The notes beneath the pieces are model-generated. The model ran no database searches. It saw nothing but the letters and a program-made list of their open reading frames with translations, and had not been told where the DNA came from. This document shows positions 1 through 64,000 of a DNA stretch of 64,000 nucleotides, piece by piece. Numbering within the stretch: the first letter of the stretch is position 1; each line of letters opens with the position of its first letter. Origin of the DNA: Tubulanus polymorphus (Eukaryota > Nemertea > Palaeonemertea > Tubulaniformes > Tubulanidae). The translations under genes and the position numbers were made by a program. The stretch spans positions 1,662,485 to 1,726,484 of the forward strand of contig NC_134027.1 in the NCBI RefSeq assembly GCF_964204645.1, written 5' to 3'.

Positions 1-60
1 AATTCTCTGACTTTCGAGAAAAGAGTCAGAATTCCTTGATTTTTCCTGATCTGTAAGAAC
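1..60. repeat. Right end of a TIR-type MITE (GTTCTTACAGATCAG family), cut by the window edge
   Basis: The end carries a GATCTGTAAGAAC terminus preceded by an AAAGAGTCAGAATTCC segment. The same segment and terminus occur at 40328-40546, and a related copy with both inverted ends occurs at 37611-37815. Only the right half is inside the window. Family assignment rests on these internal comparisons alone. Confidence 0.6.
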
Positions 61-2553
61 TGCGTTATAAGGTAATCGCTGCTTCAGAAACAAACAGTGA
101 GCTGAAAATAATCAATTCATCGACCGAATCGAAACGCACTCGATTCATTTCATCGCTTTCAAGATAGAATTTAGATAAAGCGAAAAGTCATAAAAAAATC
201 ATCCGTCACGAGACATCGATGCAGACTTCATAGCTTCCGATTTAAGATGAAATGGTTATAAATGAGATCGCGGGCTGTGGATGAATTTCTGAACACTCAT
301 TTATACCTGATGAGACACGAGTCAAAGGCGAACTGCGATACGATACTTCGACATAGCGAGATTCCGACAATGGAGGACAACCTATCCTGAGAATATCATA
401 CTCCCTAAAAATTGTATAAATCTAGCATTCTTTTTAAAAATGAAAAGTATTTAACCTATGAAGTATGTACTATCTGCGATCACTTTTACTGGTATCAGGT
501 TTTATTGTGCAGTCTCTGTACTGAAATATTGAGATATATTATCTGTGATTGCGAATGGTTAATTCAGTGAAACTATCACAGAACTGACGACGACGACGGT
601 AGATTTTTTTCTTCACCGTGAGTCGCGGAAATGAATGGTAAATTGATGTCACAAGAGACGGAATGATCAGCAGGAAACACTGGTAATAAGGCTTCACTAC
701 AAACTACCGATCTCACGAGCTGCAAAACTAATTCCATATTACATCGACATTATTCATGAAAAACCTGACACGTTTGTCACCTTCAGATCTATTGCGATTT
801 TCATAATACGTAAAATGATATTCCGTCATTCATAATATTAATCAGGAATGAAAAATCAGGATTTAACATCAAATTTCATGGACCGCGAATAATATCAAAA
901 ATATCCAAATTAAGAGGGTTTAACCTTACTTGCATTGTTTAAGAAAAAGCTTTCCGGGATAAAGTATAGGCCTGGATAGTTTTTTTTTGACGATAATGCG
1001 TTACTGCGATAGAATCTGTTCCGCACGTCTTGTATCAATGAATTATTCGTATTCTACAAACGATCGTCACAAATTAACTCGACTCTCCTCGTCAGTGCGA
1101 AACACACATTTCTATGCCCCATCGTAGATATCCGGGATTCAGCTTTCTGTCAACTGGCTCCGGCTGAGAAAATGCAGCCCGATGATGGATCGCATAATTA
1201 TTCAGTCACGCTCCGGCATTTTATACCCCGAATGCGAGATATCGGTTGTGAATGTGTGAGATGTCTGATTCTCTACTAGTGCGTAAATAGTAATGCATGT
1301 GCTGTATATACAAGTAATGTCTAACACTTAATACCCATTTCTATTTCTCTGACAGGATTGCGCTCGCAAAAAACTGGTTATTTTAGGAGAATTTATTCAG
1401 ATTTTGAAGAGTTGATGAACGTTACGGTTTTAAACGCATTTTCAGTAAAGGAATCAGTAATAATTTTTGGAATCTTTCTAGTGTAAATATAGTGCGCCAC
1501 TGTAGTGTTATAACCTGTAGTTTATTTGTACGTGTCATTTCAAGGAAGCATTCCTCACACTGGAATAACATATACACGTTCGATAATGACAATTCAGTAG
1601 ACTGCGTAGGAGTTGAGATCTGAGTCGACTGTAGTCATAAGTATAGAAAAGAATATTTCTAGAAATATCTCATATGAATCTTATGAATTACGGAATAAGA
1701 AATTGATCAGTTAATGATTCAGTGATATTCTGGTGTTGGTGATTTTCCAGTATTCTATCATTCTTTATCAAACAGCTTGTGGAATTAGGTTAAACGCATT
1801 GTTAATATTCGATATTACAAACATTCCTGTTTTCTTACAAAGCACTATCGGAATGCTTGATAGCAATCGGATATTTCTAAAAAAAATATATCAGTACAGA
1901 CCACTTGATTTCAGCGACCAAAATAGTTCAAAGGCCTCCTGATAAATTGTGGGGTTCCATACCTAATCCAATTTTGAAATTGTAAAAGATTACCCCAATA
2001 AATTCTAGAATTCAGATTTTGAAAATACCAGCCTGAACCCCTATTTATACAGGACTTTATGAAGAAGTAAAAAACATGTCCAGAAAGACTGAAAACACCA
2101 AATTATTTCATAATGGATTAAACATTATAGCAGCTTTTAGTCAATGATGAAAAGTGATGGATCTGAAGAAGAACATGAACAACTATGAATGACTCATAAC
2201 TACATGCAGCAGGGCTTGTACCAGGCAGGTATCAGGTTGTTATCCATTACATGACAAATATCTCAGAAAGCTGTCGTGTTTCTGAAAATTATGATGTCTT
2301 CATCCGCTTTTAAGTGACGAAAAATAAAATTGATCCTGTAAATAGATTTCATACACCACAACGCCAGATCTAGGAAAAATTAGAAAACCGGGGTCAAAAA
2401 GAAAATGCATTTATCGGCAACCACGCCGATGGACACAGGGTTCCACTATCGACGTTAGAAATCCCGATCCAGTCTCTGCCTCGACAAAAAGAAATCTGCA
2501 TACCAAAACCCACCCCCTGAATCTATCCCTGCCACTCACACCGAGACACTTAC
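61..2553 (-). other. Intronic or intergenic sequence downstream of the cadherin exon
   Basis: The cadherin exon ends at a consensus donor (GTAAGTG, minus strand) at 2553, so this stretch should be its first coding intron. I looked for a following minus-strand cadherin exon and found none. The next exon therefore probably lies left of the window. No other gene or repeat was recognised here apart from the MITE end at position 1. Confidence 0.5.
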
Positions 2554-3949
2554 CATTTGAAGGAGAAGAACTTTGAATATCAGTAACTTCGACATTGAAT
2601 GTAATCGTGCGATTTTTCACGTTATCGTAATCCAGTTTTTGCCCGTCGAGGAGCGAGATTTTACCGGTGTTTACGTTAATTTTGAATTGACGAGGTTTCG
2701 GATCCTGTAACCTGAAACGTAAATTCGAATTCAACTGTTTCCCGTCCCAAACTCCGAACAGCTCCGTTGTCGAGTCGACGTTTTCTAGCACGTTTTTAGT
2801 AATCTTGACGAGCGTTCCTCGTTTAGTGCGACGTCGCAGTAGAGCTCGACGATATCGTCGGTTTAATTCTCGTCGATGTCTGATTCCAATCGAACGTCGA
2901 GTTCTTCTTCTTTTCAAAATCTTATTCTCAGATGTCGTCGTCGTCTTTGATTTCTGCGATTTTTTCGGTCGAAATTTAAGGCTCCCTTCGACGTTAATGC
3001 GGATATTGACGGCGTTACTCTCGCGACCAGAAGCATCTTTAGCCGTTACCTCGAATGCGTAAACGTCCGGGTTGACTTTCGTTTTCAGAGAAATTGTTCC
3101 GGTTTTCGAATCAATCGCGAAAATAGAATTTGGTCGCTTCAAACGATACGTGACCGGTCCGCTGTGAATCACTTTCATTTTCAGAATAACCGAACCCGGT
3201 TTCGTTTGCGATGAAATCACCGCGTTGTAAACGGATTTCGGAAAGCGGGGAACGCCTCGGTCGACCTGGTCCACGATGACCTTCACGGAGGTCGAGGCGT
3301 ATTCACCGTACGCGTTCTCGGCGACTATCAGGAACGTAAAAAGCGGTTTGACTTTATTCAACGGTCGCGCCGTCGCCAACATGACGTGACGCGCGTCGTC
3401 GCGACGTGATTTCAACAGGAACGGAACATCATCCCCGGAATCGATAGAATACCTCACCGTATTCAAACTTTCATCATCCGAATTTGTGAATATATCTTCC
3501 AGTCCGGCGACGACTGCTCCGGTCCTGGCTAGTGACGATACGTGACCTGTGTATTGTTGTTTCGGGAAGACTAACATTCGTTTTCCGTCGAAAATCTGGA
3601 TGTGAATTTTCTCGAGCCACGAGCCTCCGTCCAGAGCGTTATTCACCGTCAACGAGAAAACTTTACCGACCAACTCATCGACTTTACGACTGGTCACGAT
3701 TTCACCTCCGTCTCCGATCGAGAAAAACTTCGAAAAATCCTCATCAATTCCGTCCATAATATGGAACAACTGACCGAGAGGTTGAAGGGATGTAACTCGG
3801 TGTCCTATATCGGCGTTGTGAGGTATATTAATCCTCTTCACTACAGCCCCTTCTGCAGTTAAACACAAACATGTCCACAATACTATCGGTAACATTATTA
3901 TTGTCGTTTTCATATTGAATGTTGTAGTAAATTTTAATAATGTTTTCAT
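2554..3949 (-). CDS. Cadherin-repeat protein, first coding exon (partial)
   Basis: This exon encodes about 465 residues. Two in-frame starts exist: M1 and M13 (about 3913). The sequence after M13 (MKTTIIMLPIVLWTCLCLTA) is a textbook signal peptide, so M13 may be the true start. Cadherin-type beta repeats follow, with typical signatures such as FAIDSKTGTISL (about residues 276-288) and FKINVNTGKISLLDGQKLDYD (about 422-442). Between them, at about residues 324-379, lies a very basic segment with dibasic and tetrabasic sites (RRRTRRS, LRRRTKRG). These resemble furin-type sites, as in cadherin prodomains or cleaved adhesion receptors. The exon ends at a GTAAGTG donor; any codons read past 2554 are intron. 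The remaining repeats and any transmembrane segment lie outside the window. The cadherin subfamily cannot be decided from this exon. Confidence 0.8.
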
Positions 3950-6900
3950 CGCGAAAAAGAAGAAACTATTTCATAATATCCACAAATAACTGAAATGAAT
4001 AGAATAGCAAAACATTAGTTACAAGATACAAACTGAATTTATATAATATGAGCAGTAAGGTCTTCAAAAATTCAAGCAAAGTTTTACTAATTTTCAACGC
4101 CCTCCAATAAAGCATTATGCGCAATATTCAATAAGCCAAAGGCCTGGGTCAATTATCAGTGACATTTTTCTCTCAAGTGGCCATATTTATCGGACCAAAT
4201 TTTTTTTTAAATTATAAAACACAAAATTTACAAACATCTATAAATGAAAGAAAAGTGAAGCCTCAGTTCTGTGGAGCGCCTTATTAATACAATCTACAGA
4301 ATTCAAGTAGAAAAACAATTCCATTACAAATTGACGAAATAAAATATCGAAACCCGGAAGTGGACAAGGAATTTGACAATTTCAGTTTCATATTCAGTCT
4401 TAAATTCAATTAAACAAATTCAAAACGATATTGAAATAAAACATACTAACCTAAGTGTAGTAAATGTAATCCTTCAGCGAGTACGCGAGGGTTTGAAGCC
4501 TAAAATATGTTTGAAACGGTGTAATTACGACATATTAAGCATGAGATATTTACCCGCACCGTCCGTAAACGGCTTTGAACCGAAGCCGCGCTGTTAGTGT
4601 TACTATTAGTGTGTATCACTCCCTCCGACACACAACGCGCACGTCGTAAATCAATCGATTCGGGATTCCGCGATCAATAAAATATCAACCTTACGATAGT
4701 CGAGAGTTTGACGTCATGAAATTCATTTCAGATCGCAGTAACATAGGCCTATATAAGCCTGAATATTCCATTTACTTCTAAAATCAAAATTATATACTTC
4801 AGTTTGAACCGCGCATTTTAAGTGTTTTTTGTACCCGGTTTACGAAAGCGATTTATCAATTAAGCATTCATGAATTGTATTATTGAATTAAAACTGTTCA
4901 TTCCACATTTAGAAATGGCCTCAATCTCAAATCTTTAAGACTTTATGGGTTAGAGAGGGCCCTTATGGGACCCACAGTACTGTAAGTATTGCGACCGAGA
5001 TTCTCCTATCAGCCGCTGATAGTCAGCACTGTCCGGTCAGAATTACTACAATGCGTATCACGGACTCAGCCACTCTCCGGACTGGAATAACGGACACCGT
5101 CTCGGAGAACGTCAATGGCCGGCAGATTATTTCTATATTGCGATAGATGGCGCTCGCGAAATCGTGGCTCATTGAACTACAGAACTACAATGTCTACAGG
5201 AATTTCCTAGTTCAGCAAAAATCCAATAGATGGTGAACATATCGTCAAACGCTGATACCGAAAATTCTTATTCAAAGGACAAGCACTGGCAGTTGACTTA
5301 ATACGTTGTTTTTATTGCCTTTCGCTATTTAAATAAAAAAACCGCTTCGCACCGTCGTCGGCAAGCTACACAGCTGATAAATGGAGCCCCCAATGTCTAA
5401 TCCAGGAGCCGCCCCTGATATTTCATCATTAATCTCAAATTAATGGTATCTGAAATTACTAATACTCAGATACTACAGGGTGTCCCATTAATTACTATAC
5501 ATAAAAAACTACCTGTTATTTTCAAACCGCTTGAGATAAAACAGCCAAATCTTCATCAGGAGAGATGGACTACAATGATACTTTTTACCACAAAAAAACT
5601 TAAGTAAAATTCAATGAAGTTTACAAATATGCTAAATGGGAGAACCTTTCAATTTTTTGGCATGATGGCAGTCTAATGTTGAGATTTCTAGCTCAGTAAG
5701 GGACCTTTGCGTACGGCGGGCAGACAATCTGAGGATGGTGAAGGCCAACCGTGGTTTTATTAATTAACGTTTGTAGGATTAGTGTGGATCTATATTGACC
5801 GGCGCGCGTGGCCTGCTGCTGCAACTACCTGATCGATTTTCACCGATCAATGGCTTACCGTTGATGGAAATAGTTCAGATTATCTATAACTCTTCATATG
5901 CATCACGCATAGCACGTATATCCTATACTCAGCTGATTTTTCCGCCTCCAAGGTTTCAGCGATTTCCCCAAGTGCGATAAAGAAATAATCACCCTTATCA
6001 GCGTGCATGGTATATTCTTGTAATGGAACGCAACTCACGATTTGACGATTAGGCCCACGGGAATCTATTTGACGTCGTATTTCGTGAAAGATTTGCGTAA
6101 ATATAAATGCTCAATTCTTTTTTGAAACAATAGGGTACATAAACTGAGATATATGATAATAGTGCTCGAAACAAGTTTGACGACCAATTTTAGGGAATCT
6201 TTTTAAGTGAGTGAATTTGATTCTCTGGACGACCGAGTGCATCACTTGGCCGATCATAACCTTCAGGTATAGATCCATGTAACTAGAAGTCTAGAAGTGG
6301 CCCTATCTTTGACCAGTTGACAACTGGACCAATTATAATCTTACTGCCATAGAACCTCGAATGGTTTTTTTCTAAACCAGCTGTGGCCATGACCTCTAGC
6401 CAATCACAACCCCAGGGTAATTCAGCCAAGCCAACTCGTTAAAGCAAACCCCCATGTTCTCTGGAAGATCGGTGTTTTTTCCTCATCTTGATATAAACTA
6501 TTCATTGAAGTTGGCGTCAATTATTTCTGATTTGTATAATACTGGTATGTGTGATAAACGGTTCAATAGAATTAAATATTTCTATTCAAATCGTCCCAGA
6601 AAAAACAAATCCCGGCGGAGGCACCGACAGTGCCTGCTGCGCGAACAACCACTACCAAAAAATAAACGTTACCGTCGACTTTTCATTACACCATCGATCG
6701 AGATGAAACATTTATTCGTGCCCAGAATTGACCAGAGCACAAAATTTCCCTTACTCGCTTAACGACTTATTTGGATAAAAGACGCAGTTGCCAAGGAAAC
6801 CACTTTCTATAATCAGCACAAGGATACTCGTTCTTGAAATAGATGGAATACTTTGTTTATGGGATTGATCTACTTCGAAGATGAATTTTTTTTTGTAGAA

Positions 6901-8802
6901 TTAAATGTTGTTATTGTGTACGTGTGGTGTCTGGCACATAGCTCTACTAATCTACATTTTCAAATCTTCATGCGTAAATATCATTGCCTGATCGAATCAC
7001 GTGGTCTGTACATGGGTTTGTAGAATTAGCGCATGTTTACTACGTGAAAAACCGTCGTCTATTCTTCAGCGCAGTTATTTCTATCATACGTGAAAACACA
7101 TTCTTAGAAATATATGTATATATAAATCTTCGATTCTCGATCCAGAAGGTCAGCCGAGAAATCGGACCATGTGACTACACCAGCTCCACGCAGATAAAAG
7201 CGATGGGTTCAGCAGCACCTTTCATTAAAATTGGTGGGGACGGCATGGAATCTTGTCTTCTGGGTGGCGCAGTTATATTTGTCTACAAGGATTTCTCTGC
7301 GCAGGCGAAATTTGAATATCTAGGCCTATAAGTTCCACGTATATATTGTAATTAGTAGATTTGTATAATGAAAATATCATTGAAACTCTATGGCCCAGTT
7401 CATTCTGGATTAACTGTGCTGCGAGCCTTTCATTAGGAAAGTTTGTTGTTGATTGCACGTATTACCTCGTGCTATAGTTTTTGCTCGTATTTCTGGCATC
7501 AAAAAGCTAACATTCCAATAATAAACGATCTTTCTATATAATCAATTCAACCTTTACGTATAGCTAGCTCTAACTCATCCCCGTTTTCCACTTCCCCAGG
7601 CGAAAAACATCCACGGTTTTGAACAGGTAAACAACAGCTTGGCTTATGCTTACAGACGAGCAACTACAGAAGGCCTTCTTCATTTTTTTACGTTTCACGC
7701 CAGTAAATTCTCCACGAACTAAAGATACGTACATGTATGTTCAACCCAGAACAGCAAAACCTACAAAGAATTCTCGATATATACAGAAAGATAGGAAATC
7801 ACCGAAGTAAGATTGTGTAATCTTTCCTTTTTGAAAACTATATTACATATCTTAACAAAACATATATACCATTTAAAAAATGGTTTTCTATTAGTATTGA
7901 TTAAAGATTATTCAATCGTTTCTATGTACACAATTTATATTCATATCATAGGTACATACATATATAATAAATATATATATTAACCACATTTTATGTCAGA
8001 CAATTTCATCCATCGGTATTACTGAGAACATAGGAAGTGAGAGCCTACACAGAATTACCTACCGGATACAATGCTATGACATATTTTTATAGATTACTCC
8101 GGAACATTCTGAATACCGGTATATAAATTATCAACTCTAACATGAAAGGATTTCATCTACATAAAAAGTCTACGAATTAACACTCATGAAAGACATAATA
8201 TTAAAACCAATAACGTATCAGTAACATTTCCCCTATTATCACAGTGATCTTTCTTAAGCAAAACCTTGTTTGGCACCTTGAAACCTCTACACTTTCATCT
8301 TGGCACATTTCATTAGCACATGAACAGAGCACAATTGATTTCCTTAATTTTTCAATTTCAAATCAACTTATCAGTATACTTTAGATCTAACTATCATTTA
8401 TATACATTTCTATGATATATACAAGATATTGACCCGATGCTAGCAGTCGCATCAATTCTTTACAGTCTAGGCACATTCAGCAAGCGAGACAAAATTTTCA
8501 TCAGTCACTGACTCAGAAATCTCATACGGTCCACGTTAGATTGTGTAAACTCTGTATTTTAATGAGAATGGTGCGAAGGTACTACCATTTCTGCATTCCA
8601 TACTTGTATTTTAAAGCCATTGGATATCTTATAGGCACAACATCGCTGCTGAGGTCAATGAACTCTTTATCCAGTAAGTCAACTACGTATGTATCAAAAA
8701 CGAATTTTAGAACATTATCTTTAGCCCCTCAAAATAGAGATGGCTCGTTGTAGTAAAGTTGTATTACCATTTGAGTGAGCAGCAAACCTTGATTGGAACT
8801 GT
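3950..8802. other. Intergenic region, no gene recognised
   Basis: The stretch contains the presumed promoter and 5' UTR of the cadherin gene (just above 3949) and the 3' UTR of the PPP1R3 gene (just below 8803). ORFs of 60-115 codons occur (for example 6454-6762 and 6984-7331), but they show no recognisable domain, no codon bias and no splice context, so I did not call them. AT-rich microsatellite-like sequence is present near 7930-7990. Confidence 0.5.
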
Positions 8803-10053
8803 TTACAAGAAATGAACCCACGTACTCTCGGAGTTTAATGTCGGTACAGTTTTGGCAAAACATTCAAAAACATAGTTTTGGCCGAAGTTGTTATCCCAAT
8901 AACTCTGGCCATCCGAATCAAAACCAACTGCAAACGCTAATTTATTGCCTGTCACCAGATCACTTGGGGCAACCAATGTAAAACTGAAACGATCTGTTGC
9001 CCCATCACATGAATTTTGAACATAACTGCCCAAAATATCAGAAAATGTTGTCCAATTATTAGTTGTGTAACGAATCCGCACTTGTTTGTGATATGATATG
9101 TTGGCAACGCGTACAGTTCCAGTGATGGTCAAATTGTTTATCATCGCGTTTTCTAGACTCACTTTATGCGCATGGACTCTCTGGATGAAATTACCATTAG
9201 CTCCTGGTTGAGCGAATTGAGCCTGGAAGTACAAACTACCTTCGGGTACTTGTTCAGATTCGATACCCTTCTTCAGGTCGGCCATAGCTGATGGTGGGAT
9301 TTTTGGTGGGTCATCGAGATTTAAAATGTGTCGGACATTTTCTAGGTCGAGTCCAAAAGCATCAGCAAATCTGACAGCTTTCTTTCTCTGGGGAGTGTTT
9401 GGTGGTGTTTTGTTAGTCTTCAATGACGTGCTTCTACGTAATTCACCTTTACCGACTGCCAAAAAGTCATCATCTTCACCGGAGTCCAGAAGATCAAGAA
9501 AACTTTTTGCGAGATCACCGTGATTGGATGCAATATTCGGAATAAACAACGAAAGTTTACCACCATCTTTTGAGCACGTATTGTTTTCTTTCTTAGCTAT
9601 GTGGTTATTACCTGTTTTGCATTTAACTTTTGACTCCGTTCCAGAATCTTCCGAATCTGGATCATCGGACGAAACAATTACCGTGATATCCGCATTATTA
9701 GAACCTGGAATTTTGAATGTGTCTACACTTGAAGAAGTGCTCAGATCCGATCCATAATCGGAAAACCCTGTTTTATCTTCCTTCACATCTAGATCACCGA
9801 AAATATCCACAACACCGTCAATTTCTGGAGTGGTCGATTCGAGCTCATTTAACGACCCAAGTTCACCTTCGAGTTCATTTATAGTAGCCTCTTCGTCACT
9901 AGATTGCAAAGACATTTTATTAATACATCGATCTTTCAGCTGTTTTGAATGAGTTGGAGGTCCACGAATGCAACGCGAATCCGGTTCGCTAGTGTATGAG
10001 AGATTCCTCGGTAGGTATTGCCAGTATGGTGCTGATGGTACATCCTCAACCAT
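8803..10053 (-). CDS. PPP1R3: Protein phosphatase 1 regulatory (glycogen-targeting) subunit 3-like
   Basis: This is a single coding exon of 416 codons from the chosen ATG at 10053, which has a good Kozak context (GTTGCCATGG). The frame stays open upstream to an ATG at 10200. The extra 49 residues are unlike the family, so I prefer the internal start. The N-terminal half is acidic and Ser-rich. The PP1-docking RVxF motif is clear (KKAVRFADAFG, about residues 225-234). A C-terminal CBM21 domain (about 272-399) has the conserved signatures VRVANISYHKQVRIRYTTN and DNNFGQNYVFEC. Family members bring PP1 to glycogen and promote dephosphorylation of glycogen synthase; that role is inferred here. The exact paralogue (3B/C/D/E-like) cannot be assigned for an invertebrate. 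There is no C-terminal membrane anchor like that of PPP1R3A. Confidence 0.93.
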   Translation of the reverse strand: MVEDVPSAPYWQYLPRNLSYTSEPDSRCIRGPPTHSKQLKDRCINKMSLQSSDEEATINELEGELGSLNELESTTPEIDGVVDIFGDLDVKEDKTGFSDYGSDLSTSSSVDTFKIPGSNNADITVIVSSDDPDSEDSGTESKVKCKTGNNHIAKKENNTCSKDGGKLSLFIPNIASNHGDLAKSFLDLLDSGEDDDFLAVGKGELRRSTSLKTNKTPPNTPQRKKAVRFADAFGLDLENVRHILNLDDPPKIPPSAMADLKKGIESEQVPEGSLYFQAQFAQPGANGNFIQRVHAHKVSLENAMINNLTITGTVRVANISYHKQVRIRYTTNNWTTFSDILGSYVQNSCDGATDRFSFTLVAPSDLVTGNKLAFAVGFDSDGQSYWDNNFGQNYVFECFAKTVPTLNSESTWVHFL

Positions 10054-11792
10054 GGCAACCAACACAGCAGAGATAATACGAAAATACACCACCAAGAAGA
10101 ATTCTACCAAGAGCGCAATATCTACCCGGGTATATATATCATCTATGCAGTGTGTAAAAACAAGTTTGACATTGCCGTCAGACCAGTGAAGGTCGCACAA
10201 TGATCATGCACGACTCCTATTCGTTGATACATTAGTTATGCGAGCGCAGACATTCAGCCCATTTATTCTACGCTCTACAAACACGAATACACTAGATATT
10301 TTTAAACTCCCTGGAAATATCGATCGTCGTATAAACGGATAATGGGATCGTGGTATAAAAAGACCATCTCATAAATGCGATGCTATTGTTCTCTTTGTTC
10401 CCGATCGGGAATGTCCTCGAAAATATATTTGCACGTTCGCGTGGTCGCATTGGATTCCAAGAGAAAACTGTAGACAATAGTTTTGGAGCAATTATTTTAG
10501 TTGACATCCTTTAATTTTTCAGCATAACTAAGTTGATATGAAAATTGGAACTTCTCTTTGTAAAATAGCTAATATATAAAAGTGTTGTCTGGCTGATGAT
10601 TTTTCCTACTTTTTAGAGACCAAAAATAGATTTGAGGCCGACATATATTTTTTTATCCATTATATCCACGAAAACTTCCAGTCAAGCAACTAATCGAACG
10701 AAGATCACGAGGAGCAAAGATCAAAATTGTTTTTGAAAATATTTTTCTTTATTATCAGAAAATTATTTCTTTTATCGAATTTAATTCAGATCAATGAAAT
10801 TGTCGGCCGCGTAAAAATAGGAAATTGATGATCGTGAATTTGAACTCAGTTTTCAGTTCCTAGTATCTGACGAGGGGAGAAAGGAATAATGTGGGTTAAG
10901 ATTCGGTGCAGCAAAATCTCATTTTGATTTTTAACGTAATTGGGTCAAACTATTACTAGTGTTGATTTTATGATCCCGGAATATAAAGACGCAGATTAAA
11001 CTGATAAAAATACTCTAATAATCAGATCCAAGCGGCGGCACACCGGGAAGTTCAGTGATGACGATGGAGCCTATAACAGAGAAAGGTGAGCTCGATGTAC
11101 CTCCGAATGTGAACCCCTTTGTTCTAGTCCTAGTTACGAAGATAGTTTTATGTTGATTTTTAAAATATATAGGCAGAATCTTGGGGCCCGGGGACCAAAA
11201 AGGCTGGGCGAAATACGTGGGTGCGGACTATTCATGTGGGAGGATACAATTTTTATGTTTCTTTTGGAAAATGAAAAGCAGTCCATTCTCAAATGATTTA
11301 TCATCAGGAACCATATTTTAGATCTGGTCCCGCATGCCTCTTTTCACGGCGCGAAAGTGACATGACTGGGCCCCTCTAAAGATCCGCGAGGACTGGGTCG
11401 AAATATTTGGGGAGGGGTAATGACACCCAGATAGGTCTCATTAAGTGGAACTAAGTTGTAAAACTGGCATCGCAGAGTTTGCATTAAACACGATAATTGC
11501 CGTTTAAGCGGCATTATTCGAACGCCCGTCAAGGACAAGCGCCGGCTCCCACTCCCTCCCTCCTCCCACGACACTCAAAACAGTCGCTTGTCAGATTGCA
11601 CCAAACGACTGAAGAATATTCATTGTCACACGATGATATCGCGCACGTCACTGACCCATTTAAACAACATATATTTGGTAAGGTTGAGAGTCGGACGTCA
11701 GCTTAGATTCGAACCCGCGACGTTACTCGGAGCCGTCTCGTGCTGCCGTCTACCGGTTTATAATTGTAACGTCACATGAATAATTGGACAAA
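10054..11792. other. Intergenic region between PPP1R3 and PIP4P
   Basis: No protein gene is recognised. The region must hold the 5' ends of both divergently placed neighbours. A tRNA-like SINE remnant occupies about 11640-11765, immediately before the PIP4P start codon. A small minus-strand ORF at 10292-10507 has no recognisable similarity. Confidence 0.5.
11640..11765 (-). repeat. tRNA-derived SINE-like remnant
   Basis: On the minus strand the sequence contains CGTCGCGGGTTCGAATCT, a strong pol III B-box/T-arm signature. It is preceded by a GC-rich tRNA-like stretch (GGCAGCACGAGACGGC). It ends only about 30 bp before the PIP4P start codon, so it probably contributes to that gene's 5' UTR or promoter. 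It could instead be a decayed tRNA pseudogene. Confidence 0.4.
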
Positions 11793-14700
11793 ATGGCGGA
11801 CGGTCGCGAAAATGAACGAGCTCCTCTTTTAGGCGATAAATCAAGCAATGATGCCCAATTACCACCGGTTTATACTCCATACCCATCAGGTAATTGTTTG
11901 AAAATGAATAAATGATCATACTTTTAGATCTACCTGATTAAGTCAGAGAATAGATCCTAAACTGTAATATAGCCGTAGGTTAATTATTTGTTTGCTGTAA
12001 ATTATTTTTAAAAAAACAGTTCAGTTTATAATGCCAATGGTTTGGTTTTGATTGAGATTGATTGTTGTGTTGTGGTTGTTGGAGTCGGAGAGTGAGTGTT
12101 ATGATTTGAATTGTTGGTGTTTAGTCCAGTTACTGTGGTGATGGGAAGTACAAGGAACCGCTGACTAAGAAACTGTCCTCTCAGATTCGGGATGTCGGAT
12201 TTATTCAGGCTGTCAGGGAGTCAATTTGAAACTGAGCTCAGTAATTTTCTGAGCTCTCTTCTACCATGTATCATGTGTGATTTCATCTACTTTCACAGGA
12301 GTTGCAAATCCAACAGCAGCCGGGGGACAGACTGTTGTATCAGTGCCACCTATTGGTCCAGATGAGTTACCACCGCCCTATACGCCGTCACAGACGCAGG
12401 GTCAAGCTGTAAATTGTAAAATATGTCAAACTCCAATTGACATAACAGGGAAATTACGACAACATGTTGTTAAATGTGGAAACTGTAATGAAGCAACGGT
12501 ACGTGTTAATAATTAACATCATTATTATTATTGATATTATTGCCATTTTTGGTGCCCAATTCAGAACTGGAAGCTGATAAAATGAAATCTTAGAAAAAAA
12601 TTCCTGAACATCATAAGAATTTTCATCTCTTGATTGAAATTAACAGATTTACCTCTTGAATCCTCAATTCTGTTTTAATCTAAGATATTTTCTATAATTC
12701 AGCCGATTAAAGTTGCTCCTCCTGGTAAGAAGTATGTAAGATGCCCGTGTAATTGTTTATTGATATGTCGAGAACAGTCTCAGCGTATCGCTTGTCCCCG
12801 ACAAAACTGGTGAGTATTCTCGACTCTGAACCGGTCATTTCAAATCATCAACTTCATTGAATTTTCAATTTCGTTTTTCTGTTTGTTTTTATTTGTAGTA
12901 AAAGAGTGATACGCCTCAGTTCAGAGAGTACAGTAACTACAGTACAATCTCCTGGATCGTTAAAGAGAGCTGTTTGTTATCATTGTGGAGTTACATTCAT
13001 CGTAAGTACCACAGTATTCTACTCCTAAACAGTTCGTACGAATCATTCATAAAGGCTAAAAAAATTGATACCTTGTTTCTCCGCTCGGCTGAGCTTAAAT
13101 GTTGACCCGACCGGCCGCCTATCTACCCTATACATTACTTTTTTTAAAATCGTGATCAATTTCACCATAACAGACCCGGCCGCTATAGAAATGAACTGTA
13201 TATAAATTTTATCATATTTTACAAAAATGACCCGGCCGCTGCGGAGAAACACGGTATCATTTTTATTTAGCCAAAATTGTTTTTTATTTTTTCAGTTCGG
13301 TCGTGAAAACAGTGCATTAGCTCGATGTCCTGATTGTCGTAAAGTGTAAGTTTCAAATCAGTGAATTATTTCGAAAGCGAAATTCATCGCGCGATGAATT
13401 ATGTTCGATGTTGATTATTTTGCAGGTCGTCAGTAGGTCCCACTTACGCTCGCATGAGGGCTATCATTCACCTTGTTATCGGATTAGTATTTCTAGCAAT
13501 CGCAATCGGAGTCACCGTAAGTGTCCGTTTTATAATACTCACACTTTATAATGTAGTTTCTGATTAGCAAAAATGATCAGCTATTTATTGTAATGCATTA
13601 ACGTGATGGGTATGGATGTGTTTGACTTATCGCCTTCAAGAGAAACGCTCGTTCAAATCCGAAAAACTAGTTTAGGCTAAACAAAAATTATACCTTGTTT
13701 CTCCGCAGCAGCCGGGTCATTTTTGTAAAATATGATAAAATTTATAAACAGTTCATTCCTATAGCGGCCGGGTCTGTTGTGGTAAAATTGATCACGATTT
13801 TAAAAAAAAGTAATGTATAGGGTAGATAGGCGGCCGGCCGGGTCAATATTTAAGCTCAGCAGAGCGGAGAAACAAGGTATCAATTTTTTTTAGCCTTATC
13901 ACTAGATATATCTATTTCAGGTTGGCACGTTCGTACTCGCCAGTGAACATGGCGGATACTATGTGTTGTGGACTGGTAAGTTACAACTGTTAATATAGAA
14001 ATATCAATAACTTAATGTAAAATTTCCTGCAATAATTATACGCTTAAATATCATATATTTCCAATTGACTCCTCAAATGCTTTCAAGTCGAATTATGAAT
14101 GAACTCAATCAATTACAATTCTCCAAACCATCGCAACGGAATATCAATTCGGCTGTCCGATTCGAGTTATATTTCTAATCATTCAATCAGATGTGATTCA
14201 CTCATTGTTTAATTGTCTTGCAGTATTTTATCTAGCTGCGATAGTTATGTTTGCGCGGAGTATTTATTACTGTGGAATCGGAGTCAGCACCGTTCAAGGA
14301 CCGTACTCGTAAAATCAGATGTCAACCACTCGCCCTCACGTACACGTAGCGATCGTGTGTGTTTATATTGTTGTGTATGTCGTTCTATGACAGTAATGAG
14401 CGAACATCTTGACAATTCAAAAACGTTTAGATTTCAAATGAAGACTTTCTTTCGACTACCGGATTGATAATTATTGATTTTTATGATTACCGCTTAATTT
14501 GATCGAATCTAGAGCAACGAAAACAGGTGGCTACGTTCGACTGTGGCAAGTGAACATCCAGGTGTCGCTGGTGTGCGTTCAAACAACATTTTTGTTTGAT
14601 TCGATTAAAATCCATCGGTAATTTCTCAAATTGAATGAATGATGAATTAAGATCATGCTTTATATGAATCCTAAATTTCAAGAGTCATAATTTGTCAAAG

Positions 14701-15042
14701 GTTTCGTGGGACATTGAAATATAGATGAACAAAATGATGATGTAGTTGCCATGTTTGATACGCACGCCATCTAGTGGGATAGCTGGTGATACAGGCCTCA
14801 TTAAATACATCTTGAATAGATCTACCTTTGCATAAACCTGTATTTAATCACTATAATTGACACATAATGTATATGATATATATTGTAAATCAATCTATTT
14901 TGAATAATCATCAAAAATCATGTGTCAATAATGAAGTATTTTTGTTTCAGGGTTTTATGCAGCCGGCATTCTGGCGTTGGTTCGTGCTGTTTATTATGCA
15001 TTTCTAATGCCTATTAGTCCAATAGTCAATTCAGTGAACTAA
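11793..15042 (+). CDS. PIP4P: Phosphatidylinositol-4,5-bisphosphate 4-phosphatase (TMEM55/PIP4P), 8 exons, 264 aa
   Basis: Exons are 11793-11889, 12299-12498, 12703-12809, 12899-13001, 13296-13345, 13426-13516, 13921-13975 and 14951-15042. All introns are GT-AG and the total of 795 nt closes in frame. The N-terminus has a dileucine-type endolysosomal signal (ERAPLLGD). PPPYTP and Cys-pair zinc-like motifs ([29 protein letters not shown]) follow, as in TMEM55 proteins. The phosphatase CX5R motif is present as CREQSQR. Two C-terminal membrane segments ([17 protein letters not shown] and a second around [17 protein letters not shown]) complete the family plan. The length fits the vertebrate paralogues (about 257-277 aa). 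The family removes the 4-phosphate from PI(4,5)P2 on late endosomes and lysosomes. Introns 4 and 6 each carry a copy of the same MITE in opposite orientation. The start codon lies in an ATGGCGGAC context resembling a YY1-type element. Confidence 0.96.
13054..13272 (-). mobile_element. PIF/Harbinger-like MITE, copy 1 (PIP4P intron 4)
   Basis: About 219 bp with inverted ends GGCTAAA...TTTAGCC that extend into GATACCTTGTTTCTCCGC. It is the reverse of copies 13675-13895 and 36420-36640, with high identity. The interior carries repeated CGGCCGGGTC motifs. The assignment to PIF/Harbinger comes from the 3-bp TTA/TAA duplications at the other two copies. Here the flanks are AAA on both sides, so the duplication is less clear. 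Confidence 0.75.
13675..13895 (+). mobile_element. PIF/Harbinger-like MITE, copy 2 (PIP4P intron 6)
   Basis: Same element as copy 1 in the opposite orientation, flanked by TTA on both sides (a 3-bp target duplication). It has terminal inverted repeats of about 30 bp. No coding capacity is seen, so it is a non-autonomous element. With copy 1 it brackets PIP4P exons 5 and 6. Confidence 0.8.
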
Positions 15043-15259
15043 GCATGGAACGCGAGTACTGTTCATATTCAAATCATTGTCTCTTCATGCTGATCAATAT
15101 AGGCCAATACATTCGTACCATCATCTTCCAGCTGTCCCTTGACATTTTTAATATGTTATATCTGTGATTATTGCATTATTTTGTATTTCATTTAACAGTT
15201 TGTGATATTTTTCTATTTATTTGTATTTGATTGAATGTCATAGGAAATGATAATAGTTG

Positions 15260-15426
<167 letters not shown>

Positions 15427-15697
15427 CACACATTACTTGGTTTTATTCAGCATTATCCTTCACTACTGTCTGAATTTGTATATACATATTCCAATCCAGA
15501 GTCCAATCTAAGGAATAAGAACTTCTTGCCTGGGGGCAGGCGTATCTGAAATTTTACTTAAATCTACTTGCCCTACACAAGCAGTCCAACTGTTGTATCA
15601 ATTGGCAAAAAGCTTCGAGACGTAAAATTGCACTAGTCCTGAGGACAAGTGAAAATGATAACCTACTTGCCCTTATGATGATATGACGATTGCTTAG

Positions 15698-15773
15698 ATC
15701 GGACCCTGCAATCATTTGAGGAATTCCCCAAAAAATCGGACCCTGCAATCATTTGAGGAATTCCCCGAAAAAT
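15698..15773. repeat. 38-bp direct tandem duplication
   Basis: The segment beginning ATCGGACCCTGCAATCATTT occurs twice back to back, differing at about one base (CCCCAAAAA versus CCCCGAAAA). No coding context is seen. Confidence 0.85.
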
Positions 15774-18700
15774 CATTCCACCAAATAATCTATCTAGAGC
15801 AGCAGAGAGGAAGGAAATGTTAGACCATTCAAACACTTCATTCTTCTGATATTGTATCATGATATTTACACATGTACATAATGTCCATGTCTGTTCTATA
15901 CATCCTTCAATAATGATGTTTATAGAAATAAAGAAATTGGGCTCAAGCCGTTGTGCAATTCTCTTCTGATGCAATCTCTCGACCAGAATATGCTCCTACC
16001 GGTTCTGGAAGGAAGAATTGCCATTTTTGAAGTGGAAAGTGTCCTATTGAAATCTGCCTAATAGATGTACATGACATAGTAAAGTATATGTCTAAAAACA
16101 TTAAGTAGTCCAATCAACTATCGGTTATCACACACAGGTTACCATTGTGCAATTAAGTCACATGTACAAAATATGTGTGCTATATATATACTTACCTGTT
16201 ATGACTGTACATAAAGTTTAAAAATAAATTTAATATTCAAAGACATCAAGTAAACAATGCATTTTGTTTTTCGTCGGTTTGGCTAGTAAAAAAGGTTTGT
16301 TATCAATGGCTGAGGAGTTGACACGAAGCTGAACTGTTCTTTTTGTGATTTTTGGTCTCTGGTTTGGAACTGGTGCCATCAAAAGTGCTGCAAGTTTGTG
16401 AATATCCCGAGCAAACATATAAAATGTCAAATATACCAACGCATAATATGACAAAGTTTCGTACAAAATGTTTATTTTGTGAATTACAGACTTGTGTAGA
16501 AAATTGCATGACTAGAAAAAAAACACTACATATCCTGAATAACGTCATGTCCTCGTCATTTTATTTTACAAAGAAAATAAATGGTTCTAACAAATGGTTA
16601 ATTTATGTACACTGGCGCATTCCACGTCTTGTGTTTTCACGATGAGGGGTCATACATCGAAATGGGATGGTTTTTAGCATTTTCATAGGAGATACTCACT
16701 TGGGAGTGGGAAATTTGGATTGATACAGGGATATCTTGATTATATAATAGTTGGGCCACACAAAGTTGGGATCAATACATAAGGAAATACAAAGGCATCA
16801 AACCAATTGGGGGATACACATCATAAGGTAGGGATATCTTAAAATTAGCACTTGTTAATGGGATATATAGGATATGGATCGTAATAGGTTCGGGGATTTT
16901 TAAATCAGGCAAAGTTTAGAAAAGGGAAATTTTATGTATTAGATTAGACCGTAATTAGATTAAATTGTAATGGAAGAGATTTTAGGATATGAAGATATAG
17001 ATATACCTAATAGGGAAGGGAGATAAGGGGCTTCGAGACTCATTGAAATGTCAAATATATTTATACAGCCTACCGGGTAAAATGGGGATAGAAAAAATAG
17101 GTGGGCGAAAATAACCTCTGTCATGATAAGATAGCGCATTTATTGGCACAATTTATGGTCACAAAAATACCAAAGGGGAAGGGACCAGCTGAAAGGACAT
17201 ATAAAAGCGCAGATAACTAACAACACAGGCTGAATGCTTAATCATAATCATTCATAACAGCATTTTGTAGAGATTTGAGAACAAAAATGCGATACATTGT
17301 TACGATCATCGCATAACAATAGTTTTTACTAAGAGATTTGTCTTTTTACAATAAATCTTCACTATTTACAATAAATGTATTTTTTATAATATCTATATTG
17401 TTTCGATAATACTGAATTAGTTAAACTTTTTGTAATTTAACAAACAAAATAAGTAATGACAAACATTATGACGATTTCATTAACTAAATTCGATCTCAGT
17501 TAAATGATTCTGATTTTTCTAATCTCATTTGCTCTGAAATCTCCACTACTATTTACAAAAGGCTACAGTGTGCGAAGATGTAAAAATGTGTCTGACACAA
17601 AAATGCTATCTGCCCTAAAGCTGTCAAATGGCCAATTATTTCAGGTTCGAAATTGAAAACAAAATACATGAAGAGAGTTGATGACATCGAAACGAAACAA
17701 AACTAACATTTTTCTAAATAACTGATGAGGCATCACTCACTTTCATGTATCAAAAATGATTGAAATTTGAAATAATTGGACATTACAGCCATAACAGTCT
17801 TAGCATTTCAATGCGTAAAAAACTATAAAAATACATCACTCATTTGGTGAAATATATAAATATGTATTTATATACCTGGTATGAAAGGTGCATTGTGAGT
17901 AATGAATAATAGAAAATAATGCGATAAAGACTCAATGATAAAATAATTGTAGAACTTAATGTCATTGAACTCATTCAAATTATATCACCAAAGTTCTTAT
18001 CAATATCATAAGACATTTAGTCGCAGTGGCTATGTATATAGTTCAAATGCTATTCTATTGTGTTGCTGAGAAATAGAAAGTAAATGCAAGCAGTTGTTGG
18101 ACCATTAAGCAGTATATTAACTAGCACCGCAATAACATCGAACACAAAAATAGCACAAGCAAACTGACGTGATATTGTAATGTATTATAGGAGAGGTGTG
18201 CGCACAAGAGGGAATTCCCTGCTAGCTAACTCAGCTTGCCCCTGATCACACGTGACCGATTCATCTTATCAATGACGAACTAATTCTGGGACAGTCAGAA
18301 CTATGATGTGACATCATCGCATGTGAAGTGGAGAAGGAAACTTCTTGTTTAGGGCACACGATAATCCAGACAATTAGTTTCAGGACAAGTGGCAAGACAT
18401 ATATGAGTACAAATAAAGTAAAGCAGTGAAAATGCATGGAAGATACAAAAAAACCTTCTACTTCTTATCGGGTAAGAAATAAATGAAGTTAATTTGAAGG
18501 CACAGCCATAAAGCAGATAGCGATATCTACGAAGTACAGTTAGGAAGAAAAAGATATTTTCTTCAAAAGAACGAAAATCTGTACAATAATTCTATTTATA
18601 GAACAGTTACAGGAGACAACTGCTGATTTCGGAGCCAGTTTCACTATTACTAAACATCAACATTTAACAATATGTTTAAACAACGAAAATCGAAATTAAG

Positions 18701-18947
18701 ACACTTTCGTCCATACAGATTCATATTCATGTGAAATTGGCTCATTTTTTGCCGTTTTAGCACGAGACATATAAAGCAAAACATGCATCTCACCCAAAAA
18801 TAAATGCGGTTACTTAGAGAAAACTGCATCTAAAATACAAGAACGTTTAACAATAATTAACTATTTATTTCATTAGATATCAACACCAAGGCCCGAGTCA
18901 ATGTTGAGTCAATTATTTCTCTAGCAGGAGAGTGCAATCAAAATTGA
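15774..18947. other. Intergenic region between PIP4P and mxt (3' ends converge)
   Basis: AT-rich, with no gene recognised. The block 16650-17200 is purine-rich and holds many short GGGATA-like runs, but I see no repeat unit or ORF. A minus-strand AATAAA at 18864-18869 lies about 80 bp past the mxt stop codon and is the likely mxt polyadenylation signal. The PIP4P transcript probably ends in the left part of this block. Confidence 0.5.
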
Positions 18948-21900
18948 TTAGTAATAGAAATATTGATTAGGATTATGGTTACATATCGGAGAAAAACTGA
19001 TAGGGTGAAATGCAGGTTGCATCATTCTACGCCTCAATAATTCCTGCGGATGAGGAGGATGCGGAGCGTACCACTTCGGTTGAGGGGGGTGTCTCAGCGG
19101 GTGTTCGGGATGCGGCGGATACGGAGCGTACCATTTCGGCGGCGGGGGTTGTCTCAATAATACTCTGTTGTCAGGACGAGGCGGGTACGGAACGTACCAC
19201 ATCGGAGTTTGCGGTATTGATAGTAACGGTCGTATATTCGGTTGAAACTTACTGCGGGTGATAGATGGCGCTGGAGTTGGAGCGGTCGGTGCTGCTGGAG
19301 GCGGAGGTGATACATCACTTTCCGACGAGCTCGAACTCGGTAACGGAATGTCACCAATTGTCGTGCTGTGGAACTTGATTTCCATCTCTACGTCCCACTC
19401 ACCGGGAAGAGATTCATCTAAATCACTATCCCTACCCTCCGGTAAAGGAATCTCTTCGATTTTTAAATTTTCCAGCGATAATTCCCCGTCGAAACTATCC
19501 GGTAAAGCTATTTCAGCGACAGTTTTATGTTCAAGTTTATTATCCTCTTCTTTGGTAGTGAATAGATGAAGTTTATTGGAACTCGGCTCATTTCGCGCGC
19601 CTGCGATTAAAGCGCCATCTTTTGTATTAATACTATCTGGTTTATCACAGTTGCTATTTATCTGAGGTGAGAATTTATTCTCATCAGATCCTGAGTTTAA
19701 TCGTGGTCGGTTTGTAGGCTCTGTCTCACTAGATCCAGAGTTTATTCGCGGCCTGCTTGTAGGCTCTGTCTCACTAGATCCAGAGTTTATTCGCGGCCTG
19801 GTTGTAGTGGAATCCATCTCGCCAGATCTCGGGCGTGGCCAGCTTGTAGCAAGAAAAGGACGACGCACTATACCACCATTACAACCAAAACGCTCATACA
19901 AATCTATCTTTTCCATTCGTCCGGGAATTTTCTAAAATATGAAACAAATTTTCCTATCACCTTGAATATAAATGTGAACAATTTTTAAATGTGATACAGT
20001 TGAACCTCGTTTTAATGACCTCAGATTTATCAGTTATAACAAACCTAGAATTTTGTCCCACATAAGAGAATATTGATTATTTTTATAGTGGCTATAACGA
20101 TGCTATCCGTTTATAACTAACAGATTTTTTGGTCCAGTGAAGTTTGTTGTTACGAGGTTCCACTGTATACAGTATATAACATTAAGAAGTGCATGAGTAT
20201 TTTGTTATTTACTCAAACTCGCTGAATTTGGTGGGATGATCGTTATAATGACCACTAATCCATCTAAACGACAACTTAACCAATCATAAATCGAATTTGA
20301 TATGCGAATAAGGACTCAGAAATAGTGACAACTTCAGTAATGTGATGAATTTCGTGAGGACACTTTTTTATGAGGCACATTTCGATTGTAGTTTTCAGAA
20401 TTTTGAAATTAGTAGCGATATTTACCCACAGTTCACCAAGAATCGGTCGCAAACAAGGGTTTTCTTTGATTGTCTCCCAATCAGCCGGTTGAATAGAGCT
20501 AAACGGCGACTTGTAACATTTACACAGGAATGAACGAGTATAAACACCATTCACCGGTAGTTCGGCTAGTGGAGCGTCTACTGGCAGTTCATCGCTTAAT
20601 TTAGAAACGCATCCAAGATCCTCGGATACTGAATTCTCCTCAATTTCTTCTGTTATTTTGGAATTTCTGGGAATTACGATAGATTCTTTAATCGGCGTTG
20701 TAACAGCGGCGGCGGCGGCGGCATCATTGTCCCACGGATCCTCATCGACATCTCCGAATCCACTCGAACAGACGCTACGTGAATCGGAGTTTTTAGTCGA
20801 AAAGTTTGAATAGCTTTCGCCGTGACGTTTCAACGATGAATCGCTGTAACGACGCAAACGATCTTTGCTTTCGATTTCGGTTTCCCAACCGTCCCCCGCC
20901 GGCATACTCTCAATTCTACGAATTCGAGGTCCTGAAATGAACACAAAAATAAATGATGGAATTAAAAATCTGTTTTTCGATGAATTTCAAAAGTTGATAA
21001 GCACAAAATATTTAAGAATATGACTAAAAATAACTTACTGGTTTGATGAGACGGAAGATTTGCTCTGAAAATAGAAAATAATTAATAATTAAACACACAA
21101 AATCTAATTTCAACTTCTCGACGATCAAAATCCCAACGACATACCCATCTGCATTGTTGTCATATAATCCGAGATAAGAATATTTCGTAGCAGTCGGGGC
21201 TTCGTTAGTTTTCAAAGTGTCATTGATGATATAAACGCAGTTCCTATAGATATAGAATAAAACATAATGAGTCATTCTTTTAGTAAATGTAAATTCCGAT
21301 TAATGATAAACCAGGAATTACTTACAGAATATTTCCTTCAGTTGGACCAAATACAGACACCTGCTTAGCACCGTTTGAACTCTCTGAAAAACATACATTT
21401 CATGTTTTATAGATCTATCTTTATTACAACAAATTCTTCAAATCACTAGGAATAACCACTGAACAATAACCACACTCAAACGTGGTGAACGGATAATAAG
21501 ATAAAAACCGACTATCTACAGATTAAAAGAATTTAAAAACAAGAATTTATTTATTCAATCTAAAATATATAGAATACACGACATGACGATGATCTCTAGG
21601 GTGAGATCGAAATGTTGTGTCTTATATATATTTTAGATTGAATAAATAAATTCTTGTTTTTAAATTCTTTTAATCTGTAGATAGTCGGTTTTTATCTTAT
21701 CATACATTTCATGTTTCATAGATCTATCTTTATTACAACAAATTCTTCAAATCACTAGTAATAAACACTGAACAATAACCACACTCAAACGTGGTGAACG
21801 GATAATAAGATAAAAACCCACTATTTACAGATTAAAAGAATTTAAAAGCAAGAATTTATTTATTCAATCTAAAATATATAGAATACACGACGTGACGATG

Positions 21901-24265
21901 ATCTCTAAGGTGAGATCGAAACGTCTTGTATTCTATATATTTCAGATTGAATAAATAAATTCTTGTTTTTAAATTCTTTTAATCTGTAGATAGTCGGTTT
22001 TTATCTTATCATACATATCATATTCCATAGATCTATCTTTATTACAACAAATTCTTCAAGTCAATAGGTATAAACACAGGCTATGCTGACTGTGATATAA
22101 ACTGACCTCTACTCAGACTGATTCTCGTGCCCGATATACTCTCGATCAGACGGATTCGATCTTCTCGTTTGCCGGTCAACGTTTCAGTCATAACGACCGG
22201 AATTTCGAATTTAAACGAATAATGCAACGTGATTTTATTGTCGTCGTAAACAGGAACGACGGAATTCATATCGATTACGTCATCCTGAATCACTTTCACT
22301 TTCTTCACCAGAAATCGTTCCTAACAAAGAGAAAAACAGCATTTTATTCTTTTACCTAATTCACGGGTGCGCGGTTCTAATCAGACTCTTAAAGTATTGG
22401 ATATTATCTTATTTTAGTAATCAGACACAATTGGTTCACGTCCAAGTGAAACCACTGAAATTGATTTCAAATTCAGTATCTGCCTAATTGTCAAAACATG
22501 AAATATCCTGGTCTCGACTAATCGTAGGTGTAACCCATAAAAAGTTTTAAAGGAATTAAATTAAAGGTTCCTAACAGAGAGAAAAAGAGAATTTTATTCT
22601 TTCATCTAATTCACTGGTTCCTGGTTCCAAAAACGACTCCGCCTAATTGTCAAAACAAGAAATATCCTGGTCTCAACTCATTTTAATGAAAAGTTTCACA
22701 GGAATTTTAGGGCATTTTGCAAGATTAAAGGATTTTTAAGCACCTTTAACAGCACATTTTCCATTTACCATGGAGTTACCAAGGAATCAAGGAGTCATAG
22801 GAACCCTGATTGAATTAAGAAGTTACCTTCTGTGCCGTCATCTGTTTAGATTTCTGAATGTAGTAATATCTAGTGTCATCGTCCATCATCCACCCGCGAG
22901 CGCGATCTTCAATCACCTCGAGCAGTTCACTTCGTATCATCGAATTCACGTGATTAGATTTCACTAAATCACGGAAATCGTCGAACAGATTCTCGACGTC
23001 CTCGCGCATGTGATACTCCATCGCGGATCCGTGTTTCCTCACGAGTTCCAGCATCCTCCTCACCTCCGGATGATTCCATTTATACGTCGGTAAATTCATC
23101 TGTATCATATCAATCTCTGTCAAAACATTTTCCACTGGAATAAAAATATGAATCATATTCATACATTTTCTACGTCAGGAATTTTTCTCTTCAGGGATTT
23201 ATCTATTCTTTGAGATTTTTTACGTTCTAGAATCTGAGGTTTTGTCTCATTTTGCCAGTGTGGAATTTTCACATTTCACAGGAGTATCAAGCGTTTTAAA
23301 TCTTTTTTCTTACAGAAAATACCAGGATTTTATCATAAATTTCATGTAAACGAGATTCTCGTAAATCTAATTATTCACAGATTTTTCTTTCAGTTTTTTT
23401 TCCAAATTTTTTTCACACACTACTTAAAATACTGAAGGTCTTACAGGTGTCTCATAGAGACGTGCATCAAGACCCAATAGAGAAGTGTGAATATTGTTTG
23501 AAATAAAATCTTTTTACTCACTTTCTTTTTTGAGTTGAGTTTCAGTTTTTTTCGGTGTCACCGGTGGTAGGTTTCTAACACCAGTAACAGTAGTGGGGTG
23601 TATTGTTTTCACGGGGCTGTATATCGTGTTAAGTGAAACAGTTGGTTGTATTTCGGGACTCGTAGCATCCGGAACACTTATTGATCTGAGGGGACGTGGT
23701 TTTTGAATTTTGCCTCTTCCTCTGCCTACTGTTGGGAACAGCACTGAAAATAGACAGTTGAAATGAGAAGTTCAGTTTTCAGCCATGAAATAAGAAAATG
23801 CATTCAAATTCAAAATTTGGAAGGAAAAACCATGTTGAATTTTGACTAAGTCATGACGACTCTGGAGACCGTCAAAAATCATCCGTAGAACTGTATTAGA
23901 CATTGAGTCCACAAAATGAGTACTTTTCAGCATTTTCATTGGATTTAATACCTGAAAAGTAAGCACTAATCAAGGCCTATCCTAATTGTTTTCCCAACAA
24001 AAGAACTAATCAGTCCCACCATGGACGTATAAACTAGACTCAGTTTACTCAGTTTTAGACTCTAGTTAATACGTCCATGGTCCCACAGAGTTGGGCCTGT
24101 GAAATAGAAGACAGACTTACCATGTTCTTTGTGATCTGTTGGACGGATTGTTTGGTGCTCGTTCTGGACTGGACCAATCGGAATTTCTGTAGTTACGCAA
24201 GGCACGCTCAACGATCTCAGGGGGCGGGGTCTTTCAAGTTTCTTCCCTCTGCCTCGACCTGCCAT
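18948..24265 (-). CDS. mxt: Mextli-like eIF4E-binding translation factor, 9 exons, 853 aa
   Basis: Exons, 5' to 3' on the minus strand: 24265-24121, 23743-23522, 23134-22827, 22320-22107, 21383-21326, 21243-21145, 21064-21039, 20931-20426 and 19931-18948. The 2562 nt close in frame. Exon 3 (residues about 123-225) looks like the C-terminal part of a MIF4G fold. Exons 4-6 (about 250-325) form a KH-like unit (TGKREDRIRLIESISGTRIS, then VSVFGPTEG and CVYIINDTL) with the GxxG loop degraded to GKRE. Exon 8 has YTRSFLCK at about residue 488, a canonical YX4L eIF4E-binding motif. This order (MIF4G, KH, eIF4E site) is that of Mextli, known in Drosophila and C. elegans as an eIF4E partner that promotes translation. 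The last exon is low-complexity: three 14-residue RPRINSGSSETEPT-type repeats and three PKWYAPYPPHP-type repeats. The exon 8 donor (GTAAAT at 20425) was chosen because it restores phase; read-through would add about 48 residues. Remote similarity makes the name probable, not certain. Confidence 0.83.
19995..20167. mobile_element. pogo/Tigger-type MITE in mxt intron 8
   Basis: About 173 bp with imperfect inverted ends (CAGTTGAACCTCGTTTTAA and, inverted, CAGTGGAACCTCGTAACAA), flanked by TA on both sides. The CAGTGGAACCTCGTTATAACG-type end is characteristic of Tc1/mariner-superfamily (pogo) elements. No ORF is present. Confidence 0.75.
21391..22012. repeat. Two tandem units, each containing a ~200-bp palindrome (mxt intron 4)
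   Basis: Palindromes lie at about 21496-21700 and 21805-22010. Their arms are about 85 bp and contain GATTGAATAAATAAATTCTT and TTAATCTGTAGATAGTCGG. The loops hold GACGATGATCTCTA and GAGATCGAAA(C/T)GT. The flanking segment with TAGATCTATCTTTATTACAA occurs three times, so the whole unit of about 310 bp was tandemly duplicated. The second palindrome differs by scattered substitutions. A related single arm and loop lies at 30672-30818. Confidence 0.85.
24018..24081. repeat. Short hairpin repeat with CCATGGACGTATAAACTAG ends
   Basis: Inverted arms of about 20 bp are separated by about 20 bp, in mxt intron 1. Related hairpins occur at about 29270-29340 and 40969-41015. No ORF or target duplication is evident. 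This is a small dispersed hairpin family. Confidence 0.65.
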
Positions 24266-25473
24266 TTCAACTGCTGAAAACATATAGATTTCCATTTCAA
24301 ATTCTAGATTTGAGTCATGACATGAGAAAGTATGCACCCAGGGGACCACAGTAGTGAGGTTGCTTTTCAGCACCGGAGTATAGGATGACCTGGAGGATAA
24401 ACCAAGTTCAAACTTGCAAAAGTCTTAAGTGCACCCTTTGTAGGAGTACTGTAGGAGCCTGAAGTGGATCGGGCCATGGCACTAATATCAGGCTACATCG
24501 CAAATTCAACAAAGTGACAACATTTTCTATTTATACCCAGATAAATCGTAGAGATCAACATTGAACATTCTATGAGCGTTTTATTACAGACTATAAATGC
24601 TGCTGCTGCAAGTGTAACGCAATTTTTTGTAGCCTTTTCGCCCAAAAAGGTCGTGACGTAATTTTGACAGCTGCTGTGCCTCTGTGAAACATACTCTCAT
24701 TCATTCATTGTATTACACATTGTGCTTCTAATTCAACATATAAATGACCTAAAATAAGAACCTGTATGTATTTGAAGTTTTTTTCAGCCAGCAGCAGCAG
24801 ATAAAACTCGGTCAGTCGTGCGAAACGAGAAACCACTCACTCGCCATCTATCGTTAACTGAGTATTGATGGTGGATAGCTCCGAGAAACCGACCGGGAAG
24901 AGTCAAGAGTTTTAGAATGAAATATGATTTGAAAAAGAGGAAAAATCTCCGAATCTTTGAGATTAGCATCTTATAGTTGTTGAATACTCAGTGAAATTAC
25001 GAGAAAAATCTGGCGTGTGAAAAATATATGATCGGAGCCACCCGGTTCTCGATTAATCAGTAAACATATAGATGACAGCACCGTCAAACATGGAGGGCAG
25101 GGTGAGAGAAATTTTTAAAACATGACAGATTATCATTTGAATTATCACCTTATCGCCGTACTCACTTTCATTATGCAAGCTGCTTGTGTGGGCTGGTGAT
25201 CGATGGGGGTGTCGTGAAAAATCAAATATTCTCCCCTCTAACGTTACCTCTCTCCTGCTAGGCTGCCTACACAATCCTCCCCCGTCCTGCTGGGTGGGTC
25301 TGTTCGTTTGTTTATTTCTGAACTGAATCCTGATTATTTTTGAAACCTTTTTGGCCTATTCATCATAATATGACTTTTTTAATAGGGCCTTTAGACGCTG
25401 TTTTAAGAATTGATTATTTTCAGGATGTGCAATAGTTAACAACGAGGACATTCATTCAACATAATGTATAGTC
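24266..25473. other. Shared upstream region of mxt (minus) and AKTIP (plus)
   Basis: The two genes are divergent, with start codons about 1.2 kb apart, so both promoters should lie here. The mxt first coding exon opens at a CAG acceptor just above the ATG (24270-24276), which implies an upstream 5' UTR exon in this block. I could not place transcription starts, and no other gene is seen. Confidence 0.45.
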
Positions 25474-28400
25474 ATGGCGTCATCAAATATAGTAAGTACA
25501 AACACCGACCGAGCGTTTCTGTGCTGTATCCACTAAACATCTTTATATTCACCTCGTAATTCTATGATTTCAGTCATTGGAGAATGGAGCAGAAACCCCT
25601 CCAAGCACTAGTTCGCTGAGCCGTCAAAATTCTCTGGGTAAAAAGACACTACCGTCCATCCCTGATTCGCAAGCTCAATTACAACTCGCGAGTAAAATGA
25701 TCGACAAAAAGACGAGTACACCTAAAGGAAACCATAGTTACGGACCTTTCTTCTTGGAATATTCACTACTAGCGGAATAGTAAGTCATTGAAACTAATTT
25801 GATTCTCGTAACCTATTAATTTCAAGTAGGACTTGATCATTTAAATGTAAAAATGGTTTTTATCAAATTTTATTTTCAGTCATCAATTACAAAAACAAAG
25901 ACTACCAGGTGTATATGTAATACCATCAGCGAAATCATCCCTGCGTAAGTTATTGATTTATTGCTATTAATTCTCAATTTTGATGCCATATTTGTTTAAT
26001 TGTGCTTCAAATTACATTACCAGAAATTCTTGGGCCGGTCCCATAATCTAGAGCTGGATTAAAGACAAATCATCTTAGGCCTAGTTCTTTAGCGAATCTA
26101 AGAAATAAAGACCAGTCTTAAAAGATAACTCTTGTACTAAAGTCTCAAATATAGGAACTACCCGCATCCTTTAGAATTTGAGGTCAACTAATCAAACATA
26201 AACCACTACTAGAGTCAAATTTAACCAATATGGCGAAATATTTTATATCCAATAGTTTGGTTTGGTGTGTTATTTATCCGGCAAGGATTATATCAAGACG
26301 GAGTATTCAAATTTTCTCTGATTATACCAGAAAATTACCCCGATGGCGATTGCCCGGTAAGTGTTTATCGAGTTGACATAGTCACATTTAGATAAAGATA
26401 TATAGCAACTGAACCATGATATTTTGTAAATTCTATTCTAACAGTGATTTCTATTCTCTATTCTGCAGAGATTGAAATTCGATGTGCCAATATTCCATCC
26501 ATGTATAAACCCCGAAACTGGTGAACTTGATTGTAAAAGAGCATTTCAAAAATGGAGGTGTGTATGTATGTCTATCTGGCTGGTATATACACTTATGTCC
26601 ACCTGCCTGGTTTATCTCCTTGGTATATTATTGTACTAGGTTGTTCTTTTATATTTTCTCGTTAAATCAAAAATCATATGCCATTCGTAATTCCTGAAAT
26701 TTATCTGTCTATCTGGTTACAGTCTATACTTTGAGCAAAAAACTGTTTAACAACCACTGTTTGTTGAGTAGACTGACGAACAAATTAATATTAAATTGAT
26801 TAATTAGCCTCAGATTGGCTGCACTCTTATGATCGATTATTACAAACTAATAAATTTTAAGTATTTGATTACTTCAATGAATAATACATATTGCATAGTA
26901 ATGGTTTGTTGCAGCTTAAACATTGTACAGGTTGCATGTGTTGATATTGTTAGAAATATACACAATATATCTAAATCTACTGTTGGGTAAACAAAATTTT
27001 TTTCACGACAATCAATAATATCCACCTGACTGATATATTGGTGTATCCACCTTACTGATATATTAGTGTATCCACCTTACTGATGTATCGATATATCCAC
27101 CTTACTGGTGTATCGATATATCCACTTTTATGAAATATTTGAACAATTCGATTTTTATTTCAGACGAAATGTGAATCATATATCACAAGTTTTACTCTAT
27201 GCACGACGAGTTTTCTATAAGATTGATAACGCGAATCCACTGAACCCTGAGGCAGCAGTTCTGTAAGTTAACCCCCCCCCCCCCACCTCATTACTCAATG
27301 CTCTTTGTTATAAACTTACTCTTATATCTTAGTTACAATCATTGCAGATATGATAAAGATGGGGAATTATACAAACGAAGAGTTTACGAATCGATACAGA
27401 TTTGTAAAGAAAAACTTTACGATGCCCCTTCATCCGATGACCCTCATTCTATCAGGTGGTTTCATATAATCCAGACCTGTTTCATATCTCCAGCTATTAA
27501 TGCTGATGTATTATAATTTCAAAATGTGATTATTTATACAGGTTTAGTCAGTGGGATCCGTCCATCCATGAAGACGTTCGTAAACAGATGCTTCAACCTA
27601 AGGTATTAGGTAACTAACTATCTCTATTATATTTCTCACTCCTCTCTAACTCATTATTATATTTTCTTGCTTCTTGTAATGTTGTAATTGACGAATATAA
27701 AATTCTTATATATACTTAGCAGTAAATGAAAAGTCAGATGATAGAATTTTACGCTATATAATTTTGAAGATCTATTAAATCGAGACAATTGACATATTCC
27801 AGCAGATGATGGCTAATTTATCGCTTATAGTTTTAATGTGGAACGGTTGGCATCGAGTGTTTTGTTCGGCTAACAAACCGGTATTGATTGGTTTTAATGT
27901 TTGTTGTATTATCTATTTAAAACGCAGCATATTTTTAAGAGAAAATGCGTAAGACAGTGTTGTGTTAAGTTATTCATTTCATGCTTTCAATGGTTATGGA
28001 ATATTTTTTGTTTGCTAATGAAAATAACTTGCTTTAGAAGATTTGAGCGCTTTTTCTCCCCTAAATCATGAAAATAACAAAACCAGAACCATCTTATGAA
28101 ATATCTGATACTGTATGTCCAGCAAGTTAAGTGAAGCCCGAAAAAGTACACTTATTTGAAAATTAACAAAAATTATCAGGATTATAAAAAAAATATTATT
28201 GGAAAATGTACGAACCTTAGCTGAAGTTGATCCTCCTTTGAGTCTATAAAATCTTTAATACCAATCATTCAAGTTAGTGCATCAGGCAGGTCTGGAAGTC
28301 CTGTAGTAAATGGTAATTTTAAGTAATTTTCCAGGAGAGCTTTCACTTTTAAATTGTAGTTGCAACCACTCCCCCTTCTGTTCAACCATTGTGTCTACTA

Positions 28401-29056
28401 TTCATCAATATCCCTCACCTCTATGTTTTATTGCAATCAAAACAGTTAACAATTGCTATAGTACCTTATCAGATGAAATCTATAGACCACCAGTGGCACT
28501 AAACTAGCTTAGTGTCTGGGAAACAATTGTTCCTCAGTGAGTGTTTGGTAACAGACTTTTGATGACAAACATGAACCAGACATGAGACTCTAGAAAGCCA
28601 TTACAACCTTTTATTTCTATAAATCATCGAAATTAGAGAAATTGCCTTTCTTCATCTTGTGCTCTGATTGTAATATGAATATTTGAGAACGTTTTGGTTA
28701 TAGAAACAGCTTACAACTCAAGTGTGTTTCTCATTCTGAGCTGTGAATGTGCCTCTTGATTTGGAAGGTTTATTTAGATAATGTCACATTTCCTCTCAAG
28801 TGTTTGCATGTCCACCTGCTCTTCTAAATATTTTGATTGCGGGGATTAAGTTCAGTTTGAATATCTGTGTAAAATTCCAGTCCTCATAACGATGCGGTTG
28901 TCATTTCGTATTAATGAATTATTCAACTTCTTCTGTAAATTGCAGAAAACAAATGATGGATCAAAAAGTGCGCAGACATCTGGATTATCGTGGATGAAAA
29001 GTGATTCGATGGACATGTTTTCAATCAGTGATAATAAAGACGAATCAGGATCATGA
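25474..29056 (+). CDS. AKTIP: AKTIP/FTS: inactive E2-like (UEV) protein, 9 exons, 285 aa
   Basis: Exons are 25474-25491, 25574-25779, 25880-25944, 26256-26356, 26469-26557, 27164-27262, 27348-27455, 27542-27602 and 28946-29056. The 858 nt close in frame. A Ser/Pro-rich N-terminus is followed by a UBC fold with AKTIP signatures: [65 protein letters not shown] and [11 protein letters not shown]. The C-terminal SGLSWMKS motif is also kept. Human AKTIP is about 292 aa. The family binds Hook proteins and FHIP in the FHF complex, which links cargo to dynein, and has been tied to telomere biology. It lacks the E2 catalytic cysteine; here the region reads [10 protein letters not shown], with a Cys one position beyond the catalytic site by my alignment. 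The first exon encodes only six residues (MASSNI). The 3' UTR probably extends to about 30.46 kb. Confidence 0.97.
27009..27128. repeat. ~25-bp tandem repeat in AKTIP intron 5
   Basis: Four to five imperfect copies of a unit near TATCCACCTTACTGATATAT, alternating with TATTGGTG or TATCGATA. The array lies just upstream of exon 6 (27164). Confidence 0.8.
27270..27284. repeat. Poly-C tract right after an AKTIP 5' splice site
   Basis: A run of about 14 C residues begins 7 bp into AKTIP intron 6. In the transcript it is a C-rich, potentially hnRNP K/PCBP-binding tract next to the donor; that binding is inference. Its length may vary between individuals. Confidence 0.85.
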
Positions 29057-29811
29057 TAAAACCTCAATTGTGTTGCTATGGTTAAAACATTATTACCAGT
29101 ATCTGTGAGGAAGTTGTCACAGGGAGAAGTTAACAGACAAAAGCTGCTATGAATGTCTCAACAGTTGCATCTGGTGCTTACTGTTAAATATCTGATTAAC
29201 TCTGATGCTTGGCAACTGAAAACTGCCCTTATATGAGCCACACACGGTTTATTGCATAATTACAACTAACCATGGATATGTTAAATTTAAGTCCTTGGTC
29301 TAACCATGGACATATAAACTAGTTTATAACTATGGTCTAACAGTCTAATTGCTTGGAGTATCTAAATTTGTATGTGTTTATTTGGAGTAATTAGTTATAA
29401 TCGACTCCAAGGTTGGAGCATAGATCGACTGTTCATCTGAATTGTGATGGAATTGTAAATATTTTACTTATATTTTGAATATGTGATTTACAATACGGAT
29501 TGACTTTCAAAACCCAAGTAAAGTTGAAAGTCTATTCAACTTGAAAGTCGATTTAATTATCCAAGAATATTTATTTATGTTTATGTGTACTTGAGTAATG
29601 AGTTGTTAATTACGTTAATTACACCACACAGAGTCATGATGTTTGATTGATCATTGATCCTATTGGTTAGTGTTAACTTGGAGTAATCATTTCACTACAG
29701 ATGATTACTCCAAGGTGTTATCCAGTAAACAACTGAAATAGTGATAATTATAAGAGTCAATTTTTACCACAGTATTTATCCAAGTAGTATCTCGTATTCT
29801 TTAAGGCCCCT

Positions 29812-29953
29812 GGGGCCGGTTGCATAGTCATGGCTTAGACTTAAGACCAGTCTAAGACCAACTTAGTTCTATAGCCAATCTAACAACTTAAGACCAGTCT
29901 TAAGATTTGAGACCACTTTTGGACTTAAGTCACGACTGTGCAACTGGCCCCTG
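29812..29953. repeat. Inverted-end MITE-like element
   Basis: The outer ends are complementary (CCCCTGGGGCCGGTTGCATAG and CTGTGCAACTGGCCCCTGG), with internal repeats of CTTAAGACCAGTCT. A diverged relative occurs near 42255-42375 in a VIRMA intron. It lies in the presumed AKTIP 3' UTR. Superfamily unknown. Confidence 0.65.
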
Positions 29954-30070
29954 GACTCGGTTCGATAGTTGACAGTTAGAATGTCAGTTTGAATGGAGTT
30001 AGAAATAGTTAATTTCCAATGTTTTAACTCTTCAAGTCAAACTCTAAGTGTAAACTATTGAACCGGCTCG
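29952..30070. repeat. Second short inverted-end element
   Basis: The ends CTCGGTTCGATAGTTGACA and TGTAAACTATTGAACCGG are complementary over about 16 bp around a Leu-type GGAGTTAGAA interior. It directly abuts the preceding element. No ORF is present. Confidence 0.55.
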
Positions 30071-30437
30071 TGAACTGTAACTGGACGTTGATTCAATGTT
30101 TTTGTGATTATTTTACTCTCATGTGTTTGTAGTAAGTGATGTATTCTGTGATTATTCAGAATTCTATCCAGTCTCTGTCATTGTTCACTGTCCTCTGATT
30201 TAATGAATATCTGTTTATTCTACATGATGAAAGAGTCGTCATGATGAAGTAAGGCATTGATCTGATGATTTGTTTATTGAGAGTAGGTTTGTAGAATGAT
30301 ATCCTTTGTTCACACATATTCTAAATTAATTCCTGACTACGCTATGTTCGAACTATGAACTATTATAAGTGTTATAATTCTTGACTTGTACATTGTACAT
30401 TGTATATGACGACTTGGATATTATTATTTTCTGCTAA

Positions 30438-30443
30438 AATAAA
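30438..30443 (+). terminator. Candidate AKTIP polyadenylation signal
   Basis: AATAAA is followed by a T-rich stretch (ATATTTGATTTGATT). It is about 1.38 kb past the AKTIP stop, and no closer strong signal was noticed. The assignment to AKTIP is inferred from position and strand. Confidence 0.45.
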
Positions 30444-30671
30444 CATATTTGATTTGATTAATACGTATGTTTCATTTGTTTTTGGTTGTTGACATCAGAT
30501 GAGGATGAAGGACTACAAACTCCAGATATTGGACATTTCCCCTCCGGAACCGGGAAAGAAATCCCCATTGGTTGAAAATTAACTAAATAAGAATTGTTGG
30601 TGTTACATATCAAACATTGAATAAATTGATAATTATTATCACCGACAAATAGTTCTTGTTTTAGAACGATA

Positions 30672-30818
30672 ACCTCACTCAAACGTGGTGAACGGATGAT
30701 AAGATAAAAACCCACTATCTACAGATTAAAAGAATTTAAAAACAAGTATTTATTTATTCAATCTAAAATATATAGAATACACGACGTTTCGATCTCACCC
30801 TAGAGATCATCGTCAGTT
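30672..30818 (-). repeat. Single arm-plus-loop copy of the palindrome family, with hammerhead-like loop
   Basis: Same arm as the palindromes at 21.5-22.0 kb (CTACAGATTAAAAGAATTTA, then AAAATATATAGAATACACGA), followed by the loop in reverse orientation. On the minus strand the loop reads CTGACGA, then a hairpin (GATCTC/GAGATC), then GAAACGTC. This CUGANGA...stem...GAAA arrangement is that of a hammerhead ribozyme core. Cleavage activity is not shown. Confidence 0.6.
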
Positions 30819-31577
30819 CTTGTTTTTTTTCCTGTTTGTCTATTTGTTTTCGTGTAAGCAAACCACACTCATAAGATGATCGAGACACGTGCCTGTAATG
30901 CCGGCCAATCGATTCGATTGAACGGATTGATAAGTGAATACTGCGTCTGACCACCAATCACAAAGCCTGGACTGGTCCCATCCGACGGATCACCACGCCT
31001 ACTCCACCGGTCTCCTACAAAAACTCCGTTACTCTCTTCGGCTGAACTGACCGGGGAAGCGGGAATTACCGAGTCAACTTTCTCGAATCTTTATCTTTCT
31101 CTGTATGGTAACTGTCGGAGACGCTTTTTTCAGATGAAAGACTTGGCGGTGGCTCAGATAGAGCGAGAAGTTATGTAATATCCCAGCGTTCTTGTCCAGA
31201 AACTGTCGCTCCACAGCCCAATTTATTTTTATAGACCTCCCTTGTACATGCGATCAAAAAGTATTTTTTTCACAAAAGGGAAATGTTGAAATAAATCATA
31301 TACTTTCTTCAATAGTGTCCATTATTTTGTATGATTCAGAAAGAATGCGATCATAGTTTGAATTATTAAAAAGTATTGGAACCGGTTTTCGTGAGTTTCG
31401 CTGTGACTGAGCCGAAATGAAAATGGTCACGCGTCGGTCACGACCGCCTACATTATAAACAAATGTAAACAGTACAAAGTAATTGAAACGTCATCAAAAT
31501 ACCGAATACCAAAACATTAAATCCTGCAGTCATAATAAATAATGTTTCCGGGCGTCACGTGTACTGATCAGACAAAG
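30819..31577. other. Intergenic region before the RING-finger gene
   Basis: No gene was recognised. The sequence is GC-richer than average near 30880-31100. ORF 30763-30957 (minus) runs through the palindrome repeat and is not credible. Confidence 0.5.
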
Positions 31578-31861
31578 GTATATAATTAACCTGCAAAAAT
31601 CAAGCCAGTAGTTTGCGGCAGAGTTTGAAGCGTGTGCACTGTTTATACTGGAATATTTCGACATTCGCGAAGAAAGATTTCAGGGCGAAGTCGTATTTTT
31701 AACCTCATATTTGGAAATCGTCGACTGTGTATTACGCATTATTTCTTTGTATCGTAGCCAAGGAGAATCTTTATACAGAATCGAGGAAGAATTGTTTGTA
31801 ATATTATTATTGACGATATGGAGAATTTTATCAGACGATATTCAACTTTCAATAGCTGTAG
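31578..31861 (+). promoter_or_regulatory. Putative TATA-type promoter and 5' UTR exon of the RING-finger gene
   Basis: A TATATAATT element near 31578 is followed by a stretch ending at a strong donor (GTAG|GTGAGT, exon end 31861). A polypyrimidine-CAG acceptor at about 32541 lies 80 bp before the RING start codon. This suggests a non-coding first exon and one intron of about 680 bp. The placement is inferred, not demonstrated. Confidence 0.4.
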
Positions 31862-32623
31862 GTGAGTGTAGAGTAGCTTCATTAGTCTTTGCTGATGATA
31901 TGAAATTAAGTTAACACAAATCTGACAGTTGAAACAAAATTGTGGTCACTTCTTTCAGTTTATTGGCCGTAATTGAAACCGTTTGAATCGAATAATTTTT
32001 TAATCAAATCGAAAATTTTGTCAAATATAAATACACATTAACATATATATAAATTCGTGTTTTCAAAAGTCTGATCAAACAAATATACATCAGTATTGAT
32101 ATGGGACAAATATATATATATGTTATTGGCATTCGTGTGCTGGTATTTGTAAATATTTAATATCCAATTCTAAAAGGTAGATATCCAATATATTCCCTCT
32201 TGTACATGTGCTACGTACCATTTCACTTGCGTCACGACTAGCAATTAGGGATATATAACATTTGATTATCTTAGAATTAATAACCTGTATATATATCAAG
32301 TTAGAAAAATTGCCATGGGATTCTTCGTAGTCCCCTATAGTACCGTGTGTACAAACCTTCATCGATAATATTTTGAATTAATCAAATCCACGAACTGTGT
32401 CTGAATATCGCGTGGGAATGAATTTAATTTGCTTTCAAGAACAATTTACGTCAATCCCTGCTGAGAATAAAACTATGAATGAAGAAATGATTTATATTCA
32501 TTATCGTTAACGCGAGGAATTTTCTTGTTTTTTTTTCCAGCGTTTGCGAATGCGTAGCCGATTCATTGCGTCAGTGTTATGGTAACATATTTGGATAGAG
32601 CGTTGCGATATTCACCGGTTACA

Positions 32624-33715
32624 ATGGGTTACGACCAGGAAAGATTCGTTGAGAAAGTCAACGATGGATTATTGTGTTGTATTTGTCGAGATGTTCTTGA
32701 GGACCCGCTACAGGGACCGTGCGAACACGCTTTTTGCGCCGGTTGTATTCACGGTTGGTTGGTCCATGAGAATATCTGTCCAGAGGACAGACGACCGCTG
32801 TGGATCACTGAACTGAGACCACTTTTTCGATATATGAAAAACGATTTGGATAAATTACAAATCCGTTGCCGCAATTTTCGCGCCGGTTGCGAAATCGTAT
32901 GCAATTTAGAATATGTCGAAGCCCATGAACGAGATTGCGGTTTCGTGACAATTCAATGTCCAAGTATTGGATGCACGGTGTCTCTTGAACGACGGGCACT
33001 AGATGAACATCTGACAAACTGTGAATTCCGCACGAAAGAATGTCCAAACGGATGCGGGATGCCGATATTGAGTACGGAAGATCGCGAACACAATTGTATC
33101 GCAGAATTGAAAATGGGAATCGAAGTTTTGCGGTCGGAAATAATCTGTAAATCCGAGGACCAGAAACGAGAAATAGACGTTCGTCTTGACGCGCAGAGGC
33201 GGCATATGGTACAGAGGGAGAGTGGTATACACGCCCATATAGACGAACTGCGCGCCCAAATCGCCCTCCAAAAACAAGAACTTTCCCAACTTCATCAAAC
33301 GCGTCAGTTTAATGACGAAGAGTTGGTTACAATGCGACAAACTTGTCAACACCACGACGATTTAAAAGTGCTGAAATTCATCGTCAAAGATCTGGAGGAC
33401 ATGAAACAAGAATTGACATTTCTGAGAGCTCAAACCAGAGAACAACAAGGCGAGATACAACGACAGCAGCAGGAGATGAGGGAATACAGAGAGCATCGGG
33501 ATGCCGTGGAAACTGAGATACAAATACAGAAATCAAGGATCAACAAACAAGAACAACAGATTACTGAACAAAACAGTAAAATTCACGAACTTGAAACCGA
33601 AAATTGTGAAATTAGCGGTTCATTGAAAAAGGTATTATCGGAACAGCAAACAGCGCCGCAAACTCAGAAAAAATCCGGAATACCAGTTCGTACTGTGAAA
33701 ATAACTGCTTTATAA
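32624..33715 (+). CDS. NRDP1/RNF41-like RING finger protein with long coiled coil, 363 aa, one coding exon
   Basis: The start MGYDQERF at 32624 matches the NRDP1 N-terminus (MGYD..RF); an in-frame ATG at 32579 would add 15 residues. The RING (about residues 18-55) reads C-x2-C...CEHAFCAGC...CPEDR. Like NRDP1, it has Asp in place of the last zinc-binding Cys. Two TRAF-type zinc-finger units follow (about 80-165; ending CPNGCGMPI...HNC). The remainder (about 165-345) is a Gln/Glu/Arg-rich heptad coiled coil. It is much longer than the C-terminal part of vertebrate NRDP1 (about 317 aa in total) and I see no USP8-binding domain or MATH domain. It is probably a ubiquitin E3 ligase; the substrate is unknown. 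The uninterrupted coding exon hints at retrocopy origin, but a 5' UTR intron seems present. Confidence 0.9.
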   Translation: MGYDQERFVEKVNDGLLCCICRDVLEDPLQGPCEHAFCAGCIHGWLVHENICPEDRRPLWITELRPLFRYMKNDLDKLQIRCRNFRAGCEIVCNLEYVEAHERDCGFVTIQCPSIGCTVSLERRALDEHLTNCEFRTKECPNGCGMPILSTEDREHNCIAELKMGIEVLRSEIICKSEDQKREIDVRLDAQRRHMVQRESGIHAHIDELRAQIALQKQELSQLHQTRQFNDEELVTMRQTCQHHDDLKVLKFIVKDLEDMKQELTFLRAQTREQQGEIQRQQQEMREYREHRDAVETEIQIQKSRINKQEQQITEQNSKIHELETENCEISGSLKKVLSEQQTAPQTQKKSGIPVRTVKITAL

Positions 33716-33774
33716 CGACTGCATTTAGAAATAACGAACAATCGTTTAGTCACAAATTCATTAACACTTTAGCT

Positions 33775-33780
33775 AATAAA
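33775..33780 (+). terminator. Polyadenylation signal of the RING gene
   Basis: AATAAA 60 bp after the stop codon, in a short AT-rich 3' UTR. A second AATAAA at about 34425 could serve as an alternative. Confidence 0.5.
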
Positions 33781-34584
33781 ACTGACAAAGGTCATCCGGG
33801 ATAGACTTGCGGTATTGGATTATTTGACTGAACGCTCAAAATGTCACTGAAAGATGCGCTGATAAAAATAATCATAAACTGACATTGATTTTTACGGGAA
33901 TCTCTAATTTTGAACTCAGATTAGTTGTGACAGTGGAACCCGCGTTCATCGGTCAAACATTCAAATGTATATATTTTATTGTATTCTGAAAACTATCTTG
34001 CTAGAAATGATAAAACTGACTCATTTTTAGTCTCTTGAGTCATTTATTGTTGAACTATGGTGGTCACTATGGGTACAGAACTGTTATTCCTTATCAGCTA
34101 CTCGCAGTCGTCGCATCGAGAAGTGCTCTATCGACCATGGAATTAGTATTCATTCATTCATGAATCATAACTTTTGCGAATCATCTTTTCAATACTCGAT
34201 GCGTCTATAAATTGATCTATTTTTTTGTTGTTAAAAAAATCAAAGAAATCAGACAAAAGCAGTAAGGAACACATATGGAAAAAGATCGGTATTTAGATTC
34301 ATGTTATGTTTACATGAGTTATTCATTCACAATTATACTCTTCTCATGACAGTAATAATTCAGTAATTCGAAGAAGGAATTTGCTGGACAATTCCCAAAT
34401 GAACTGCGCTAATTTATTGTTAATAAAGGAACGGGTTTGAGATCAGCTGAATTGAATACTTTAGGTCTGTAGAGCGCACGTGACGTCATACAGCGCGTCA
34501 ATTTGGCAGTCAAGCGTGAACGGCTAACCGAAGTAAACTGTCACAGTTGACCGCCAATATGACGTATGCAATCTACGAGTCCTC

Positions 34585-34690
34585 AGACTTGATATAGTTC
34601 AGTAGGTTCGAATCCTGCATATTGATTGCAGTTGGTCAGCATTTCAGTCTTGTGGGTTCGAATCCAGTCGATTGATTTCATGAGACCAAT
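34585..34690 (+). repeat. tRNA-derived SINE-like fragment with two B boxes
   Basis: TAGTTCAGTAGG resembles an A box. GGTTCGAATCC, a perfect pol III B box, occurs twice about 50 bp apart (about 34605 and 34657). No folded tRNA can be drawn, so I treat it as a SINE relic. Confidence 0.45.
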
Positions 34691-34921
34691 AAAATGAAAC
34701 ATCCTTCAGATTACGGCAATGCAGGGCCGTACATAGCAGGGGAGGGGCAGTTGGGGAAAAAGTGGCCCTTTATTGCAAATATTATTGTTATATGTAATGG
34801 AACCGCCCTTTGTTGGGTTTCTCTGCCCAATGCAAATACTAGTACGGCTCTGAAGTACAGCAATAAAAGACAATAAACTTTACAATAAACGAATATATTA
34901 CGGTTGACTTTAAATTTGATG

Positions 34922-34927
34922 TTTATT
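34922..34927 (-). terminator. Candidate VIRMA polyadenylation signal
   Basis: Minus-strand AATAAA about 113 bp beyond the VIRMA stop codon. It is the first such signal on that strand after the stop. Confidence 0.55.
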
Positions 34928-35039
34928 TTTCACTGACACAAACAAAAGTCTGACATCAACATCGATTCGAGAACGTTTTTATTCTGATGAAATCAAAACA
35001 CTACAAAATGTCACACAATGAATATATTGTGGGTAGAGT

Positions 35040-38000
35040 TTATTTAGTGTATGATCGCATATGTCGACCCCCTCGCATTTCATCCCTCCTTCCTCCGCGG
35101 AAACTACCACCAGGGGGCAGTGGATGAGCGAATCTAAAATACATAAATAATCATTTCCTGTCGAGTCATTCGTTCGAAAAGAAGCAAAATAACGAACATT
35201 GAATCGGAATATTACCTCGAATCGGATTCCTTTCTAGGACTGCCCCATTGACCTCGTCCCCTGCCTCCGTTTCCACCTCCTCCACCACGACCGAATCGAG
35301 GATTGTCTCTAACACCGCGTCGATCGCCGGAACCCATTCTATCGCCGTCGCGTCCTCGACCGCCGTTAAATCCACGCGGTGATAACTGTTTCGAACGTCC
35401 GCCCCACTGTCCGGCTCCCGGTGAACCACGCGATCCATTAGCTCCTCCACCGCGAGTCTGACCTCCTCCTCGACCAGGACCTCGATCGGAACCACCTCGA
35501 CCGTTCCTCGACGCTACAAAATATTAACATCATTATATCATATAATCGTAGATTCATCCAGTTCAGTTCTTTTTGCTTTCTTGATCTGATACATGAAAAA
35601 TAGACAGAAACTGATTTTACACGTGATCTGGCAATCTCAACAACTTTTCCCGACTATTTGCAGATTTTTTTAGATAAAAGAAAATTCCACGACTTTTCCC
35701 TGATTTCCAGGTTAAGTGGCGCCACCTGTATAATAGAATGGATCGAATGTATAAAATACAAACCTGTATCTCTACGACCGTAAACGCCGGGTGGTGAGAA
35801 AAACCGGCCTCGTCCACCACCTCCGCCGCCACCACGGACTCGGTCGAAATTCCTACCACGACCTCCGCCTCCTCGTCCACCAGAAAACTCCTACATTATA
35901 GAAAACAAAAAATACTCTTTACAACATGTTTACAAGATGAATTCATATTTCAAAATTTTCTCAAATGGAAATAAACATTATACCATCACACTACAGGGAC
36001 TTCTACTTTCTTTTTTCATTTGGGCAATAATTGACATCCCAGAACTATGCTACATGAAGCTTACAAGTTATTTCCTAAATATTTCCCGAATTGTAGGAAA
36101 ATGTAACAAATTCTTAAATATTTCCAAACCCAGAAATATAATTTTGAAATTCCACAAGTTTTTCCGGATTTTCTCGGCACAATACAAATTGCGTTCGTTG
36201 ATTACCTTTCCTCCAGATCCTCCTCCAGCTCCTCCACCATTATTACCATTACCTCCATTACCCTCGAACTTCACAAAGTCATCGACATGCATCGAAGGCG
36301 GTCGACTAGTGTTCGGTGGTCGCGATCTAAACGGGTCGTTCGGACGAGACGACTGCGACCCGCGACCAAATCCACGACCTCGCATCGGCGCAACTAGAAA
36401 TATAACATAACAATCGTAAGGCTAAACAAAAATGATACCTTGTTTCTCCGCAGCGGCCGGGTCATTTTTGTAAAATATGATAAAATTTATAAACAGTTCA
36501 TTCCTATAGCGGCCGGGTCTGTTATGGTAAAATTGATCACGATTTTAAAAAAAAGTAATGTATAGGGTAGATAGGCGGCCGGCCGGGTCAACATTTAAGC
36601 TCAGCAGAGCGGAGAAACAAGGTATCAATTGTTTTTAGCCTAATCAACAAGTATTACATGTATTTAATACTGAGCAGAGGTAATACTGGATATTGGTATT
36701 ACGAAATACTTACTAAAAGCTTGTCTTCTTCCTCGACCGCGAGTACTACTTGTATTTATAGTATCTCTATGACGAGCATTTCTGAAATATCAGTTTTGAG
36801 GTCATTCAAAAATTTCCCTCTTCGACCAATACGCAGACCTGACTACCATACAGACCCACCACAATTTGACATCGAAATTAGTAGTTCGATTAAAAAAGAA
36901 TTAGAAATCATTCTGATTTTGTTAGTAAGTAAGTACTGGTAGTCAGGTGTGCATAAATGAAATTATTTTCCCAACATAATCATAAATACTTTTACGTATC
37001 ACAAATGTAAAACCTTGCAAAAGGACCCTTTATGAATTATGGCATGTATCGTTTTCTTACCGTTGTTTTTTCTTCGGTTTATGAGCATCCGATGACAAGG
37101 AACCTTTCAACAGTTCAGCTTTCAGATCGAAGTCCGGATAGAATTTGTGACACATGTCTTCGAAATCGCAACGAATCTGTTAAAAACAGAAACGAATACA
37201 AATGATCTTTATTTAATTAAGTAACAGTTTGTAATGTATACGTGTATATATTTGAAGGGAAAGAAAAACTTACAAGTTCCGTTTCAGAATCGGAATCATC
37301 GACCGGATAATTCAACCAATAATTGAAATTCAGACGATCGTCTTCGTTATCGGTGATTGTATAAATAGGTCTCATAGTGAACTGTATAGAGACTGGTATG
37401 GGATCCGGTAATACAGGTATCTCTGCATTCTCTTCATCATCATCTACAAATACAACATCATTATACTCTACATAATAACTACGTTCATCAGGCTCCAGTT
37501 CCACAGTTCTGAGTTAAAATTTGACCCCGACTTAACTCATTGAAAATGAACTAATTTTAACTCAGAATTAACTCTAACTCACAACTGTGGAACTGAGTCC
37601 AGGGTTCTTACAGATCAGTGAATCAGAAATTCCCGAATATTTCCCTGACCCTTGACCAAAAATCCCATCCTCAGTCGGAGACTGATTCTTCTCAAGACAC
37701 TCGTCACCAGCAAGAACAATAAGACCTCAAACATTCAAATAATTCCCTGATATTTCAATGATTATCGAGAAACGAGTCATAAATCGTTGATTTTTCTTGA
37801 TCTGTAAGAACTGTGAATTCATTCAAACAGTTGTAAATATCTCACCTTTCTTCTCAGTAGAATCCTCTGTTCTAACGATCTGTAGTAATGTTTGAGTTCC
37901 CTCTAATAAACTTTCTAACATCTCTTCATCTTTGTTCTCATCTTCTTTAACACAGTCCTGAATCAAACAGTATCAGGGGTCAGATTATTGATAAAATCTG

Positions 38001-41000
38001 CAATTTTCGCATATTTTAAAACCTTATAATTGGTTTTTTTCACTTCTTTTCGCAACAAAATACCAGGATAAGTCACAATTAGTCACAATTTTCTTTCACA
38101 TCAAAATACAATAACATAAGCAGTGACTGATCACAATCTGGACTTATTGTAATAGAATATCAATCTAACTTTTCAATTTGTGTGTAAATTGTGAAACTGT
38201 GATATACTTACCACTAATAATCTCTCTAAATCTGTTAATGGATGTTCGTATGCATTTTCCGGAGTCCATGAGATGATATTCTGTATTTCCGGAACGGTCA
38301 TCGTTTTGGTGCGAATTAAAGTCTGTTCTTCGTCGTTGTCAATCGTAACGAGCAGACGTAGAAATTCTGTCGCTGTTGACAACGTCGATAAACAATCGCT
38401 ACTGTCTTTACTGAACGTATTGTTAATACGCATGAATAGATTGAAGAATATTCCTGGCATCAGTCCAAGACATCTGAAAATACAATCAATTAGGTAGAAT
38501 TTCGCAATAAAGTAAAACCTCCCTTAGTGAACACCCGCCTTGATAACCATCATTTGTCCAGTCCCAAAATCTGTATCTATCATCAGTGCCTCCCTATAGT
38601 GAACTTTTTTTTGCTCAGTCACTTCACTACAGGGAGTTTTTACTGTACATATCAGAAAATTGAACTGGAGAAACATTTTGTTTGATAACTTACTGTTTTA
38701 AGAGCGTAAATCCGTAATCATGTTCGAGCAACATAACTAACGTTCTCAATGCTAGTAGAATAGATGCATAATTATGATCGATATGACCCGTATGAATCAG
38801 TAATCCATTACATATTTCATTCAATAACTCCCGACACGGAATAGAACTCGATAGCTGAAATAAACAATACCCGTAACCTCATTATCGTGTTCCATGATGC
38901 CTTACGATCTAATGCGATAACGACTAAACTTACCAGCAATTCTGGTTCTTGAACGCTTTCAGGAGGCAAGATGGAAATTTCTGGATCGCAAATTGATTGA
39001 AGGATCGACTGTTGAAATAAAGAAATTCTTTACATCTAAACGCACTGAGCACAACTTGGGGTATTATTGCTTTTATGGATTTTCGTAAATCTGAACTCTC
39101 TTGACCTATTTCGGACTAAAGTAAAACTGTTGCATTTGAATATCATTTGGAAAATGTATCTATACTCACAACAATACATTCTTGTGCTTGTAAATGCGAT
39201 GGTCTGTCAAATGGTATATTCATCGTAACGAGTAACTTGGTTAGAACGGTAGCACACCACGGTTCACTGTGAATCCTGAATCAAAAACAACACACAAATC
39301 ATCGCACACATTACAGTTGAATCTATGGAATTCAGTCCGGTCGGACGGTGGTTTATTGCACACATACCCCGGTGTTATCATATCAATGACAGTCATTTTA
39401 ATTGATGGATGAGCAACGAGATGAGCTAAACACGTGAACAGCTGAGCTGTATCCGAGGAAGCTGGTTTTATCATCAGAGGTTCGGCTGGCTCTGTTTCTT
39501 TAGTCGCATCTTTGGGAACCTCGGCCGGAGTCGGACCCCAACTTTCAACTAAACATTCCAACAGCGACCTAGAAATACAAATCAACATCGTTTAAACATC
39601 GAACAAATATCTTTAATTTTTTATCCAGTTCAACAGTTCAGTCCATATTTCATAGCAAAAACAGACTGATAGTAGCTGATTTCAACCGAGTCTACGTTTG
39701 ATTCTTACTTAGCTATAACTTGGGCTGACGGGGCTGACATGTCCGCTATCTGCCAACAAACCCTTCTCAATACATTCTGCAGAGGTACACAACTAGAAGC
39801 TGTCAAATAGAAAACACAAATGATATATACCGGGTACTCAACAATTCAAATTCATACGCACGATGTGACTGGTTGGTACTGGTCAGTACTGGTCGGTACT
39901 GGTCAATACTGGTTGGTACTCACTGGCTAGAGATTTAATGATTTCATGAATCTTCGTTTTACAACACAGAATATGCGCGCTCCATAATTTACGAGTATTC
40001 GTCGCTATAGCGACTTCTTCATCGGTCAAACCCTGCAAAAATCGTAATTCAATTCTGTTTAAAACTATCCTCGAGTATTAAATAATCTCTGAATGCAGGA
40101 TTGAGACGTAGGTTACCTCTTTAGTTTGTAAAGGTAGTGGTAATGGTAGTAACTCTGACAGCATTATTAACCCACTCACAGCTGTATACGGAGATGTCAA
40201 TGTATATTTCAGCAACTCGTCCAACATTTTCTTCCATAAACTTTCGCTCAAAGCTTTAAAAACAATCAAAATGTAAGAAATCGAAAGATAACCGATGAAT
40301 CAATTCAATCTGTAGTTATCATCTGGTAGGGTTCTTACAGATCAGGGAATCCTAATTCTCTAATATTTTCTTGACCATTTACCAAAACGTCCCCCTTTAA
40401 ATTATAACATCCTCAGCGGGTGCGGTTTCTTTTGAAGAGGTTCTTTGTACCACAAGACACCTGTCATTAAAATTCCCAGACTTTCCCTTTTTTTCAAGAA
40501 AAGAGTCAGAATTCCGTGATTTTCTATGATTTGTAAGAACCCTGGAATAACTACAATTTACGATTACTATCAACATCAATACCATTCTCAGATTGCTCCA
40601 GCGCTGGTTGAGTATAGGCCAATAGCGTTTCCAATATGTTCTTTTGTACCACCTGCATTTGTTCAGCTAGTTGACCAGTAGGGGGCGCTGAACACATGAC
40701 GGTATGCACCTCAAACAGAACGGCTAAATGTGACACATCCTTGCACTGTAAGCGAAATATTAGATGTAGTTTTCGACAAAAATGAGAGAAATTTGACATC
40801 AGACGTAGTATCGGTACCGGGTAGTTTCATTGAAATTGAAATCATTATGATTTTGAAAGTATCACGATATTTTCGGAAGATGGAATCTCGAAATGAATAG
40901 AAACTACTCTGAAATAGAAGTCGCAGTCAGGTCAAAGACCCTGCCCTTTTATTACAACATGAATATCACCATGGACGTATAGACTAGACCTTAACACTAG

Positions 41001-44000
41001 TCTATGCGCCCATGATGACACTTCTATATAACAGTACCCTTGTATTCTTTTATATAATTTTGTATGTATAATCGTGTTGTAATTCGAGGGAAAATAAAAA
41101 GTTATTCAAGTTATTAAAGGTCTGCATTATCCGATAACTTCTCGGGATCAGTTTCGGTTACCTCAGCACCGCGTGAATGTATGAAACTGCACTGCATCGC
41201 TTTCATCAGAGCTATCGTTGGTTTAATCATCGCCGTCGCGCGAAGTCCTTTCCCGATACTCAGATAACTTCCTTGTTGCCACGGACGACGAATCAGATCG
41301 GTGATTTTCTACGATAGATAATAGTAATAGGAACTATTAGCACAGAGAAAATTTCCAGAAGAATTTGTGCCAAAAAGTTGGATTTCCTACCTGTAATATG
41401 TTTGTGAAGATCTGCATACATTCAGCACTGAATAATTCAGCAATAACAATCTTATATTTCAACTCTTGTCGACCTGTAAACATAAAACTGTTTATCAATA
41501 CTCAACCTCAATTAATAATAAAACCGTTTTAAGAATTTCATGCCTCAAACCCCCCTGACATTACCGGTATCAGCAGATTCCAAGATTCATCTCCCTACAA
41601 TCTCCACTAAGGTTGACTGAGGGCATTATTAGCACGTTCCTGATTAAGGGGGAGTAGCCAGAAAAGGATCTTTGTCCGAGAAACTTTCACCGCCAGAATT
41701 CGAACCCATAACCCTTGGATGGATGAGAGGTTTGTATATAAACGTACCGCATGTTTTCTGTTTGCTCGGTGCTATTGCCCAGTGTTGTAATATTTTAAGA
41801 GTTGTAATCAATCCTCGCGGTAATTCAGTGATTTCATCGTTGTATTGTTTTAAAGATGTAAGAACGACTGGTAAACTTTCATACGTGTAATCGCACATTC
41901 TTCGAGTTGGAGCCAACCATTCCTGTAACTCATTCAATTTACTGTTCAAATCTGGAAAATGAAATCAACCCGATTAAAGAGGCGGCTTTTTACATTTGAT
42001 AAATTCCATTTGTTGATAATTTGAGAGATGATTTTTCTTACCGACGTCGCTGAGTTTAAGGAGCGTCGCCGCGTATTTCTCGAGCAGGTTCATGTTCACC
42101 GTTTCCCTGACGACGATCACGAGCAGATGAGAAACGTACATCGCGTTTACTGATTTTTTCAAACGATAAATCATCGCTTCACTGTCCTCTTCTGAAAATA
42201 ATAGAGAACAACTTCATCAAATTCAAGCTCATTAAGTTTCAATAACCGATCTAACTATCTAAGGCCAGTTCAATAACAAGCTAAGACCACTCTGAGCTCA
42301 TTTGGTTCTATTCTCGTACAAATCTCACAACTTGAAGACTGAAAACCATGGACTTATGACTGTGTAACTGGGCGCTAGATCTTTACTCATGTATAACTCA
42401 CCGGGAATTTCGACTAATGGAATTAGAACGTCTAAATTATTAGCCTGACTCAGAACGTGCACGACGCATTCGCGACCTTGAGCAGAAAACGTCATCATGA
42501 ATAATGTGTGAAGCATCGACAATATTTCAGGGTCATCGATTAACTTTTCCGCAACATCTACAAATAAATCAATATCGTGTAGAAGTACGAATAAAATAGA
42601 ATGCATCAGGAATCACACCCTAGCTCTTTATCGGATTCAAATCCTGTGAACTTAAAAGAAAAAGACTTTACCCTTTTGGTGAAATTCTGTGAGTCGATCT
42701 AAAGCTTGTAAGACTTGCATACTGTATATGAGTTGCAATCCGAGTAGATTAGCCGGAGTTTCCTCAGGCGGTTCATCAGAACTCTCCTTTAAAAATCACA
42801 TAGTTGAAGATACAGCATCTTATCATTTTAAACATTAAGATTGGATTCATCATCACTGATATTCACAAACCTGGGCTTGAGTAAGATTGCGTATGATTCC
42901 GTTTGTAAGCTCCGTTCTTGTTGCTAGGTAACGTAATCCTTCCATCGTCGACATTAATTGTTGTAAGATGTCTTTGACGATGGTGAATATACCGCTGTGA
43001 TTGAATGTAGAGGGCGCAGTGATCAACATGAATACGCTTTCTAATAGATGTCTAAAAACAACAGAAAATAATTGGATGAGAAATATAACAGTAATCTGTG
43101 TGAGGGAACTGTGGAAATTTGTGATGAATTTGCGTCAAAAATATAGACTTGAGTTTCCTCCAATGAGTACAGCAAGATTTCAAACATTCCTTGAAAATAG
43201 TTTTTTAGATCCAAACCAAAAATACAGAGTTTTTCTTAAGCTATTAGTTTTTCATTGTGGGTGGGATGCTCCAGTGGAAAAACCTACTCACCCAGACTCA
43301 AACATTTCATACAGGTTTGGATATGGATCGTAAGATTCTTTGCTGACGGCTACTTGAACTTTAGCGACTAGGGTCCTTCTAGGCTGAGCCTGACATAAAA
43401 AATAAAGAACTAATTCAATAACTTAGCAAGGCTTAGATTCTTGTCAAGTTGTAGGTGCTCTACAAATTGAGCACCTGGGCCCAGTTCCACAGTTCAGAGT
43501 TAAGATATAACTCTGATTTAACTCATTGAAAATGAACTAACTTTAACTCAGAGTTAACTCTTAACTCGGAACTGTGGAACTGGGTCTTGGATTTTGTTAG
43601 GTGCTTGATTAACAGTGCCTCAGAATCTAAGCCTTGAGGAGCAGTTAAGAGGTTGTTACTATTATAACTTACGATGGTATATTTAGCGTTAGCGTGTATA
43701 CCGATGATCTCATCCAACGTATTTACAATAGGTTCAGCTTCGGCATCAGAAACAGTCTGAGTAATTCCATCCAAGTCTTCCTCACCTCCCTCCGGTGCCG
43801 CTGCTGTCTTCTCGCTTTCGACATCCGCGCTTTCAATAAGCCTGAGATCAAAAACGAAAGAGTTCACGGAAATTTCATCCCAGATTTTAACAACAGTCGA
43901 TCATCGATTATTACGATTTGAAAACTTACTTTTCGGTGAGAAACTGGAATTTACCGATCAGTTCAAACACGTGCATTTTACGAATAAGTGGAGAAATAGA

Positions 44001-47000
44001 AACCATCGCACGCACCAGCTAGAAATACATAGAAAACAATTCAGTTTCTTGAAGTAAAGTACGGTAAATGAAATGAAAGCCTGTTCATTGCAATGATATG
44101 GGTTCATTCGCTGTAATTGCTTTTGAGGTAAAGAATGAAGAAATAGTTACCCGTTTTGAGAGCATGATTTTAATTGATTTTGATGTAAAGAATGAAGAAA
44201 TCATTACCTGTTTTGAGAGCATGATTTTAACGAGTTTTTGATACGCGGATTCAGTTTGTTTATACTGAACGTCCGTCTGTTGTAGAGGGTGCAATCCGAG
44301 AAACCATTGGATACCCAACTGAAACCGTGTCGTTAAATCCAACGCTCGAAGAATCTGAATCTTTAACGAGATCGACATATTCTCCGACAAATACAAATCT
44401 AATAATTTGTGTTGGGTTTCTCTTTTCTGTAAAGAGATAAAAACGGCATGACTATAGTTATGAGATTTACCGGTACTAAAATGTGGCATTTGCAAACATC
44501 ATGGAAAACAGCAGAGTTTACTGAATTGCTCATCAACGTTGTAAGAATTGTTAGTTCAAGTTCATAATAGGTACGTGGTAAACCTGGCTCAACCCTCATA
44601 CCAAGTTTCAAGAAAGACAATTCTGGACTGAAACTTGCTAACAAGAAATTCAAGTTGGCCAATAAACCTCTATTCTCAATAGGGTTGGACATCTCGCTTG
44701 CCCCAATCCTCACAATAAGTTTAAGGGAAATCTATGAAGGATTATAGGCAGTATTCTGTTAACAAGAAATTCAAGATGGCCGTCATATTTGACGGCTGGT
44801 GACATCTCACCTGCCCAAACCTTCGCACTAAGTTTTCATGAAAATCTATCTAGAATTGCAGGCTCACATCGCACTTATAAGGTCTCAAATTCTCACACTG
44901 ATTATAGAACAAGGTCTCCTCACAAACTGAAGTGTATTTCCAGTAAACTTACCATCATTTTAGCAGTGATACTATAATCACAAGCGCTGAACACGCCGGC
45001 TAGTTTGATTCCCATTTTCAAATGGCGTAGAATGTATTTACGGTCCGGTTGTAGCATAGCTTTCTCAATATCTAACCCTTCTATAATCCAATCGACCAGT
45101 AGATCCACGACATCTAAACAAAACAATATATAATAAATAAAACAATCGATCGATTGATCTTTTAAGGTTCAGAAACTGATAATGAACTGATAACTACTTA
45201 CCTTCTCTTTTCTCTTTCAACAGAAGATAAGACAAACCAACGGATAATAACTGAGGCAACAATTCCATCGCTTCGATCCAACTAAAAATAAAAAAGTTAT
45301 TGTCACAGTTAAATCGAAAAGAAGCTGAATCTATTGAAACAGGTGGGTAATGAGAGAATTAAATACTTACGCTGCATGATGCGGTTCAGTTTTATAAAGA
45401 TTAATTATCTCTAGTATTTGAGTAGCTTCTGTCGGTACATCAGGTGTGCAACCTTTCTGAGTCCAAGCTATTATCTCAACTTGGTAACTAGTCAACTCGG
45501 GACTGACTAAACTCTATATACAATTACACAAACAGTCAACAATTTCAATATTGCATGAAACAAAGGTTATAAAAGACGTCTTGAAGATTGAAAGCCGTAC
45601 CGTCAACGGGTTTAACTCAAACTGATAAGGATTATACGTATAATTCCACATCAGATCATCAGGGATTTCGATATCCATATCCTGCATTCTCTGCAATTCA
45701 TTTTCATCCACGTCTGACATGATGTCTTCGTCCGAAAGAATTTCTTCGTAGCCTCCGCCTTCCATTTCCTATCATTGAATACGAAATAAAATATCAGACT
45801 GGGTACCCATTTACTCCTGGGTGGAGAGAGGCAATGAGGATAAGTGTTTTGCCCGGGGACACTACGGCAATGTACGGGGTTCGAACCCACAACCGCTAGC
45901 CCTAAAGATATACGCACATATCCATACGTAAAACAGGGAGAACATTCTGCAGAAAAGCATGTCAAAATTTTCAGCAAAGATTATTTTTGAAAACTTTTTC
46001 ATTATTTTTCAAAGAAATTACTTTAACCCTTTCAGTGCGGTGTATAAATCGGTATACAAATTTTCAAATTATCTCCAGCACTATAGGGTATTAACTAGTC
46101 AGCACTGAGAGGGTTATGAATTTTTTTAAACACTTTTCACAGTAACGTCATCGATCCATGTGAGAGTATTCTAATCAATAATGATAACATACCGGTAATT
46201 CCCCTTCTGAAACATCGATACCTTCCTCATCAGCGGAGAGAGCGTCGAACTGATTGATGCCATGTTGAGCTGGTGTAGGTTGAATGATAGGTATCTCCTG
46301 TATAACTGGTGGCATTGATAGATGTGTGGGAGCCTGCTGTCCGTCACCTACTGTTTGTATCGCTATAAACATATCAAAAGCGTACAGAAATGAATTTCTA
46401 GAGATGGACAAAGATTCGGGATTAATTCTAAGGGAGCGTTTAACAGGACAAACCCCAGAATCTCCTGCCTTTCTGACCCCCTCCCTCCTGTATATACTAA
46501 ACTTCCTTTCACACTTGAATGAAATATTAAGTCGTTCAATGAAATAGTGCCAGGTTTTTAAACACTTACGTTGATGTTCTGGAGGTACAATGTATGGATC
46601 ATATGGATGTCTATAATCATACGGAGCATTTACATCCATTTGTATTTGTTGCTGCTGCTGCTGCGGTGGTGGTGGCACACGCATCATACGAGGGAATGGT
46701 GGACCGGGGGAACGCGAGCGACCCGGCGACGGCTGACTCCGTATAGCTGGTATCGGCCACTGTGTAGGAGATATAGGACGACCGGAGGGGCTCATTGGAG
46801 GCTGTTGAGGCCACCCTAATCCTACTGGACTCCTCGGTCGACTTCCATGGCCTCTACTGCCAGGGCTGCGCATTCGACCACCGGGACTCCTAGGTCGACC
46901 ACCCGGACTTCGAGGTCGACCACCGGGACTTCTTGGTCGACCACCAGGACTCCTGGGTCGACCGCCGGGACTCCTAGGTCGACCACTTGGACTACGTGAA

Positions 47001-50000
47001 AGTGGACTACACATTCGACCACTTGGACTACGGGATCCGCGACGAGGACTACGACCTCTCGGACTTCTCGACCTGTGACCACCGGGACTAAATGAACGTC
47101 TTCCCGGACTCCTCGGTCTTCCTGAACTCCATCCTCTATAACCCGGACTCCAAGGTCTGGAGTCAGGACTATGAACTCTACTTCCAGCTCGTCCGGAGGG
47201 ACTTCTGGAGCGTCGTCTTGGACTGCGAGGTCGACTGCCGGGACTACGAGGTCGACTGCCGGGACTCCGAGGTCGGCCCACTGATCTTGATCTTGATCTC
47301 CTACGACGACTGTATCTTCCACCTGGACTTCTTGATCGCCTGTTTGGACTCCTAAGTCGACTCCCCGGACTACGAGATCTTTGTCGTGGACTGCGACTCC
47401 TACTTATAGCACTACCCGGACTGCGTGAACGTCTACCCGGACTGCGGTTTCTAGTATCAGGGCTTCGTCCACGTTTACTGCCCGGACTTCGAGACCATCG
47501 TCCTGGACTATTTCTACTGCGAACAGCAGGACTTCGACCGGGACTACGAGGTCTACTGCTTCCTGGACTCCACGCACGACTTCCACCGGGACTCCGAGTC
47601 CTACTGCTTCCAGGACTACGAGGACGACCACCGCTAGGACTCCACGCTCGGCGTTCACCGGGACTGCGAGGTCTATTACCTCCAGGACTCCACGGTCTAT
47701 TCATTCCGGGACTTCTCAGTCTACCGGTCGGACTCCAACTCCTTCTACCGGGACTACGGATTCTTGCACCTCCCGGACTGTGAGTTCGACTACTGCCAGG
47801 ACTCTGAGCGCGACTACCTCCTGGGCTACGAGGGCGGCGTCCTATTGGACTGCGTCTTTTTCCAGCACGCCGGTCACTCGGACTACGAGGTTTCACAGAA
47901 CCACCCGGGCTCATACCTCGGTTACTGCCGGGACTACGAGCCCTATTACTGCTCGGACTACGAGCCCTATTACTGCCCGGACTACGAGCCCTATTACTAC
48001 CCGGACTACGAGCCCTATTACTGCCCGGACTACGAGCCCTGTTACTGCCCGGACTACGAGCTCTATTACTGCCCGGACTACGAGCTCTGTTACTGCCTGG
48101 ACTACGAGCTCTGTTACTGCCCGGACTACGAGCCCTGTTACTGCCCGGACTACGAGCCCTGTTACTGCCCGGACTACGAGCCCTGTTACTGATCCCTATT
48201 GGACTTTGTCCTCTTTCGCTATCTCTGCCCGGACTACGGATTCTTTGAGCAGCATCTTTTCCAGGACTGCGTGATTGCGGGTCTCTGCGGGGACTCCTTG
48301 GTTTGTTACAATCAGGACTCCAACCGCGATTACTGTCTTTTTCTGGACTTTTACCTCTGAATCTTTCAGGACTTCTCGTTCGAATTTCTCTGCCCGGACT
48401 TTTAATACGACTGGAGTCTTTGCCAGGAGACCGCAAAATATTTTGGTCGGGACTTCTAATCCTTCCATCCCGCGCGCTAGCATCCGGACTTCTTCCAGGA
48501 CTCCACCCTTTTTTGTCACCTCTCCCGGGACTCCTTCGTCTGTTGCTATCTCTAGCAGGGCTCCTACCTCGTACACCGTCCGGGCTTTGCGTTCTATCGC
48601 TGTCCCTTCCTGGACTATGACCTCTATTTCCATCCTTACCGGGACTTCTAGTCTTACTGCTCTCTCTCGGTGGAGTTCTAGCACGTTTACTATCAGGACT
48701 CCGCGCTCGTCCGGGACTCCGCGCTCTCTCAGCAGCTGGACTTACTGTTCTATTACTAGCTAAACCAGGACTCTGATCTCGATTACTGTCTCTACCCGGA
48801 CTTCTATTCGCCGATTTCGAACGTCGTTTATGCGGGGGCGGTGAGTGAGACCGACTGCGCGACCCACCGCGTCTCCGCGGAGACCGAGACCACGAACGTC
48901 TCGGCGACCGAGAATACGAGCGTTGCCGTGGCGATAATGAACGCGACGACCCCGATCTCGATCGTCTCGGAGATCGTCGCGGTGACCGCGGTGATTTCGG
49001 TCGCGTCGCTGATCGATTGTGATAGCGTTCCCAGTCTTTCTCCCACTCTCTCTCGTGACTTCCCTGACGTCTATGACTGCGCTCGGATTCTGCGCTGTAG
49101 TCACCTGCGGCAGCTGCTTTCACCGATTCCTGTTGTTGATAATGTGAAGTATCCGATTGAGCTGGTACCGTATAATGAGATGTATCTGATTGAGCTGGTA
49201 CCGAATACGATGCATCCACCTGTTGTTCGTGTATGGCATGTGGCTGACTAATTTCTGCGTAATTCGGTTCTTTAGCAGTAGCAGTTTTCGGGTCGTGAGA
49301 TATCTACAAATATATTTAGACAAATTTTTACATTTTCAATTGATAGACAATTATTTTTCAGGCTAAAATAAGATATTAATAGTTAATGTATTTCTTTTAC
49401 CTCAATTTGTTCTAAATGATAAACAGGCTCATGGGTTTTACTTTGTTTTTCGACGGGTTCAGACACTTTTTGCTGTCTTTCCGCGGAACCTGAAATTAAT
49501 AAACAAAAGTTTTATCTGAATTATGGTTTATATGGTTTCACACAGACTTCATTCAGATGAATCCATTTTTATTTTACCAGTTCTTTGCGGAGGTGGAGGA
49601 GGAGGTGGAGAATTGCGGTCCTTCGCGACGTGAGTCACTGAACCAAAAACCGCTACAGTCAGCATTGAATACCAGCCCTTCAATATCAAACCATCAGTAG
49701 CTACTCGCTGTAAAATAGAAATACTCTCAGTTTATGGAAAATAAAGAATTTCAGTCTTGCTTTTTTTAATTCGAATTTGAAAAACGCTTAAATACCGACC
49801 TGAGTATCAAACTGCATGTAACTGTCTCTATCTCCCTGATAATCCAAACTAGAAAGATAAATTACTACTGGTAACAATCCCACAATCGTAAAATCGTCAG
49901 TCACTGGACATATTCAGGTAAAAGGGATCAAAGTATCGACGCATTTTACAAATAGGTTTATCGTAATAAACTCATTTCTAAATACAGTAAAAACTTGCAT

Positions 50001-51243
50001 AATTCTGTAGATTATAGATTTTAAGTGATTTATCAGAATACATCAGTATTTGTACTTACACGCCAAGCTTTTCAAATGTAGCCGCATTCGGTTTCATAAG
50101 ATTGTTCACATACATTTCCAGTTTGAAGCTGGAGGGGTTTGTAGCCCTGAGAAAATAAAAACAAAGTAAAAAACTTAATTTCTACGATAGATAAGATGAC
50201 ATTCCGGATGAAGGGTATGACTTAAAACAACTCTCGAAATATTATCGACTTGACAATTTCTGTGGACGATGTTCGTGTAGCATGTCATAAAACTCTTTTT
50301 TTGTCCTAAAATTTGGCGAGTTATTTCACCTTCCTACGAACTGACCCTGATAACTTGAAACTATTATTTTGGGATGGCGTTATTGATTGTACTGACCCGA
50401 GTCTAGCAGCTCCAGGAACATCAGCGACAACTTTCACACCAAGTGGAATTATGCGAACGTCATGTATCAACACAGGATGTTGAAACTGGACGAGATCGAG
50501 ATTTATGTCCTGAAAAATTATCATTTTAAATCTATTAGATAGAAATATTGTGAAGTATCTAGTATTAACGCTTCTCACCAATACATCCCCTAAACATTAA
50601 TATTGATAACTAATTCAGGTAAGATAGATTAAGGGTACAAATAAGATTCAGGGTTAGATTTAAGTGTTACATGAGGGTTTAGGGTTGAGGGCTATAAGGA
50701 CATAATAAACATGTAACTTGCTTGTCCAGGGCCTACTGGTGGGTGGTAGAATGCTGAACCGTACAGCTAGCTCCAGTTAGAGATGTGGAGCTCAGAATGA
50801 CTCAATGAGCCTACGACCTTTATGGTAAAATGGGGTTTAAAAATAGAGCCATATTGCCGAGTTTTGGTAAAATATCTATTTTCTGTCCAGGCAATTTATT
50901 TAAAATTCACTGCTTCTATCTTGTCAGTCTCCTCCACTTCTCCAGCAGCACAGAGTTAGAGAGGTCAACCGAGCAACAGCAGCAGCCAGCAAGGATGCAG
51001 AAGAGAAGAGCCGAGGAGCGAGGAGGGGAGGACGACTAGCCTATAAAACAAAACGCTTTCTCCTCAAATACAATGCTATCTTACTGATGATTGTGACTGT
51101 TACATAGAGATAAACACTGATATTGTATAACACGTCTATGAGTACCCTATACTCGTACTCACATCGTTATTTTCGTGCTGAAATGTATCAAAAAATAATA
51201 ATTCAACTTGGCCGGTGTCCGCCATCATGAATTTGGACGCCAT
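35040..51243 (-). CDS. VIRMA: Virilizer/VIRMA, m6A writer-complex scaffold, 40 exons, 2704 aa
   Basis: The chain of 40 GT-AG exons totals 8115 nt and closes in frame. The N-terminus (VELLFFDTFQHEN, DVRIIPLGVKV, LILKGWYSMLTVAVFGSV, then a PPPPPPP run) matches VIRMA in order. The body is a helical repeat scaffold with clear landmarks: YEEILSDEDIMSD, YKIVIAELFSAECMQIF, LIMLSELLPLPLPLQT and LVMLLEHDYGFTLLKQ. The C-terminus is RGG-rich, with NTSRPPSMHVDDFVKFEGNG and the ending RGGRHMRSYTK, nearly as in vertebrates. VIRMA bridges METTL3/14-WTAP to other m6A writer subunits and, in flies, acts in Sxl splicing and sex determination. The vertebrate protein is about 1812 aa. The excess of about 890 residues is one SR-rich exon (46570-49303). 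Start: MASKF at 51243, or the nested ATGs at 51228/51225. Exon coordinates are given in the block entries that follow. Confidence 0.97.
36420..36640 (+). mobile_element. PIF/Harbinger-like MITE, copy 3 (VIRMA intron 36)
   Basis: The same 221-bp element as the two in PIP4P, near-identical to 13675-13895. TAA lies on both sides as a target duplication. The high identity between copies in two genes suggests fairly recent amplification. Confidence 0.8.
37491..37610. repeat. TIR MITE (CCAGTTCCACAGTT family), copy 1
   Basis: The ends CTCCAGTTCCACAGTTCTGAGTT and, inverted, CTCAGTTCCACAGTTGTGAGTT enclose ACTCATTGAAAATGAACTAA. The same structure is at 43478-43592. It lies in VIRMA intron 33. Confidence 0.75.
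37611..37815. repeat. TIR MITE (GTTCTTACAGATCAG family), copy 2
   Basis: The ends GGGTTCTTACAGATCAGTGAATC and, inverted, AGTTCTTACAGATCAAGAAAAA are complementary. It directly abuts the preceding MITE in VIRMA intron 33. Its interior is related to 40328-40546. Confidence 0.7.
38513..38647. mobile_element. Small Tc1/mariner-type MITE in VIRMA intron 31
   Basis: About 135 bp with inverted ends TAAAACCTCCCTTAGTGAA and TTCACTACAGGGAGTTTTTA, with TA at the boundaries. No ORF is present. Confidence 0.65.
40328..40546. repeat. TIR MITE (GTTCTTACAGATCAG family), copy 3
   Basis: The ends AGGGTTCTTACAGATCAGGGAAT and, inverted, AGGGTTCTTACAAATCATAGAAA pair well. The internal AAAGAGTCAGAATTCC is shared with the fragment at the left window edge. 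It lies in VIRMA intron 24 and ends about 16 bp from the exon 24 donor. Confidence 0.75.
43478..43592. repeat. TIR MITE (CCAGTTCCACAGTT family), copy 2
   Basis: The inverted ends GGGCCCAGTTCCACAGTTCAGAG and AAGACCCAGTTCCACAGTTCCGAG enclose the same core as copy 1. It lies in VIRMA intron 15. Confidence 0.75.
44115..44228 (-). repeat. 57-bp tandem duplication spanning the VIRMA exon 13 donor
   Basis: Units 44172-44228 and 44115-44171 are aligned copies. Each holds about 20 nt of exon end (AAAATCATGCTCTCAAAAC) and about 37 nt of intron. The first donor reads CAG|GTAATG (exon end 44208). The copy reads CGG|GTAACT (exon end 44151). Because 57 is divisible by 3 and the frame stays open, use of the second donor would insert 19 residues. 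Confidence 0.85.
45790..45905 (-). repeat. SINE-like element with tRNA-type B box
   Basis: CCCATTTACTCCTGGGTGGAGAG, AAGTGTTTTGCCCGGGGACAC and a terminal GGGGTTCGAACCCACAACC resemble a dispersed motif common in marine invertebrate genomes. It lies in VIRMA intron 8. A similar GAATTCGAACCCATAACC end is at about 41690 in intron 21. Confidence 0.5.
46870..46990 (-). repeat. VIRMA: 21-bp coding repeat in VIRMA exon 7
   Basis: Five to six tandem copies of a 7-residue unit, RPRSPGG, with synonymous differences between copies. Confidence 0.8.
47928..48192 (-). repeat. VIRMA: 24-bp coding minisatellite in VIRMA exon 7
   Basis: About eleven tandem copies of an 8-residue unit, SNRARSPG. Copies differ at few positions, mostly synonymous, with one S-for-G change (SPSSN). 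The near-identity indicates recent unequal exchange, and the copy number is likely to be polymorphic. Confidence 0.9.
49401..51243 (-). other. VIRMA: VIRMA exons 1-6 (conserved N-terminal domain)
   Basis: Exons: 51243-51163, 50509-50397, 50146-50060, 49848-49800, 49707-49578 and 49489-49401 (183 codons in total). They encode the conserved N-terminal domain up to SPPPPPPPQRTG and a charged linker. The exon 2 donor is GTCAGT and weaker than the others. The start region has ATGATGGCGGAC, with three in-frame ATGs within 21 bp. Confidence 0.92.
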
Positions 51244-52120
51244 CTGGTGTCGTTATAGTTTAATATGGCTGCTTGAATTCGATGGATTATGGAATTCCCC
51301 AAGAAGAGCGTGGTTTTCATAAGAATAAATTCTTTGAGTTATTGCGTGGAATATTAAAACCAAATCTAATCGGAAAGTATACAGAGATGCCGTATGTGGA
51401 AGCCGCTGCCGACACCTGCAATAGACTGGTTGCCGGTATCGAATGCAGGTGGCGCAGAATTGGACAGGCAACCAGTCTAGTGGCGGCGCGACCAATAGCA
51501 AAATGGCGTGCCTCATTTAATACCATAACTAACTAACACGAAAAAAGCTAAAAATCTCCACCTAAACACATTGCCACCCTCCTTTCCTACCCCTGAAATC
51601 AGTATTTGGTAAGTGTTTGTAATATTGGTTTAAATGGCGAAAAATATTCAATCTCAGATATTGTGGGAAATCATATTATTTCAGAGGCACATCCTACAAA
51701 CGGTGCACGCGGTGCCTGCGGCCGCTCAGTCAAGCATATCATCATTGCATCCTGATACTTCTAGACCACGATGGGCTTCAATCACCCCAGTGTGTTGTAA
51801 TGAATTTGTTCTAACATGATTACATCAACTGATTACATCGAACAGTATAAACTGTAAGTTTATTTCATCTTTTAAATGTTCTCTTCATCGGTTTCTGAAA
51901 CAAGATAATAATAATATTTAAACTGCTCCTGTTTCTTCGTTACTTTCTTGCCTTTATTTCATGTTCAACTCTGGATGCAAAACCTAAAGTGTGGATAGAA
52001 AAACCCTGTGAATAAATGAACTGCAGATTGGAGCGAACAATTTAATTAGTAAGTTTGAATTTTAGATTTGATATTTCTGCAGTTATTTCTAAGGAAAGAA
52101 AACAATCTTTTTCATTCATT
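51244..52120. other. VIRMA upstream region
   Basis: The VIRMA promoter should lie here. A plus-strand ORF (51273-51536) begins near the VIRMA start on the opposite strand. It ends in arginine/alanine-rich sequence without a domain, so I read it as promoter-region DNA; a GACCAATAGC CCAAT-type box is inside it (about 51490). A divergent transcript starting here is possible. Confidence 0.4.
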
Positions 52121-52290
52121 CATTTAAATACTCCAGCACACTCGCATTTGCGAGTATTTTTTGGAGCGTGCGCGTCTGTGTTAGAAGAGAAAGAAAGAGA
52201 GTGTGCATGGAAAATTCAATTAATAATAATAATAAAAGAGATAATGTACATTTTAAAAACACTTAATCGGATTTTGGAATAAATCTAGGG
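52121..52290 (-). mobile_element. 5'-truncated LINE 3' end (family with (AATG)n tail)
   Basis: The sequence matches, in inverse orientation, the end of the LINE at 63480-64000: AGAGAAAGAAAGAGAGTGTGCAT, ATAATGTACATTTTAAAAAC and TCGGATTTTGGAATAAATCT. It carries a TCATTCATTCATT tail at its left (3') end and similarity stops abruptly at about 52290. The truncation is typical of target-primed reverse transcription. Confidence 0.75.
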
Positions 52291-52833
52291 ATATTTGTCT
52301 ATTATAGGTATCACTTCAACATGTTCGATGGGAATTTTTATTCCATGCAGGAAAACAAGGAATCACTCTTGGATTCTGCACAGGACATCAATGAATCAGT
52401 GTTTCACAATCAGACTTGGTTTCGCACCGGACATCAGGAATCATTCTTGGATTCAGCACCGGACGTCAGGATCTAATCACTGTGGAAATTCAAGATAAGT
52501 TACATTTATCTTTATTTATCGGTTGTTGAATTGATTTTAAGGGACCAGTTTCATAGTGTTTGTTATAAACCTTTTTTTGATATGGAATCGCAGAAATCTG
52601 TTGCATTTATTCAATCATTTCAAATGTCTTTACATCGGTGAATATTTGGCTAGGATTAGTTCATGGTTGGGATTGTTATTTCAGTTAGGCCTAGCGGGTT
52701 TACAGGTTTTCCTAAATTGTGATCAACTGAAATGTTATTTTTAATCAATATGAAACTGGTTCCTGATATCAATGATACAACTGTTATCAGTCATGTTCCT
52801 TTGTCACAATCAGATCACGTGTATCTTAAGTTA

Positions 52834-53033
52834 GAATTTCTGTAGATTAAACTGCTGTACTTATTTCATACCGATTGTACAGTTACAGATACATGTAACA
52901 TTGTGTACAGATACAGAGTACAGATCACTGCATTACTTCATCCTGTGATTGAACAGTGATTTAATGTTCTCTCATCTTCATTAGATTCCCATCCGTCTAA
53001 CTAAAATATCAGAACATTTCAACTCACCTAACC
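52834..53033 (+). repeat. Left arm of a fold-back element (~200 bp)
   Basis: Near-identical in reverse complement to 56841-57041, sharing for example ACAGTTACAGATACATGTAAC, CTTCATCCTGTGATTGAACA and TCTAACTAAAATATC. The arm ends at a G-rich minisatellite on the inner side. See the fold-back finding. Confidence 0.9.
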
Positions 53034-53225
53034 GCGGGGTTCGGGGAGGGTGGGTAGGGTTGGGGGGAGGGAAGGGGTCTGGGAGGGCGGGAGGGATCGG
53101 GTCTGGGAGGGCGGGAGGGATGGGTTCTGGGAGGGCGGGAGGGATGGTGTCAGGGAGTGAGGGTGGGATATAGGGGTGGTGGTAGGACTTTGGAGGGAGG
53201 GATATAGGGTGGGGGTGGTTTAGGG
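53034..53225 (+). repeat. G-rich minisatellite, left inner flank of the fold-back element
   Basis: Repeats of GGGAGGGCGGGAGGGAT with GGGTCTGGGAGGGCGGG. Many G-runs of 3-5 on the plus strand could form G-quadruplexes. The unit matches the right flank array at 56690-56840. Confidence 0.9.
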
Positions 53226-54380
53226 TCAGGTACAGGTTTAGTCGTAATTATTTTTTAGTCTTGAAGTTTAGGATAATTCAGAAAATGTGACCCATCTTTT
53301 TATTTATTCTAAGAAACGATTAATCATTATAAAACACGTCATGCGGCCACACGTGACTGCAACATGTCATGATACAGTTGTTATACAACAAGCAGTATAA
53401 CCATTGGACGAGTTATATTTTACTGGTTGTTATTTCTATGAGACCCGGGTTTGATCCCCGGTGAGTGCGCGCGTAATTTCAACGTCACTTCTCTCAATCG
53501 TTAAGAGATAATTGCCCCCAGATTTTTGAACGGGGACGTTTCAATTTTTGGGCCATCATTTAAGGTGGTCACGAATGAGTGTTATTTTTTGAATGGTCAC
53601 AAACTGCTCCTTGGCTCCGATCAAAATACGGTTTAATGAACAATTCAATGTAACAACAATCTTACGTAATAATTACTGTTGGTATTTGGTGATTACTGCT
53701 TCTTTTTGAATACATTTCTAGCAGAAAGATGTATTCTATTTTCTTCTGTGCTCTTTTTGAAACCGCTGTAAATACTGGGAACTGTAAAGGACGACTTAGA
53801 AAATTGTTGACGAGAGTCGAGATGCAGTCACATTCATCGCTGCTTCCTCTTTTACTGCAGATTCTAAGACAGACCTACTCTTCATTTTTTGAAGAAGAGT
53901 ATAGAACTTATTAGAATAAGTGATATGTTTTGTAAATCGCTTCTATGGTTTTTCAGACACCTTTCATTTGCATTCAGCAGTGCATGGCACATTTTATCAC
54001 TATTCATAGATAGATATCCTTGATAATTAGTTATCCTTAATGATTAGTTATCCTTAATGATTTATCCTAGTGGTTTCATAAATATGGGACACATTTTCTG
54101 AAATAAACTGAACAATTTATAGGTGGTACAAAGACTGACACCGAGAGACTATGGTTCTATTATGATATTCATTTTAGAATAGGATAATATTCTATTGATG
54201 ACAGTATATTTCTATCTGTGTCTTATTTTCTAGACATAATTTATAGGGCTGTGAACTAATTATACTTATATCAAGAAATATTTTACTGAATTTAAAAGTC
54301 GTAAAAACAGATAATATTCAACCAGATGTAGTTTTCACAGTTAAGCTACTGCGACCTTCCTACTATATTGAGACTTTGAT
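53226..54380 (+). other. Non-coding interior of the fold-back region
   Basis: No gene is recognised. A T-arm-like motif, CCCGGGTTTGATCCCCGG (about 53445-53462), may be a tRNA/SINE relic. A 61-codon ORF at 53729-53914 has no recognisable similarity. Confidence 0.4.
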
Positions 54381-54384
54381 AGGT

Positions 54385-54515
54385 AGCTCAAGGAATACAG
54401 TATTCCTGAAGATGATTATTAGAATATAGTCGAAACGTTGAATAAACTAAACTAGCTCAAGGAATACAGTATTCCTGAAGATGATTATTAGTATTAGGAT
54501 ATAGTCGACCTAAAG
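54385..54515 (+). repeat. Direct repeat with hammerhead-like CTGAAGA...GAAA motif
   Basis: The block from TAGCTCAAGGAATACAGTATT to GATGATTATTAG occurs twice, about 69 bp apart. In the first copy, CTGAAGA (54406-54412) is followed by a hairpin (GATTAT/ATAGTC) and GAAACG (54432). In the second copy the GAAA is lost (GTCGACC). The same layout is seen in the loops at 21.6, 21.9 and 30.8 kb. Confidence 0.65.
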
Positions 54516-54870
54516 CAGGGATATCTACTGCATTTTACCATTTTTCACGATCATATCAGTTTATGAAAGTCATTTCATCTTCTGCTGAAATATTATCAGA
54601 GCTTGATCAATTTGTCAGTTTATGATAGCTTTGAGACTTCGATCAATGCATCATTTTACACGCATACTCAACTTAGTCAATTATTTCGGACTTTATCAAT
54701 TAGTTCAAGATTTTGAGCCCATTCTTGACTTAATGTTAGTGATGTGTGTTTAGTCCAAGTCTCCTATTCAACATATGCAACGCTCAATTTCTCATGTTAT
54801 TTGCTAATCAAACCAGAGTCATAAAACTGACTTACTTTTACGAGGGCCATGAGCTATATTAACCTTCCGT

Positions 54871-55188
54871 GGTCACCAAATCAGAACCATAGACCAAATT
54901 TTGATTCTTTGGTCGCTAAACTAGGGCTGTGAACCAAACTTTGACTCTTTGGTCACCAAACCTGAACCATGAACCAAACTTTGACTCATTGGTCACCAAA
55001 CCTGAGCCATGAACCAAACTTTGACTCATTGGTCACCAAACCTGAGCCATGAACCAAACTTTGACCCTTTGGCCACTAAACCTGGGCCATGAACCAAACC
55101 TCGACTCTTTGGTCACCAAACCAGGGCTATGAACCAAACTTTGACTGGTCACTCAACCAGGGCTATGAACCAAACTTTGACTGGTCAG
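54871..55188. repeat. 40-bp minisatellite
   Basis: Units start with GGTCACCAAACC and continue GAGCCATGAACCAAACTTTG. They begin at 54871, 54911, 54951, 54991, 55031, 55071 and 55111, followed by two shortened units. There are about eight copies, diverged at a few positions each. Confidence 0.95.
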
Positions 55189-55490
55189 CATGAATGAAAG
55201 ATTTTACAAGTTATTTCTTGTGCCTTCATGACACAATATTTGAGAATAGAACTAATGACGTAGTTAATAAAAGATTCATCTACTGTTGCTGGAGCTGCTG
55301 CTGCTGCAAATAACAACTTTTTGCTGTTTGTCTTCCAAGATTAAACTTGATCCCAGTCGGAACTGATGAGAATTCTAGTGAGACGACAAATAAGGAAAAG
55401 CCATATGAAAAATAAAAAATATGAAAAGAAAAAATATAAAGCAAAGTGGCTTCTAACCAGAAAAGAAAACAGCATCAAATGCTGTCATAA

Positions 55491-55684
55491 AGAGTGGGGT
55501 CCGAGAGCAATTCGAAGGTTTATTGTCCTGCACGCTTAGAGGGCGGGCAGGGGTCTATTCCTACCTCGACTCAAAAGAAGAAAAAAAAGAAGAAATATAA
55601 AGAGCGGGGTCCGAGAGCAATTCGAAGGTTTAGTGTCCTGCACGCTTAGAGGGTGAGCAGGGGTCTATTCCTGCCTCGACTCAA
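55491..55684. repeat. 84-bp direct duplication
   Basis: The segment starting GGGGTCCGAGAGCAATTCGA and ending CCTCGACTCAA is present at 55491-55572 and 55601-55684, separated by an A/G-rich spacer. It differs at about six positions. Confidence 0.9.
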
Positions 55685-55689
55685 GTACT

Positions 55690-56490
55690 AAAAGTCAGAG
55701 AAAAGAGAAAAAAACGAAAAATGGCAAATGAAGGGAAATGGCTGGAGTTCGATTTGTTCCACTGGGTTCAAGTGCAAACTTGAAGAGACAAACAAATTAT
55801 TTATGACGTATATATTTTGTAAACATCAGCAGTTCATAATCAATAATTGATAAATCTTATGAATAAGATTCCATAAAACAACTTGCTTATATAAAACCTC
55901 TAGTAGAGAGTATAGAAATATCTAATCTAACTATCGACTGTCATTGGTTCATACAGTTTTATAATATGAGTGGCAGCATGTTGAATTGTTGAAGCAACAT
56001 AAATAGCGTTAATTGTTTTGCCACATCATTCTTGTCCTTGGTTTGTGTTTGCCTTTCTCACAATATTTTTTAAGTGTGGAGGTTTGGTTCGGGCTTATTT
56101 CCTTGGTTCGGGTGAACCCTCCGTATACCTCCCCCTCCCTTACAACATTATTAGTTCAGTTCCTCAGGTTTGGTTTGATGTTTTGGAGATAAACACCTCT
56201 ACAACTGAAACTCGTTAACAGATGACTGCTGCGACTTGCCGTGAAACTGAGATATATTATGAATACTTATTGGAGGCAGTAGAAATGATAGGAATGATTT
56301 GAATGAATTCGATGAATCCATTTGATTTATTAGACCGAACAAGGCATATGATCATTTGAGATCATCTGAATACCTCCAAAATTGTAGAGAAAGTATCTGT
56401 GGTCAATGATGCAATTGATTAAGGATTTTGATTTATACATGAAATTGATATGATCATGAAAAATGGCAAATCATTTTGTAGTTATTGATG
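55690..56490. other. Non-coding stretch within the fold-back interior
   Basis: No gene or repeat is recognised. ORF 56018-56218 lacks similarity and splice support. Confidence 0.4.
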
Positions 56491-56494
56491 AGTG

Positions 56495-56840
56495 GTGTCT
56501 GAGGAGGAGACAGGAGGCGATGGGAAGGCTAGGTGGGAGGGCATTGTGGGTGGGCCAGGTGGGAGGGCATTGTGGGTGGGCCAGGTGGGAGGGCATTGAG
56601 GGTGGGCCAGGTGGGAGGGCATTGAGGGCGGGCTAGGTGGGAGGGCATTGAGGGTGGGCCAGGCGGGAGGGCATTGAGGGTGGCCAGGCGGGAGGGAAGG
56701 GGTCCGGGAGGGCGGGAGGGAAGGGGTCCGGTAGGGGGGAGGGAAGGGGTCCAGGAGGGGGAGGGAAGGGGTCCGGGAGGGGGGAGGGAAGGGGTCTGGG
56801 AGGGCGGGAGGGAAAGGGTCCGGGAGGGTCGGGTCGGGAG
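56495..56840 (+). repeat. Two adjacent G-rich minisatellites, right inner flank of the fold-back element
   Basis: About 56525-56690 is a 26-bp unit (AGGTGGGAGGGCATTGTGGG plus TGGGCC), about six copies. About 56690-56840 is a unit around GGGAGGGAAGGGGTCC. Both are strongly G-rich on the plus strand and could form G-quadruplexes. Confidence 0.9.
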
Positions 56841-57041
56841 GTTAGGTGAGTAGGAATGTTCTGATGTTTTAGTTAGGCGGATGGGAATCTAATGGAAATG
56901 AGAGAACATTAAATCACTGTTCAATCACAGGATGAAGTAATGCAGTGATCTGTACTCTGTATCTGTACACAATGTTACATGTATCTGTAACTGTTCAATC
57001 GGTATGAAATAAGTAAACAGTTTAATCTACATAAATTCTGT
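56841..57041 (-). repeat. Right arm of the fold-back element (~200 bp)
   Basis: Reverse complement of 52834-53033, with small indels (for example ACATAAATTC versus AGAATTTC at the outer end). Together the arms bound about 4.2 kb. Confidence 0.9.
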
Positions 57042-57304
57042 ACTGTTTCTGTCTGATTGATTGATAACATTGAGATGTTACATTCTGCTCTATTGTCACT
57101 GATTTATTTTTATTTTTCTTTTCAGAATGAAATAAATGCAATAGAATTTACTATTAAAACAGACTCATTTAAAAGTGGTAATTAATTTCTCTAGAGAATT
57201 CTTCTCAGTCTCTGTTGATGTTTTGAATTACCTTTGAACTTAAAGCTTAAGTTTTACTCCCATTTACAGGATGAGACACACACAGCAGCTGCAGCTACTT
57301 AGCT

Positions 57305-57396
<92 letters not shown>

Positions 57397-57421
57397 CCAC
57401 AGCAGCAGCAGCAGCAACACC

Positions 57422-57460
<39 letters not shown>

Positions 57461-57540
57461 CCAGCACCACCACCAGCAGCAGCAGCAGCAACAGCACCAG
57501 CACCACCACCAGCAGCACCGGGAACAATTGCGGCAGCGAT
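57305..57540 (+). repeat. CAG trinucleotide array, about 28 pure units then interrupted
   Basis: Uninterrupted CAG runs from about 57308 to 57392. CAACACCACAGCAGCAGC-type interrupted repeats continue to about 57540. The array sits between a TTACAG acceptor-like site (57270) and a CAG|GTAAAA donor-like site (about 57545). In the glutamine frame a TGA lies just after the acceptor. The open frame reads polyalanine, then Gln, then Ser. I therefore do not call a protein. Confidence 0.95.
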
Positions 57541-58629
57541 AGCAGGTAAAACCTGGAAATTCATCATTGTTAGAGAACTGTTCTATATAAATTTTTCTAT
57601 CTGTTTTGTTTCCACCAATCAATCACTCAAAGATCACTGCTTAGTTTGAAGTGAGTTTTCAACTGTTAAAATGTATTTATTTCCTGATCAAAGTTGGAAT
57701 TATCAAGATCTTTATGTTTTCCATACATATTTTCAGTGAACAGATCTATGGAAGTTTTGGCGCCCAACAGTCAACCTCAAATACCGCTGGCTTAAAAACA
57801 TTGATGAATGGTGAGTTTTTGATTTCGTTGCTCTTATTTCATAACAACTTAACTGACAATTTCTAACACTAATACATTTGTTTTTAAGAGCTGAAATAAG
57901 TGAAACCCGTGAAAGAATCTGTGAACAGTAAACATTGGAATTCACTTCACATTAGTTAAAGATGGACATCGCTTTAGATCCTCAAAACAAAACAAGTACC
58001 GGTAAATATCTCGACAGATTCCAGTCTCTATAAAACTGTACATTTATAAACCTAGAAGCTACATTAATCAGTGAAGGTGAATTTCCAATCACTTCTATTC
58101 TGGTCAAAGTTCAAATTATCAAAATTATACAACTTTTGTATTCTAGGGCCTGAAATGAAGCTGAACTTGCAGTAAACATTGCGCTCTACAAACACAAGTC
58201 AGAAGTGGTGAGTTTCATATCGATTTATTGCTGTAATTTGTGGTGCTTTATCGGTTATAAACTATATTGTCTTATTTCAGGAGATATATCTTCAAATCAA
58301 GTCCGGAAAATGATGTGTTTTTAATCGGTCAGTGTTGGCAGGTATCAACGCTTTACTAGAGGATACAGTCTAAAGCTACCATCAAACACCTGAGAAATCT
58401 GCATACACTCAACACATTGTGGTAAACTACTCAAAAATCGGGTGGGTTTTCAGTCTGTTGAACCCAAACAAGCCACAGTTTCTATTTATTTCATTAATCA
58501 TTTTCAGGCTTAATTTTCTCTTTCCAGAATGTGATGCACCAAACACTAATTGGAGCTGGAGAAACTAAAAATATTCACCTTCAAATAGTGAAGAAACTTA
58601 TGTTGTTGCTGAAGCTGCTGTTATTTCTT

Positions 58630-58860
58630 TAAAACAAACTCAGTAATTTTCTCTACATAATTCAACCTAGTTTTCGCTTGTTATAAAACTTTACGGTTCA
58701 ATTATTTATTAAATTTATTTTTTTAGGAAATCATCAGTGCTCTTTACTTCATGACGTTATGGCTTTTGGAAGTGAAATCCTGCTAGAAATGGAAATTGTC
58801 TGCATGGTCAAAATGGCACTGAACTAATCCGATATGAGTTTGGAAGTGGTGAGTTTTTCA
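58630..58860 (+). repeat. Duplicated segment, copy A (pair with 59305-59535)
   Basis: Shares AATTTTCTCTA, TGGTTCAATTATTTATTAA-type sequence, the acceptor-like TTTTTTAGGAAAT and CTGCTAGAAATGGAAATTGT with the copy about 675 bp downstream. Both contain the exon-like block ending GAGTTTGGAAGTGGT. In copy A the donor is GTGAGT; in copy B it is changed to GTCAGT. Confidence 0.85.
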
Positions 58861-59304
58861 TCACTCAACTTAGTGCTCTAATTTGATAATATTCAAACAA
58901 TTAATTATTCTGTAACGTTTGACGTGTGATTCTGTACTGTATGTGTGATTCTCCAGACTGCTGCTGCTGCTGCTGCTGCATCCCCATCAAATCTACCAGA
59001 AATCACTGTTGTCTTACAATATTCAAAACAAGTAAGAAAAATAGTTATTTTCCGAATAGTTCAGACACACTTGACATCCCTTTATTTTATTTATCTATTT
59101 TCTCTTTACAGAATAAAATCCATCCAGCGCCAGAATTTACAGCTTATAAGACCTGGTTAGAAACAAGTTCACCTCAAACGTATTGCTAGATCCTCCTCAC
59201 ATGCAGCCTGACAATTCTGCAAACAAGTGAAATGAAAGCTGTGAGTTTCAATATAAAACAACTCTTATTGCATAACAACTTAACTGACAATTTCAAACTA
59301 AAGT

Positions 59305-59535
59305 AATTTTCTCTATTTATAATTCAACCTGGTTCTTGCTTGTTATACAACTGCATGGTTCAATTATTTATTAATTTATTTTTTCAGGAAATGATCAGTT
59401 CCCTTAACTCTAAACTTTATGACATAGTGACTCTTGGAAGTGTAACCCTGCTAGAAATGGAAATTGTCTGCATGGTCAGAATGGCACTGAACTAATCCAA
59501 TAAGAGTTTGGAAGTGGTCAGTTTTGCTCTAATGT
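59305..59535 (+). repeat. Duplicated segment, copy B
   Basis: See 58630-58860. It differs from copy A by several indels and substitutions. Confidence 0.85.
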
Positions 59536-59559
59536 GATGTAATTTTGTAAATATGTTGC

Positions 59560-60900
59560 TGATTCTTTTCATAGTTTGATATTTTTTTGCAGCATGAAAT
59601 TTGTCCAACAGTTTTAGAACTATAACTCATCATTTCATGAAATAATTTCAGAAACTAATTTCCACTTGACGGTTAATTCAATCAAACATTGTCAATGTAA
59701 TATCTGCAGATGCAAGTTTTCTCTTATTCTAGGACGAAGTGGCGACTGATATTTCATTTGACAAGGTCAGGGACCAGCCATCTACCTGCAGATTGATATG
59801 CTGCCACTATTTCCGAGATCTGCAATTGTAAAGTTTAAAGTCAAATATATTACTGGTATTATATTGTGCTGGCTGGCACAAGCAGGCAACTGTTGTTCTT
59901 GTTTGTGATGGTTTCATAGAGTGCAGATATCCATAAAAACAATAGAGTTATCCCTTGATTTGTCTCTCAAAATTGTATTGTAATTTTTGCTAATGAATAG
60001 CCTGACCCGGGCATAGAATATATGATTTAAACCCTTCTATATACAAATTTAAAACATTAAAGGCGTAATCTATTCATCAAGAATCGAAATCAAGATAATA
60101 AAAGTAAATGAAGAAATAACTAGAACAACCTATGCACAAAATAACAAAACCTCTCAACCTAAGCACTTACTCTCCAGCTTTACTTCCCTCAATTAACTTG
60201 TTTTTCCCCTCTATTTTCCCTGTTTTAGTTATTTCTTCAAACTTCATGATGATTGCTAGAGAGACTCATAAATGTTGTTTCCTAATCCTTTCAAATTTGT
60301 GTAAGGTGGGTTTTAATTTTTACTGATTGAATATTAGGTTAAATATAGCTGCAAAGCAGTGATAATGGGTTATATGCCTTGCCAAGCTAATCACAATTGA
60401 GGTTATTAGAGAAAACCCTAATGATGGGCTTTCTGAGATGGATCAAGGGCATGAGATGAACGCACTCTATGTAACTGCATTAGTTTGTAATTGTTTGTAT
60501 CTCGGGACTCGGTTTCATTGATCTGGTTTTGTATTAGATTCGTATGATACTCATGTATTATGTAAATGGACATATTCTAAGTCACTCAATCAATGAAACC
60601 ATGACTTCAATTTGTAAATGTATAAACTTGTAAATGGACATTATTTTGTTAAATGGACATATTTTGTATGACTACGTCCCACAATCAATGAGACCAAAAT
60701 GTTGAAAAAAGTCGAAAGGTTTTCTTTATTGTGGGACTATAATATTTCGTGCGAACTGACGTTAATGTTTTATTTGAAATAAAGATGAATTTTCTGTGTT
60801 GTTCTAGTTATGAATACAGACGCCAGCAGTTTCACACACTCTGTGCGTCACATCCCACTGGTTCAGTTTCATAGAAATAATTTACTCGATTGAGTAAAGT
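59560..60900. other. Non-coding region, no gene recognised
   Basis: AT-rich. One AATAAA on the plus strand at 60778-60783 could end a transcript from the left. ORF 60132-60326 has no recognisable domain. Confidence 0.4.
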
Positions 60901-60909
60901 CTTTTAAGA

Positions 60910-61330
60910 AATTGAGCCGAGGGTCCAGTTTCACAAACCAATTGCGTTCAAACGTTTTATTTTGAAAAAAGTCTGAATCAAAGTGACAATTCCATGGGGT
61001 CCTATCGACATGGAATTGTTGAATTGCAGTTTACCCTTGCCGGCTATGTGAAACGGATCACGTGGACCCGGTTTCATGAACATAGAACTCTAAAAATTGA
61101 TTCATCCTTTCTTCGTGAAACTGGACTCGAACTCAACTGAATCAAATACACTCGGTATTTAGTGTGCGAAACTGCAGCATCTAAAACTGATTGAAACCCT
61201 TTCGCATCAAAAACCAAATCCTACCTCGGGTATTCGGTTTCACAGATATGATAAACTTAACTTAACATGTTAATTTCTTTACAAATTCAGTTAAAAAAGT
61301 TGATCGTGTTTGTGAAAGCGGCCCCTGGTG
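60910..61330. repeat. MITE-like cluster with GTTTCAC/GTGAAAC motifs
   Basis: GGGTCCAGTTTCACAAAC, GACCCGGTTTCATGAACAT, inverted CGTGAAACTGGACTCG, GTATTCGGTTTCACAGAT and inverted TTTGTGAAAGCGGCCCC form several inverted pairs. This looks like one or two nested small TIR elements. Exact ends are not clear. Confidence 0.45.
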
Positions 61331-61663
61331 TTTAAATTGTTTATGTAGTCCGTCAGTCCCACGGATTCATACCATGGCATGCTAAGTTATCATTCTTACC
61401 CTGGCATGTAAGGATTCGTTGATTTATTCCCTAGGTGCGAGGGTTTCAATTCAATGCTTGACCACACCAATACCTTCTCAAAAAGGCAGGTGCTTTATGA
61501 CGACTAAAATTATTTACGTTTTTAATTTAAATGCCTTCGTATGATCAATGAGCAATTGTTAGCAAGTTTGTAAACCAATGCGGAATAAATAGGCAAATGT
61601 TGCTGTCTTGCGTTTATATTATATATTTTTCGAAAAAAACAAGCCAGAATATGCGTCTGGGAT

Positions 61664-62249
61664 CTATAATCGGCACCTGGGTTCGAACCTAGGACATCTG
61701 CGTAGTTTATCAATGATGCTGTGATCACCATCTATTGGAATTTGGCTGAACATTTTAGTTTTATCAAAATTCACCGTGAGGCCGTTGTCGGCGCAATCTT
61801 CAAATAATGTATCTAAATGTGACTGGAGAAATTTCTCATCTTCAGCAAGAATGACTGTGTCATCCGCATCGATAATGAATAAGTTAAGTAAAGTCCCTAG
61901 TTCTGGGTCACAATTCACATTAAGCTTTTCAATATACGACAACGTTGATTAACCGCGCGTAGCAAAAAAGTCTTCAATAGCGTTTAAGAATAAGGAAAAT
62001 AGGATGGGTAATAAATCTTCACCTTGTCTTAAACCTCTATCAGCAGCAAAATAATGTGATGTGTTGCCGTTAAATTTAACACATGATTTCACTACGTTCA
62101 AAAAATTCCCCGTAATGCTACTCTCTATCAATTTTCTCCATAATGTAACCCGGCAAACCGAGTCGAAAGCCTTCTTAAAATCTACAAAGGCGCAAAAAAG
62201 TATTCTTCCTTGGCATAAGTATAATTCGACGATCGTTTTCAACGCGTAA
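61664..62249 (-). mobile_element. Degraded LINE reverse-transcriptase fragment
   Basis: Two minus-strand frames give RT motifs in order: FVDFKKAFDS (fingers), GLRQGEDLLPILFSLFLN (palm entry, normally GVRQG), then LFIIDADDTVILAE with DADD in place of the usual (Y/F)ADD. Stop codons separate the frames (near 61942-61949). It lacks both the endonuclease and the C-terminal part, so it is an inactive relic. Confidence 0.85.
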
Positions 62250-62252
62250 ACA

Positions 62253-63070
62253 TGTGGATAAGATAAGATAAGATAAGATATTTATTTCACTCCAACCATA
62301 AGAATGGTACGTGGAGGCAAGATTGAATACAAAATATGAAATATACAAATTTACAAAACATGAACAGAATTATATACATATAGACAAAACAAAATAGGAA
62401 TTAACAAAATTTAAAATCTAATTTTCAGTAAAACTATTTACAGACAAAGCATGTACAGAGATTGAATTATATACAGCAAGATATATCACACGTATATACA
62501 CAATTTACTGGAGGGATTTGTATAAACTTAAACCTAACTGGATAAATTTAGCTATTTGTGGGGTAGGATTCCTTAATATTTCTAAGTTTCTGGACATACT
62601 TAAATGGATGGAATAATCACGCAGATCACTTAGCAAAGTGCAGTCATAAATGAAGTGACGCTCATCTCCTACGGTTTTACAGGCAGGGCACAGTCTTTCT
62701 CTTCTGTCTATATGAGCGTTCGATCGATTATTTACCGGTAATAAATAGGAACCAATTCTGAATTCGAATAAGCTATGCGCAAAACTTCCGTCAAGTTGAG
62801 TTATATATCTTTCAAGTTTAACATCGTTCTTATATAGTTTGAAATTAACATACTGCTGATCGTCATTCACTTTTTGAAGCATTTCTTGTACGTGTTGGTC
62901 ACGAAGGACTTGTTTCACGTACTTGGAAAGCGTTTTATAATTTTCCATGTATTGCTATGACCATATGTAAGATAAGCCAATGTCGTCAAATATTTTCTTT
63001 ATATACAATAACCAAGGACAATGATGCTATGATCGCCATCTATTGGAATTTGGCCGAACTGACTAGACCA
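62253..63070 (-). mobile_element. LINE C-terminal fragment with (TATCT)n 3' tail
   Basis: The minus-strand ORF 62948-62505 ends with a Cys-His knuckle typical of LINE ORF2 C-termini (RLCPACKTVGDERHFIYDC). About 220 bp of 3' UTR ends in AATAAATATC and then (TTATC)n at 62253-62280. The tail pattern ending in a pentanucleotide repeat suggests target-primed insertion. The 5' end joins the palindrome at 63028-63115. Confidence 0.8.
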
Positions 63071-63165
63071 ATCCATCGCATCAGTTCAGCCAAATTCCAA
63101 TAGATGGCGATCACGATAGAAATCTTGGAGAGTAATAAATTATCTTATCTTATCTTATCTTGATA
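63028..63165. repeat. Head-to-head palindrome plus second (TATCT)n-tailed end
   Basis: Arms ATCGCCATCTATTGGAATTT (63031-63062) and its inverse (63083-63113) are about 31 bp and almost perfect, with a 20-bp spacer. To the right, GGAGAGTAATAAATTATC and (TTATC)n (to 63165) form a second element end pointing away from 62253. The arm motif also occurs at about 61711-61743. Confidence 0.8.
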
Positions 63166-63479
63166 TCCTAGTTCGAGCCCACACACACCCGTACATCATC
63201 TATTCAGCACCAGGACCACTGAATCGGCAGTAGCAGTAATTACTGGGTTCGAACAAGCATTTGACTTTTCCAACCCCCCTCCCCTCTACGTTTATCATAT
63301 GCATTAAGCATTACAGTACGCAATTGCACTGACCCCTCCCCCTCCCCTAATGCGTCTATTAGAGCAATCATTCATCAGTTGACAACTGCAATTAATTGCC
63401 ACAGTTCAGACTGAAATTTATCGAAGTAACTCGTAAATGTAAGTCGTACTCATTAGTCGTGACCCTTGAGGAATTGAAG

Positions 63480-64000
63480 TGCCATGATCGCCCCTCGGCT
63501 GGCCGACCCTCTAAGAGCGCAGAGCTATAGGCCGTCTATAACACTCGTGTGTAAAATTGTTCACGGCCTTGTGGCAGTCCCGTACCAGTGAATGTGACCC
63601 AACCCACGCGCCTTACAGGTCGTGGCCATCCCCTCCGTTTCATGGCCATAAGAGCAACACGTGACTGCTACAAGTACTCTTTCTTTCCAAAAAACAATAG
63701 CCCGATGGAATACTCTCCCTGCATCAGTTGTCCTGACCCAGTCACCTGAATCCTTCAGGAAGCCGGTATCGTGGCACACCCCTAGATTTATTCCAAAATC
63801 CGAATAAGTGTTTTTAAAATGTACATTATCTCTTAAATGCATAAATAAATATACAATGTACATTATCAGGTTTAATAATTATTATAAATCGGATTTTCTA
63901 TGCACACTCTCTTTCTTTCTCTTCTAACAACACAGACGTGCACGCTCCAAAAAATACTCGAGAATGCGAGTGTGCTGGAGTATTTAAATGAATGAATGAA
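63480..64000 (+). mobile_element. LINE 3' end: RT C-terminal remnant plus 3' UTR with (AATG)n tail
   Basis: On the plus strand, frames read ITLVCKIVHGLVAVPYQ and, after a frameshift, CYKYSFFPKTIARWNTLPAS, the characteristic C-terminus of CR1/L2/Jockey-like LINEs (YSFFPRTIxxWNxLP). The following 3' UTR (63780-63985) ends in AATGAATGAATGAA at the window edge. The same 3' UTR occurs inverted at 52121-52290. The element is frameshifted and incomplete. Confidence 0.8.

Follow-up and report, generated by a model that had tools for sequence, protein, structure and literature searches.

A long exon of a Virilizer (VIRMA) gene is predicted to encode an SR-related Ser-Pro repeat domain

The gene considered here poses the question of how a scaffold of the m6A writer came to contain 911 additional residues rich in arginine, serine, proline, and glycine, and what such a block might do. 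The gene lies on the minus strand at 35040–51243 of the 64,000-nt stretch analyzed (the window), where it was drafted as a 42-exon model of 2760 aa that is uncertain at several small exons (25, 35, and 38). Its initial annotation as VIRMA is upheld by the VIR_N domain (PF15912) at the N-terminus of the product, which scores 208.5 bits (E = 1.5e-61) against a Pfam cut-off of 27.7, and by human VIRMA (7vf2_A), which matches the model up to exon 28, with exon 7 removed, at E = 2.7e-155 and exons 34–42 at E = 1.9e-16; this comparison spans exons 1–28 without exon 7 plus exons 34–42, with exons 29–33 outside it. VIR_N and the poly-Pro stretch that follows it are encoded by exons 1–6 (49401–51243, minus strand; profile match and gene model), and exon 9 (45601–45768, minus strand) encodes the acidic GGGYEEILSDED region, for which human VIRMA has an aligned counterpart. 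Sequences of the m6A writer families WTAP and MT-A70 are present in the same genome, and scans of the window with Rfam (gathering thresholds) and for tRNAs returned no matches. The genome gave no match to COX1 and none to the mollusc haemocyanin beta-sandwich, the latter search giving no hit in any control either, so that its negative outcome excludes nothing.

Between these two conserved regions, as claimed at the outset, sits exon 7 (46570–49303, minus strand), whose 2734 nt comprise 911 codons plus 1 nt. An AG acceptor (TTTGTAG|ATATCT) precedes the exon, and position 46570 is followed by a GTAAGT donor; ranked from the weakest of 41, the acceptor is fifth and the donor 29th. The reading frame contains no stop over 911 codons, and the other five frames contain 15, 109, 22, 19, and 28; among 900 Markov-resampled sequences (300 each of orders 1, 2, and 3), the longest open frame was 290 codons. 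A chance open frame in a repeat is ruled out by these stop counts and resamplings. Exon 7 received a bonus in the gene model, as did four Gly-rich 3′ exons. Without the bonus, the codon model, trained on codons lacking SR sequence, did not pick exon 7 as one exon: one run ended in an extended exon 6, and another split the region seven ways, with five of the pieces in a different frame. Without exon 7, the product would measure 1849 aa, about the usual length of a VIRMA (1812 aa in human). Judged from the sequence, the gene is a genuine Virilizer/VIRMA and exon 7 is one of its coding exons.

The exon is indeed in phase with both neighbors, exon 6 (49401–49489, minus strand) ending in phase 0 and exon 8 (46193–46362, minus strand) starting in phase 1 after intron 7, which has 207 nt and no in-frame stops. 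It is, however, asymmetric (phase 0 in, phase 1 out), and simulated skipping breaks the frame, with a stop after four codons. Because of these phases, a frame-neutral cassette could not have been dropped into an intron without a compensating splice-site shift; insertion as a cassette exon is thereby ruled out, and the proposal that a single added exon built in the new domain is not borne out. Given that skipping breaks the frame, expansion within an exon already present is the most likely origin of the block, and repeat duplication there would fit better than a newly added exon.

All 90 Ser-Pro (SP) sites of exon 7 fall within a repetitive core of 797 residues (46691–49081, minus strand), flanked by the first 74 residues of the exon (49082–49303, minus strand), which may continue the VIR_N profile, and by its last 40. 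Arg, Ser, Pro, and Gly account for 75% of the core and 69% of the whole exon, so that the earlier description of a block made almost only of these four residues was overstated. The repeat unit is R-x-R-S-P-G, with Arg at −3 of the SP site in 70 cases and at −1 in 63, and the sites are most often spaced by seven or eight residues. Two tandem arrays stand out on the minus strand, one of eleven 24-nt units encoding SNRARSPG (in one unit SNRARSPS; 47927–48190) and the other of 21-nt units encoding GRPRSPG (46874–46993). Yet the motif spans the whole core in diverged form, 77 of the 89 spacings lying beyond the SNRARSPG array. The exon also holds 18 RPxSP motifs and, in its core, 87 RS dipeptides; the remaining 1849 residues of the protein have nine SP sites. 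Near the start of the core, an RS stretch (48824–49003, minus strand; exon residues 101–160) has 43% of its residues in RS/SR dipeptides. Among 19 overlapping windows (18 of sixty residues and one of 11), at least 40% of residues are in RS/SR dipeptides in three (43%, 47%, and 50%) and fewer in the other 16. The label "SR" is therefore a loose one, although an SR-related character is supported.

A strict SR protein combines one or two RRMs with an RS domain that is at least 50 residues long and has over 40% RS content. Stretches of at least 50 residues with over 40% of residues in RS/SR dipeptides occur in three windows of exon 7; Pfam finds no RRM in the product over exons 1–22 and 34–42 (exons 23–33 lying outside the scan), and its single match on exon 7, to Cornifin, is below the cut-off. 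Classical SR proteins (SRSF1 and kin) have RS sites in common with exon 7, and also SP sites such as CLK1 phosphorylates in SRSF1 according to excerpts of PMC10952393, but here the RS-dipeptide density is mostly under 40% and the SP spacing is regular. Human VIRMA resembles this protein in VIR_N, the poly-Pro stretch after it, the acidic SDED region, the long middle part, and a Gly/Arg-rich C-terminus with SRPPSMHVDDFV; its linker is poly-Pro and acidic, whereas here that gap is filled by 911 residues that include 90 SP sites. SRRM2 and SON, scaffolds of nuclear speckles, likewise have very long low-complexity repeats (R/S-rich, 797 residues here), whereas VIRMA is a methyltransferase scaffold. 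Speckles are disrupted when SRRM2 has its RS-repeat regions truncated (excerpts of PMC10023157), and these regions are needed for them (PMC10023157, PMC9470157). Another large m6A writer subunit without rigid structure, ZC3H13/Flacc, wraps VIRMA with its C-terminal region (excerpts of PMC12453181) but is a separate protein, and in the available text of a paper on Flacc/Zc3h13 (PMC5900714) the words "RS domain", "serine", and "arginine" are absent.

Where the repeat came from was sought in the rest of the genome. A DNA search, which skips simple repeats, matched exon 7 to itself alone. Among the 50 of 462 candidates that were scored, a protein search with exon 7 returned 47 low-complexity matches at other places (best E = 3.2e-10). 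The frames were read at four of these loci (L005, L006, L016, and L017), with L007–L015 and matches without a locus outside this reading; all four are minisatellites of 21 or 24 nt, open in at least two frames and encoding unrelated peptides. Copying from the SR region of another gene is rejected, given the DNA match to itself alone and the unrelated peptides of the four loci. So is a source of the SRRM2 type, since the genome's own cwf21-domain exon is written in a different RS style (SRSRSPKK and RSRSESP versus the RSPG octads of exon 7). Searches of viral contigs with exon 9 and with exon 7, and of genome contigs with exons 26–27, turned up no relative.

The nucleotide sequence carries signs of purifying selection on the peptide. 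Outside the two arrays, all 55 AGTCC anchors lie in one frame, though they are not independent, because duplication in multiples of three would preserve the frame anyway. The base after the anchor is evenly spread (14/13/14/14), and the next two bases are G in 41 and 39 of the 55. In the SNRARSPG array, synonymous changes make up 11 of 12 changes and five of six distinct variants (P = 0.0035 on distinct variants), and in the GRPRSPG register of seven units, 12 of 21 distinct variants are synonymous against an expected share of 0.30 (P = 0.009), both tests resting on few variants. Codon-phase controls from other minisatellites were mostly uninformative: no units of L005 fall in register, L006 shows no variants, and distinct variants number two in L016 and eight in L018, a locus that was scanned for tandem repeats and served as an array control. 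In L017, a non-VIRMA array of the same genome, changes by phase are also uneven (29/0/14), from four distinct variants. These patterns suggest that the repeated peptide of exon 7 is kept by selection rather than drifting freely.

The explanation judged best, with a probability of about 0.5, is that a linker grew into an R-x-R-S-P-G array, that selection keeps its peptide, and that it functions as an SR-related, phosphorylation-tunable multivalent tether. The linker inside exon 7 would have become quasi-periodic partly through duplication of 24-nt and 21-nt units, with selection presumably holding the repeated peptide. If expressed and disordered as expected, the array would, at low or partial phosphorylation, use its nearly 200 Arg residues to keep the m6A writer on RNA and within condensates of nuclear speckles or splicing factors; once CLK/DYRK-type kinases had heavily phosphorylated the SP sites, the charge would be neutralized and the writer released, and methylation would be affected in turn. 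As to the kinases, excerpts of PMC10952393 give Arg at −3 and Pro at +1 as the requirement of DYRK1A, implicate DYRK3 in speckle dissolution, and describe phosphorylation of SP dipeptides in the RS domain of SRSF1 by CLK1 as leading to speckle exit; repetitive RS domains are not, according to the same source, where DYRK and HIPK kinases chiefly act. By motif, 70 of the 90 SP sites resemble a CLK/DYRK-type substrate, with Arg at −3 as well as Pro at +1, and proline-directed kinases of this type therefore fit at least as well as SRPKs, which the 87 RS dipeptides keep as candidates. The control by SR kinases proposed in the initial annotation is thus better widened to putative CLK/DYRK-type kinases, with SRPKs kept.

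An ordinary, mostly neutral expansion, in which a minisatellite-prone linker was lengthened by slippage and tolerated, with only its frame and general hydrophilicity kept, is a less probable account that deserves some weight. The length of such linkers is often variable, exon 7 does contain tandem arrays with units of 24 and 21 nt, and each of the four other loci whose frames were read is a minisatellite with one of these unit lengths, open in more than one frame; against it speak the codon-phase signs that the RSP peptide itself is maintained and the diverged SP motif running through the whole core. It is somewhat more doubtful still that an RS-rich segment is common at this place in invertebrate Virilizers, exon 7 being a long example and not a new fusion. 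Fly Vir has an Arg-rich charged stretch after VIR_N, and the first 95 residues of exon 7 lift the VIR_N match from 208.5 to 220.6 bits (profile 3–256 of 258), above all six shuffles (210.5–216.7), which hints at an ancestral VIR_N tail. That gain is small and partly compositional, with one shuffle also spanning profile 3–257, and on their own residues 1–175 of the exon match no family. The human protein, moreover, has its poly-Pro and acidic linker at the same place, and the titles and abstract beginnings among the listed matches on VIRMA/virilizer and RS domains name no such domain.

Very improbable is an SR block that is an exitron or never translated, removed by splicing (a donor at 49219 paired with an acceptor around 46760 would be one way) to leave a VIRMA of normal size. 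The acceptor of exon 7 is itself weak, and the first and last 400 nt offer three in-frame donor/acceptor pairs with positive scores, which would remove 2460, 2559, or 2526 nt. Such pairs are not above chance level, and the exitron is rejected: an equally good best pair was held by 10.8% of 1000 resamplings, whose mean number of pairs was 4.25 versus the three observed. Nor would an untranslated stretch be expected to retain 911 stop-free codons or a synonymous excess.

On the evidence of its sequence, then, exon 7 is a real SR-related repeat domain on a known scaffold, with a function that would be that of the tether described above. It is conceivable, though tentative, that in this lineage the scaffold of the writer has a CTD-like array of its own, made up of about 90 R-x-R-S-P sites at regular spacing. 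Through it, the SP-directed kinases that control splicing condensates would directly determine the place and the time of mRNA methylation, a coupling that other animals would achieve through separate subunits, if at all. The repetitive stretch of the protein, of a type usual in RNA-splicing proteins, has about 90 potential phosphorylation sites. If the reading is true, an essential scaffold has grown by about half its length via repeat expansion with the repeat peptide preserved. WTAP, ZC3H13, and other auxiliary writer subunits are found at speckle-like structures, and both mRNA methylation in nuclear speckles and what retains the m6A writer there are unclear, according to excerpts of a 2025 review (PMC12453181). 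An SR-related, SP-dense domain inside the scaffold would, if confirmed, be a natural experiment on speckle tethering as a control of m6A.

The minus-strand stretch from about 51243 to 35040 codes for Virilizer (VIRMA), and a whole-genome search with VIR_N (268 Mb, 77 contigs) gave three matches, exons 2, 3 and 5, all of this one gene. The draft model, built from generic splice matrices and codon odds, has 42 exons with a median length of 130 nt and predicts 2760 aa. VIR_N matches residues 1–183 (E 1.5e-61), and human VIRMA matches both the model up to exon 28 with exon 7 removed (E 2.7e-155) and exons 34–42 (E 1.9e-16; common stretch SRPPSMHVDDFV). The scoring of exon 7 included a bonus, as did that of four Gly-rich 3′ exons; when it was withheld, one model search stopped in a lengthened exon 6 and another fragmented exon 7 into seven parts, of which five fell in a different frame. 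Exons 25, 35 and 38 are uncertain.

Exon 7 (49303–46570, minus strand, 2734 nt) has a weak acceptor, the fifth lowest in score among 41, and a donor (AAC|GTAAGT) stronger than the majority, 29th from the weakest of 41. It is entered in phase 0 and left in phase 1, and its omission leads to a stop after four codons, so full-length VIRMA needs exon 7 or an in-frame portion of it. For the same reasons, its insertion into an intron as a frame-neutral cassette would have needed a compensating splice-site shift, and growth within an older exon would be the simpler history. Intron 7 (46363–46569) is 207 nt long, a multiple of three, and lacks in-frame stops; the reading frame therefore survives its retention.

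Further along the gene, a 57-bp tandem duplication (44114–44230) spans the end of exon 13 and its donor, which is thereby doubled: the extra copy lies in frame 57 nt farther downstream (scores of 4.1 and 3.2 for the pair) and could allow an alternative extension of 19 residues. An imperfect palindrome recognized by eye within a VIRMA intron (43475–43595), around CCCAGTTCCACAGTT ... AACTGTGGAACTGGG, is possibly a short inverted-repeat transposable element. About 1.3 kb past the VIRMA 3′ end lies a 385-aa plus-strand open frame (32558–33715) whose Cys/His pattern resembles a RING and which looks like a coiled coil, both judged by eye. At 57275–57649, about 70 CAG triplets (57308–57517, 91% matches) lie in an open plus-strand frame encoding poly-Gln, then an Ala/Pro-rich stretch.

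The reading frame of exon 7 contains no stops in 911 codons, the other five frames containing 15, 109, 22, 19 and 28, and in 900 trials with resampled sequences no open stretch exceeded 290 codons. Long open frames in repeats of this genome call for a coding test, since a 24-nt minisatellite of 57 copies at another locus (L017:805–2175) is open in five of six frames across 460–504 codons. Every AGTCC outside the two arrays was taken as an anchor with no frame assumed, and 55/55 share one frame. As the anchors belong to related, copied units, this alone is explicable by duplication in multiples of three; the stronger part of the evidence is an even third base flanked by conserved neighbours, the base after AGTCC being split 14/13/14/14 and the two bases beyond being G in 41/55 and 39/55. 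Within the array of 24-nt SNRARSPG units, called young, 11 of 12 changes from consensus and five of six distinct variants are synonymous, against a neutral expectation of 0.24 (P 0.0035, distinct variants), and among seven units in the GRPRSPG register 12 of 21 distinct variants are synonymous versus 0.30 expected (P 0.009). Minisatellites outside VIRMA are weak controls for codon-phase tests: in L017, changes by phase are also uneven (29/0/14, from four distinct variants), so uneven phase by itself is not decisive. These within-genome tests, far weaker than a comparison of related species, support purifying selection on the exon 7 repeat.

As to its origin, no second copy of exon 7 was found by DNA search of its own genome or by a protein search in which 50 of 462 candidates were scored. 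Four loci read as possible sources are unrelated minisatellites, and an SRRM2-type source was rejected because the cwf21-domain exon of this genome has a different RS style. With residues 1–95 of exon 7 added, the VIR_N match rises from 208.5 to 220.6 bits (profile positions 3–256 of 258), more than with any of six shuffles (210.5–216.7), one of which likewise reaches position 257. The RS stretch alone brings no gain (207.2 bits), the score stays at 208.5 bits with exon 8 joined instead, and residues 1–175 of exon 7 searched alone matched no family. The gain hints at a possible ancestral VIR_N tail at the exon 7 start. A repeat domain like that of exon 7 does not appear for VIRMA or virilizer in the available portions of the literature matches listed, which is weak evidence as to whether the array is confined to this lineage.

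Residues R, S, P and G make up 69% of exon 7 and 75% of its 797-residue repetitive core, which holds all 90 of its Ser-Pro (SP) sites; the remaining 1849 residues of VIRMA hold nine. Neighbouring sites are most often spaced by seven (22/89) or eight residues (31/89), with Arg at −3 in 70/90, Arg at −1 in 63/90 and Gly at +2 in 52/90. There are 18 RPxSP motifs and a single RSRSRS; the core has 87 RS and 35 SR dipeptides, and 3 of 19 windows of exon 7 attain classical RS density, with at least 40% of residues within RS/SR dipeptides.

WTAP and MT-A70 sequences are present in this genome, so an m6A writer probably exists in this animal. In the portions of the cited papers available, WTAP, ZC3H13 and other auxiliary subunits occupy speckle-like structures in mammals, and whether methylation occurs there is unclear (PMC12453181). 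RS repeats scaffold speckles, and SRSF1 resides in them when partly phosphorylated and exits when hyperphosphorylated (PMC10023157). SP dipeptides of SRSF1 are CLK1 targets, DYRK1A prefers Arg at −3 with Pro at +1, DYRK3 is implicated in speckle dissolution, and repetitive RS domains are not the main place of action for DYRK and HIPK kinases (PMC10952393). SRPKs, which target RS/SR dipeptides (PMC9202992, likewise seen in part), are possible kinases of the repeat. Given these speckle, SRSF1, CLK1 and DYRK findings and the presence of writer sequences, we infer that the exon 7 domain may serve as a phosphorylation-tunable tether, whose control would be mostly SP-directed.
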